64,000 nt of DNA from Rhizophagus irregularis (Eukaryota; Glomeromycota; Glomeromycetes; Glomerales; Glomeraceae), in NCBI RefSeq assembly GCF_026210795.1, contig NC_089444.1:2594501-2658500 (forward strand). Reading direction: 5' to 3'. The notes beneath the pieces were generated by a model. The model saw only the letters and a list, made by a program, of their open reading frames with translations, searched no databases and was not told where the DNA came from. This document shows positions 1 through 64,000 of this stretch, one piece after another; the stretch's first letter is position 1; every line of letters begins with the position of its first letter. The translations under genes and the position numbers were made by a program.

Positions 1-1969
1 ATCTTCGTACAATGAAGAAAAGTCGTCAAAAACTTGCATCTCGCGTTTTATTTTATCCTATTTTTGTGATTTTTTAAAAAACTGATTATTACAAATGTCG
101 CTGCATGAAAATAATAATCTTTTTGATTCACTTTTTGAAAACTTTACAGAAGGTTCAGAGGAGTCAGATAATTATGTAGACAGTGATAATGTAAGCAATG
201 ACTATGAGTTTTTAGATCCTTGTATTGATTTGAAAGAATGTAATGTAAGTTTTTTACATAAAATATTTATAGATAATGATGAAATTAGTAGTTCTGACTC
301 AGATAATTATGATTGATCTTGAAAGTGAAGGTGAAAGTGAAAATGAGAGTCAGAATGACATTTATAATAATAGTGCTGAATTTATGAAATTATAAATAAT
401 ATAGAACAAAAAGAGTTAACGGCATGTGTAATAGTTGATTTTTTTGATGGAAAATTTCAACGATGTGGAAATAAAGAAGGAAATATAAGACAATTGCGTA
501 ATCTTATTGGGACATGGCAAGTGGATCGAGATGTTATTAGAGAAGTAGATGGCAATTACAAAAATTGGTGTTTGTGATTTACATTTTCAATTTGACAATA
601 AATACCTACATAATTCAAAAGAAAAACAATTAAAAAAGTTTGAGATGGGAATGATTCAATGGCGTAGAAGTATTTCTTGTAATAAGTATGTAACATTTTT
701 TTCATGAGGTATAGGATGTACTCAACATTCTTGGCGTCTAAATGAACATAGTATTCAAGTACATGTATAGGACAATATAGTTGTAAAGCATTAAAAGTAT
801 GCCATCCCTTATGTGTTCAAGCATTTGATAATATAAATATTAATCAAAAATCTCTTTGTTACTCATGTTATGAAGAATTTGGAGGACATATTTATCAACG
901 TCCAGGAAGGGGAAAAAGGAAATACTTGTGAACAATTACATTAAGAAGATACTGGCAAAGGGCTTGAATTTTTGGGTAATTGGTTAATTCATTTTTCACA
1001 AACTCAAAATAAAGAAATAAAAAATGAGGCATTAATAGCGTTAGTTAATGCTCTTATTCCTTTTACATCTTTTCCAATTTCTAATAAACAAGCTTTAGCT
1101 AAATCAATTTCAAGTGATATAAATCAAATACACAGTGAAATTCGATAAACTGGATCTATCAGTTCCACTAAAAATATCCGGTTTATCAGGATATCCGGTA
1201 TAGCGAATATATTAAAAATCTATTATACTGAATTTTTTTAAAAAATTCATGCTAATAAAATTAATATACATTATATTTTAATTTTTTATCTTAGTTTTAA
1301 GTCATAGAGGTCATGAAAATGAATATAAAATATTTTAATTGAATATAAAAGTAATATATAACTTCGGCCAGAATTAAGATTTTTATAATTCTGGCCAAAA
1401 TTAAGATTTACCGATCACGTTACTTAAATTTTATTGGTTAATGATCACGTGATCTGGTTTATCGAATCATTTTTACTATAGCTGGTTAGAAAATTGATCT
1501 GTTTTAGAAAAAAAAAAATAAAAAAAAAAATAAACTCTCTCCCCTTTCCGTTTTTTTTGTTAAAAAACCGCAGTAATATACCCTTTTTTTTCACAAACAC
1601 TTATAGTTTTTTCTAAGGAGCGAGGACCACTTGGTGGCCTCTACGGAAAGGTCTCCTTTTATTACCCTTGACCTGTGAGAGATATGGATACGGAAGATAT
1701 ACACCGTTCCACTTCAGTCTGTTCATAATAACCAGACTATTTTACCTTTACCTTTACCTTTTTTCTCAAATACGTTTGATAATATGTCCAACGCTCATGA
1801 AAATACTTTCCTTGTCTCTGTGAAAAAATTTCACGTGACAACAAAACGCTGAACCGGTTATAACAAGATTTACGAATTTAGACGCTCAAAAAGTTTCTTT
1901 TTTGAGCTTGCTGATCCTTTCTCGGACACCAATAATCTTCATTTATTTTTACACACCAATGATTATCAC

Positions 1970-3130
1970 ATGGATTCTACGCCTATTCGATACACATCCA
2001 CGAGCTATTTGCCTAACACAAAATATCAAATTAGTAAAATGCTCACACACTTTTTTACCTTACAAAAAGTTTTACCCCGACGTATTCAACAAAAGTATTT
2101 TGATTTGATTTGCCAGAAATTACTGGAACGAATTGACTTTATCAAGTCACGTGCTTCTAAAAGAACTTTGAAGAACACCATTACAAAAACTTTCTTCTCG
2201 TTTTCTTATAAGTGCTACCGCTTCCACTTTGGTATTTACATTCCTTGTGAACATGCTTACACACCTGGTTCATTTAATCTTTCCACCAGGTGTTATAGCC
2301 CAAGCCCTTTCGTCATGTCTTTAAATAGACGTGCTTGTGGTACTCATCAATCTGAATTTTTGAGAACAGAAATCAATCACCATTTAAAACCTGTGCCTGA
2401 TTCGGACCCAGGATTTATAAATTCAAAATCTTCACACGCAAATCATGTATACGACCTCTGGCAACATCGATGGAATAATAATATTTTTTCCAATCGTCTT
2501 GGTATTCGATACAATGTACGCTTTGCAGCCAACAGTAGTAATTTCATATGCAAACACCCAGGTGCTTACATTTATAGGAAACACCTTTCGGATTTCAAAC
2601 TTAACCTCAGCAGTAACCCTACAACAAAACGTAAACAGGAAACCCGCTTTAAGAGACATTGTACACGGGTGTTCAAAAATATTAACCCTATATCCCGCAC
2701 TATGAAAGAGGATAAACTTGCAGCAGGGAGACGTTTTCGCTTCCTGTTTCATGAAGCTCAACACATTTATTCACCTATTCACCATCTGAAATTCAAGCGT
2801 TTTTCAACGGAGAAATTATTACCTGATCCCGATGACTATACATTTAAGATACCTTACCACACGCTGGAGAATTCCAGTATTACGCCTATAGCTCGATCAC
2901 AACCTTCAACCTCATATAGGCCTTCTGGTGCCAACACAATCCTCCATTATTTGAACGCCAAAGAAACCGCGGCTCTCGGTGGTCTTCTAGAACTACTTAA
3001 ACGCACTCCTATCTACTACGATTATAATCCCGTAAACCCGTCAAAAGTGGACAGTAGTTATTTTTTACAATACAACCCTGATCAACCCAATTTACCCCAA
3101 CTATCAATATACGTCAATCTAATGCTCTAG
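1970..3130 (+). CDS. Uncharacterised 386-aa ORF inside the TA-flanked element
   Basis: A 386-codon ORF that begins about 0.8 kb inside the left end of the element. The product is basic and rich in Tyr, His, Ser, Thr and Pro, with several Cys/His pairs (CYRFHFG near residue 73, CEHAY near 84). I see no DDE/D triad, helix-turn-helix or zinc-finger signature, and I do not recognise the family. Codon use is richer in C and G than the surrounding genes, consistent with a separate origin. The frame just downstream (about 3112-3297) stays open and continues, past one TAG, into the 3307-3567 ORF. The original protein may therefore have been longer (about 530 residues), broken by one frameshift near 3105 and one stop at 3297. 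Whether it is expressed is unknown. Confidence 0.5.
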   Translation: MDSTPIRYTSTSYLPNTKYQISKMLTHFFTLQKVLPRRIQQKYFDLICQKLLERIDFIKSRASKRTLKNTITKTFFSFSYKCYRFHFGIYIPCEHAYTPGSFNLSTRCYSPSPFVMSLNRRACGTHQSEFLRTEINHHLKPVPDSDPGFINSKSSHANHVYDLWQHRWNNNIFSNRLGIRYNVRFAANSSNFICKHPGAYIYRKHLSDFKLNLSSNPTTKRKQETRFKRHCTRVFKNINPISRTMKEDKLAAGRRFRFLFHEAQHIYSPIHHLKFKRFSTEKLLPDPDDYTFKIPYHTLENSSITPIARSQPSTSYRPSGANTILHYLNAKETAALGGLLELLKRTPIYYDYNPVNPSKVDSSYFLQYNPDQPNLPQLSIYVNLML

Positions 3131-3141
3131 ATTACGATTCA

Positions 3142-3567
3142 TCCGCCACTAACGCTATGGGTACTACTCTCAAACATTATTACCGTCGAGCAATGTCGAC
3201 TCGACAAATCACGGTCTGGACTAAAGACTATCACAAGTATATAAAACAACCTGTACCACCTCCAAAACCTTCCAAAAAGAAACAACATCACAAGTAGAAG
3301 AAATGGATGGAAAAGCATCAAGATTATGATGACTTTATGAGTAAACCGTACGCTCCGAGGCCTTTTTGCCCGCCTGATTACTATACAGACCTCTTTGGTT
3401 CTCCTTCATACACATCAGATGAAACTAAAACAGTGGAATACCGACCTAACAAGAGGGACACGTTGACTAATCCTTCTGCTTCGTCACAATCACACGACAG
3501 TAAAAGACCAAGACCAGCGAATAGTTACCTATCCGACTCCCTATTTACTAGTCTTAATACTAATTAA
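3142..3567 (+). pseudogene. Probable C-terminal continuation of the element's ORF, broken by a TAG
   Basis: An open stretch from about 3112 (first ATG at 3154) encodes a Lys/Arg/Tyr-rich segment ending in KKKQHHK and a TAG at 3297-3299. The same frame then continues through 3307-3567 (86 codons from its own ATG; Pro/Asp/Ser-rich, ending LFTSLNTN). Both parts are in one frame, offset by one from the 386-codon ORF upstream. This fits one longer coding region that has acquired a frameshift and a stop. No known domain was recognised. Confidence 0.4.
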
Positions 3568-3589
3568 ATTAGTTTCTTTTTCTATATAT

Positions 3590-4020
3590 GTATATTTTTC
3601 ATGTAATGAGTCTTTTAACATTTTTTCCTACTTTATACTTTACATTCCACATTTTGGCGTCTAACTTACCCCCATGTCATCATGTATGTCTGTAAACATA
3701 TTAAACAATTTAGAATAGTGTGAACCACTCCACTTATGACAGTATTGACAAGTGGCAGCCTTAGGGCTGAAAGCAAAATACGGATTTTATTAATTTTTCT
3801 TGTTTATTTTTCTTGGGATTTTGGTAAGATTGTTTTTTAGTTCTTCCTTTTCTTTTGATCGAACCTTCTGAACTCCCGGTTATGCCTGTTTGTTCGGTTG
3901 AATAATGGGCAAGATGACCCCTTCGGGCTTCTCCCGAGAGGTTGGGTATAACACTAGCTTAGAATTTATTGTTCTTTTAGATCATGTTTATTCCTATTTA
4001 GCGTTCGACCCCAGTCGAGT
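3590..4020. other. Non-coding right arm of the TA-flanked element
   Basis: No gene is visible. It contains short G/C-rich hairpin-forming stretches around 3755-3775 and 3895-3955 (for example CCCCTTCGGG near 3920), unlike the AT-rich surroundings. The role of these structures is unknown. Confidence 0.4.
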
Positions 4021-6599
4021 CTATATTTTAAAAATAAAATAAAATAAAATAAAAAATTGATCTGTTTTATCAAATATCGAGCTTTTACTAGTAAACTCTG
4101 GTATATCGAAACTATTTTAATATACGTGATTTGGTTCCAGCAAAAAAGTCTGGTTTAGCCCCAAATCTGGTTTATCGAAGATTCAGTTTATCGAATTTCA
4201 CTGTGTACCTAGTTTATTTACAATTAAAATGTTTTTTATTAAGTCTTCTAAGAAAATAAACAATCAAAATTTAAAAATTAATGATTATGAAGAATTTGGA
4301 TATGTAATTGGAAAAAAATTATGGGATTCAAGATCAGATATTAACAAAAAAAAATCTTCTTTAAGTTTACCACAAATTATTCAGGAGTATTATGATGCAT
4401 TTCCAAACTTTCTTACTTCATTTTTTTCGGGAATAACTAACAAATTGCAAGAAAAAAAAATGGAAATAAACAATCGTCAGCAAAGAAAATGTCAAAAACC
4501 CACTTTCTACTATAAATAATGAATGAACAATTAAAATTGTAACATTTATTACCTCAATGATAATGGGACTAGCTTTTTCTTCTTTTAAACTTTGGTTGCC
4601 TCAAGTTTTAGCAAGCTTATATCGCAAGCCACGATTACTAAGTTCACTTTATCAATTATTAATATGTCATGTGACATCTCATACAGATCGGCATGAAAGA
4701 AAACTTGCCAATATCCGAATGGAAAAAGCTAATCCAGCAAAATGTCTAATTCAAGAAAATAATATTTGGAATTTAGCAATTATTGACAACATTGATTTTA
4801 AAGAGAAAAGCTTTAAATTTGGAAATATTTATGACGTTACCCGATGAAGTTCTCATGCGATATTAAGAATGGCTTTCCAAGCGCAACTGCCAATAAATAG
4901 AACTGAGCCTGAGGTAGTAGTCGTATTAACAGCAGATACACCATTATTTGGTATGAATTCTAAAATAGACCAAATATTAATAACTTTTCAAGAAATATTC
5001 AAAGAACTATTACATATCAAAAATAATAATGGTGAACTGTCTTACAAAAAAGATTTTGATGCTGAGAGTATTAAAAATATTATACTTTCTAAATTAGGTT
5101 ATGGATGTTTAGGCCCATCTCCTAATATTGTTATCCTTGAACCTGGAATGAATTCAAACTCTGATGAAGAAATTTTACATGCTGCTGAAATGTATAAAAA
5201 AGACTTTAATTTGAAAGATTCTGATTTTCTTGATATTGTGGCTGATGAAGCAATATATCGTCAATTAATTAAAGGTAAAAAAAAAATGGCCTAAGCTAAG
5301 ACCTCATCTAGGTCAATGGCATACCTCAAAAGACTTTGCTCAGTACTTTTAGTTCTATTTTCAAGTTATGGATTATTAAGCTTAGCTTCACGTCTTGGTG
5401 TAAGATTTCTGGATAAATTTGAAATTGCAGTTGATTACCGTTTAACAGCTAGAATTCTGGATCTTTTATGGATTGCTGTAGGAATAGCAATTAATATTTA
5501 CATTACTTCAAAAAATATACCTTTTTCAGCAATCATGGATGGTAAAAATGATACTCACATTTGTCTTAAAGTTTGGTATCTTTATTATAAATGGGCAGGT
5601 ATCTGGAAAGCTCATAGAATGGGAATTCATATAGGAAATTTTAATATTCAAAGAGATTCTTTAGTACCTCTTTTTGCTAGTGCTGCTAAATCTAATTATA
5701 CAACTGCGATTGCTCACTTTCTTTCAAATATAGCTGCTCATCCACAATTAGAGGAAAATCTACATCACGTTGGCTCTTTTAAAATTCCACGTGAAAAAAA
5801 TGAAGAAAATGATCCTTTCTATACTTGTTTTGGATTTGATGAAGCGCTATAGACCTTTGGGGTTAAATATATTAAACAGAATATTACCGGGAATACAATT
5901 GATGAGAAAAATCTCAGAAATCAAATTAAAGCATGCCAGGATGAAAGAGAAAGGATTGATTTACTACTATATGAATACCTAGATACTAAGTTAATAACAC
6001 AGTATTGCATACTGAACAAACTAGTGAATCATGAAGGGAATCACTATAGAATCTTGTAGATGATTTGATAAATGTTTTTGGAATGTCTGATCCTTTATCC
6101 CATAATTTATTTAAGGAATATCCGCCAACAGAATTGCATCATCAAGGAGTTGAATGTCTGATTGCATGTTATGAGAAAGGATTAGAGCGAATTAAAGCAG
6201 TTTATCGACAAGAAGTTCTAGAAATAGAATGCGGAAATGCACGGGGTAGGAGGAAGACAGAAGTAGTCAGAACAAGGGTTAAAGATTCTAATCAAAAAAA
6301 AATCAAAAAATAAGACTGGAATTAAGTCATCCCAACAAGTAAGTGGATCAAGCAACCAGGCGGATAATTTAGAATCACCATACATACCTGAAAGCCAAAA
6401 TAATCCGATAAAAGTGCCAAAGAAAAAGCGTAGTAAACAAACAACTCCAGAAGAAGAAAAAATACTTGAAGAGTTGTTGGTTTATAAAGAAGAACTACCA
6501 GACTCGGCTATTAATGAGATTCTTAGTAGGATTGGAATAAAGCTAAAGTTAAAGCAGCATGGAGGTATCGTAAATCTAAAGTTAGTGAATAATATATAA

Positions 6600-8760
6600 G
6601 TACTAACATTATTTAGAATATTTTCTTTGATATTTTGTTAGTCTAGTGTTTTTATTGTTAAATAAATGTCATTTTACAAATTAATAAATAATACATAAAA
6701 AAATTTCAAAAATTGCAGTTTAAATAATTTCAATTATCGGTTAATTAAATAATAAAAAATAAACTCGTACAATTTTAGCAAAAATTAATAATCTAACCTT
6801 CTTTTAGCGAGTAAGCTTTTCGATCGTACATTAAAAACTACATATAATTGGTAATATAAGATCGTATTTTATTTTGATATAAACTTGCATCTGGGGGTTA
6901 AGTTCAAAAAAATAGGAAAAGTGTCTTATATAAACTGTTCATACAAGCGTTATATTACAAAGAAAGTATAAGAACGTATAGATTAAAACTCGAGAAACAA
7001 AGGTTTAAGGGTATGTTACTTGAAAAAATTTTATGTTGCAATAGTACTGAAATTCGCGTAATTTAACGTTACACATGACCGACGTGTGTTACTGTAATTT
7101 ATTTAATTCACTATAATAGAAAGAAATAGTTATGATGAATATGTTGAAATAAGTTATGGTAGGATGAAATTATAATTATAAATAAAAATTCTTTATTTCT
7201 AACCATTATTGGCCATATAAACTCGTTTCAACCCCTAAAATGATGAATTTTTAAGTTAATAACGGTATATGAACATTTAGAGTTATGCGTTTTTTAACAA
7301 CGAACTAGATCTATTTTTTTTTACATCTATTCGATAAATTATTGTTTAAAGTAAAAAAAGATATATTTACCTTTTAACACAAGTTTAGGAATAAGTAAAG
7401 TAGCAATAAAATTATTAAATAAAATTTTAATAGTCTTTTATGAATTTTTTAAAAAATATGTAGTGTTAAGAAAATCCATATGAATGTCAATTATGTAAAC
7501 ACACTTTTACAAAACTTTTTAAACCTTACTAGTTATATGAAAATGTCAAAATTATAATTGAATTAATTACAAGATAACTAAATTAGAAATGTTAAATTCT
7601 CAATTGAATGAATCTAATAAGCGTCATCAATAATAATAAAAATCATATCAAACTTTTTATTGATAACTTCACCAAAGTCATTTTCATAAACTTTTAAATC
7701 CTTCTTTCTGGCAAATATTATCTATTCATAGCAATGAATCAGAAGATACATTCAGATTCTTATAAAAATCCTATAAACTTGCAGTTTCAGAGTGTTTATT
7801 TTGCGTAAACTTAAATCTGTCACAGTAACGATCATTTAGCTTAGATACAAATATAAGCCAAAATCGTTGTTCTTGTATCTAAAATGGCATGTACTACTGA
7901 CAGAAATATAACTGAATCTATAAATTAAGAATGTAGTTTGCATATTTTAAAGTGTTTTATTACTTAAATTTGCTATTTTAATGTATTTCTCATTTATATT
8001 TTTAATAGCCATCAAATGAAGTTAATGATTTGAATATAGTAATTGTAACATTGCTTACTTTAGTTTCCTTTGCCATTTTTGCTATGATTTTTCCTAATCA
8101 ACCATATTACATTAGGCATAGTAAGTTTTATGAGATTGTGAATTTTCGGATAATATTGCTTAAGCATATCAAAAGCAATGACAAGTGCATAAATAGTATT
8201 TCATCTCTTATTAAAAAAATTGTATAATAAAAAAAGATATTCATAAATTTTATAAAATATAGCAATAAGCAACTAAAGAGTGTAAGCAAAAAATAAAGTT
8301 ACTTTTAGAGTCAACATATTTATTAACAAATGAACAATTTTAACTATTATTACAATCCAAATTTGTAATTCAATTGGATTGAATATTGATTTTAGATGGT
8401 GTATAGAATTCAATTAACCATTTTTTACGCGAATAGAAACTCTTACTATTTATAGTATTATTATAAATATTTCGGTATATTTAATACACACTTTAATAAT
8501 TTATTGTTTTACCAATAAATACTTTTGTTTTATAAAACAAAAAAAAATTGTTTGTAAATTATTCCACCGGTATAAAAAAAAGTATCATAGTATATGTTGT
8601 TATTATTTCAAATTATTTACAGTTTTACACGTTGGAGGTAAACAACATAACTGAATAATGGATAGATTATATATTTAAATATCTAGACTTTTAGTTAGAG
8701 GTTATAATAGTTATTAGAAATTTATTAGAAATTGAAAATTTGCGAATATTTCACAATCTA
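6600..8760. other. AT-rich stretch, no gene seen
   Basis: Only short spurious frames, poly-A/T runs and simple AT-rich sequence were seen. The small open frame at 8030-8227 has no supporting homology or splice context. Confidence 0.5.
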
Positions 8761-8831
8761 GCCTGCTTGGTTTAGTGGTATAATTCACGCCTGCCACACG
8801 TGAGACCCGAGTTCGATTCTCGGAGCATGCA
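8761..8831 (+). tRNA. tRNA-Gly (GCC)-like gene, possibly decaying
   Basis: The sequence has the eukaryotic tRNA-Gly layout: B-box GTTCGATTC at 8811-8819, an A-box-like TGGTTTAGTGG, and loop CTGCCAC with anticodon GCC. The T-stem (CCGAG/CTCGG) pairs perfectly. Two stems are imperfect: the third acceptor pair is C with T, and the anticodon-stem pair next to the loop is C with A. The second looks like a GCG to ACG (CpG-type) change from the usual CACGC/GCGTG stem. It could be a functional variant or an early pseudogene. No intron. Confidence 0.65.
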
Positions 8832-9356
8832 AAGAGGTATTGTTTGACTCTTTTATTTACATTTTGTACTTTAGCTAAGTTCATTAGGTACCATTAATGA
8901 TAATTTGCCAGCGAGCTATCAAATGTACGGCACGTAAATTAGACCTCCACATCGCAAATGGACTATTTTAAATAGATTAAATCAGTTATTGGAGAATTTC
9001 CGGCCAAAATATGAAAGCTTTGGGTTTATTCAAGATTCTTCGTTTTTATGCTCTTTTACGGAAAAATAGTATGCAGTTATTGCAGTACAAGTAAAAATAA
9101 TTGTTCATCAGATATTTACACTTTTTTCTTTTTTGTTCAAATTACAAACCAAGTTTTATTTGAAATATTAAAAATTATCTACCACTTAGTGTTTGAACAA
9201 AATTATGATAAATGAAATTATAAAGTCAATATACTATTTAAACATCTATAAGGTATTAATTATTACATTATATTAATTTCAAAATATATCTAAAAATAAT
9301 AAATTAATTAATTATTAGTATAATCATTATTTCAAATTTAATAATACTCATTGCTA

Positions 9357-11004
9357 TTATTTACCGTCAGGAATTTCTAATTCATCTTGCTCTTCTGGAT
9401 GAAGATTCGAGATATGATATAATGCGTCATCATCTACGTATGAAAAGTATGAAAAGAAAAATATAAATTATCATAATATTTTTTTTTCAAAAAAAAAAGT
9501 AAATTTATTAATAATCATACCTTCCATTGCATGAGGTAAATAATCAGAAAGATAAATTCTACTTTCACTTTTATTTATTTTAGAAACCGTTTTCTTCCTT
9601 GATTTAAATGATTGACGAATATTAATATTCTTAAAGAATTTTTTAATTGTATTTTTATTATTAATTTTGTCATTGGATATTTTTTCGAAACGTAAACTTT
9701 TCATTTCTTGCATTTCTTTTAAAAGTATATTAATATCAGGTCTTTTTAATGGATCAGTATTCCAACATCGTTCCATTAAATTTCTATATTCTAAGGGTGT
9801 GCCTGATAATATTTGTGGCCTCATCCCATTAACTATTTTCATCGCAAAATCATAATTATGTTCATAATTAATAAATGGTGGCTGAGAAGAAGAAATTTCC
9901 CACATAAGCATACCAATACTATAAATATCTGACGCAAAACTCTGTTTTTTTTCAGTAATAACCTCGGGTGCCACGTAAGAAAGATTTCCATATATACTCT
10001 TTAATGGTATTTCGGCTGGACCACAAAATCCTAGGTCGCTTATACACCAAATATTTTCAGATTTTAAATATAACATATTCCCTGAATGCAAATCTCTATG
10101 GATTGTATTTTCTTTATGAATTCTATAAAGCGCTATTATTATATCATAAATTATAACAATTCTTTCTTCCCATGTGAGCTTATCGTGATTCTCTTGTAAA
10201 TAACTTCTTAAATCCATGCTCATTGCGTACATTACAAGCATATATTTTTTGTCTTTGATATCTTTGATATCTTGCGTAAGGCCATAACACTTAACAATAT
10301 TTGACCATTTGTTGCTTATAGTTAAATGTGATTTTGCCTAACATCAAAATTATGTTATTACATATAAAAAACTTTACTAGTACTATAACATAATAAATAT
10401 TTAAAATGATTTACTGTACCTCATCAAACCAACTCCTATTAGCATTTTCAATATTTTCTAATGTTTTAAGAATTACTTTATGAGTTCCAAATCTTTTAAG
10501 TTTTCTTTTATTAGAATCCCATTCATTATAACTACCACCAATCCAATTCGCTGTATAAATTTCAGAACAACCACCTTCAGTTAATTTTTTTATATTTTTT
10601 AAATTATTATATGGAATCCATTCAATTATTTTATCCGGTGAAAGTGATTCTATTTGACAATTTTGAATTAAATTATCAATATTATCATTTCCAGATGTCC
10701 ATTCTGAAAATTTAGATTTTAAATTATTTCGAATACAAATTTCACAATATAATGTTGCTAAACATTCCTCTTGACAATTTTCACAAATTCTCCTTGTTCC
10801 TTCATTATAAACAATTTTATAATTATCATAATGTTGATTTATTATTTTGATTGCTTCTTTTTTTTCAGCTTTTGTAAGAGATTTATTATCGTTTATTATT
10901 TTTTTTGCCGATTCACATTGAATTATCGTATTATGAATATTAAAATTTAATATATCATTTGCTCGATCAACTGCGGAAATAATTGATTCTTGTCTAATAG
11001 GCAT
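9357..11004 (-). CDS. Divergent TKL-type protein kinase, three exons, 492 aa
   Basis: Predicted Ser/Thr-type kinase of the family expanded in AM fungi. Exons on the minus strand are 11004-10420, 10337-9521 and 9433-9357; introns have GT..AG ends and the joined frame is a whole number of codons. Residues 74-90 hold a Cys cluster (C74, C77, C81, C87, C90). The W-I-P-Y linker is at 129-132, a glycine-loop variant (TEGGCSEIY) at 142-150, the beta-3 lysine in VILK near 180, HRDLHSGN at 275-282, DLG in place of DFG at 296-298, and APE near 318. All key catalytic residues are present, so activity is plausible; DLG is a mild variant. A basic tail precedes the last exon, which encodes an acidic end DELEIPDGK. 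It is transcribed head to head with the sister kinase at 11702; about 700 bp separate the two starts. ATG 11004 is chosen because the N-terminal region aligns with the sister gene's start. Confidence 0.85.
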
Positions 11005-11701
11005 AATGGAACTTTCAATTCTTTTTTTTTTTCTTTTTTTTTTTTTTAAAAAAAAAAAAAAATTTTAGATTTTTCCTACGGAATAAATATGTTTGGTAAG
11101 CCCCGTACGTTACTAAAATAAGAATGATCGTCTAGTGACAAAACTTTAATTTATCATTTCTTTATTCGTTTCCTGTAAATTCATGCATGATTGACATAAA
11201 CATACAGCAGATTATTTCATTGTTCTCCTTATGTATAATATGTTGAAATTGATATTTTTTTTTCTTTATTGATGGAAACTTATCGGGATAGTTTATTATT
11301 AGATATTTAAAAGATACTATTACAAAATAAAATTAATTTTTGTTTCACGAATTATTGGCGTATAATAAATTAAATCGACCACTAATTTTTAACCACGTAA
11401 ATAAAAATTGAGTCACAGGATTCTGGTTATTTTTCTTCCGAGATTTAAAAACTTCCATAAATAAGCATCTTGATCTCCGCCTGGATTATTCCGAAAATTA
11501 TAATAACTTTGGCCAGAATTATATAAAAAATGTGTGCTTAATTTCGGAAGGATATTGTGGAATTAGAAAATCCGTTTCAGAATTTTGTGAAACGATTCTT
11601 TTTGTCGTTATTCTTTTTTTTTTTAATAAATTTTTGAATTTTTTTTTGATTTTCCTCAGTACTCACCCAAATTATCTAAAAGCTTTTTCTTTGTACCCTT
11701 C
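11005..11701. other. Shared divergent intergenic region between two kinase genes
   Basis: About 700 bp of AT-rich sequence between the two kinase starts. Both promoters must lie here. T/A homopolymer runs adjoin both ATGs (11010-11070 and 11610-11650). A copy of the interspersed GGCCAGAATT motif lies at about 11512-11521. Confidence 0.5.
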
Positions 11702-14399
11702 ATGGCTAATATTCGTAAAAAATTAGTTTATGCGGCAATTCAAGAAGCTTTTAGTGAAGCGGATAAGAATCCTAATCTTAATTATCAACAGAAATTATTA
11801 AATGGAATAATTTCTGCTGATAATTCTCTTACAAAAGATGAAAAAGCAGAAACAGCAAGAATAATAACCGAGAGTTATGACTCTTTTAAAATTATTAAGA
11901 ACGAAGGCGAAAAAAGAATTTGTGAAAATTGTCTATGTGAATGTTTAGCCACATTTTATTGTGAAATATGTATTCGAAATTATTTAAAAGCAAGTTTTTC
12001 AAATTGGACATCTGAAAATGATTATGTAGATAATTTAATACAAAATTTTCAAATGGAATCAATTGCTCCAACTAGGATAATTGAATGGATACCATATAAT
12101 AATTTTCAAAATATTAAGTACATAACTAAAGGCGGATGTTCTGAGATTTATAGGGCAAATTGGACTGATGGACCTTATGATGGATGGGATTCTAGAAATC
12201 AACGATTAAAAAGGTTTGGTATGCTTAAAGTAATACTTAAAGAGTTAGAAGATGGTGAAGACGCAAACGTGAGTTGGTTTGATGAGGTAAAGTATAATTT
12301 TTTTTTAAAAGTATTATCGATCATTTAACTTTTACGTAGATTAACATTTTTTTTTCAAAAACCTTCACAGACCAAATCACATTTAATAATGAGTAGCAAA
12401 TCTTCAGGCGTTGTTAAATGTTTTGGTTTATCTAGAAATCCATCAAATGGAAAATATTTGCTTGTATTACAGCAAATGGATAATGACTTAAATAAATATT
12501 TACAACAAAACCATAATCAACTTACATGGAAAGAAAGAATTAACATAATTTGTGATATAATAAAAGCACTTTACGAAATTCATGAAGAGAAAGCGATTCA
12601 TAGAGATTTACATTCCGGGAATATATTATATTTACAAAGTGCAAATTTATGGTGTATTTCTGATCTTGGATTTTGTGGACCTGTTGATCAACCATTATCG
12701 AGCATATATGGAAATCTTCCCTATATAGCACCTGAGGTTGTAATTGAAAAAAAACAGGGTTTTGCGTCAGATATATATAGTATTGCAATGCTCATGTGGG
12801 AAATTTCATCCGGAAAACCACCATTTAATAATTGTGAACATGATTATGTTCTTGCAATGAATATTATTGGAGGTATGAGACCAGAAATTGTACTAGATAC
12901 TCCTTTAGAATATAAGCAGCTAATGGAACAATGTTGGGATGCTGATCCATTAAAGAGACCTGACATAGATCGTCTTTATAATAAAATATTCGAAATAAGA
13001 AATTTATATTATCAAAATGGTTCAAATAAATCATATAATCAACCATTTCACAAGTATAATATTAATTTATACCAGTTTTTTCAGTCAAACAAAAGTAAAA
13101 GTTTTAAAACAGATTATGGAAGCCGACTGATTACAAGTAAATTTTATAACTTTGAACATTTATCATCATTAAAACCTAAAAATGCGACAGAAGGTACTAA
13201 ATCATATTCTTTGTATGAATTGTTATATTTAAAAATTGTGAACTAATTTATAAATTTTTTTGATTCGACCAAAAATAGAGGAACAAAGGGGTATATAATT
13301 TATTATTATAAATGAAAACACAATATAATAAGTAGTAGTTATTGATACATGCATTTATATTAATAGCATTTCATAGTAAACATTATGCTTATAATCTTTC
13401 TGATAGTAGTAAGTATTAAAACGTTCATTTTTTTCATAACGTGATTTTTTTATTAATTTTTATTGAATTTTAGACAATTCAAGTGCATTAAAAATAGAGA
13501 AGTATTTTAAAGGTAATAAATTAATTATGATATAATAATTAGTTTTATCTAAAAGTAATCATTTTTTAAAACTCAATTAGATCTTAGTACAAATTTGATA
13601 AACAAATTTAAAAGTCTAAAGATAAATTCCAAAAAGGGTAAGACATCAATTGTAATTTTATAGAAGAAAATGAAAAATTGTTTATTTGCTTAAATTTAAT
13701 TATTTTGTCTAGATGATAATCGAAATGAAAATGAATTATTACAAGAAACAAATAATAATATTAATACTAACCATTATAACATGAATTCTAACTCAATTAA
13801 TTTATCTGAAACAAAAAGTAAGGTTTTATTCTAATATATATTTAATGAAGCATTAATTAAATTTTATAATTATCACGCTTATTAATAATTATACTTTTTA
13901 CAAACAAATGATAATAGTGGAAGAAGGTATTTATTAAAATATATGATATACTATGTTATTTTATAACTTATTAATTTATATCTTATTTATAGATATAAGT
14001 GCGTATAGTAGCAGTGAATGTAGTAGCCGAGAATTTTCCTTTAACATTTCTGACATTTCTGAAGATAGTAAGTTTTTGTTTGAATGTTTTAATAAATACT
14101 GTATTATTACTGTACTCTATACTGTACGTGTAGTTTTTGATCGATCATTTAATTACTTTAGTTGATAATATCTCGAGTAAAGATTTGGCAGATTCATCAA
14201 GAGCGAGCAGAATAACTACAGGTAATTTATTTTAACAAATATAAACCTATTATATTATATCATCGGATAGTAAAAAATAATCAAAAAAGTATAGAAAATT
14301 TGATGATAGAATATTTTTCTTAATTTAGAGGAAAATGATTATGTAGACATAACTAATTCAGAAGATCAAGATGAGTTGGAAATTCCTGATGGTAAATAA
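11702..14399 (+). CDS. Divergent TKL-type protein kinase with a multi-exon acidic tail, about 607 aa
   Basis: Sister of the 9357-11004 kinase. Exon 1 is 11702-12286 (195 codons, the same length as in the sister) and exon 2 is 12371-13193. They encode the Cys cluster, WIPYNNF linker, glycine loop TKGGCSEIY, beta-3 lysine in VILK, HRDLHSGN, DLG and APE. Exon 2 would read on to 13246, but the GAAG|GTACTA site at 13193 matches the sister's splice site. Seven small exons follow with good splice signals: 13474-13512, 13581-13637, 13713-13817, a 9-nt microexon 13918-13926, 13993-14067, 14162-14221 and 14329-14399. All have phase-1 boundaries and the summed CDS is 1,824 nt, a whole number of codons. 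The last exon ends DELEIPDGK, as in the sister. The tail is Asn/Ser/Glu-rich. The microexon is the least certain part; the frame holds with or without it. Each cassette exon could be skipped without breaking the frame. Confidence 0.8.
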
Positions 14400-15580
14400 A
14401 AGGAGAGCTTATATTAAAGTATTGATTTTTACTAATAGATTACTTATAATAATTTTTTTTCAATAGAAAAAATTTAAACCGACTATAAATTAAATAAAAT
14501 TTATTTAAACGTCGAGGCTAGGATAGTAAATAGGGTTACATTCGTAATTTAAAAAATTTTATTATTTTCAACTTTTTGTTCAAACACTTAGTAGTAAAAT
14601 ACTAGAAACTCTAACAATTAAGTTTAGTCTGTGATTTGAAATATTAACGTTGGAGTTTAAATTCCTATTTATATGAATAATTAACATATAAAATATAAAT
14701 GATATAAATGTAAAAATATTTAAAATATTATATGGAAATTATAAATAATAAATAAAAAATAAATAATTAAGATAATAAATATAATTAAAATATAAATATA
14801 AGAAAAAAAATATTTATTCGATATCTCTAATATCTCTTGTGAGATTTTTTTTTCTTTTGAATGAATTTGTACCACTGATACATGAAGCTATTTAAAGTAT
14901 GAACGACTGAAAGTTTTGTCCCGGGTTTTAGCGATTTCTTTGCAATATCTTTTGTAATGCATGATAAATATCATAGCCTGTAATACTTTCTATTTAATTT
15001 TCTATACAATTAATTTTTATTTTGAGTATCAAAACCTATGTTTAATTCGTAATACAATAAATTTGATGTTGTTTATTAGAGAATTGAAATATCATTCGTA
15101 ACCTATACTAAATGATTGGATGGTATAAAGGTTAAGGACAATGTATTATTGCTAAATATAGTAAACCCATAATCTGAAATATCAACTGAATTGTATAATG
15201 TGATTTATATAAATTATATAAATATAAAAATTATTCTGTACATGTTGCAGTAGCTAAAAAAATATTATTTCTTTTGTTAAATGAGATAATATGATTTGAA
15301 GTTAATTGCTTTAGTATAATTAATTTAATTTTATGATAAAAAAAACATCCCGAAAAAAATAATAATCAAATCAAAATTGATGGATAATGACGTGATTAAG
15401 ATTTAAATTTAGACAATACTATAAATGGTAAGCATCCTGGTCCGAATTGTTTTTTTCTTCAGCATTAACCAATTATTTATAACCTTCATGGTTTGTTACT
15501 CGTAAAAAAATTAAGTTTTTATTAAAACGGATGAGCCTTCATTACGGCTCAATCGATCAACAATAATTACTCAATATAAT
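14400..15580. other. AT-rich spacer, no gene seen
   Basis: Between the second kinase and the decayed third copy. Only short frames and AT-rich sequence were seen. Confidence 0.45.
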
Positions 15581-15589
15581 AATCCTTGT

Positions 15590-16592
15590 TCTCACAAAAG
15601 ATGGAAAGGTAAAACAGTAAGAATAATAGCCAAGAGTTATTATTATTTTAGGATTATTAATACAAACATGAAAAGGATTTGTGGGAATTATCATTGATTT
15701 TGGCGACATTATACAGTGAAATCTGTATTCGTAATAATTTAAAACCCATTCAACTAGAGGTAAGTTGTTCTGAAAATTACTCCAAATACTTTGGACTCAT
15801 TAAATAATTCTTAAAATAAATATTTAAAACGACCTACTGTGCCTTTCAATATTTTTTAATATTTCATTACAGTAGTATTGTATGTAAATAATAATTTTAA
15901 CGTTAGACAAATCACATCCAACGATAAATTATCTAATATTGTTAAATGTTATGGTCTCACACAAGATGATGGGGATATGCTTACATAAAAGATTTCTATT
16001 ATTTATGTATTATATTTAAAATCTGAACTAATACTAAAATATCTGACGCAAAATTTTATTTTTATAGTGTATACTTATATAGGACATTTCTTCTCAGTCA
16101 CCATTTATCAATTATGAAAATAATTAATGACTTTGCGATGAAAGTAGTTAATAGAATATAATGTGGAGATTTAATGGAATAATATTGAAAACCGACCCTT
16201 TAAAAAGGCTTGATATTAGTACTTTAGAAAAAATTCAAGAAATGAAAATATTGCGATTTTTGAAAAATATTCAGTAACAAAAATACTGGTAGAAATATCA
16301 TTAAAATATTCTTTAATTTAAATATTCGACAGAAACAATTAAAGAAATATGGAATTAAAGTTTAACTTTCTATTATTTTTAAATATCATAATAATACACA
16401 TTATTTCATTTCATATGAACAGTAGATGATGATGCATTATACCATATATCCATATCTCAAATCTTCAATCAAACAAATTACACGTTCTATGTCAAATTCA
16501 AATATATGAATCGATGATCAGATGTGCGAACGATTGGATAATTTGCCGTTCATACTAAGATCAAGATGAATTAGAAATTCCCGATGATAAAT
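15590..16592 (+). pseudogene. Decayed third copy of the kinase pair
   Basis: Fragments of the neighbouring kinase appear in order: a segment like the Lys/Glu-rich N-terminal region and Cys cluster (about 15600-15745), the NIVKCYGLTQD motif (about 15935-15965), the PPF..NYE region and DPLKR region of the C-lobe (about 16080-16250), and the tail (GATGATGCATTATACCAT near 16427, then a DELEIPD-like end near 16565-16590). Stops, shifts and large deletions separate them; the glycine loop and the HRD and DLG motifs are missing. It is a dead copy in tandem with the 11702 gene. Confidence 0.75.
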
Positions 16593-17712
16593 ATATCTAC
16601 GAATTTCAATATTATTAAATAATAACTACAATAATGGTTAATTTATTCTTTCAGAAATACAGAGATAATAAAAGAATAAATACAGTATCATTAAAATTTA
16701 AGCGTTCAAACTGTATTAAACTTTTAAATTTTCTATTCATTCATTTAAAAATTATGAATATGCAATTTAAATAAAAATTGGTTTGCAATTTTTAACAAGA
16801 TGGATTTATTTACGGTAAAAAAAATTTTAAGAGACTTTCTAAAATAATTTCCTTTCCACAAAAAAATCTTTTTAGACTTGTATCACCCATCGACCGTCGT
16901 TTTATACATTTAAAAAAATAACATATACATATATATATATCAAATACAATACTTAGGTTAAGAAGCGTCTTTAAAAGTGGATGTGGATGTGGATGTAGAA
17001 TAGATGTAAATGAGGAAGGCAGCCTTTTCAGATCAAAAATTGCTTAAATAGCAGATTTTGAAAAAAAAAATTTGGATCCGCGTCGCTGATGGCTAATCTT
17101 ACAAATTAAGACTAACCTTTTTAAGGTATCCAAAATTAATTTATTTTTTCCGTTATTCTATTTAGGTTAGATTAAAATATAACTTGAGAAACAGCGTACT
17201 GTGTAGGGATGCGAACTGGATATTGTAGAACTTGCCACCACAAGCTACAAAAATAAATTTTATTATTTTTGATAAAAATTATAACAGTTCCCAAGTTTCA
17301 TAATAAAATAAGATAATTAATAAAATAAAAAAATTTAAGAAAAAAATAATTTCTAAGACTAATGATTTTCAAAATATTACGCAATATATTAAACAATTAA
17401 AAAAATTATTCCTTAATTTATAGTTCGAGAAGAAAAGAAGAAAAGAACCAATTATTCTATGAAATACTTCGATCAACTCTCCAATAAATCCCTATTAATG
17501 TCATCACATACTTTACCTAATAAAATTAATCCCTAGTTTAACGTTATCGCGGACATTAGTCCCTTATAAATCCTAGTTTAAGGTCATTCCGGAGTTCAGT
17601 TACAACTCTTGTTTCTAATTTCAAGTTATTGCCTCACATATTACAGTTAGAACGCCCTGTCAAGGGCTAAGACAACTTGTTATAATATGCTTTGTTTGGA
17701 TTTCATCTGGAG
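16593..17712. other. AT-rich spacer, no gene seen
   Basis: A short run of GGATGT repeats lies near 16979-17000, and (TA)-rich sequence near 16920-16945. No supported coding region. Confidence 0.45.
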
Positions 17713-20700
17713 TCAGATTACTTGATCTAAACATTGAGAATTATAATCATCATCATATTTTGGAAGATCTTCTGTAAAAGGATTAAGTAATCGAGATGTG
17801 TAAATAGCTTGTGGATGGGTATTTATTTGGTAATTTTCAATGGATGTAAGATTTGCTTTTCTATATTCTTCTGCTTCCTTAAATTGCATTTCAATTTCTT
17901 TATTTTCTATACTAAAAAGATTCCCTCCATATGACTTATAAAATGATGTGATTAATTCATCTACCTCAAAAATATTTGGTCTATCATTTTTGTCTAAGTC
18001 CCAACACTTTTTCATTAAACTAATATAACATCTTGGTGCTTCTGACTCATTAAATTCAGGTCTAATTCCTTTGCAAATATCTAATGCAAGACAGTGATCA
18101 TGTGCACGGTCACCAAAAGGTTGTCTTCCAGTAGCTACAAAATACATTATCATACCAAAACTATAGATATCTGCTGCTTGAGTATAAGGTTTTCCTCTTA
18201 ATACTTCAGGAGCCACATAAGGCATAACTCCATAAATTTTTGTTTTATCTATATTACCAACTTCTCCACATAATCCCATATCTGAAACTGATACACAATT
18301 TTAAAATTATTTAAGAACTTTAAAAATAATATATTTCCTGTATGAATATCACAATGAACTGAATTTCTCTGATGAATTTCTTTAAGACCATTAATAATAC
18401 TAATCAATGCAAATAATTTTGTTTCCCAATTAAAATATTCATAGTTTTTATTTATCCAATGATTAAAATTGCCTTTTTTTGCATATTGTAAAACTATAAT
18501 ATATTCTTTTGTATCTGGATTTTGTGATATTCCATATATATTAAGAATATTACTTCTTTTATTTATTGAGTATTCTTTAACCTGTTTAATACATTAATAT
18601 TGAAAAATAATTATTAAATTAAATTTACAGATTAAATCCATAAAAAATTATTATATTATTAATGATTCCTTTAAAGAAATTTCATACCTCATTTAAAAAT
18701 TTATCAGTAATACTTTGGAAATTATGCAAACATTTCAAGGCAATTACTTTATTTGGATCCCTATTATAGATTTTTTTATCTACATCATATTCTAATGGAC
18801 CATCTTTCCATATTGCTGAATATACTGTGGAAAAGCCACCCTCACCTACTGCCTCAATATCACCAAACTGATGATATGGTATCCATTCAAATACTATATC
18901 ATTATAGTCATTTATTTTTAATTGCATTTCTAGAATGAAATTATCAATTTTTTTATTACCAATTGCCCATGCAAGAACTAAAATATAATTATTCGTATCT
19001 GGATTTTGAGATATTCCATATATACCACAAATTGTTCTTCCAAATATTTTTGCTGAATATTTTTTTGTCTAACATACAAATAAAGGAATTAATATATTTT
19101 ACTAAAAATGGTAAAAATATTTAAGAATTATTATACCTTATTTATTAGAAAATCAATAGAATTTTCTGAGGTATGTAAATACTTTAAAGCGACTTCTTTA
19201 TCAAAATCTCTTCTATATTTTTTATTTACATCATATTCTAATGGACCATCTTTCCATATTGCTGAATATACTGTGGAAAAGCCACCTTTACCTATTTTCT
19301 TAACATTACCAAACCGACGATATGGTATCCACTCAAATACTACATCATTTTCATTATTGATTTTTAATTGCATTTCTTGAATGAAATCATCAATTTTTTC
19401 ATTTCCACTTGTCCATGCAAGAACTAAAATATAATTATATGTATTTGGATTTTGAGTAATTCCATAAATATCACAAATTGTTCTTCCAAATATTTTTTTT
19501 TGATATGTTTTAGCCTAATATACAAATAAAGGAATTAATATATTTTACTAAAAATGGCAAAAATATTGAAAATTATTATACCTTATTTATTAGAAAATCA
19601 ATAGAATTTTTTGAGTTATATAAATACTTCAAAGCAACTTCTTTATTTTTTGAATTTCTTGTATAATTACTAAACTTAATATCATAATGCAGTGGACCAT
19701 CCTTCCATATTGCTGAATAACCAACTTTACTTATTTCCCTAATTTTATTAAATTGATTATAAGGAATCCATTCAAATACTTTATCTTCATATTTATTCAT
19801 TTTTAATTGCATTTCTTGAATGAATTCATCAATTTTTTCATTTTCACAAATATGTATATAATTATTTTGAACTACTAAGATATAATCTCTTGTATCTGGA
19901 TTTTGAGATATTCCATACAATGCTTGAAATGCATTTTTATCTGTTGAATATCTTTTAGCCTAAATATAAATAAAAGAAATCGTAAATGAAGTATATTAAT
20001 TAGGAAAAGTATTAAATATTTGAAGAAATTTCATACCTTATTTATTAAAGAATCAACGGATTCTTGTGAATTATGCAAACATTTTAAAGCAACTTCTTTA
20101 TTTGATTTTCTTATATAATCATAACCATCAAAAAACTTGTATAATGGACCATCCTTCCATATTGCTGAATATACTGTTACAAAGCCATTTTTATCTGTTT
20201 CTTTAATTTTAATAAACTGGTTGTATGGTATCCATTCAAGCACTATATCATTATATTTATAAATTTTTAATTGTCTTTCCTGAATAAAGTTGTCAATTTT
20301 TTCACTTCCACTCGCCCAGGTAAGAACTAAAATATAGTTATTTGTTTTTGGATTTTGAGATATTCCACATATGTTACAAATTACTCTATTAAAGTTCTTT
20401 GTTGAATATTTTTTAGCCTACATATAAGCAAAAGAGTAAATTTATTATACTAAAAGTGTTAAGAATATTTATTAAAATATTATACCTCATTTATTAGAAA
20501 ATCAACATAATTGTGTGAGTCAGGTAAATATTTTAAGGCAACTTTTTTATTTGAATCTCTCATATATTTTTTATTTTGTTTATTCCAATATATTGGGCCA
20601 TTCTTCCATATTGCCGAATGTACTGTTATAGAATTATTTTGGTCTATTGCTTTGATTTTATTAAATTGATTGTATGGTATCCATTCAAATACTACATCAT

Positions 20701-21291
20701 TTTTATTATTGATTTTTAATTGCATTTCCTGAATGAAGTTATTAATTTTTTCATATCCACTTGCCCATGCGAGAACCAAAATATAATTATTTGTTTTTGG
20801 ATTTTGAGATATTCCATATATATCACAAATTACTCTATCAAAGATTTTTGTTGAATATTTTTTAGCCTAAATATAAACAAATGAGTAAATTTATTATACT
20901 TAAAGTGTTAAGAATATTTATTAAAATATTATACCTCGTTTATTAGAAAATCAACAGAATTTTGTGACCTATGTAAATATTTTAAGGCAACATTTTTATT
21001 TGAATCCCTTGTATAATACTCACTCCACATATTCTTTTTACATAATGGACCATCCTTCCATATTGATGAATACACTGTTATAGGATCATTTTTGCCTGTC
21101 TTTTTGATTTTATTAAATTGTTTATATGGTATCCATTCAAATACTATATCATTTTCATTATTGATGATTTTTAATTGCATTTCCTGAATGAAGTTATCAA
21201 TTTTTTCATTTCCACTGGTCCAATTTGTAAAATTGTTTTTTAAATATTCCAGAATGTTAGGTATCATTAAAGGTTTTTTTTTGAAGACCAT
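17713..21291 (-). CDS. Kinase gene with six tandem N-lobe exons and one C-lobe exon, about 1,040 aa; frameshift in C-lobe
   Basis: Minus-strand exons: 21291-20935 (first, start at M-V-F-K-K; an upstream in-frame ATG is at 21366), then five homologous phase-0 exons 20866-20486, 20417-20037, 19959-19582, 19514-19137 and 19068-18688 (378 or 381 nt each), then the C-lobe exon 18581-17713. The repeat period is 445-455 bp including introns. Each repeated exon encodes the end of helix C, beta-4/beta-5 (YGISQNP..NYILV), a linker, the WIPY motif and beta-1 to helix C (SAIWKDGP, VALK). The product would carry six N-lobes in a row before a single C-lobe with HCD in place of HRD, DMG in place of DFG, and APE. 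The C-lobe exon is 869 nt, one base short of frame, and the break lies near 18297-18305, so this copy may be inactive. Final residues match the C-terminus of the gene at 62271. Confidence 0.75.
18688..20866 (-). repeat. Tandem array of five intron-flanked N-lobe exons, about 449-bp period
   Basis: Exon starts are spaced 449, 445, 455, 449 and 449 bp apart (18688, 19137, 19582, 20037, 20486, 20935), with the intervening introns also alike. The beta-3 lysine (VALK or IALK) is kept in every unit. The glycine loop is good only in the two 3'-most units (EGGFSTVY, KGGFSTVY), lacks several residues in the 19582 unit, and has lost glycines in the three 5' units. The residue just before the donor, expected to be the helix-C glutamate, is Glu in the 18688, 20486 and 20935 units and Lys in the other three. 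Confidence 0.85.
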
Positions 21292-21870
21292 TTTGTAAAT
21301 GCTCAAAAAATTTCTTAATAATAATACTATTCGAATGTAAGAAATTTGGGCGTTAATAAATTCCAAAAAGAAATTTTGTAATACAATTTAAATTAAGCTT
21401 AGTAATAATATTGTTGCGTAGATCACTTAGTACTTTTGAAATCAGGACCTTAGTCCCCTAGTATTATAATACCCAATCAGATAAGTGGTGTGATAGTTTA
21501 ACGCCATTTCGGACCGCAGTAAATAAAAATACTTAGAATATTTTACACACTTAAATTAAATAGTATAATACTGCGCCCAAAATTAATAATTTCAGTAGGT
21601 AATTTCAGTCGTTACAATATCGTCCCGGATTGAAAACTTGTATAGAACAGAAATATTAAATTAGAGAAGAAACTTGTTTGAATAATACAGGGTTTTAGGT
21701 AAACGTTATCACGTATCATAAATTACATCACAAAACTTTACCGCCCATTTTAGTAATATATCTGATGGAATTTAACTGATATCCGTGTTGTATTACAGCT
21801 TTTTCATAAGATGCGGTTGCACTGGTCAAAAGACCATCACCAAAGAATCTTGACCCGTCACATGTATTAA
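21292..21870. other. Upstream region of the poly-N-lobe gene, no gene seen
   Basis: AT-rich with a few mixed-composition stretches (about 21420-21520, 21590-21640). The promoter of the minus-strand kinase gene should lie here; no clear element was recognised. Confidence 0.4.
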
Positions 21871-21876
21871 TCTTGG

Positions 21877-22555
21877 CATCCCTTTTTTGTGTGCCAGGTT
21901 CGTGGCGCAGCTAGCAGATTGTGACTTCCCTAGCGTAACCTGAAAAAAATGTCACGAAATGGCCGGCATTACGCAACTTGACTAAAATTAAGTGTGGCGC
22001 ACATGTGACGAATAATGTGTGACGAATAAGTTTTTACCTACTCGAAAAAAACTGTCCCTCAGATACTTATAGAAAATGGAAGCGCAGTGGGGTGTGACGG
22101 TTGTGACAAAAAAATGTCACGTGATTTTTCGTGACATTTTTTTCAGGTTACGCTGGGAAAGTCGCAGATTGTGGCGCAACAAAAATCATAAAGAAAAAAC
22201 TTTTTTTTAACATATAGCTACAAAATTACTAGATAGTTGTAATTTTAGCTGCATCTTCAAGTTTACTTAGAGCGACAAAGGCGATTTTAAATATCATTAT
22301 TGACTTATTTAACAAAAATTTTTCTTTCACGAAATCCATTTTGGAAATGATCGACGAAGACGGTAGAATCAATCATTTATATGTAAAGTCAAAATCGGCA
22401 TTCATAACCTTCTTCCGAATCCTAATTAAACTTGCAAAGCAGGTGAAATTACATCTACAATATAAATTCAAAAAACTTTATGTCGAAGAAAAAATCCTTA
22501 ATGATGTTTTTAAATAAGTTTCTACGCCACGACCTGGCACACAAAAAAAGGGTGC
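21877..22555. mobile_element. Non-autonomous inverted-repeat element with a second element nested inside
   Basis: The outer arms are 21877-21907 (CCCTTTTTTGTGTGCCAGGT then TCGTGGCG) and 22524-22555, nearly exact reverse complements over about 30 bp. Inside lies an inner pair: 21931-21957 (TAGCGTAACCTGAAAAAAAT...) and 22129-22155. No coding region of note. A target duplication was not settled; TTAAT occurs close to both outer ends but is short and AT-rich. Confidence 0.6.
21930..22156. mobile_element. Inner MITE-like element (about 227 bp)
   Basis: Terminal inverted repeats AGCGTAACCTGAAAAAAATG (left, from 21932) and the reverse complement ending at about 22154 match over about 25 bp. The interior has several further GTGAC/GTCAC copies, including GTCACGTGAT near 22117-22126. 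It is probably a separate insertion inside the outer element. Confidence 0.55.
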
Positions 22556-22556
22556 T

Positions 22557-23007
22557 TAATGTTGACCCACTGCATGCACGCTGTTGATCTGTTGATCACA
22601 TATTTTTACAATCGATTCATATATTTGCGCCACTAAATATTAAAAATCAATATAAATTATATAAATTGAATATTTTCATATAAATAAAATAAATTGACTC
22701 AGGTCAAAAAAGCTAGGAGAATACTCTGGTTAGTGTGGTTTTATTGTTGTAGTGACTTTGTTGTTCAATATTTCAATATTATTCAAGTGTGATTATTTTA
22801 AACTTGAAGAGTTTTTTAACTCACAAACACATATTAAACATGATGCAAAATGTGTATTTACTAGGTAAACGGAAACCGTTTAAGTCCTTCGCGTTGCATA
22901 ACTCGCAAGCGTGTCATTTATTTATTTGGTCAAATAGGTAATGTTACATAATCGTGATACATATTCAAAAAAAGGAAATAAAATTGTCGATTGTGATAGA
23001 GAGCATA
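22557..23007. other. Non-coding stretch, no gene seen
   Basis: AT-rich; nothing supported. Confidence 0.4.
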
Positions 23008-23094
23008 GTAAACAGATTATTACTTAATCCCTTTACAGAAGATCTTTCAAATGATGATAATTATAATTCTCAATGGTTAGATTGCACAATCTAA
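23008..23094 (+). pseudogene. Fragment of a kinase C-terminus
   Basis: The reading VNRLLLNPFTEDLSN.. ending QWLDCTI and a stop closely matches the last 25-30 residues of the kinases ending at 17713 and 62271 (RLLNPFTEDL..., CLDQVI/CLDCVI). Nothing of the kinase domain precedes it. It lies on the opposite strand, so it is an isolated transposed fragment. Confidence 0.75.
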
Positions 23095-23930
23095 ATCCAA
23101 GTATATAGTAAAAATATATGAAATGATTCACTCAATATATATATTTGTGTGGCTGTTATTTTATAGAAATATGCAATCAATATCATATAGTTGTCCAATA
23201 CTGTATAGTTATATAAGTTTTTTTTTACATAAATAAAACCATTTTGTAAAGGCCCTTAACGTAGATCATGGCACAGTTAATTGGAAAATCATTTAGATCT
23301 TATTTACGTTATATTTGTTTTTTCTATTATATTTGTATTTATTTATTTTATTTTACTTATTTTTCTTACATTTTATTTTATATAAATGTCCTTATATTTT
23401 TCTCGAGTTAAAAGTAGAGTGCGTGTGCTAGGTTAGGTTAATATCAATAAACTCTTGTATTAAAAATGAACTGTGCAATTGTGTTATATTTTTGTGTGCT
23501 GTGTTTTTGCGTGTCCTGCTAATAAAAACTACATTGAAGCTATTGTTTCCCTAACATGTAGTTATAGTAGTTGACAGAGTCCGAGACAGACCTGTTAATC
23601 CTGGATACAGAAAAATCTTATATAATGAACTATGTCTGAGAAATTAGCAAGTACATTAAAATTTGGCTCAAATCAGAACAACAAAAATTTTTATTATTTT
23701 GCATGACAAGTGTTTCATAATTACTCAAAATTCGATTAAAATATACTACTAAAATTATTGACCTAAAGCGCAATATGTACGTACGACTATTCTTTCAATA
23801 TTATAATCCTGTTTTTTGTATTTACAGCATTTATAATGATATTTCATATTTCAATACCAATGATTATTCAACAGGAATATTTTTAATGCAAATATTCTGT
23901 AGGGTTACAGTTACATATATTTTCAAAGCA
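23095..23930. other. Non-coding stretch, no gene seen
   Basis: AT-rich; a less AT-rich patch at about 23480-23600 is unexplained. Confidence 0.4.
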
Positions 23931-23934
23931 CTAC

Positions 23935-24415
23935 AGCCAGCCCGATGCGATGTAGGCGTCCGATCGCCTAGGCCTTCAGCGTTGTGAGTAAATTCATTAA
24001 TGCTATAATGAATTATTCGGTATAGCGGAAAAATTCAGTAAAATAGAGGAAACTTACATTTTTAAAACGTCATGTTCATGAAGGCAAAGGAAACTTCAAA
24101 ACAAATCATCCAACTTTTTGATAAAATAAATTAAGAGTGGTAAAATTGCTTATTTAAAAAATTCATGAAAACCAAACATCAAATTACCCTTTATATTGTA
24201 AAAATCTTCGTTATACTAAAAAAAAAATTCGTTTTAAAAGAAATTCGTTGTAAAAGGGGTCATTTACATATGTGAATTTATAAATTTTTCTTCGTTCAAC
24301 ATTATACTGCATTTTATTAGTAAAATTCGGTGTAACAAATATTTTTTTAAGATTCATTATATCGTGAAATTCATTATATCAAAATTCGCTGTAGAAAGGG
24401 CTGACTATACAGAGA
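23935..24415. repeat. Degenerate pogo/Tigger-like MITE (putative)
   Basis: Many copies of AATTCGNTATA/TTATANCGAATT-type words occur in both directions (for example about 24000-24060, 24185-24250, 24330-24400). The right end reads, in reverse, CAGCCCTTTCTACAGCGAAT, a pattern typical of pogo-like ends. The left end near 23935 is poorly defined, so boundaries are approximate. Confidence 0.4.
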
Positions 24416-24715
24416 TTACCTGGGAAGAACAAGTGTTAGGTATATCTGAAACCAAAGAATTATAATACAATGCTTGATCACTACAGAATTTTATAAAATC
24501 CCGACGATCACACCGATATTTGATAATTTAATGCATTATAATGACAAATATAAAAACTTAAAATTGATTTATTAATTATTTTATTTATTTAACATGAAAA
24601 AACAAAATTTCTGGCTCTTACAAATGTATAAAATCTACTACTTTTTCTAATAACCCTTTGAAATTTTTCTATCACGCTTTTTAGCGTTAGTATCTTTTTT
24701 GATTATCTGTTACCT

Positions 24716-25330
24716 TTACGGTATTTTACTAAAGATGCGTTCAAAAATTTTGTATTCTTGCACCTTTTTTACTTTTTCCTTTCGATCTTCAAATTTATCA
24801 TTAACTCTCATTTCGTTAATTCTTCTTCGTCCGATAAATTTTTGTAGGGAAATTCGGTGTTTCTTCGTCCAAGTGTCTCTATATTTATTTATCGTATCCA
24901 CTACTTCTTCCCTTGTTTGGTAAAACTTCTTTACTTTCTGTTGCCTTATCTTTGTTAACAGTATTTGAAACCTGTTCATTCTTTTTGTTCGGTATGAATT
25001 CGTTAAAAATTTTCTTCCGAGGTGGAATGATCCATGTCCCGTTAATAATAATCTTGTATTTTTCCTATAAAAATTTCCTAATTTTTAGGAATTCTACACA
25101 ATTCTAAATAATTATAATCATGTATTTTTCCTAAAAAAAAATTCCTAATTCAGTAAAATTCCTAAAAATTAGGAAATTTTTTCATGATTATCCGTTAATA
25201 CCATACTCCTCTAAATCCTTAGCGATTACCTCTCCGAGTGTTTTTTCGTTATTAATATAACCGTACAAGTATCTAATTCCCTTAATCCTGATTATTTTAC
25301 CGAAACTTAGTTGATACTTGTTTGTCTGCT
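24716..25330 (-). pseudogene. Degenerate unrecognised coding remnant interrupted by an AT-rich hairpin
   Basis: The minus strand carries coding-like pieces: a segment with IIRIKGIRYLYGYINNEKTL (about 25320-25200), then a stretch with GTWIIPPRKKIFNEF (about 25055-24990), and a Lys/Arg-rich 87-codon frame at 24979-24716. They are in different frames and split by a palindromic AT-rich block at about 25060-25195. The family is not recognised. Confidence 0.35.
25060..25195. repeat. AT-rich palindromic insert
   Basis: ATAATCATGTATTTTTCCTA near 25117 and the inverted TAGGAAATTTTTTCATGATTAT-type arm ending near 25187 form a long hairpin. A shorter copy of the left arm precedes it near 25050. It interrupts a coding remnant. 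Confidence 0.5.
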
Positions 25331-28300
25331 CTCATAATAATTTCACCGTCCGAAAATTTTTAAATCGTCTGAAACTTCCTTGTATGCAAAGAATGATTTA
25401 TTAAATTTTAACAAGTAGATTAAAAAATAATATATCTTTATATGCAAAAACTGCATTTTTATTTAATATAAAGCAAAATTCTTTTATTTTTTTCCAACCA
25501 ATAATCTCAGAATAATAATTTTTAAACATTAATAATAATTTATTAATTTTTGTTTTTATCAATGTAAAATCTCTGCATATAAATTGTTACAAAATATTAC
25601 AAAATTATTACGTCCGTAAAAAAAAAGTAACAATGTAAAATTAAAAGCAAAGATAATAAATGTCGGGATAATGAGTGTTGGGATTTGAATTTTCGGGATT
25701 AATATTTGTCAGGATTGTGAACGTCGAGTTTGTTTTATAACAGGATACTTATCGTCGGGATTCGTAATAAACCCAACCCATAACCCATACTTCACGGTGT
25801 CTATGGCAGAGATCAACGTTTGCAGAGAATGATTATCTTTCAAAGATCTTAGGATGTGAAATTATAGATGGGTAGATTGTCCTGTATTATGCTCACAATC
25901 CTGTTATACAAAAAACAAATTGGATGGTGCAATTAAAGGAGTTATTAATATTGAATTTGTTAAAGAAACAACCAATACAATCTTATCCATGGAAAGAGAA
26001 TAGAAGTGTTCTAGTCTTCTACAATAACTGACACCTTGCTCCAGGGGAAATGATGAAGCCAACTTTTACAATGAATGCATTCTAAAGTTTGCATCTGAAT
26101 ACGTTACTGAAATGTAGTACGAAGACGCTTTGCTGCTACCGGTGAGGGTATGAATAAGTTCAAAGTTGTTGAATGGAGGAAATCTTAAAATTCGTAAATT
26201 AAGTAATTCAGCCGATGGTGCTCTAACGAGAAAAAAATCTTCTAATGCATAAGACAAAAAAATTATGATTCAATAATATAATGATATTAAAGATAATAAG
26301 TATCGCATACCAATTCAAAGAATAACGAGATTTTTGATTCAATTATGACCCCAAACACGCCCTTCCTAATGACTGTTGCGTAGAGTTATCCTATCGTATA
26401 GAATAATTGGAAAAATATTGATAAAATTTATAAAGAATCAATTTTTGCCGTACCAAAGAATATATATAATCCTTATAGCAGAAGCTTCACGTTACAAAGA
26501 GTACCGTTCTCCAAAATAAACCTGCGTGGTTTAATCGCTTCAATTAAATACTCTTTGAATTTGATCTAAAGATTAAGATTTATTATTAATCATGAATTTT
26601 GATCATAATCTCTCGTTCCCAATATAATTAAATATGTATCACCTTAGCAAAGGATGATGCTCTTATTAAATTTGCGTTTAGATCTTAGAAATACTAAATG
26701 TGACGTTGAAGTTAGAATATTCAGTTTAATTTATTTAGCGAAACAGAATGATATTGTTAAATAAAAAAAAACAAATATACTATTAAGATCCTTAAATGTT
26801 TGATAAACTATGAGTCGATTCACGAGTTGGAACGCTAAGTCTGATGGTACAAGTAACGACAATCCATATTATAATTTTAATGATCTGAATCAAAATTATT
26901 AAATCTATAACTCTAACTTGAAGAGTAAGGAGTTACCTGAATTTCTTTCTCCCATTTAAAACAATTTTTGGTCAATTTTATTATATTTTTGTTATTTCTT
27001 CGAACTTGAAAATTACTTTTTCGAAGTTGAGCCTATATCCCAAAAGATTGAACGGAATGGGATGTGAACATTTTGTCAACGCCAAATTAATAAAATTAGC
27101 ATACAAAAAAACATCAATATAATAATAGCCCAGTGATTTTAGAAAAAAAAATATATTACATCAATCACAGTAGAAATTATGATCTCCCGCCTCCCGGTAA
27201 TATAGGTCTTGCTTTGGTAATATTATAAATGATAAAAAAAATTAATTAGCAAAAAATTACATTATTAAAACAAATAATAAATGTAATTAAAATAGCTAGT
27301 TTACCATGATCATAGAGAGACACTTTTTGACTTAAACTCGATTCTAATAAAAATTTTGATTTGAAAAATACAATTTCAAAAATAAATAAATAAATAAAAA
27401 TAAAAAATGTGTTAGTTTAAAACAATGATCACAAATTTCGCTACCTGATATATATAAAGTCCACTTATTATCTCGTTGATGCGTTTGAAAATTAAAAATA
27501 TCCAAAGAAAAAAAAAGAAACCATCGCAAATAAAAGAAAAAAATAATTAATAATAAACAATAATTCAAAATTTGATTAAATAATTTTTGTAAGTAAAATA
27601 TTATTCATATTCTTTTTTTTTTTGTGATGTAAAAAATAAATTCATAAGTTTCGTTTTCAAAATCACTTGAAAATATAAAAATAAACGAATTTTGTAAAAT
27701 TAAATAATATAATCGGTTATAATTTACTTTTATTAAAAGAAAAACAAATTATCTAATGAATTAATACAAAGTTGAATTTGTTTTACAGTCTTTACGAACG
27801 ATCAGAAAATTAACTAAAGATCAAAGAATTATTCAAAAAAAAAATAATAATAATAATAAATTAATAAATTAATAAATTAAAAAAAGTCTAATTTCTAATT
27901 TAATTTCCTAAGAAAAATAGTAGAATATTAGAATAAGTTATTAAAAAAATTAAGATAAATTACAAAAAAAAAAAAAAAAAATTTACAAACTTGTCAGCTA
28001 AAATCTAAGTTTTCGTAATATCATCACGTAATCGCTAGGAACCGAAATAATCAAAGGTGTAACCGTAAAAAACTTATCAACTTTACTGGAATAGAAACTT
28101 AGCAGCTAGAAATGAGTTTTGTAAGAAAGAAAGGAATGATTCTCGTGTATCGTTGATTTCCGCTGATCACGAAATTTATGTGCCATCCCCTTTGTAGGAC
28201 AAAATAAATTGTTTCAATAATTTAAGGCGGAATTTAAACCTCTACACCACGGAAACTTGCTATTTACACTAGTATCGTAACACGTGATTTTTCTCGTATC

Positions 28301-31006
28301 ATCAGAACATAATCAAAATTTCGATCTTGGTCTTTGATTTTCAAAAGGATGTACTTGATGTACTTTATGTACTTTATGGCTTTATTGGCTTATTAGTCAA
28401 CTTGTTGATTGACAATTGACATTTTTTATTCAGATAATCATTACAATCATTGTGTCGATGAATATCATAATTCATTAATTCATGATCCTTTAAATTGCTA
28501 CATGATTAATTTTTTAAATGGACAGCATTCTCATTTACAAGTATTATTAATTAATTTTTATTAATGTATTGTATGTAACATAAACATGCAATATGTTTCT
28601 TATTCCCGGACATGGTTGCAAATCAGTCAATCGCACTACACAACAGATAATATAATTTGTGATAGCGAAAGCAGGCATCATGCATTATTGTATAAATATT
28701 AACACGGGACGGCGTAATAGCAGATGCTTCCATTTAGATATACCCAAAATGTGAGTAAAGCGTATTACGTTTATAAATTACCGGCAACCTCCTGTAATTC
28801 TTGAAGAAGCTTCCATAATAATTAGAGTTTTTCTTAATTATAAGAATAATTGGTAACGAAATTTTATTTAAAACTGTTAATAATACTAATTATCTCAACT
28901 ATTTGGGAAGTTATCTACACTTGTTATCATTTGTTCTGTTAAATAATATAAAAATAATTTTTTGCATATTTTAACTTCAAGTGAAATTTTTTTTTTTTTT
29001 TAATACTTTTAATACGGTTGGTTACTTTTCCTAAAAGATAAAAACCTTAATAAAGAAGAAGACTTATTCCGTGGATTTTTATGCCAAATTGTTTCGTTAT
29101 TTATTTTATTTATTTATTTATTTATATTTTGTTCATATGATTTTAACATATGAAATTGTTGTGCGACACAAAAATTAATTAATAAGATTATAAATTAAAA
29201 CGTTCTCCGAATTTCCGCTAAATTATAAATAGATGTTAACAATTCTTGATGGAAAATTGGAAAAATCTTAAATAACAACGTATAAAATGATATTTTTGTT
29301 AAAAAAACCTTTGACCGGGGGTACCAATATGGCTGGGGTCAATTTACTGATCGCATGAAATTCCACATTATAACACAGCTATTTGACATAGATGTGTCCC
29401 ACATCTCGGTAATATTACTCAAGTAAAGCGATCAATTATTTTAAACAAATGAATGGAAAAAATTAAAATTAGTCGATTTGTAGATATCCAAGTCGCTAAC
29501 CAAATATATAAATATATATTATATTTTAGAAAGTGTGTAATAACTATATATAAGTAAATTATACTGTATATTATATACACTGTATACTAATTATACTATT
29601 ACTATACTATATACTGTGTATAAAATACTGATCAACAAGATCGGCAATTCAAAAATAAATTAACAATGATAATTTTAATTAACTCGTGTAATTAAATAAA
29701 TGACAATTATTTCATCCTACATATAATGAAGTATATTTCCTTAAAATAATTAAAAATAATATAATAAAGGTTACTAAATCATGCGTAAATATAGATATAT
29801 ATATATATATTATATATGATATTTTTTATATTTTTAATATTTCAATTAAACTTAATAATTTTAAACCACATTTACACTGACATATATACTAACAATTAAA
29901 CTACATTTATACTAACAATTAAACTACATTTTTATACTAGTGAAATCTACATATTTAAGGAGCGTGAGAATTATATAACTTTTGAGTCTTTTAAAATATA
30001 TTTCAAACTCATCAATGTTTCGATAAATTTGTCCATTGTTTTTTTGATACAAAAAAAGGTGTTGATAACCATGTTCTTTTATTTGAAGAAATCGATTTTA
30101 TAAAACTGTCAATGTATGATTCTACCTCGAAAGTCTTGTCCCCTGTTTCAAAAAATAAAGTATATTTATTGTATTACCAACTGGAAAATATAAAAAAAAA
30201 TGAGTGGTGTTTGAAGAAATTAGGTATTATCAACAATCAAGCAAGTTAATGTACGATTTGCAGGGTAATACATTAAATTATTACCAAATGCATATATTAA
30301 TTTGTTATTATGTAACTCAATCAAAAACATTTTACCAATTAATACATTATGTGTAATATTTTGTCGAAATATTAGAAATATATTAGTTGATTTCAAACTT
30401 GAAAGAGTAAAAAAACTTTTTTTTTTTTTCCACTTCAATCAAAAATTATTTTTTTCTTTATTCCAAAAAAAATTGCGCAGGCCGTTTTTTTAGCGCCAAA
30501 AAAAAAAAAATTTATAACGAAAAATTTTTTTTTTTTAAAAGATAAATTTTTTATTTTTCAAAAAAAAAAAAAGTTTTGATAATAAATATTTTATTTGAGG
30601 CATTCGCATTCAAAGTTTTTTTTTTAAAAAAAAAGATCCTTTATTTTTTTCTTTTGATCCTTTAAAGAACGCATTTATTATTATCATAATATATTTACAT
30701 ATTTTTTTTTTTATTGGTGCGTCGGTGGCGTTTCCAGAGATAATTGAAAAACTTTTTTGTGTGCCCCTTTTACTTTCTTTTCTGTTAAGACTGTGTCTTA
30801 CGTTTTTTATGTTATCGAACAATTGAATTTTCTCATTGAATACAAACGAACTTTCCTAAAAAAAAAAAATTATACGTTCTTCGTATATTTTAATCTTTTA
30901 TATATTTAGATATTTAGAAACGACTTGGTCGGTCCAATGTTCTGTATAGATTTATAATATATATATATACATATATACATATACATATAATACATATTTT
31001 TTAAAA
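25331..31006. other. Long AT-rich region without recognisable genes
   Basis: Only short frames, homopolymers and AT microsatellites (for example 29500-29640, 29795-29820, 30955-30985) were seen. A weak cluster of CGGGAT words lies at 25660-25760. A 63-codon frame at 26066-26257 on the minus strand and a short frame near 26811 have no support. The promoter of the Sec7-PH gene must lie in the last few hundred bases, where (TATA)n sequence at 30955-30985 directly precedes the ATG. Confidence 0.5.
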
Positions 31007-34000
31007 ATGTTTTCAGGTAGAAAACAATTAAAACAGTTAAATACTACTAATAAAAGAAATAACTCTATAATAAGAAGTCCAATAATTTCTCCAATACCTC
31101 CAAGTGATAATGTGGCAAAACTTAACACTAGTTTTGAGGATATAGTTCATTCTCCTCCTCCTCCTCCTTATGATGCTAAGTTACAATCAACAACAATAAG
31201 GAAATTTCCTTCTTCTTCTTCAACTCCTGAATCTGATCCTGCGACAAAAATTACGAGAACAACAACTACAACTACCGTTACTACTGTTACAAAAACTACA
31301 ATATCTGCAAAGAATTCACCAGGTCAAGGTCCTCTTTATTTAGATTTTGGTGATTTTAGTCTATCTCCAATTGAACCTAATAATAATAATAACAACAATA
31401 ATAATATTATTAATAATATTAATGGTGATGACGCAACTCCATCACAAAAGATAACTGGTCCTTTAGTAACTTTTGATAATAATATAAGTGTTAATGATCC
31501 TTCATCTATTACAATTGTATCTTCAAAAACTTCTACTGATCCTGTAAAAGTTCAACAAGTCGAAGAAATTCCTCCTGCTTCAATAATTTCTCCTAATCCT
31601 CCTAATCCAACAAATTCGACGACGAAGATGACAAAATCAACTACTACTACTACTACTACTAATGATTCACAACGTATTTATCCTTCATTAAGACCAAAAT
31701 TAAAAGGTTATCAAAAAGTTCCACATCCTCAAAATTCTGATCCTAATTCTAGAAAACAAAATCATTATCTTAAACGTATTGAATCGGCTCCAGTTATGCC
31801 AAATTTATCTGATGTATTTGATGATCCATTAATATCTACAAAGTCTTTGTCTAATTTAAATAATTCGGATACAAAAAATACTGTTACATTGGATAAATCA
31901 AGTAGTGAAACTCCTAAACAATATCTTGAAAGAATGCAAAATACTTTATCAAAATCAAAACTTGCGACAATGTTAGCAAAAAAGTACGTTTTAATTGATT
32001 TTTATTATTATTTTTTTAAGAAATTTTAAAATTTTAATTCAAACTAAATATTATTCAAATTAAATATCATTTTTAATAATAGATCGGATTCTTTTCATAA
32101 AGCTGTTCTTAAAGAATATATGAATGCTTTTGATTTTGAAAAAGATCCAATCGATATAGCATTACGGTAAGTTATAATATATATATGTGTGTGCACGTGA
32201 TGTAATATATAATATTAAATTTTTAACTTCATTTTTTTTAGGAAATTTTTAATGGAATGTCATCTTCCAAAAGAAACGCAACAAATTGATCGTGTTATGG
32301 AAGCTTTTGCTAAAAGATATCATGATTCTAATCCTGATTTATTTTCTACTTCAGGTAACATAAAATTTCTATGTTGAATTTGTTAATATTTAAAAGTATT
32401 AAAGTATTAACAATTTAAACATTTTTTTTTATGTGCAGATACTCCATACGTTCTCGCATTTTCATTACTAATGCTTCATACTGATGCGTTCAATAAGAAT
32501 GTTAAACGAAAAATGTCAAAGGAGGATTTTGTAAAAAATACACGCATTGATGGCGTACCTCCTGAAATTTTAGAGGTGATTTTTTTTTAAAGGGACGAAA
32601 ATGATTTTCCTTAATAATTTTTTGCTAAATATGAAATAATTCTTTTTTTTTGACAGATTCTTTTTGATAATATAACTTTTACGCAATTCATATACGCTGA
32701 TGATGACGTTGACGTAAATGGTCAAACTATACTTGAGTCACAAACAGATCATAAGCAGTCAAGGATATTTAATTCTTCTAAAGAAAAGCGAAAATCATTA
32801 CGAACGAAAAATGACCCTTACACGGTTATTAATACCGTAAGCAGTCTTTTTTTATATGTATATTTATCAAAAAAAAAAATCATTTTAAAATTTTTTTTTT
32901 TTTTAGAAAATTCCAACCGAATTTAAACCAGCTATCAGACATTTGGTTCCAGTAGAAAATCCTTATTCTTACATGGGAACTCTTCCGTCATTGGATATAG
33001 TAAATTTGCACCGGGCATTTGCTAGTGCACATACCATCAAGGTTACAGGTGTTCAAACTAGGCGTAACGGTGAAACTTTTAATCCCACAAATACTTCAAT
33101 GCAACCTTTAGATGAAGAGGATGGAACATTTATACTTAAAATCACTAAAGGTGGTAAATTGGCTAGGAAAGTGGACATGGTTGAAGGTAAAAAGAAGGGT
33201 GGACTTGTAAGAGGTTGGAAACAATATGGTGTAATATTAAGTGGAAGTCAGTTAATGTTTTTTAAAGATGAGGCTTGGTTTAATTCTCAAATGGCGGAAA
33301 TATACGGTCCTGAGGTATATTAATCATTTAACTCTTTAATTCTTTTTACCAAAATTAACAATCAAAGTTAAATAATTTTCCTTGTATATTTATTATTAGA
33401 AATCGAAAAAGCCTCCAACATTAAGACCCGATGTTATTCTGATGACTGCGGAATCAGTTGCTATATATGATAAGACATACAATAAACATCCATATGTTTT
33501 TCGACTTGTGTGCCCTAAAGGTCATCAATATCTTTTTCAAGCGGAAAATGAAGATGAAATGAACGATTGGATTACAAAAATTAACTATGCTGCAACTTTT
33601 AAGAGTATCGGTTTGAAAATGAGACATATTAATGTTCAATCAAGAAAAGAAAAAAAAAGTCCACGAAATTTCTTTTTTAATAATAAAATTGGTCTTAAAG
33701 ATGATTGTAATCCAAATGATGCAAATGGAAGAGCAAACGTATTAAGGGTACGTATTTTTTCTTTAAAAATAAATTAATATTTCAAGTAAAAATAATATAT
33801 AATATTTTTTTTTTATAATTATGTAGGCTAAACTTGATGAGCTTCAACATAAGATAACGGCGTTAACATCACAACTTCAAGCAGATGTTCGTTTCAGGAA
33901 TAATTTATTCCTTATGATACCTTATAAGAATACAACACGAGACCGTATCATACAACTTGCCGTATTAGTAGCCCAAAGGCTTAAACAAACTTGCCTTGAT

Positions 34001-34642
34001 CTTAGTCGGCTGGTTTGTTATCATGAAATCTTGGAAAAAGATTTATGTGGCACTGTTATGGATGATGGTAATTATTGGCAAAACAGAAAAACCATGTATA
34101 GGCTCGGTGAGAGCTCTATGGAACCTGAACCATTTGGTAAAGATATATTAGAAGCAACTTTGAAAGTTATGGAGAAAACTGATCCTATGGCTGATAATAA
34201 CAATAATAATAATAACAATAATAATAAAAAAGAGAAACATTCTACCATGACCTTAGTACCTATGTCATCAAATTCATCATTATCCACAATGACCACAAGT
34301 TCAACGGTCACGGATTCCAGTCATACAACACCTCCGAGATCACCAGATAATGAAAGAACCTTCAGCATTTTATCGGGAGGTGAATTGGAATTCAAATCTT
34401 TTGAAGAAGATAGTTTGTTTAAAGAATTTAAAGATGATTCATCTAGTATTATCAGTCTCGAATTCGAGGATGCTCAAGAAAATTTTGATGAATTTGATAT
34501 TGAAGCATATGAAGAAGAATATGAGAAATTACGAGCTAGTGGTATATTAAATTATGAACATACCGAAATTTATTATGATAATGATGATGATGACGATGAC
34601 GATGATGTATTTGTAGATGCTGAAGACTGGTATTCAGAGTAA
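31007..34642 (+). CDS. Sec7-PH domain Arf guanine-nucleotide exchange factor, 8 exons, 1,020 aa
   Basis: Predicted Arf-GEF that loads GTP on Arf-type GTPases in membrane traffic; fungal Syt1-like proteins share the Sec7-plus-PH layout. Exons: 31007-31983, 32083-32166, 32242-32354, 32439-32575, 32657-32836, 32907-33314, 33400-33747 and 33827-34642; all introns are GT..AG and the total is 1,021 codons including the stop. Residues 1-325 are low-complexity Ser/Thr/Pro/Asn-rich. The Sec7 domain spans exons 2-5 (roughly residues 326-450): FDFEKDPIDIALRKF, the catalytic glutamate in LPKETQQIDR, and LLMLHTDAFNKNVKRKMSKE. The PH domain spans exons 6-7 (RGWKQYGVILSGSQLMFFKD ... HQYLFQAENEDEMNDWI). A helical segment follows (AKLDELQHKITALTSQL), then a poly-Asn run, Ser/Thr-rich stretch and acidic tail with poly-Asp. 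ATG 31007 is the first in frame. Confidence 0.93.
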
Positions 34643-36230
34643 AAAAAAGTAGAAAAAAAGTAGTTTTATATATTGTATTTAAGATGTATTTAAGTTGTAT
34701 TTTTTTTCAAAAAAAAAAAAGAAAAAGTATTTTAGGTGTAATTTTAGTTGTTTTTCTTAAAAAAAAAAAAAGTATTTAACGAAAAAGAAAAAAAAAATCA
34801 TTCAAAAATGTAATTTATTTATTTATTTTTTTTTTCATTTATTTATTTATTCATATTTTTTATCATACTTTTTAATTTTTTCAACTTTATTTGGACATTT
34901 TTCTTTAATGATGTATTTTTAGTTAGATTCTTTTTTTTTTTTTTCTTATCTGTTATTGTTATCATTTATATTTTTTATTATTATTCTCTCCACTCAATTC
35001 TCAAACCCATTCATTTCTTTATATATCATTTTCATTATCCTTTCATTAATATCTTCTTTTTTTTTATTATTATTATTATTATCTCAAGTATAATTTTTAC
35101 ATACAGAATCTTTGTACCATTTAATTAATTTTTTTTTTCCAACATTCCCCCCTTCTTTGTTTCTTTCAAAGTCTCTTTTTTTCATCATATTTTTATTATT
35201 GTACAATTTCACATTTTCATGTCATTTATTTAAAAAAATCAAAAAAGAAAAAAAAGAAAAATTTTTTGAAAAGAACATTAATGACTTTTGACTCTTGAAT
35301 ATTTGTTTTTTTTCATTGTCTTTTAAATTACAGTAGAATTTTTAATTATGAATTATTTACATCATGGGCTACTGTAACTCGATATAACAAATGATTTACC
35401 TTAAAACTAGACGAAAAAGATTAATGTTTACAATTTATACTAATTAACGATATGGGGAACAACTACCTGATGATACAGAAGACGCGTTAGTAAATGAAGT
35501 AGTAGAATTAAATCTAAAGAAAAAAATATCATTCGGACTAAATTAGTGGACATATAACAAATGATTATGAGTAAATAATTAGTCAAAAAAAGGATAGAAA
35601 TTGAAAATTCAGAAAAACTAATGGAAATAGACAACGAACCTAAACACCAATATAAAGTTGGATCGTATCATATATGTATATATATATTTTTTTTAAACGT
35701 ATAAATAGATCACTTTTATTTTGTATTCTTGAATTATATCCGTAATCAGTCCAATAATTTTTCATATCTTTTTCGCGACGAGTACATTCTAGGCTTTCTC
35801 CTTATCATCCTATTGTAATAACGTTTTAAATTAATAAATATGTAAACCTAAAAGGAATTTATTCGCAATATATAAATGATATATACTCACGAAATTTTTC
35901 TGTATTTTTCTTTTTTTATTTTCGATTTTCCTTTTCTGGTTCTTTGCTTGGTTCTTCGTATACGTTTTTTAAAATTTCCGGACTTTTCCATAGTTCGTTC
36001 ACGTGTTTTGAATCAGCCTATTGAAATAATTGAATATTAGTATCATGTTGATATAATAAAAAAAAGTATTAGTTCAATATGATCAGTGAGTGAAGAGGAA
36101 ATTTATTGACTTAAGGAAGATACATAACCGAATTCTCATTCAGATTTAGTTGACCTTTACAATAAATTTCACTTTCCAACTCATAATCACATGACTAAAA
36201 TGGTTTCCTGCTTGGCTGCTTAAATCCGAT
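34643..36230. other. Downstream non-coding region rich in T and A runs
   Basis: Contains the 3' UTR of the Sec7-PH gene and long poly-T/poly-A and TTTA-type runs. A possible short coding remnant at about 35450-35640 on the plus strand (acidic, DTEDALVNEVVELN) could be a transposase tail, but this is too weak to name. Confidence 0.45.
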
Positions 36231-36237
36231 TGAAAAA

Positions 36238-37340
36238 CCTCACTAAGGCGCAGTCAGTGAGGGAGGAATAAACAGGACATCAGGTAATGAGAAGTACTTC
36301 AATTTTCAGACAAAAAAGGGCTTCCTTATTTTTACTGTTTATCCAATTCAAAAACCAACCTCACTAAGGCGCAGTCAGCAAGGGAGGAATAAACAGGACA
36401 TCAGGTAATGAGAAGTACTTCAATTTTCAGACAAAAAAGGGCTTCCTTATTTTTACTGTTTATCCAATTCAAAAACCTCACTAAGGCGCAGTCAGCAAGG
36501 GAGGAATAAACAGGACATAAGGACATTTGAGAAAGTAACCCATACCATTCAAGTAGAGCTTAGATCCGGATTATCCGTTGATATTCACTGAATATGTCCG
36601 TTCAAAGATTATAAATCCGGATATCCGGATATCAATTCTAAATATTAATCCGGATGGTAAAATCCGGATATTCATAGGATATTCATTGAGTTATTTTTAA
36701 ATTTTATTCGTATCCTGATTATGGCCACCAGATTCTAAAAAGCTGAATTATTGTTGTTATTTCGTCATCTATATTTTGACATTTATCAAAATCTAGGTAA
36801 TTCTCAATATTACTATCTACTGTACTTCTATTATATTACAGTAGACATCCTGTTTCTTTAAGCTAGTATTTTTTTTTTTTGAAATAACTCTAGACTACTT
36901 ATTCAGATGGGAACGTTAATTAAACTAATCTCTCCAAAAAAATACATATGGGATTAATATTAAGTAATATTCCATTGTTAAAATTTTATTACATCATGTT
37001 TACATTATATTTACATCATATTTACATTATATCCTAAGATATCCGGATTATATTCAGTGAATATCCTATTTTCTTAAGCAAAATCCGGATATCCTATCTA
37101 AAAGTGAACGGATATATCCGTAATCCTAGGATATTCACTGAATAACCCATTAGGATCATTCACCGGATCTAAGCTCTACATTCAAGAAAAATGGTTTCCT
37201 GCTCGGCTGCTTAAATCCGATTGAAAAACCTCACTAAGGCGCAGTCAGAGAGGGAGGTAAAAAGCAGGACGTCAGGTAATGAGAAGTACTAGCTCATACG
37301 ATCCAAATTTAAAAACCTCACTAAGGCGTAGTCAGAGAGG
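36238..37340. repeat. About 120-bp tandem repeat, five copies, interrupted by a MITE
   Basis: The core CACTAAGGCGCAGTCAG occurs at 36241, 36362, 36479, 37232 and (with one change, GCGTAG) 37319. The first three copies are spaced 121 and 117 bp and share AGGAATAAACAGGACATCAG and a following segment. The last two copies are shorter. Copies three and four are separated by the inserted element at 36554-37178. The flanking phrase ATGGTTTCCTGC is present before the first copy and again just after the insertion. Confidence 0.85.
36546..37186. mobile_element. hAT-type MITE, 625 bp, 8-bp target duplication
   Basis: The element spans 36554-37178. Terminal inverted repeats TAGAGCTTAGATCCGG (36554-36569) and CCGGATCTAAGCTCTA (37163-37178) are exact reverse complements over 16 bp. 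The flanks are an exact 8-bp direct repeat CATTCAAG (36546-36553 and 37179-37186), the length typical of hAT elements. Subterminal ATCCGGAT and GATATTCACTGAATA words are repeated in both orientations. No coding region, so it is non-autonomous. Confidence 0.92.
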
Positions 37341-37945
37341 AAGGAAAAAGAACGCAACATCCAGGAACAAGAAAGTAACCATACCATTATTAGCCAGAGT
37401 TTATGGAAGCAAAGTACACTCACTTTTTTATTTTTTAATAAGTTTCTTGCTTTTTTAGACTTCTTCGAGTCAACATTGTTTATTAACATGTTAGTTAATA
37501 AAAATGTCCAGTGCCCTTTGGTGGGTTGATGAAATTTTACATTATTGATGGCCCAGCTGTCGTAGTCGATTAATGACCATTTATCTACGTCTTGTACATT
37601 AAAGTAAATTTTATACTTTTCGTCCATATTAAAGTCAGAAAATTTCAGTCTTTAAACGAATGAATGTATTTATCAAAAATATGTGGATAAAAAAAGAATT
37701 ATTATTAAAACAACACTATTAGAACCCAAATAAAAGTTTAATAAATCTACGTAAAGTTGTTGATATAAAGTTTCTGATATGGACGAGAGATTTATAGGAA
37801 ATTTGTTGTGGGAAAAGATATTTTTTTTACCGATATTTATGATATTTATATGAATTTTATTGTGGGAATTCTTATATTTACTCAAAAGAAACCAGTTATT
37901 TTTTTTGTAATGTGGAATGACCAAATAGTTTAAAAAATTTTCCAC
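37289..37945 (-). other. Possible small hypothetical gene (two minus-strand frames)
   Basis: A 90-codon frame (37945-37673) and a 112-codon frame (37627-37289) follow one another on the minus strand. A splice between them (donor near 37710, acceptor near 37649) is possible but unproven. The second frame runs into the tandem repeat, where its end (SDYALVRFLN) is repeat-encoded. No family was recognised. Confidence 0.25.
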
Positions 37946-39479
37946 GCCACTTTTGAAAAATTATGTAATTGCTTGCTCCAATGTATTAGGAATAATTAAT
38001 CATCGGATCAAAAAAAATTTTTTATATGGAAACAACTGATTAAATCACTTTTATTACTATATATAAGGAGAAAATTTTACGCGATATTAAAGAATAAGGA
38101 CATTTATTAAATCTGCCTAATGAAAATGCGTACTGATTAAACTACTTTTGCTTATCAAATTTGTTTATCATTGGTGGAACTACAGTATTAGTGTTATGAT
38201 AATCGTAAAAACTGATAATCATAGTTTTGACGAAAAAAACTACATCGCGTCAATAAAATTAATCCCGGATGTCATTATCATATATACGTCACGCATGTTA
38301 AATAACGAAATTAAACTCAACCCTGCTTTTTTCTTTTTTCTATCAATAAAGTATCAATCTAATATACATTAATCAGAATTTGTTAATAAAAAAAATGGTG
38401 CGATACAGAGCACAACAGTCAACAGTATTCTTAAGGGTCATCCGATTAAAAAAAGTAATTTAAATATAATATAATTAAAAATAAGAGCATTATTGGCTTA
38501 ATGACAAGATATAAGTTTCAACATCTTGAATTATGTGACCTGTAACAGTTCTTGTATATTTTTGCAAAAAAAAAAAAATAAGTAAAACATTAGGAGAAAA
38601 CAAAAATATTTATTATAATATTATTTTTTAAGTTGGTTTACTTTAGTATATACAATTTTTTTTTTTATAATATTATTCATTATTTCCAATTCTTCATTTT
38701 TATGTGAAATTTCATATTTTTGATTAAAAAAAGATAAGAAAAAGTTTTCGTCTTCCACTTTAATTAAAAATTTTTGGAAAAATTGTTCAATAAAGCTTTT
38801 CATTATAACAAATTTCACTTTTAAAAATTACTAAAAATTATTGGCAAAATTTTCAAATTTTCTTTATATATTTTTTTTTTTTTAAAAAAAAATGCCAGTA
38901 TTTTGATCAATAATTAACCCTTGTTTTTTCAATTCACGATTATAATTTTTTAAAAAAATTGAATTTATGGTAAAATTGCAGCCAAATTTGACCTGCAATT
39001 GCTTAATGTTTAAAAGGATAATTGGAAGACTTTTGAATTTTAAGTTACTATGATAGTATATCCGTTATTAAAATATCGAAAAACTGATGTTCAATATAAA
39101 TGAGGGATATTAATTGCTACCACCTTTTTAAATATTTTAAATATTTATTTTAATTTCTCTTCTGATTAACCAATCATTATGATTATGAAGGAAATTATAT
39201 TTCAAATCATAAGCAGAACATCTGATATACTGTATGCGCTGTAAATGTTTCACATATTGATAAAAAACAATATATACTAATTTGTATATTACATTGTTTT
39301 TTAATATCATATCATAGTAAAACCAATTCTTCGACTAGTGACGCTAAATTGATCATAGATTTCTATTACTAATTTGAACAGTGTAACGTTGACCATAATC
39401 ATCGACTTAAAATTTCAATGATCAACGATCAGCCAGATTTTTTTTTTTAATCGCATTCTTATTTTTGTATAACTGCATC
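37946..39479. other. AT-rich spacer and ELP2 upstream region
   Basis: No supported gene. It includes the promoter of the ELP2 gene. Small frames at 38148-38372 and 38621-38818 have low-complexity, AT-driven composition. Confidence 0.45.
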
Positions 39480-42400
39480 ATGTCATCTTCAAAAATATAT
39501 TTAGAATTTACTAGTATAGGATGTAATAAATTACCACAAATAGCATCATGGGGATATGATGGTTTATTAGCTTTTGGAGCAAACAATTATGTTGCTTTAT
39601 ATTATCCAGAGGTAAAAATTAAGAGTAATTTTTAATTTATGATAATAAATCATAATTTTGAATAAAAATTTTTTAGGACCCAGAATCTAAGGGTATTATT
39701 GCAACATTATCGGGACATAAAGATAAAGTTAATTGTGTAGAATTTATAAATAGAGGTAATAATTATCTACGTCTTTATATGATGGGTAGTATATATTGAT
39801 AAAATTGACATTAATCTTTTTCATTTTCTTTAAAAGGAGATGAAATAAATCAAACGAATATTGCAATAATTTCTGGATCAGCTGATAAAACTGCTAGAAT
39901 ATGGAAAAAGAATAAATCTAACAAAGTAATTCATTTTTACATTGTATATTACAATTATCAAATTTAATTGTTTTGTAAAAAAAAAAAATAATTTTTTGTT
40001 TAGTGGGTTAATTCCGCAATATTAGAATCACATAATGGATCAATTAATACGTTAGGAGTTGTCAGATCAAGAAATATTATCGTGGAAAAAGATTTATTCG
40101 CTACAGGATCTTCTGATGGTGTCATCAAGATTTGGGAAAGATGTGAACTAGATGATACCAAAGGTATCGTGTTTTTTGTTGGGTTTAATACGAATGAAAT
40201 TTTTTATTTATTTATTTATTTATTTTTACTTTTTTTTTAGATTCAGTTGAATGTATTCAAACAATTAATCTTGGATCAAAATATCCGATAGATTTAGCAA
40301 TTTCTCATTTACCAGAATCTAAAGGTAATGTTTTATTTAGACTAAACTTTAAGGGAAATTTGTGATTTTTGACAGCTAAAATATTTATAGTGGTGGAACC
40401 TCTTCTTTTGTAGTTCCAATATTAGCTTGTGGAAGTACGGATAAAAGGTTATTATTATTTGTACAAAATAATGGCCAAGTAAGAATATTAAGCAAGTTTT
40501 TTCTTAGGACTATAACATTTTTTACTTATTAATTAGATGAATTGAAAATTGTAGTTCATTGAGTCACTATCGTTACAAGGACATGAAAATTGGATTAGAT
40601 CTTTATCATTTGCAACTTATACAACGCCAATATCACCACAAAACTTATCATCAAATGACATTAAAAATGAATATAAATTACAAGAAGGTGATTTATTATT
40701 AGCAAGTGGATCACAAGATAAATATATTAGAATTTGGAAAATTAGCCTTGTTAAGAATGATCAAGAAGAAATTGATAAAGAGAAAGGAAATGAGAATGGA
40801 AATGAAAAGAAATCCTTGATTAAAGATTTACTGGCTAACGTTTTGGATGATGGAACATTGTAAGTACGTTGAACTCTTAACATTTGTTTAATAGTAGTAA
40901 TAGTAAAAAATTTTTTTTTTTGATTTAGCTCTGGAAATAAAGTGCAATTAAGTACGAAAGCTCATATTATTGATGTCGAAGTAGCTAAAGATGGAGAATC
41001 ATGTGTCAAGTAGGTAATAAATTTGATTGCAAAAATCTTTTTTTATGTTATAATATTTAAAATTGCTTTTTTTTTGTAGTAAGCGATATAGTATTATGTT
41101 TGAAGCGTTGCTTATGGGGCATGATGATTGGATTTATAGTGTATGTTGGCAACCACCATGTTTAATTAAAGGTTTGGAATATTTTTTTTTTTTTTAAAAA
41201 AATTCTTTATCGAAGATGTTGAAAAATTTTATTATTAATTCGATCTTTTTTAGATTCTGAAGGAAATTTAAAGTATCATCAGCCAATGACCATACTTACT
41301 TCATCATCAGATAAATCCATGATGATATGGAAACCTGAACCTGATACGGGCGTTTGGGTTAATTTGGTATATAAAATATACAAATTTTGTGAATTAAATT
41401 TTACATATTTGAAAAAACATTAACCTTTTTTTTTTATTTGATGAAGACAAGAGTTGGTGAAATTGGCGGATATACACTTGGATTTCTTGGAGGATTATTT
41501 AATAAGAAGGGAAATTATATTATTAGTCATGGACATACCGGAGCTTTTCACTTGTGGAAAAATATTAGTCAAGATGACAACGATAGTGAAGGTAAGATTA
41601 AAGTTGTAATTTGCAGATTTTTTTTTTTATTTTAATATATAATAAAACTTCTTTCTTAGATTGGCAGCCGCAAGTCTCAATAAGCGGGCATTTTAATTCC
41701 GTCAAGGATATTTCTTGGGACAGAGGCTTTAATTATCTTACATCAGTGAGGTAAAGTCTCTTAATATATACTTGTAAAATACCGATTTGTTTTTTCTAAT
41801 TTAAAAACCTTGATCTTTTAAAGTCTTGATCAAACAGCTAGAATATTTGCTCCATGGTGTCGAAATATTGACAATGATAAATTAGCAGTGACTTGGCATG
41901 AAATCTCAAGACCACAAATCCATGGTTACGATATAAATTGTTTTAGTTTTGTTAATAAATGGAGATATGTTAGTGGATCTGATGAAAAAGTATGTCTAAA
42001 TATATGTATTTGAATTAATTTTAATTTTATATATTATGAAATCAACTAAATATATCGTAAATATTTTATTAGGTGTTAAGAGTTTTTGATGCACCAAAAA
42101 CATTTGTTCAATCTTTGTCAAAATTATTGAATAATCCAGGAATTCTGGAAGAATTGGTAAGTTGAATTTATAATTTTTTTACAAGATCATTACTCGGGTA
42201 AATTTACTTGGTCACGTGATATTAGTACTCATAAGATCTTTTTCAATTTGGAATAATTAATTAATTAGGAATCAAGACCATTAGGAGCAAATTTACCAGC
42301 ATTAGGATTATCAAATAAAGCAGTATTTCAAGCAGATATAAAAAATTTTGAAGAAGCTGCTCAAGAAGAAGAATTTTTAAGTAGACAATCTTATTCTCAT

Positions 42401-43704
42401 TCGAGCGCTACACCTAATAGTTTACTACAGACTTTAGATAAACCACCTTTTGAAGAACATTTATTACAACATACTCTTTGGCCTGAAATTGACAAATTGT
42501 AAGTAAAAATTTTTATTCCTGAAGATCAGTGCTCGTAGTTGCTTAATTGAGGATTTTAATTACTGAATATTTATATTAAAGGTACGGACATGGATTTGAA
42601 TTAATTAGTGTTGGAGCTAGTAATGATGGAAAATACATTGCAAGCGCATGTAAGGTTTAGTATCACGTTTTAAAGTTCTTGAAATTTGTTCCCTGCTTTT
42701 TTTTTGTATTTTAAATATTTTTTTTTTTATAAATTAATTTAGGCAACAATAGCAGAACATGCAGTAATTCGATTATATGATACATCAACTTGGAAAGAAT
42801 TGCCAAATCCATTACAATCACACACATTAACAGTAACACAAATCAAATTTTCACATAATGATAAATATTTATTATCAGTATCTAGAGATAGAATTTGGTC
42901 GATATTTGAAAAATGTGAAGGTATATATTTTATTATTTAATAAATTATTTTCAATATAATTTTGAGATATATACTATATATAAGTATTTTTTATATAGGT
43001 ACGATACCTTATAAATTTATTACAAAAAACAAAGCACATTCTCGTATTATTTGGGATTGTTCTTGGAGTCATGATGATAAATTATTTGCAACTGGATCTA
43101 GGGATAAGACAGTATGTTAATTTTAAAAACCTTTTACAAAATTTTCTAAAATTACAACTATATTTAACATATTTATGTTTGTAGGTAAAAATTTGGACGC
43201 AAATTAAATCTCAGGAACAAACCCAATGGGATTGTAAATCTACTATAAAGTTTCAAGAAGCTGTTACAGCAATTGACTTTGCTCCTATATTTATTAATCA
43301 AAGGTAAAAATTCCTTTTTATAAAATAGTTTTAATAGTAGTTAAATCTTAAAGAAAAAAAAATTTTTTTCTTTTTTAGATATTTATTAGCTATTGGATTA
43401 GAAAATGGGAAAATATTTATTTATCAATCTGAAGATGAGAATCAAATAGAAAAATGGAATGAATTTATTGAAGTTGATAAAAAGTAAGTAAAATAAAATA
43501 AAATAATAATAATATATTTTAAAATTTTGGTCGTTATTAAAATATTTTTTTTTTTCTTTTAGCGAATGTCACGTTTCAAGTGTTAATAAATTAATGTGGA
43601 GAAATAAGAATATTCAAAAATTTATGAATAATGAAAATGTTAAATTACAATTGGCTAGTTGTGGAAATGATTACTGTGTTAGATTATTAAATCTTGTGAT
43701 ATAA
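39480..43704 (+). CDS. ELP2: Elongator complex protein 2 (WD40), 21 exons, 881 aa
   Basis: Elp2 is the double WD40-propeller subunit of Elongator, which with Elp1 and Elp3 modifies wobble uridines of tRNAs. I traced 21 exons by GT..AG sites and frame (first 39480-39611, last 43563-43704); they sum to 882 codons including the stop, near the family's usual 790-830 residues. Diagnostic segments: a start with [22 protein letters not shown]-type repeats such as [40 protein letters not shown]; the [17 protein letters not shown] motif; [13 protein letters not shown] followed by [31 protein letters not shown] then [23 protein letters not shown]; and C-terminal [13 protein letters not shown] (read as [11 protein letters not shown]). 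Introns are 65-112 nt. Single-copy, conserved, apparently intact. Confidence 0.96.
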
Positions 43705-45140
43705 TAAATAATACTTGACTTTTTTATTTTCCAGATTCATTTCAGTATTATTTCAAAAAAATACAAAAAAAAAACATACAATTTAAAAAAAATATATATT
43801 ATATACATATCTTTATTTCTTTGCTATCTTTGGCGTATTTACATTAGCATAAAATTAATCAGTTAAATAAATTTTGACCCGTTGAATTGCTATACCCTCA
43901 TTCCTGTTTGCTTCAGCATATCTCCTCTCCATCTCATCTCTTATGATCGGTGAAGTTAGGATGAACCTTTCGCTCATTATGTTGGATAAAGCTGAAGTTC
44001 CACTCGAATGAGATAATGGAAAATCTTGAATCGTAGAAATGGTTCTATGATATCAATATTCTTCTCACAATCGGGAAATAGACATGTATTCGGCATGATA
44101 AGTAGAAGCTTTTTTAAATACATATCCGGTGAAAGGTATGGCTACAGTTGAGCATAGTGATCGCTTTAGGAGGAAGCGTTAAATTTCATTATTACATTTT
44201 GAACATTGGTCTATCTCTGGAAATTCCTTTATCTCCAATGATACCGTCCTCAAGATTTTTCAAGATATTATAAGCAAGGTTCCTACGATTAACAAGAGAC
44301 GATTTGTAAGATTCTGGAGTTTTGCTTTTTTCTCTCGGCATCTTGACTGATTCTGATCTCGACATACTGGATCCTTTCTCTTGGAACAGAATAAAGCTGA
44401 AGGAGGAATAATAGTAAGCTTTTCTCATCTTGGAAAAGGGGATTAAAAAAAAAAGATACTGACCTGTTTTTATAGTGCAGGTAAATATCCAAGAAAAAGC
44501 GATTCCTGGATCTTTACTAGCAATTTCGCACTAAATTTCATGTTAGTCCCTCTTGCTAATCAGGCGATTAGTCATGCACATCATCAAAATCCCCATCATG
44601 CGAAATATGATTGCAGAAAAAAAATAACCATATCAAATATTGTCTTATAAATATGATAATAGCGTGATCAGAGACATGACGCACAAAAAATAAATGCAAA
44701 TCGAGTCTTAGAAAGAAGATAATGTGAATATATATATGTAATCCACAGCCCTTATTCCTTCAGCAGGAATTTTTTCGACATCGTAATGTGCATTTCAAGT
44801 GATCGATCTCACATGACTATCCTTCTATCATATCGACTCGATTTTTATGCAATCTATTTTCGACAGCTTGCTTAATCAAACATCCAATCCAATGCTGTTG
44901 CTTATAGTCAAAGAGGCTTTAGAACGCTAAATAAACTTAGAATATTATTTTAGCTATGGAAAAAACTTACTAATCGTTTCTGATCTTAGTGCTGTGATGG
45001 AGATTACGAACTTTGAAGGTTCTAGGATTAATAGATGATAAAGAAACCGAGATAGTTGATGGAGATGACAGATTCGAGGCAGATGAAGAAGATGATGACG
45101 ATGATGACGATGATGATTGAGATGAATTCGAGACGAACGG
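43705..45140. other. Spacer with small minus-strand frames
   Basis: On the minus strand, a Ser/Lys/Arg-rich 78-codon frame (44428-44192) overlaps a 67-codon frame (44492-44289). They may be the end of a degraded gene; none was recognised. Less AT-rich than its surroundings. A (GAT/GAC)n run lies at 45085-45120. Confidence 0.35.
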
Positions 45141-45464
45141 ATGAGTTATTTAACCTGTAATGAAGAAGATGCATGGAATAAATTTCAAGCCCGGCATCGT
45201 AATATTGTGCTTAGAAACTCACCAGGCACCTTCCAAATATTTCCGAGTAGCAAAATGGATTATTTGACGCATTATCTAGATCTGATAATTTGGAGAAAAC
45301 AATGCATTAACCGACCCTGTGAAAGGCTGGAATCTTCAAGAATATTTAGTGGATCGTATAGATTATTTTTTTTTTCACGCCTAGCATTCTCAAAGCAGTA
45401 TCTATCCTACTCGATTCTTCGGCACTCTTTCATATCCAACAGAATATTATTTCGTTTAAGGTAA
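45141..45464 (+). pseudogene. Unrecognised coding remnant
   Basis: A 107-codon frame (start MSYLTCNEEDAW) lies just after an acidic Asp-rich stretch read in a neighbouring frame (about 45010-45120). Both look like pieces of one degraded gene. No family was recognised. Confidence 0.25.
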
Positions 45465-45519
45465 ATATGCTATGAAATAGTAAAGTAATATATTAGGTTA
45501 AAACAGTTCTGGAATATCT

Positions 45520-45650
45520 CGCACCTGTCCGCCGCAGGACCTAACCTGTTCGCACGAACAGGCTTAGGACAAGGTGCAAATGCAGTTGCCCGCCGCAGGA
45601 CTTAACCCATCGCCGCAGGAAAATGGGCTTAGGACAAGCTGCTAAAACTC
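45520..45650. repeat. GC-rich paired-hairpin element in AT-rich DNA
   Basis: Two similar units of about 45-50 bp: CCGCCGCAGGACCTAACC... at about 45529-45572 and CCGCCGCAGGACTTAACC... at about 45589-45637, both ending GGCTTAGGACAAG. Each can fold: the first around CCTGTTCG-CA-CGAACAGG with TAA/TTA extension, the second around CCCAT...ATGGG. CGCCGCAGGA occurs three times. The composition contrasts sharply with the surroundings. Confidence 0.7.
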
Positions 45651-45956
45651 GCACGAGTGTTCGTTTTCTAAAATATACTTATCTTGTCATCCTGATCGCC
45701 CATAAGTAAATTTAATAACTCCTTTTATACTTGGATGTAATAAATATTCTAGTTTATTAAAAAAACACGTCGATTGATAGTTGATAATGATCCGCGATTG
45801 TGATAAAAATAGTTTACTATTTTTAGCATGTGGTTGTTGGGCTATCATTGTCGATCTTCGTCGCGTTTAATCGCGTAGGTAGTTTATGTTCTCACTTCTC
45901 ACGGTTGTTTTAAATAAATAAAAATCATAATTATAGTAAAGCAATCGAGCGATTCA

Positions 45957-47789
45957 ATGAAAGGTTACATAGATCCTTATTTTTATACCACTCCTTCCGA
46001 ACAATGGAACCTTAGCACTTTTATTACAACATATAATGGATCGAGTTTAGTTAAAGAGAAGATTCTATATTTTTATAAGGAAGGCTTACTAAATATATGT
46101 CAATCATCTGACTTTAGCTATGAGCAGAAAGAAACGGCGGAAAACTTAATTGATTCTTATAGAGCGGATAAGAAGGAATGTGCATACTTGTTTGATGTTC
46201 CCAAAAGTAAATCGGTTAAAACGGCTATTCTTCAGAACAGGGTAAGTATCTTGCATTATTTAAACGAAATTTTTTCATTGTTATTATAGCTAAATTATGT
46301 ATAGTTTGAACTGCTAATCGAATCTGCAAAATCTGCGAACGCGACTCTTAATGCAACATTCATCGAAGCTGATGCATCTGTAAGTGAATACCAATCCTCA
46401 GATCAACAAGTGAGATCAACAAACTATGAGTCGAACCCTTTCAATACAGGATTCTCACAGAAACGTAAATACGCTTTTGATACCGAAGAGGAGGAAGATT
46501 CCGGGGAAGAGTATAACGCAGACAAAACAATCGTTGGCGGAAGAAATACCACTTGGGTGGTAGATGGAATTAACATTCGCCAAAAGCTTACAATATATCA
46601 GGAAGAAAAAAATCTTACAAAATCCAAACCAGAATATTACGATGTGATCTTTTTTAATAATAAAAATCAAGACGGATTTTTAGGTACATTGCCGGAAAGC
46701 ACTATTATAAAGATGAATAAGGAAATTATGGAAGAAATAAAAGGTGCAGAAGAAGAAGACATTAGATCATTATTAAGTAAAATTATTGATCGCGACATCC
46801 ACATAACGAAAGAAAATCTTAAAGAACAACAAAACCATAATGACTCTTTTGAAAAAGAGTTTGCACTATATTTTATTAATCACATGTGGGTCTATATTTT
46901 TCTTGAGAATCGGTAATCAGGTAACTAACTCATTGTTTATACAGGATCGAACTCATAGATAAAAATAATGTACTTCTGGAAGATTTATCCGAGGGAACAT
47001 TCATTACAATGGTTTTGGCACCAATATTGAACAAAATTTTCATTAAAAATAAGAAAGATTGGTATGTCAAGTATGGGGAGACTTGTCTTAGGGCAAGTGC
47101 GGATGATCAAAATTCTCAAAAAAGGGATGAAGAGCGCCGATCCCCTGGAAGGAAAATCGATGCTATTGTTATAATTAAAGAAGAGAAAGAAGAATTTTCG
47201 GTCACAGAAATTAGTGGACCCCCAGCTCAGAAAGATTGGTCACATTTCACGGGGGATCGAATGAAAATAGTCAAGATGCTGAAGACGCTCATGAATAGAT
47301 ATGCAATGCTTTGTCCAAACTCGGACATCAGAATCGTGAAATTGTATGGAATGCAATTTTACTGTAAGTCAATAAATGGTTTATGTTATCATGTTATTGT
47401 CACATATTATTAACCCTAGTTTTCAGTATATCAGCTTATTGTCTATGAGTTTCAACTTAAATACTCCGAAATTTACACTGTACGCGAGGTATTAAAATTT
47501 CCTCTACCACGAACATGGAAAGACATGAAGAAAGCTCATGAAACTGTAATTGGTTTCTTGAATTATGAGGTTTGTATATATGGATTGCAGAGAAAATTAG
47601 AGTTTAAATATAAACTAATAATTTATAAATCAGCAATTATTATTCAGGAGTTCACAAAAAATAAAAGATTTTCTATGGATTGAAGGCGAAAATGATGAAA
47701 CTTCTCAGTCTATGACAACTAGAATGGTTTATTCCCCTAAAGGTCCTAAACTTGCCAAGAAAGCGCGAGATATTTTTAATAAGTTATAA
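45957..47789 (+). CDS. Crinkler-like multicopy family gene, probably frameshifted near its end
   Basis: Exons: 45957-46241, 46305-46912, 46945-47363, 47427-47569, then a last exon at about 47649-47789. The product has an acidic middle (EEEEDSGEEYNADK) and a conserved-looking C-terminal half (APILNKIFIKNKKDW, YGETCLRAS, GRKIDAIV, FSVTEISGPP, GDRMKIVKMLKTL, LIVYEFQLKYSE, FPLPRTWKDMKKAHE, MVYSPKGPKLAKKARDIF). It resembles a large AM-fungal family; the D...E-x-S arrangement (KIDAIV ... TEIS) weakly recalls a PD-(D/E)XK fold in which Lys is replaced. Exon 4 ends in phase 0, but the conserved last exon needs one base less after the AG at 47648, so a frame break or an unusual splice is present. Without repair the protein would end about 14 codons into exon 5. 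Function unknown. Confidence 0.6.
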
Positions 47790-48240
47790 TGTAATAAATA
47801 AATATATTAATAAATTTTTATATATTATTATAATACATATAATTGTCCTTATTTCAATAAGTAAATAATTAAGTAATTAAGGAATATCATTAAGGTATCC
47901 TTAACTGTTGATGCAAACTTTGGATCAAGTGGATAAAAATTATTCGCAATCTTTGTAACAAAAAATTGATGTAATAATAATAAAATGGGAATTATTCAAT
48001 GTTATGTTGCGTAAAGACTGTTGCAGAGAAACGAACTACACTTCCGCTTTATTAATTCAGATGTAAAAAATAAATACAAGTGCGGGGCTTTATCCGTGAT
48101 ACATAACGAATTTTCAATACTAATATACACGAGCCCAATATCTCTATTTTTTCGAACGATACCCCTCTATCTTAGACCTCTTCCTATCGGGTTCTTCGTC
48201 CGAACATGCCCTATCCTTTATTAACCCAACGATCGCGCCC
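47790..48240. other. Spacer, no gene seen
   Basis: AT-rich in the first half. A 67-codon frame at 48021-48224 is unsupported. Confidence 0.35.
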
Positions 48241-48249
48241 AAACCTTAT

Positions 48250-48840
48250 TCACACTATTACGTAACGTTTGATATTCTTCGGAGCCGATTTATAGGGATA
48301 GTGGAAGCCATCATCGTCCCGTTTTTCGTTTTCTCCTGATTGTTTCGTACGAACTCTTGAATTGCTTGATATTTTGGACAAAATCTTCGAGGATACTACG
48401 CCAGACCTTGTCTTCTGTGATGCAAATAAGTCTCGATGATATATGTTGTTAGTATACTCTCTTAAATAAATTTGCGTGAATAAAATTCACGGAAAAATGC
48501 CAAGATAAAAAATTTCATGCCTTCGATTGCGTAATCGAAACCCGGAACTTTCATCACCAATTTTTTCGTGTTCAGGTATCATAGTCAATTCCTTGCTCAT
48601 GAGGTCTCCGCAATATAAAGGGATGTATGGAATATAGTTGAAACGTATTCATTACGTATAGATTCCAATTTATATACAACCAAAGATCCATAATTCTTCA
48701 TCCTGAACAAAATATTCTCCACGCAATGCTTAAAATGCTTGTTGATGTCTTGAATTTCATGGGTTTGGTAGTCTTGAGCCGTATTATATTTTTTAACTTC
48801 GTCCGCCAAGTTGAGTGTCTCATTTCCAAGTGTAGTAGCA
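48250..48840 (-). pseudogene. Remnant of a crinkler-like gene with PD-(D/E)XK-type motif
   Basis: On the minus strand, 48809-48597 encodes THEIQDINKHFKHC...ILFRMKNYGSLVV, followed by a separate piece at about 48440-48310 encoding LICITEDK then NIKQFKSSYETIRRKRK. The E-D-K of ITEDK fits the (D/E)XK part of nuclease-fold proteins in this AM-fungal family. Stops interrupt the reading soon after the RKRK segment. The order of pieces is as expected for one gene. Confidence 0.55.
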
Positions 48841-48999
48841 GAAGTGGAGGTAGAGGCGGGAGTACTAGTTTCAGACAGTGCTTTTATATTGATATTAGGC
48901 TCAGATAAATAAAACGTGTCACGTTCTGGAGCGAGAAAAAATTTTTGTCTCTGCGCATTTTAGACTTGAGCAAAGATTTGTATAAACTGGGTATGGTTT

Positions 49000-49260
49000 T
49001 TTTCTCATTCTTTCATAAGATCATCGAGCTATGCAGTACTTCAACGGCTCTCTAGAATACCACGACGCATTCGACGCAATAGCTCTTCACCGATCAACAT
49101 ATCGCGAGTTAGAAATGAAGTATAATATTTTCTAGGATCTTCCTTTCTCTCCATTGCACCACGGTAAAATCGCGTATCACTCTCCAAGTCACTGCGGAAG
49201 CATTCGCCGGCCCATCTTTTTTTCTCGGCCTCAGTAATTATCAAAAATTTCTCGGATCGA
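49000..49260 (-). pseudogene. Charged coding remnant
   Basis: A 67-codon minus-strand frame (49244-49041) rich in Arg, Glu and Lys (GECFRSDLESDTRFYRG...RKYYTSFL). It looks like real but isolated coding sequence. Its family is uncertain; it lies between two remnants on the same strand. Confidence 0.35.
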
Positions 49261-49499
49261 TACCATGATCAACGGCATATTGACATCATATTTGGGGAAT
49301 CGGTCGACGAGATGATGCAGTCTAACTATTTCTAGAGGAATCATTTGAAAAATTAGAGACACGGGTTAAAGGAATAGGTGCTGTTGAAGCACTTCAGCTG
49401 AAACCAAAGGATTCGTTTGTGCCTCTGATGCAGCAGTCTGATCATCATCATCGGGAATTCCATATTTGGATTTTCGGTGAAGTGATCTATAATCGTTTG

Positions 49500-50260
49500 A
49501 ATATGAAAATAAGTAAATTTAAATAGTATCTGCACTGTATGTTTTGATATAATGAATCTTGTCCACCCCTATTTATCAAATAAATTACCAATTCTTAAAT
49601 CTTTCTGTGTCTGCTTACATAAAATTTTACGCGAAGATAGTATACTTGTCCCTTTGCTTTTTTCTTCACAGCATTATTTTTGGCCATAAAATCTTTATAC
49701 AGACTTTTGAATTCTCTATTGGCTTTGATTACATCTACTTTAGCTTCACATGTATCTTTATAAAGATTAATAATATTCCCATTTGGGCAATCATTGTTCG
49801 GAGAAATTTCAATCGCATGTTTTTATTCCTCTTCCTTGGATTAGATTATTTCCTGAATCAATCCCTGTTCATTTTTTCGTTCATGGGAACTAGTGGGGCA
49901 GATTCTGGGAAACTGAAGATACCTCGGGAGCTGTTTCACGTAAAAGCTTTTTCTCCCTAATCCCTATTCCTCTGCCTAATCTCACCAACCCATTTATGTA
50001 CCTCATCCAAGGAAGCATCAGTCTTCTTATCCTCCAATGACTTCTCTCCACTCATATCCGCCTTCTCACACTCAGCAACCGTATCCATCCTACCATTCTC
50101 TAACTCCTCAATTCTACTCCTGAGCTCTGCATTCTCAGCTTCATGCTTGGTTCTCTCTTCTGCAACTTGCTTTAAAATCTTTTGGCATTCTCTTGCTTAA
50201 GTAAGCCAATCTCGAATTCCATCTTTGAAAACACTTTTCATACATTATTATAAGCATTCA
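49500..50260 (-). pseudogene. Degraded coiled-coil gene
   Basis: On the minus strand, about 50230-49975 reads QVAEERTKHEAENAELRSRIEELENG followed by KSLEDKKTDASLDEVHKWVGEIRQ, a coiled-coil pattern common in AM-fungal multicopy genes. A further piece at about 49700-49610 reads KDFMAKNNAVKKKAKGQVYY. Stops separate the parts. Confidence 0.5.
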
Positions 50261-50509
50261 AATAAATAAACAAGTGGTTTTGGTCAAACAAAGATCCTAA
50301 GAAAAATTTTTATTAATACGCGCAAAAATAAATACAAAAGTTCAGGATGTAGCCCGTGATACATGACGTCTATCTAACGTACAAGGCGAGCGAAACCTAT
50401 TCGTTAATATATTTTTTCATCCTGATTCTTTTACTATCTGATGAGTCATCAACTTCTATTTTATCCTTTAAAAAAACCTACGATTACCCTATGACCTCTT
50501 TCAACCCTT

Positions 50510-50780
50510 GACGCAGTTTTGTGTCGTCATCTAAATATCCTCAGTAAGGGTGATGTGATAGTCCGGCTTTCATGCAATAAATTGGTACCAGTCCGTGGCT
50601 AAAATAGATGAGAGTTAGTAATTTCTCCTAGTATTTAGCTCGTGCAAAAAATCTCACCTGTTGTAACGATCTCATAGAGGTAGTCGAAATCACTCTCGAA
50701 AGCTAATACCCAAGACTTCTTGATTCTGCTTTCCTTCGGTGTTGCAAATAAGTTCTTCGTTTAATGAATCTATTATCTTT
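50510..50780 (-). pseudogene. Crinkler-like gene fragment with a recognisable intron
   Basis: The minus strand reads KKSWVLAFESDFDYLYEIVTT, then a GT..AG intron (about 50656-50601), then TDWYQFIA, a stop, and KPDYHITLTEDI. The F-D-Y-L-Y-E-I-V-T-T...D-W-Y pattern matches the middle of the nuclease-fold AM-fungal family. The in-frame TGA marks it as decayed. Confidence 0.45.
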
Positions 50781-51428
50781 TTGATCGTCTAATCAATTCG
50801 CCTGTTGCTTCATCATCAACGAGATTCTTTTTCTAACAATTTTCTTGACAATAAATATGACAATAAATATGACAGAAAGTAACACTGCCTCGATATTAGA
50901 ACAACACAAGACCTCATTACTTGATTTCGCTGGACCTATGATTTCCATTTACGTTTAATCTCCGCCATACAGTATTGGAAGTCTTTGTCATCGTCGCCAA
51001 TTTTTTCAGTCTCTAAATTCAGAAGTTGTATCTCTTCCTAGCTAGCAAGATAAAAGTATAACCTATTTTTGACTTACCTGAACAGTGGAATCTTTTATAT
51101 GTCATTACTATCGATCCCATTATTGCACAACACCTCATCACTAAAGTCTTTCTGAATTTTGTATAAGCGTCTCAATTTACAATATCGTAACTGTTAAACA
51201 TTTTATTTGTATTACATTAGAATTATGTTATATGATACATCACATTATTGTTTTGTTGTTTTGTTACATAGTATATTACATTGTTTTTTTCTCATTTTAA
51301 ATAATCGTGGCATCAATACGTCAATAATAATAACTACATTAATTTGGTACAAAGGTAATAGCACTTAAGAGATATTAATTCTGATAAAATATTTTCTTGA
51401 TAATTTTGTCGCTTTTTTTTAGAAAGGT

Positions 51429-52215
51429 TTATATATACTTCTTGACACCTAATTCCTGTATATATCCCTCAAGTTCCAACGAAGGACCTAATCTTAGCCC
51501 ACATTCCCTAAGATCACTCTTGGTTAATTTCAAAAAAGTGCGTCCGGTGATATTTTTCTCCATGATTTTCGTAAAAAAGCTATCGTCAAGCTTCAGTTCA
51601 CTTAAATTCTTATCATTTCTCAGAAACTCTACAAGTCTCTCTGTTCCAAACTCCTTAAAATTTTCAATTGAAATAGAAGGTTCTGAAGTAGTAGGTTCAT
51701 TCAGAATGGTGGGAGGTTCAATTGTTGAAGTAATAGTTTCATCAATTTTATATAAAATTGGGTCTTTGGAACCTGCTTGCCTCGATGCCAGAAAGTTAAT
51801 CGGTCGACCTTCGACATAAAATTCTCCATCTCGAACTTTGCTAAAGAAAGTTCCCGCATCGTTCTCATTTTCGAGATGGATATGACCGAAGCTAAAAAAA
51901 AAATTGATCATTAGTGTGATATTAGGCTACAGAATGATTATGACCAAAAATGGTCTATTAAGAAACTCCAACCAATGAAAAAAATGCTTACTCATTATCT
52001 TCCGATTTTAAAACGTGAAATTTTCCAATGTTACAACCTGTTGTCTTGCTTATGTTCCAGATGCATTCGGTTAAGTGTTTTTTGTTAATTCAAAACAGGT
52101 TCCCTCCGATAAAGACTGAGTGTTCGGGAGGGTAGAAAAACGTTATTGCTTTCTATAGCGAAGGAAGGTGCATAACAGATTCCTCTTCCAGAATCCGTAG
52201 ACCTTCATCACCTAC
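51429..52215 (-). pseudogene. RRM-SAM protein gene, damaged at its 5' end
   Basis: The 3' exon (51891-51429) is intact. It begins with the end of an RRM (DFGHIHLENENDAGTFFSKV, RNP1-like; then GRPINF), followed by a Pro/Ser/Thr linker and a SAM domain (RLVEFLRND...ITGRTFLKLTKSDLRECGLRLGPSLELEGYI). The intron 51991-51892 has GT..AG ends and joins in frame. The 5' exon encodes the RRM start (HSVFIGGNLF, RNP2-like; CIWNISKTTG; KFHVLKSED) but contains an in-frame TGA right after GGNLF at about 52095 and no clear start codon. Both domains commonly bind RNA or proteins, so an RNA-binding role is plausible. The SAM domain resembles those in AM-fungal multicopy genes. Confidence 0.6.
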
Positions 52216-52613
52216 ACTTCCTTAACCGTTTTATACTTACACATATTAAATCGCAATATGTGAGAACTTAATACTCAAATCAAAAACATTTTTACGATAA
52301 AAAAATTCGTTTTTTAAATGAGAAAATGTGTGGAATAACATATAAGAAAAGGAGATATTTATATTCGGGCGCGTCCCATCACGTGATTGTGGAAAGAAAC
52401 TAAAAAAAAATTCAGTTGTCTAAGCCGTCACCTGGTCACGTGATATGCACAACGCGTTGTCTCCGCGACTTAGTTTTTTTCAAGGTGTCTGATCCCTATT
52501 CCTTATTCTTCACTCCTGTAAGCACACAGAGTTGCTATATTCCCACGTAGTGACGTCATCGATACTTCCTGTAATTTTTCCTTAATATTACAACGATGTA
52601 AATTACGATATTA

Positions 52614-52993
52614 CAACATAGCAGAGACCCGGATTTATTCCGATATAAAATCGCAAATGTTTATCACGATAACGGAAAAAATTCCGATTTTATTCCAATA
52701 AAAAATTACCAATTATAATAAGAAACATTTGATAATTCTAGCCGGATTACATATTAATGCAGGCCAACTTAGGTTGCGCTGTGACACGACAATAATTTTA
52801 GCCAAAAACGGTGGAAATGATTAACAATTTACCAAATTCTATCACGATATAGTCAATAAATATGCAATAATGATCGTGTCGGAATAAAATTGTTAAAAAT
52901 CATAAAAATTCCGTTTTATTCCATAATGCAGCAAAAATTCCGATTTATTCATTTATTATAAAAATGGAATTTTCTTGGGTCTCTGCAACATAG
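52614..52993. mobile_element. hAT-type MITE, 364 bp, 8-bp target duplication
   Basis: The element spans 52622-52985. Ends are CAGAGACCC and GGGTCTCTG (9-bp perfect inverted repeats). Flanks are the exact 8-bp direct repeat CAACATAG (52614-52621 and 52986-52993). The interior is AT-rich with repeated ATTCCGATTTATTCC-type words and no coding region. A different family from the element at 36554. Confidence 0.88.
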
Positions 52994-53019
52994 GTGTTAG
53001 TGGCATTTGTTCATTATTT

Positions 53020-53400
53020 TGAACTAAAGATAATTTCCTGTATCTGGATTTTGAGATATTCCATACAATACAAATGATGCATCTTTATCATCTATTAAAA
53101 TACCTTTTAGTCTAAATATCAACAATAAAAGTGGATTTTAAATATATATATTAATTAAAAAAAATATTTAAATATTTAAAGAAATTTCACACTTCATTGA
53201 TTAAAGAATCAATAGATTTTTGTAAATTATGTTAAAGCAACTTCTTTATTTGAATCTCTTGCATAATTTACATAATTTACATCCTGCCAATGCTTCACAT
53301 CATCACATGTAATGGACCATCCTTCCATATTGCTGAATATGCTGTTATAAGGCCATTTTTACCTATCTCTTTAATTTCATTAAACTGATTGTATGAAGCA
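53020..53400 (-). pseudogene. Decayed kinase N-lobe exon fragments
   Basis: The minus strand carries KEIGKNGLITAYSAIWKDGP and SIDSLINE (about 53400-53190), then a decayed intron, then LYGISQNPDTGNY (about 53080-53035). These are the two halves seen in the tandem exons at 18688-20866. Frames are broken. Confidence 0.75.
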
Positions 53401-53511
53401 ATATATTATGAATGAATTCACACTTTTCAATGTTACATAATTCAAATTATTTATACAGGGCAATATAAATATGACAATTTTTTTAATTAGATAGATTTAT
53501 GATATTTTTTT

Positions 53512-53625
53512 TATTTAGGCTAAAAAATATCCAATATTGTATGGAATATCTCAAAATCCATATACAGGAGATTATATTTTAGTTCTTATATGGACAAGTG
53601 GAAATGAAAAATTGGTTCTTGCGTC
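53512..53625 (+). pseudogene. Kinase N-lobe exon fragment, opposite orientation
   Basis: After an intact acceptor (TTTAG at about 53520) it reads AKKYPILYGISQNPYTGDYI and WTSGNEK, the 5' half of the same tandem exon, then stops matching abruptly at about 53614. It lies head to head with the minus-strand fragment 120 bp away. Confidence 0.75.
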
Positions 53626-53639
53626 CCGTTCCTGGTCTT

Positions 53640-54300
53640 TAGTTAATTAAAATTTTAACTGGATTTTTTTTTTATTCTAATGGATTAATACTAACATAAA
53701 AAAAGTATAATTTTTCTTATTAATTGCATTTTATTTGCGGTTATTTCCGCTCTCTTAGTTACCACGACTAACCATTTCTATAATAATAATTTTTTTTTAT
53801 TTTTCAGTTTTACCGTAAAAACCGAAACTACCTTTTTAGTCTTTTTTATTAATTTTTTTTATCCCCTCTTTTAATATTATTGTTTCTTTCAGTTAACCAA
53901 AATTTTTTCTTATACTTTTTTTTTAGGGGGTTTTTTTTTAATCGGAATTTATCAAAATTTTTTAACCCCAAAAATATTGTTTATTCTTTTTTGTTTTGGG
54001 TCAAAACTATGATCAGATTAGAACTATGTCCTGCAACTTTTTGATGTTTAGCGAGATTTTAATTCATGTGAAAAAAATTTTTTTTTTTTAATATTAACAA
54101 ATTTTTTTTTAGTGAGATTGTTTTTAATTATATAGATGCATAACAATATTAATAATTTTGTAATTAAATCTATAATAAATTTTTTGATAAATAAAAACTA
54201 AATATAAAAAAGAAATACTTTCATATATTTATTTATTAAAATCACATAATATTATTACTAATACAGAAATTCACATAACTTTACTGTTTGGTGAAAAACC
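53640..54300. other. AT-rich spacer
   Basis: Poly-T runs and no supported gene. Confidence 0.45.
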
Positions 54301-54314
54301 TAAACAATGTAAAA

Positions 54315-54525
54315 GAAGATTAAAAAACAAAGTCAAGCCCGTTCTAGAAAAAAGCAAAAAACCAAATTTAAATTAGGTATAAATCTTATAGATGGTTATC
54401 ATATTAATATAGAACGTTATAAATTGGGAAGAATGAATCAAACTTGCATCTATTATGATGAGAAATTTTGGATAAATGAAAGAGATAATAATAGCAGCAA
54501 ATTCTCTTCATCTTTTGCAACATTG
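54315..54525 (+). pseudogene. Helitron helicase-like N-terminal fragment (putative)
   Basis: A plus-strand frame reads SQARSRKKQKTKFKLGINLI then, after a short gap, YHINIERYKLGRMNQTCIYYDEKFW and ERDNNSSKFSSS. The ...LGRMNQTCxxYxxKFWxxER pattern is like the start of Helitron helicase-like genes, where a Cys-containing M-x-x-x-C motif precedes the Rep part. No Rep or helicase motifs follow. Confidence 0.5.
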
Positions 54526-54754
54526 GTTAAGTTAATTTACCACCTTTACTTAAACCAAGTTATTCTAATATAATCATATTATAAATACAATTTACTTGCA
54601 TTTATACTTTATTATTACTCTCATAATCTAATTATTAATTACAGTGAACTTCTAATTGTAACTAAAAATCTAATATTATATAGTAATACTACTGCTCCCG
54701 GTGAGAAGCAACAGGCAACTGCTAGTAAACAAATAAATACTAACTAAAACTTTC

Positions 54755-56077
54755 CTAACAATTGTAATGATGATAGTCATCTAGTTTATCAAATTTATCA
54801 AATTTATCATTTTTTTCTGGCCTTATATATCCTGCGGCATTATACAATTCAACACCTTTAGTTTCATTTGCTTCAGTTCCTATTCCAAGTCGATAACAAT
54901 GCCCAAGTCGAATTATTGAGTTAGTATCACCTTTTTCAGCTGCTTCTTTATATAATTCAAATGCTTTAACTTCATTCTTCTCAGTACCTATTCCATTTTC
55001 ATAACAATTTCCAAGACGATTTATTGAATCAAGATCTCCTTTAATAGTAGCTGATTTTTCATATATTTCAAATGCTTTAATCTTATTTTCCTCTGTTCCT
55101 ATTCCATTGTAATAACATTCCGCAAGATTGTACATTGAATCAATATGACCACGCTCAGCGGCCTGTTTATATAATTCAAATGCTTTGATTTCATTTTTTT
55201 CAATTCCCATTCCGCGAAGATAGCAACATCCAAGATCATAGGTTGAAATAATATGACCCTTTCGAGCTGCTTTTTTATAAAGCTCAACTGCTCTACTTTC
55301 ATTTTCTTCAGTACCTATTCCATTATAGTAACATTCTCCAAGGTTATATATTGAATCAACATGGCCACGCTTAGCGGCCAGTTTATATGATTCAAACGCT
55401 TTAACTACATTTTTTTCAGTTCCTATTCCATATTGGTAACAATATCCAAGATTATACATTGAGCTAACATGATTTTTGTCAGATGCTTTTTTATATAATT
55501 TAAATGCTTTAATTTCATTTTTCTCAGTTCCTATTCCATAATGATAACAACATCCGAGATTATATATTGAATCAATATGATTATTTTTTGCTTCTCTCTT
55601 AAATGATTTAAACGATTGAATCTCAATTTTTTCGGTCTTTATTTCATTTTGATAACAAATTTCTGATTTTCTTCCATCATCGCTATCATCTATTTCATCT
55701 ATTTGCATGTTTGTCACATTTTTATTTGGCAATTTGACGGTTGGGCAAAGATGTTGAAAAAACTGGATTATTACTGGATTGTTTACAAAAGGAAGGAGAA
55801 CTTCAGATGATGATAACTTTTTTGTTACTAAAGATTCAAGAGAACTTTGTTCTTTTTCACTCATATGAAAACTATTGTTATCAGTTATTGATATAGTATT
55901 TTGCTGTTTCGCATTATTTGGTGCTTTTGAGCACTTCGTGTTGACATGAGCTTGCATTCGTTCAGGAACGCCTCGTTGAAAATCTTTTGAACAGTAATTG
56001 CATCGTACATGAGGATGAGAATTGTAATCTTTACTTACTATAGTAAAATGGTTCCAAACTTCTCCTTTCTTTCTCAT
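54755..56077 (-). CDS. BED zinc finger/hAT N-terminus fused to seven Sel1-like repeats, 440 aa
   Basis: Single intact ORF. Residues 7-52 form a BED finger (VWNHFT..., C26-x2-C29, then H44 and C49). Residues 88-118 (SSSEVLLPFVNNPVIIQFFQ...LP) resemble the region after the BED finger in hAT transposases. From about residue 165 to 415 there are seven Sel1-type repeats of 36 residues (YNLGCCYHYGIGTEKNEIKA and variants, with A/L/Y/G at conserved positions). The C-terminus has a short FDKFDKLDD repeat. No hAT catalytic core is present. Sel1 repeats act as protein-interaction scaffolds and BED fingers bind DNA, so a captured transposase DNA-binding region joined to a scaffold is the simplest reading. 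ATG 56077 starts the BED domain in the usual position. Confidence 0.88.
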   Translation of the reverse strand: MRKKGEVWNHFTIVSKDYNSHPHVRCNYCSKDFQRGVPERMQAHVNTKCSKAPNNAKQQNTISITDNNSFHMSEKEQSSLESLVTKKLSSSEVLLPFVNNPVIIQFFQHLCPTVKLPNKNVTNMQIDEIDDSDDGRKSEICYQNEIKTEKIEIQSFKSFKREAKNNHIDSIYNLGCCYHYGIGTEKNEIKAFKLYKKASDKNHVSSMYNLGYCYQYGIGTEKNVVKAFESYKLAAKRGHVDSIYNLGECYYNGIGTEENESRAVELYKKAARKGHIISTYDLGCCYLRGMGIEKNEIKAFELYKQAAERGHIDSMYNLAECYYNGIGTEENKIKAFEIYEKSATIKGDLDSINRLGNCYENGIGTEKNEVKAFELYKEAAEKGDTNSIIRLGHCYRLGIGTEANETKGVELYNAAGYIRPEKNDKFDKFDKLDDYHHYNC

Positions 56078-56880
56078 TTTGTATAGTTACTACTATGTGT
56101 AAGGTAACAAATTATCTGTTATATTAAAAACTGAACGTAAAGTAAAAGGTATTTTTTTTTTTTGAGAATCTAAATCTGATGTCAAATGTATTTAACTGGA
56201 TATATGTAAATTTTTTTTTAACAAAATTCCAAAAATGGGTTAATAATGTTAAAAGTTAATTAACCACTTTGTTATCGGAGTTACCTTTATTGGATATAAA
56301 AGTAAAAGTGATGACGATCATTTTGAGGGACCCCACATATTAGCTATATTAAATGCATTAATTTATATTACGTGTAATAGAAATTTAAAAGAATAAAATT
56401 ATCACACAATACTTATTATTATCACACAATGTCGTTTGATATTTATTCAAATGACGCAATTTATTCAATAAAAGAATAATACACAAATGTGTTTGTCAAT
56501 ATACATATATGTAGAAGTTGAGTAAATCTTTGATTATTAGATGTACATCATTGTGAACGTTGCAATTGTTATTGCATGTGAATTACCGTATTTTCTTTAA
56601 CCTAAAATAAGCACCTTTTGATAATAACTCGATCAATATTCATTCAAAAAATTATGAAATTTATACCATTGAATTCATCTTATTGAGACGAATCCAATGA
56701 ACTAAATTTTATTTTTCCACGACCATCAGACCGTAAAATATCATTGATATAATTCTGAGAAATTGAAAATTCAACGAATAAATATTATTTTATTAGATGT
56801 ACATGTACATCACTGTGCATGTGAATTATGTTCTGAAACGCCAAAACTGAATTATAAATAGATTTACGCCAAATCGCCAA
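56078..56880. other. Upstream region of the BED-Sel1 gene, no gene seen
   Basis: AT-rich; a poly-T run (56150-56165) lies upstream of the minus-strand start. TTAGATGTACAT(GTACAT)CA appears twice (about 56537 and 56795). Confidence 0.4.
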
Positions 56881-56889
56881 TGTGCTTCG

Positions 56890-57300
56890 ATCCGAGTCCG
56901 GTTTTATCCGGATAAAATCCGGATAAACCCGATTATCCTCAGTTATATCCGCGGTTTTATCCGATTTTATCCGTTTAAAAGTATTTCGGGAACTAATGAT
57001 CAGAACTCTATGGTTTCGAAATATTTCAGAATATTATTTCATGTCAAAGGATATTTTGAGAAGACATTGTTTTCAAATATATAACGTATGTAAGCATTTA
57101 CGTAATGTTGAGTCTTTTGATGTCGATCCTAAATTACTTAATATTTTTATGTTCGATCATATCACAAAAATTATTCGAAACAAATTCTTTTGACATTTAA
57201 ATGATAAATTTAATAATAAAGTCACTTCATTAGTAAAAGGTTATTATCCGCCTATCCGTCATGATAAACCGGACATAGTATCCACTATCCGCGAATATGA
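56890..57300. repeat. Putative hAT-like element with TATCCG subterminal repeats
   Basis: Both ends (56890-56985 and 57240-57300) are packed with TTATCCG/CGGATAA words in both orientations. Clear terminal inverted repeats and a target duplication were not found. The 65-codon frame inside (56996-57193) is unrecognised. Confidence 0.35.
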
Positions 57301-59300
57301 GTTGAGTAAATACATTGTCTTTATTTATTTTTGATATAAATTAAATATTTTCAGGTAGGTAAAGTAGGAATTATTTCCATAGTTGCTATTATGCAGCTAA
57401 TATATATAAAGTTTACTTATTTATTATTTCCATAATATTACGTGGTTGATTCTATGAAATTTATATAATTAACTTACATTTTCTAAATCTTTGGCACTAT
57501 TAAATTAAAATTTAGTTTAGGAATTAAAAAAAATATAATAAAGTTTAACTTAAAGAATCCTTTATAAAGTTGGTTTATTATTTATTAAAATTTTATAAAA
57601 ATGAACATGGGTTTAAATGTGTGTAATAGTTATTTCACGGGGAGTCATGATTTTCACGGCTGCGAAATAACTCTTTTAGACTAACGTACAGTGATGGGAA
57701 AGAATGGAAAAGATATAAATAAACTATGAAAACACGTGAGCATGAAAAATATCATCAGAAAAATTACAGACATGAATATATAATCAAAAAAATCACTGGC
57801 GACCAATTAGCAAACATGATATAAAATGTCTTATGATTTGATCGATATCGATTTCAACCATTAAAAATGGGCAATAATAATAGAAACGGCATTTTGACAA
57901 TCATGATTAGTCGAAATGACTAAATTAATTTCTTATCAATACAACCGATAATGTAAGAGAACTCAAGTGACTCCCTGCTATTTTCCTTTTTTAATAATAG
58001 AAAGGGTCTTGTATAATTAGCGATGCCGACTTAATAAATGTTAAATTTGTTTTAACATTCATTGTTTTAGTTTTAATAAAATCTGTAATGTTAAAACTTA
58101 TGTTTAATGTTATGTATATATCACGCAATTGATAACAATACATATTTTCATTATTAAATAATAACAAAATATGGAAAAAATGTCTTCTTGTAATAAGATT
58201 AAACTTTCAGTGATGGTAAACTCCACAAAATTTTTCGTATAGAGTTTATTGCAGATCTTAGTGATTTGCAAGTTAAATAATTTCAACGTTAAAAGTCAAA
58301 ACTCATTGGGTTAATTGAAAGCTAAATTTTATGTGACTAACTTATATTTATTGATAAGTAATACAGTATAATCAAATAAAACCTTAATCTGTAAAAAAGG
58401 AACCAGTATAAAACATAGAATATTGAAATTGTATAGATTCTATAAAAAGTAACAAACTTATGTTACGACATTCCTTAATTTCCGTATGTTAGTGATGATT
58501 TATTTGCAATCATATTTAGTAAAAAGGATTTTGATTTCACAACTGGTTGCGTTTTACAATTCGGTTTCATAAAATGATATAAGACTCGTAGCACAAAAAC
58601 TTTCAAACAAAAATTATGTGTATAAAATAATAAAAAGCATTATGAATTTTTTTGACTTTTTTTTTAAGAAAATAGTTTTAAACCAAAAGAAAATTCGAAT
58701 TGGTTTTGATGACTTTGAGTGACTTTTTGAAGAAAATTAAGTATATAAAAAAATTGAAAAAATGATAAACTTTCTCCTAAATAACTTATATTTTTATATT
58801 GGCAATTTATTTAAAAATTAAAAAAAAAATATATGGAATAAAAACATGAAACAAATTGAAAAGAAAAAGTTATTCGTGCAACTAGTTCTGTAAAACATGA
58901 TATGTATGACAAATAATGTAAAATTTATCAATCATAAAATTTATAAAAGTGTATATTTAAGATTAAATTAAACATTGTATGCTTTAAACCAAAATTGAAT
59001 TTTTCTATCAAAAAAAATTGAAGAAAAAAAATAAAAATAAAAAAACTAATGGAAAAAAAATATAGTAAATAATATATATTTCACTATTTAAGTAATATTT
59101 TCATATTTCCATTAGCTTCTCTCATTTGTTATAAAATTATACTATTTAAGTTCAAACTTGGAAAATAATCTATATCAGCTGTGAATTCATCATCCAAGAA
59201 ATTGTTATATCGCTCATGACAGTATTACGATGTGACCCTTTAAAAGTTATATATTCTTTGTTTCACTAGTAGGAGCATTTGTAGGAATTCTTGTTGAAAT
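57301..59300. other. AT-rich region, no gene seen
   Basis: Nothing supported as coding; homopolymer-rich from about 58630 to 59070. Confidence 0.45.
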
Positions 59301-59306
59301 TATAAG

Positions 59307-59460
59307 CTTTGAAGGATAATTAAAAACACCATCAGCCAAAAAATACTTACTTCATCATCAGATAAATCCATGATGATATAGAGACTGTGGGAATTTAATA
59401 TGTGATTTTTTGAAGGATTACTTAATAAGAAAGGCAATTATTAGTCATGGACATACCAGG
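59307..59460 (+). pseudogene. Fragment of ELP2 (exons 10-11), intron absent
   Basis: The sequence matches parts of ELP2 exons 10 and 11 at 41254-41591: CATCAGCCAA then ACTTACTTCATCATCAGATA, ATCCATGATGATAT, then TGATTTTTTGAAGGATTACT and ATTAGTCATGGACATACC. The 80-nt intron between the two source exons is missing, along with adjoining exon sequence. Stops and indels show it is non-functional. It lies 16 kb downstream on the same strand. Confidence 0.85.
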
Positions 59461-59469
59461 ACTTAGACC

Positions 59470-62270
59470 TGCAACGGGCCGGAAAATTTTATTTTAAGTT
59501 CACCCGTTGATTTCCTCAACCCGGAATTTTCTTAATTTCGGCCAAAATTTCAAATTAATTCTGGCCGAAATTTGAGTTTAATTTTAAATATATCCCATGA
59601 AGAACAATTTTTTTACATAACGAATTACTTTGCTTGTATAGCACACACGTCTATATTATTACACGTATATTAAGTTTATCCAAATCTAATGCACAAAAAT
59701 AAATAGTGTATCATTTTATCATAAAAGAGAATGTACTTTTTTTATTTCTTATGAAACAAATTCCTTTTCTCAATTTACAACTTCTTTTGATCTTTATATA
59801 GCTTATAGTAATTTTGGAACCTAAGTTAAAATCTGAAAAATCAAAAATGATAATGATAATGAAGATAATGAAGATAATAAAGATCTTTTAATAATAAAGC
59901 TATTGGGTAAGAAGCACTTCACTAGGTCAAATCTAAATTTAGGGATTTTTAACAAATTTCTCATTTAATACGTACAGTAAAAGTATTCTGTTATAAAAAA
60001 AAACACTTGAATATATATGGAGAATTTTTATTCATATAAATCTGTAAATAAAAAAGTGATTATTGACTTAGTTTTTATGAAGTTCCAAAAATAATTCATT
60101 TAAAACTTTTAAGAAAAGATCCAATACAACTATCACGCATAAATTGTCCAAAATTGGTTAAACTGCTTTAGGATGATGATACACTATACATAAGTTCTAT
60201 TGAAAAAGAGTTGATAAAAAAAAGATTATCTTTAATAATGATGTTTTGTTTTTGTACTCTCTGTGAATATTAAATCTTCAATTTCTACACAAATGTGCAT
60301 GTGATCATAAATTATGTTAATTATTTAATTTTTACCATTTTCTTCCAGTAATTACTTTTAAAATAAATATTATTAATGTACCAACAAATTCATATATATA
60401 ATTTATATGAAGAATTATTTTATTAAGTGTTATTTTTACAATTTACACCCAATATATCCAATTATATCTATACAGCATTGGACAAATAAAATTTGTCAGC
60501 AAACAATGTTCTCCCAAAATCATCATGTGTAATAGAGAGATTTCGTTTCATTTTCAGCGCGTATTCTTTGAATCAAAGTTCATTATTCGACCCAGGCTGA
60601 TGTTTACAAAAAAATGATAGTGCTCCTGCTAGGACTGCGTATGTAATACATTTCCCAAAAACACTCTGGATCATGTCCATTGTTAGGACGCCACGGGTTA
60701 ACATCTTACGGAATGCAACGACGGAAATGAAAAAAAAATATCACGTCCGTTCATGTTGTCTGGTTTGTAAATATTGTTTCAAAAAAATAGTATACGGTTT
60801 ATTTGCAGATCGCAGATAGTAACAGTCATGTTGACTAAAATCTCATGAGTTCGATACAAATAATTCACTATTTTTTTGTTACCGATTCTGTTTTTAAGGT
60901 CATCGTTTTTAGGGTAAAGGTTTCTCTTTGCTTCTTGTGGATTGAAAGAATGGTTTTTGTCTACCATTATAATTTACTGTGAACTCGCCCTTTGTTATAG
61001 GTTCCCATCCCCATCCCGCCTGATGTTGCCAAGTAACGCCTAGTATTAATAATGATTTTCCCATTCTTATCCTGGAATGTCTAGTGTAAGTCTCATTTCT
61101 TGGTCATTACAATTGTTTCTTGAATTTTATAAATAATAAATTTTTTGTCATTGTATTGTGATTCCTCTTTTTACCTTTTTATAGGTTGATTATTTCTCAA
61201 TTAGTAAAAAATTTAATTATATTAAGGCCATTCCAAATTAATTTTAGTTTAACGTCCTCCCCCCCCTCTATTTTTTGAAAATTTAAAATAATTTAAACAC
61301 ATATGTTCACATATGTTTAAAGCACCCCCTCCCTTTTCTGAAATTGGGTGTACCGAATATTTCCGATTTTACCAAAAACTTCTGAAAATTTTATTATGTT
61401 TAAATATCATGTTTGTTTAAATTATTCCCTCCCCCCAAATTTTTTAGCCAGTGGCCTAATTGTTAAAATCAATGATTTTTGGCAAGGTTAATTGAATTAG
61501 TATTCACAGTTTTTTAATTATCTATTGACCTAAAGAAAAATATGTAATCTTTCACAATAAAACATCATTATTGAAGACCTTGAAATTATGTAATTATTCT
61601 CTTTTTATTCTCTTTTTATTCTCTTTTTGTTACTTAAGTATTACAGTAGTATTTACACTTAGTGTATTTGTATTTGTTATCATATTTGATTTTAAGGATA
61701 TAAAGTATATATATATACTTAATCAAGGAGAGACCTTATTATTAAAAAAACAAAATACTTTTACTTTTATTCTATGATAATAAATCCCTACTTTTGCAAT
61801 TCTTTGTTTGAGTATCAAATGATACAATAGCCCTATAAAAAAAAATAACCTTAAACATCATTTAAAATTTACATATATTAACTTTTATTCAATACTTATA
61901 CATATGAGGAATGGAAGTCTTATTTTGAAAATAAATAAGACAAATGAATCAGAAATTTCGCTCATATTTCATAGAAGATGTAATTATCTCATTAAGTATC
62001 AATATCTTACTATTCTGAAAATATTGATTTGCGATGATGTTACACGTTTTTAAATAATGGAAGAATGTATACAGTTTATCCAATTACAAACTGGTTTATT
62101 TATGTAAAATAAAAAAAATTTACATAATATATATGCAGTGTTGGACAAAAACTATGTACTCAATTGCAAATTTCCTATAAAATAGCAGTTATAAAATATC
62201 AAATCAGGAGGATAATTTAAATTAATGATAAGAAAAAAATTTGTACTATAATATTATATAACTTGGCTGG
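59470..62270. other. Gene-poor AT-rich region with C-rich tracts
   Basis: No supported gene. It has an inverted pair of GGCCAAAATT/AATTCTGGCC words near 59538-59570, and several C-tracts at about 61256-61267, 61324-61332 and 61427-61436. Frames at 60779-60967 and 61571-61777 are unsupported. Confidence 0.45.
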
Positions 62271-64000
62271 TTAGATTACACAATCTAAACATTCAGAATT
62301 AAGATCTTTTGTAAAAGGGTTAAGTAAACGAGATGTATAAATAGCCTGTGAATGAATAGCTGCTTGGTAATTTTTAATAGATGAAATACTTGCTTTTCTA
62401 TATTCTTCTGCTTTTTTGAATTGCATTTCAATTTCTTCATTCTCCACAATGTAGAAATCCACTCCAGATGACTTATAAAATGATGTGATTAAATTATTTA
62501 CTTCAAAAATATTTGGTCTATTGTTTGGGTCTGAATCCCAACACTTTTTCATTAAATTAATATAACATCTTGGTGCTTCTGGTTCATATATTTCAGGTCT
62601 AACTCCTTTACAAATATCTAATGCTAGATGATGGTCATGTGCACAATTGTGAAAAGGTTGTTGTCCAGTTGCTACAAAATACATTATCATTCCAAAGCTA
62701 TAGATATCTGCCGCTTGAGTATAAAGCTTTCCTTTTAATACTTCAGGAGCCACGTAAGGCATAACTCCATAAATATTCATTTCATCTTTATTACCAACTT
62801 CTCTATATAATCCTATGTCTGAAATTGATATATAATTCATATTGAAATCTATTATATCACTTAAAAATAATATATTTCCTGTGTGAAAATCATGATGAAC
62901 CATATTTTTCTGATGAATTTCTTTAAGACCACAAATAATGTTATCCAATACAGATAATTTTGCTTGCCAATCAAAATATTCATAATTTTTATTTATCCAA
63001 TTATTAAGATTTCCTTTTTTAGCATATTTGAGAACTATAATATATTCTTTTGTGTCAGGATTTTGAGATATTCCATAAATATTAAGAATATTACTTCTTT
63101 TGTTTATTGAAAACTTTTTGATCTATTAAAATATTTAAATAAAAAAAAATAATTTAAATATATTATTATTACTTTTGTATAAAAATAAAATTTTCTATTA
63201 AAATGATTTTTAAAAATTACATACCTTATTTAAGAATTCATTGCTAATATTTTGTGAATTATGTAAACATTTTAGGGCAATTACTATATTTGGATTCCTT
63301 TCATGTATTTCTTTAACTTTATCATATTCTAATAGACCATCTTTCCATTTTGCTGAATATACTGTAGTAAATCCACCTTTACCTATTTCCTTAATATTAT
63401 TAAACTGATTGTATGGTATCCATTCAAATACCATATCATCATAGTCATTTATTTTTAATTGCATTTCTTGAATAAAATCATCAACTATTTCATTTCCACT
63501 CAAACAATTTACTAAGTTCATTAAATTATTTTGAACCAAAATATAATCATTCGTATTTGGATTTTGAGATATTCCATACAATATAGGGGATGGCCATATT
63601 TTGTTGAATATTTTTTAGCCTAATAAATAATAGAAAAATTAACACATTTATATATATTATTAAAAGGTAGTACAAATATTTATAAGAAATTTTATACCTC
63701 ATTTATTAGGAAATCAATAGAATTTTCTGAATTATGTAAACATTTTAAAGCAACTACTTGTCTATATGCATCTCTATAATAATTTCGATGATAATATTCA
63801 TGGTATTTTAGTTTTAGTGGACCGTCATACCATACTGCTGAGTATACTGTCGTAAGGTTATTTTTGCTTGCTTCTTTAATATAATCAAATTTATCATATG
63901 GTATCCATTCAAATACTACATCCTCATCGGTATTTATTTTTAATTGCATTTCTTGAACGAAATCATCTATTTTTTTATTTCCACTTACCCAAGTAAAATT
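62271..64000 (-). CDS. Second kinase with repeated N-lobe exons, 5' part beyond the window edge
   Basis: Minus-strand exons: (beyond 64000)-63698, 63619-63225 and the C-lobe exon 63122-62271. The C-lobe exon is intact (284 codons with stop): YGISQNPDTKEYIIVL, HHDFHTGN in place of HRDxxxxN, DIG in place of DFG, VMPYVAPEV, DIYSFGMIMYF, and a tail ending NPFTKDLNSECLDCVI. Two N-lobe exons are visible, each with WIPY, SAKWKDG or SAVWYDGP and the VALK or IALK lysine. The 63225-63619 exon is 395 nt, one base short of the 396 expected, and its frame breaks between the acceptor and the YGISQNP motif, near 63575-63595. The visible end at 64000 reads NFTWVSGNKK, similar to the first exon of the 17713 gene, so few exons may lie outside. 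Loss of the HRD Arg is common in this sub-family; activity is uncertain. Confidence 0.75.

Follow-up and report, generated by a model that had tools for sequence, protein, structure and literature searches.

A family of kinase genes with tandemly amplified N-lobe exons, probably encoding many N-lobes and one complete kinase, in Rhizophagus irregularis

The locus described here raises the question of what a kinase gene encodes when its N-lobe appears six times in a row and its C-lobe once: a single protein with several small lobes, or one kinase that draws on interchangeable exons. It lies in a window of 64,000 nucleotides of the Rhizophagus irregularis genome (NC_089444.1, positions 2,594,501 to 2,658,500), the whole stretch that was analysed. 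The minus strand of the window comprises one first exon (E1) and five phase-0 repeat exons (R1 to R5) of 378 or 381 nt with a period of about 449 nt, and Tandem Repeats Finder, run on the window, delimits a tandem repeat at 18793-21216 with a period of 449 and 5.4 copies. Every repeat exon is in phase 0, with an AG directly before it and a GT directly after it, and the introns between E1 and R5 are all of the GT-AG type with lengths of 67-77 nt. With coordinates and splice sites read, the exon array of the original prediction is confirmed (Table 1).

Each repeat exon encodes, in this order, β4/β5, a linker, and β1 to helix C, and its last codon is the position of the helix-C Glu (the exon ends in ...NE or ...NK). 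The linker harbors the motif SGNEKIDNFIQEMQL or a variant of it. Since β4/β5 come first in the exon, the β4/β5 of each N-lobe would be supplied by the next exon, and the claim that the start of the following exon plays this role is borne out by the anatomy of the repeat exons. The joined product of the window would contain six N-lobes, each finished in this way. The protein start of E1 reads MVFKKKP; this exon carries a non-canonical glycine loop, GKND, and retains the helix-C Glu. The prediction also described the N-lobe exons as homologous and followed by one C-lobe. The array is indeed homologous throughout. Its members are not alike, since R2 to R4 carry a Lys in helix C, the loop of R3 is short and GGF is found in R4 and R5, and the C-lobe is frame-broken. 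The C-lobe of the window is not intact, as its two halves (18249-18593 and 17713-18300) are in different frames. These halves form one exon in the other arrays, so either the window C-lobe is damaged or an assembly indel is located there.

Table 1. Features of the N-lobe exon array in the window (positions are those of the window).
Feature	Positions	Strand	Description
First exon E1	20935..21291	-	ATG at 21291, short leader, linker helix, β1 to helix C of N-lobe 1
Intron E1-R1	20867..20934	-	68 nt, GT-AG
Repeat exon R1	20486..20866	-	381 nt, phase 0-0; loop DQNN; Lys and Glu kept
Intron R1-R2	20418..20485	-	68 nt, GT-AG
Repeat exon R2	20037..20417	-	381 nt, phase 0-0; loop DKNG; Lys kept; helix-C Glu replaced by Lys
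Intron R2-R3	19960..20036	-	77 nt, GT-AG
Repeat exon R3	19582..19959	-	378 nt, phase 0-0; glycine loop shortened; Lys kept; helix-C Glu replaced by Lys
Intron R3-R4	19515..19581	-	67 nt, GT-AG
Repeat exon R4	19137..19514	-	378 nt, phase 0-0; canonical GKGGF loop; helix-C Glu replaced by Lys
Intron R4-R5	19069..19136	-	68 nt, GT-AG
Terminal repeat exon R5	18688..19068	-	381 nt; catalytic-type N-lobe; GEGGF loop, IALK Lys, helix-C Glu (LNE)
Intron R5 to C-lobe exon	18582..18687	-	106 nt, GT-AG
C-lobe exon, first frame	18249..18581	-	β4/β5 and catalytic loop (HCDIHTGN), then frame break
C-lobe continuation, other frame	17713..18300	-	SDMGLC, APEVL, conserved C-terminal tail

The terminal domain of the family is a protein kinase by profile and residue evidence. 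One joined example of a terminal N-lobe and C-lobe matches the Pfam family PK_Tyr_Ser-Thr (6.2e-34), and the terminal domain carries the GxG loop, the VAxK Lys and the helix-C Glu together with the HxD and DxG motifs of the C-lobe. The best PDB match of the joined terminal kinase is ROCO4; alignments to BRAF, RIPK1 and CTR1 also extend across most of the domain. In this PDB search the scores of CAMK-type kinases (STK17B, CaMK1) are close to those of the TKL ones, and we call the terminal kinase TKL-like, a provisional assignment. No Pfam kinase family was reached by the tested repeat exons, by E1 of the window, by the R5 exon alone, by a two-unit frame at another locus (L041, described below) or by a joined repeat N-lobe. 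An hhalign comparison of a profile of 289 joined repeat N-lobes with one of 27 catalytic N-lobes aligned them from β1 to β5, with 100% probability and 51% identity. A PDB profile search with a lone repeat exon gave no match, as expected from its shifted register.

Structure models were also computed. AlphaFold2 gave a mean pLDDT of 58 for the two-unit frame of L041, where the N-lobe that spans the junction reached 70-78 in most blocks but helix C did not form, and a pLDDT of 46 for a single repeat exon. A Foldseek search of the PDB with the L041 model returned no match at E 0.001; at E 10 there were 609, and the first kinase among the rows listed is JAK3 at rank 32 (E 1.2). The models are poor, and these results were set aside.

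We searched the R. irregularis genome (146.7 Mb in 32 contigs, the window being on contig C16) for the same exon type. Each of three protein searches found it at at least 150 places; the places scored were the best 150 of 4,524 to 4,829 candidates per search, and at least 147 of these best 150 matches were stop-free in each search. Given at least 150 genomic matches per search and open frames that are unexpected under neutral drift, the locus is read as more than a chance match. We fetched 41 regions for holding many matches, which do not represent a random sample. A profile scan of 40 fetched regions and the window, with an array defined as three or more hits, revealed 38 arrays. They are spread over 15 contigs, with 21 arrays on C16, and comprise 5 to 36 N-lobes (median 10, border-cut arrays included), and the largest one found, at C20:1705715-1722374, has 36. 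At least 25 further places with one to four units are present among the matches listed, of which the L041 locus alone was fetched. An alignment scan found no relatives in collections of bacterial/archaeal and viral contigs, a result that is uninformative for other AM fungi.

The splice sites of the family are nearly invariant. Among 367 full-length repeat exons, 366 have a GT donor, and an AG acceptor precedes 359 of the 361 tested, both acceptor exceptions being first exons that were scored as full units. The exons measure between 336 and 435 nt (361 units) while intron lengths are spread evenly modulo 3 (113/117/123), which is consistent with splicing and not with read-through. The introns (n = 302) are ordinary and short, with a median of 73 nt. 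In the 12 longer gaps between units (151-378 nt), tblastn found no unit remnant, and a C-lobe, at about 250 codons, would not fit into gaps of this length. Units are thus separated by a short intron with no C-lobe between them, unlike the two or more two-lobed domains per chain of a tandem kinase-pseudokinase protein.

A recognised first exon leads 26 of the 38 arrays. An upstream in-frame Met is found in 25 of these 26 first exons, a start of the form M[F/S][S/P]Q in 19, and AAAACA before the ATG in nine. Six of the other 12 arrays begin at most 150 bases from a region border, four (a0, a1, a22 and a27) have first-exon-like text, and a3 has part of the first unit only; in a9, no first exon was found in the 1,052 bases upstream. 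At L041, two successive units occupy one uninterrupted 259-codon frame (1501-2277), which lacks both the intron and the first part of the following exon. As read from its sequence, L041 is a genomic frame that joins two N-lobes. The intron loss is imprecise, so it is no proof of a cDNA event. We also considered covariation as evidence for N-lobes built across the junction. Helix-C similarity tracks that of β4/β5 of the next exon (0.29) more than that of β4/β5 of its own exon (0.14), which fits, but distance along the DNA alone could produce it (neighbouring stretches of the same exon give about 0.3), and this line was dropped.

C-lobe exons follow most arrays. Among 32 such exons, an open frame of 275-320 codons was read in 23, one of which still runs open at the region border after 284 codons. 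A border truncates another five at an earlier point of their open frame, and four, including that of the window, are broken. Counted over the 27 arrays that are readable to the end or nearly so, the C-lobe exon is intact in 23 and broken in four. Two arrays have a stop after β5, and the 1,330 and 1,706 bases available downstream of them yielded no C-lobe; in array a1 a GGF unit is present and no C-lobe was found downstream of it.

The position of the canonical glycine loop distinguishes two types of N-lobe. In all 32 arrays with a C-lobe start in the fetched DNA, the unit directly before it has the GGF loop; these 32 units are 27 tabulated ones and those of a4, a18, a22, a27 and a28, the units of a18 and a27 being frame-broken. 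Elsewhere GGF occurs in one of 343 other full-length units and in none of 26 first exons, and R4 of the window array is the sole non-terminal full-length unit among the 343 with the second loop Gly. The 345 units called internal, which include at least three true first exons, have Asn at the position of the second Gly in 311 cases (90%), the β3 Lys in 330 (96%) and the helix-C Glu in 301 (87%); the loop Gly is present in three of the 345, two of which (in a4 and a1) are terminal. The tabulated terminal units carry the Lys in 27 of 27 cases and the Glu in 26 of 27. Six arrays form a second class, marked by a Cys-rich linker. In five of them the loop of a partial penultimate unit is GKG[N/H]F, and in the sixth it is DKSHF; given the GKG[N/H]F units, the rule that GGF stands only at the end is imperfect. 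On a unit tree built without the loop columns, the state of the loop (Gly or non-Gly) requires two changes, as against 27 for the labels first, internal and terminal on the same tree, and first exons do not form one clade. We read this as an early split of two N-lobe types, both of which most arrays have inherited.

These observations bear on the two readings contained in the original prediction. The multi-N-lobe reading is supported, at the level of the DNA sequence, by exons bounded by AG and GT, by the first exons that lead the arrays, and by a canonical loop found regularly only beside the C-lobe. The other reading, in which interchangeable exons would supply a single kinase with alternative N-lobes, finds no support: the catalytic loop is generally confined to one position, and the exons are therefore not equivalent. 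In its wider form, this alternative supposes that each mRNA picks one or a few repeat exons, or a variable number of them. All exons are in phase 0-0 with lengths that are multiples of three, so that every subset stays in frame, and the β2/β3 stretch is highly variable among units, as such a mechanism would have it. However, the confinement of the canonical loop to the C-lobe neighbour (32/32 vs 1/343) means that the other units are not equivalent catalytic N-lobes, and equivalence is what mutually exclusive cassettes have. In addition, inclusion of every exon is the default for ordinary short introns in fungi, and the introns of the arrays are of this kind. We thus regard a choice among alternative exons as unlikely, although upstream exons may be variably included, since all are in phase 0 and multiples of three.

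The repeats also appear to be maintained. Stops, shifts or truncations break 19 of 425 units, so that about 95% are open, whereas simulated neutral drift at 0.1 substitution per site per lineage leaves 6% of units stop-free; the view that open frames throughout the array are unexpected for neutral debris agrees with this simulation. The median dN/dS (NG86) within arrays is 0.51, with 95% of pairs below 1 (1,905 pairs with dS above 0.05, out of 1,953), and it is 0.51 between arrays (5,734 sampled pairs) and 0.42 for terminal units (231 pairs), as compared with neutral simulation medians of 0.88-0.93. Where pairs are youngest, with a dS below 0.1, dN and dS are nearly equal (0.057 vs 0.061), dN amounts to 0.69-0.82 of intron divergence in all bins, and intron divergence (0.175) is lower than dS (0.263), which indicates that protein constraint is modest. 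The repeats are thus under a constraint that is modest though real, and recently made copies seem either to drift or to diversify. In the unit tree, the nearest relative of 203 of the 345 internal units is in their own array, and for these the commonest distance is that of the direct neighbour (70/203), so the arrays seem to be still growing.

An alternative is tandem amplification with little function, in which unequal crossing-over multiplies the exons and their frames stay open through relaxed selection or recency, or the copies serve as a store of variants for gene conversion. Relatedness within arrays, the near equality of dN and dS in the youngest pairs, the broken units and the existence of arrays without a C-lobe all accord with it. 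The high proportion of open frames, the nearly complete set of intact splice sites and an overall dN/dS of about 0.5 speak against it, as does the conservation of the non-canonical loop (through its Asn) and of the β3 Lys across arrays on 15 contigs, and we judge it improbable. An assembly artefact is very improbable: repeats of this size are prone to mis-assembly and the apparent source assembly is described in the available text of PMC10234402 as Nanopore based with Illumina polishing, but the arrays number 38 on 15 contigs with units that differ from one another, and the same text reports uniform read coverage.

We consider it probable that the locus belongs to a family of kinase genes with a tandemly amplified N-lobe exon, whose predicted product is one chain of 5 to 36 N-lobes followed by one complete kinase. 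Exon anatomy, splice sites, open frames, sub-neutral dN/dS, the catalytic-type N-lobe beside the C-lobe and the two-change tree are the sequence observations on which this rests. The amplified unit would be a fused exon that holds β4/β5 of one N-lobe, the linker, and β1 to helix C of the next. All exons would be joined in order in the mRNA, so that each N-lobe is built across an exon junction and the one complete kinase domain comes last. The Lys and Glu kept beside an altered glycine loop suggest that the N-lobe fold is preserved and nucleotide handling is changed, and the upstream N-lobes may fold as stand-alone, non-catalytic modules.

N-lobes serve as dimer surfaces in BRAF and KSR. By analogy, we propose that the N-lobe array could serve the genome's other kinases as a multivalent dock or decoy. 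It would act as a tandem binding or regulatory array, most likely docking kinases of the same family via N-lobe and helix-C surfaces, and the docked kinases might be presented to, or kept from, the single catalytic domain. Put as a new class of repeat protein, with up to 36 stand-alone N-lobes in tandem and one catalytic kinase, and with the array working as a multivalent dock or decoy for thousands of related kinases in this AM fungus, through N-lobe surfaces and not by catalysis, the proposal is tentative, and we give it slightly less than an even chance.

Several known systems resemble parts of this arrangement. TKL kinases (ROCO4, BRAF, RIPK1, CTR1) and R. irregularis kinases are like the terminal kinase of the arrays, which has the main catalytic residues in most of them, whereas the arrays add non-canonical N-lobes in front, for 5-36 N-lobes in all. 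Tandem kinase-pseudokinase proteins, such as JAK with its JH2-JH1 pair and plant tandem kinase proteins such as WTK, likewise place a non-catalytic, kinase-derived part before a catalytic one in the same chain; in the arrays, however, the non-catalytic part consists of many repeats of an N-lobe with no C-lobe. In mutually exclusive exon cassettes (human tandem duplicated exon substitutions, Dscam-like genes), homologous exons also lie in tandem within one gene, but the array exons are non-equivalent, with the catalytic type at one fixed position. Titin and spectrin are repeat proteins that grew by exon duplication and, like the arrays, repeat a phase-symmetric exon in tandem, whereas the array repeat is half an enzyme domain in a register that is circularly shifted relative to the exon.

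To our knowledge, kinase N-lobes have not been known as repeated modules without C-lobes, and no description of N-lobe exon arrays was found in the largely open-access literature searched. The half-domain kinase repeat is new to us, and kinase expansion itself is known. The available text of PMC10234402 gives the R. irregularis kinase repertoire as 2,533 members, and the expansion is well documented in the portions available of PMC8647823, PMC6123716 and PMC10234402, according to which expanded families at times form tandem arrays of duplicate genes. As Pfam is blind to the tested repeat exons, profile-based annotation would probably miss the array and count the gene as one kinase, and this blindness may be why the array went unnoticed. 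If the arrays are translated, half a kinase domain can serve as a building block, and the huge and unexplained kinase expansion of AM fungi gains a testable design of many non-catalytic docking lobes and one catalytic domain.

The anatomy of the repeat also suggests an origin. The fused exon could have arisen by recombination in a two-exon kinase gene that brought the 5' part of exon 2 together with the 3' part of exon 1. With the acceptor of exon 2 and the donor of exon 1, and in frame, such an exon could be multiplied without harm to frame or splicing, and the array would represent a simple route from a two-exon gene to an endlessly repeatable exon. Two single-N-lobe kinases in the window (9300-10760 on the minus strand and 11901-13100 on the plus strand) are split at this point too, by a phase-0 junction that directly follows the helix-C Glu.

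The region between 2.4 and 4.7 Mb of contig C16, which carries the window, holds 21 of the 38 arrays examined in the searched genome (G000), and since so many lie on one contig, C16 may be a hotspot for N-lobe arrays; the arrays come from regions that we picked, so the per-contig counts, that for C16 included, are no census. Two of the arrays lie at the borders of the window itself. The one on its right comprises six N-lobes and an intact C-lobe when the part outside the window is included. Two further arrays, L016 and L039, were fetched from elsewhere in the genome, and no C-lobe was found for either within the downstream DNA of the fetched regions.

N-lobe arrays and related kinases in and around the window and elsewhere in the genome
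Feature	Position	Strand	Remark
Second array	window 62988-64000, on to C16:2660420	minus	crosses right edge of window
Third array	C16:2589709-2592509		immediately left of window
Single-N-lobe kinase, array-gene type	window 9300-10760	minus	
Single-N-lobe kinase, array-gene type	window 11901-13100	plus	
Array L016	C7:3660401-3663178		ends shortly past β5
Array L039	C5:5185401-5187736		ends shortly past β5

The two single-N-lobe kinases are oppositely oriented, and in both the N-lobe is split in phase 0 at the same helix-C Glu as in the arrays. The start of each contains Cys. Short pieces of the repeat unit are present on both strands at 53027-53614 and are probably leftovers of a decayed array.

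Directly upstream of the array gene lies an inverted repeat (~21930-22165) whose arms, read by eye, are CGTAACCTGAAAAAAATGTCACG and its reverse complement; it is possibly a small transposon-like element. A tandem repeat at 54840-55658 has 6.8 copies with a period of 108, which matches a 36-residue Sel1/TPR-type repeat in length. Finally, a 121-bp tandem repeat is present in 2.5 copies at 36224-36522, with 93% matches.
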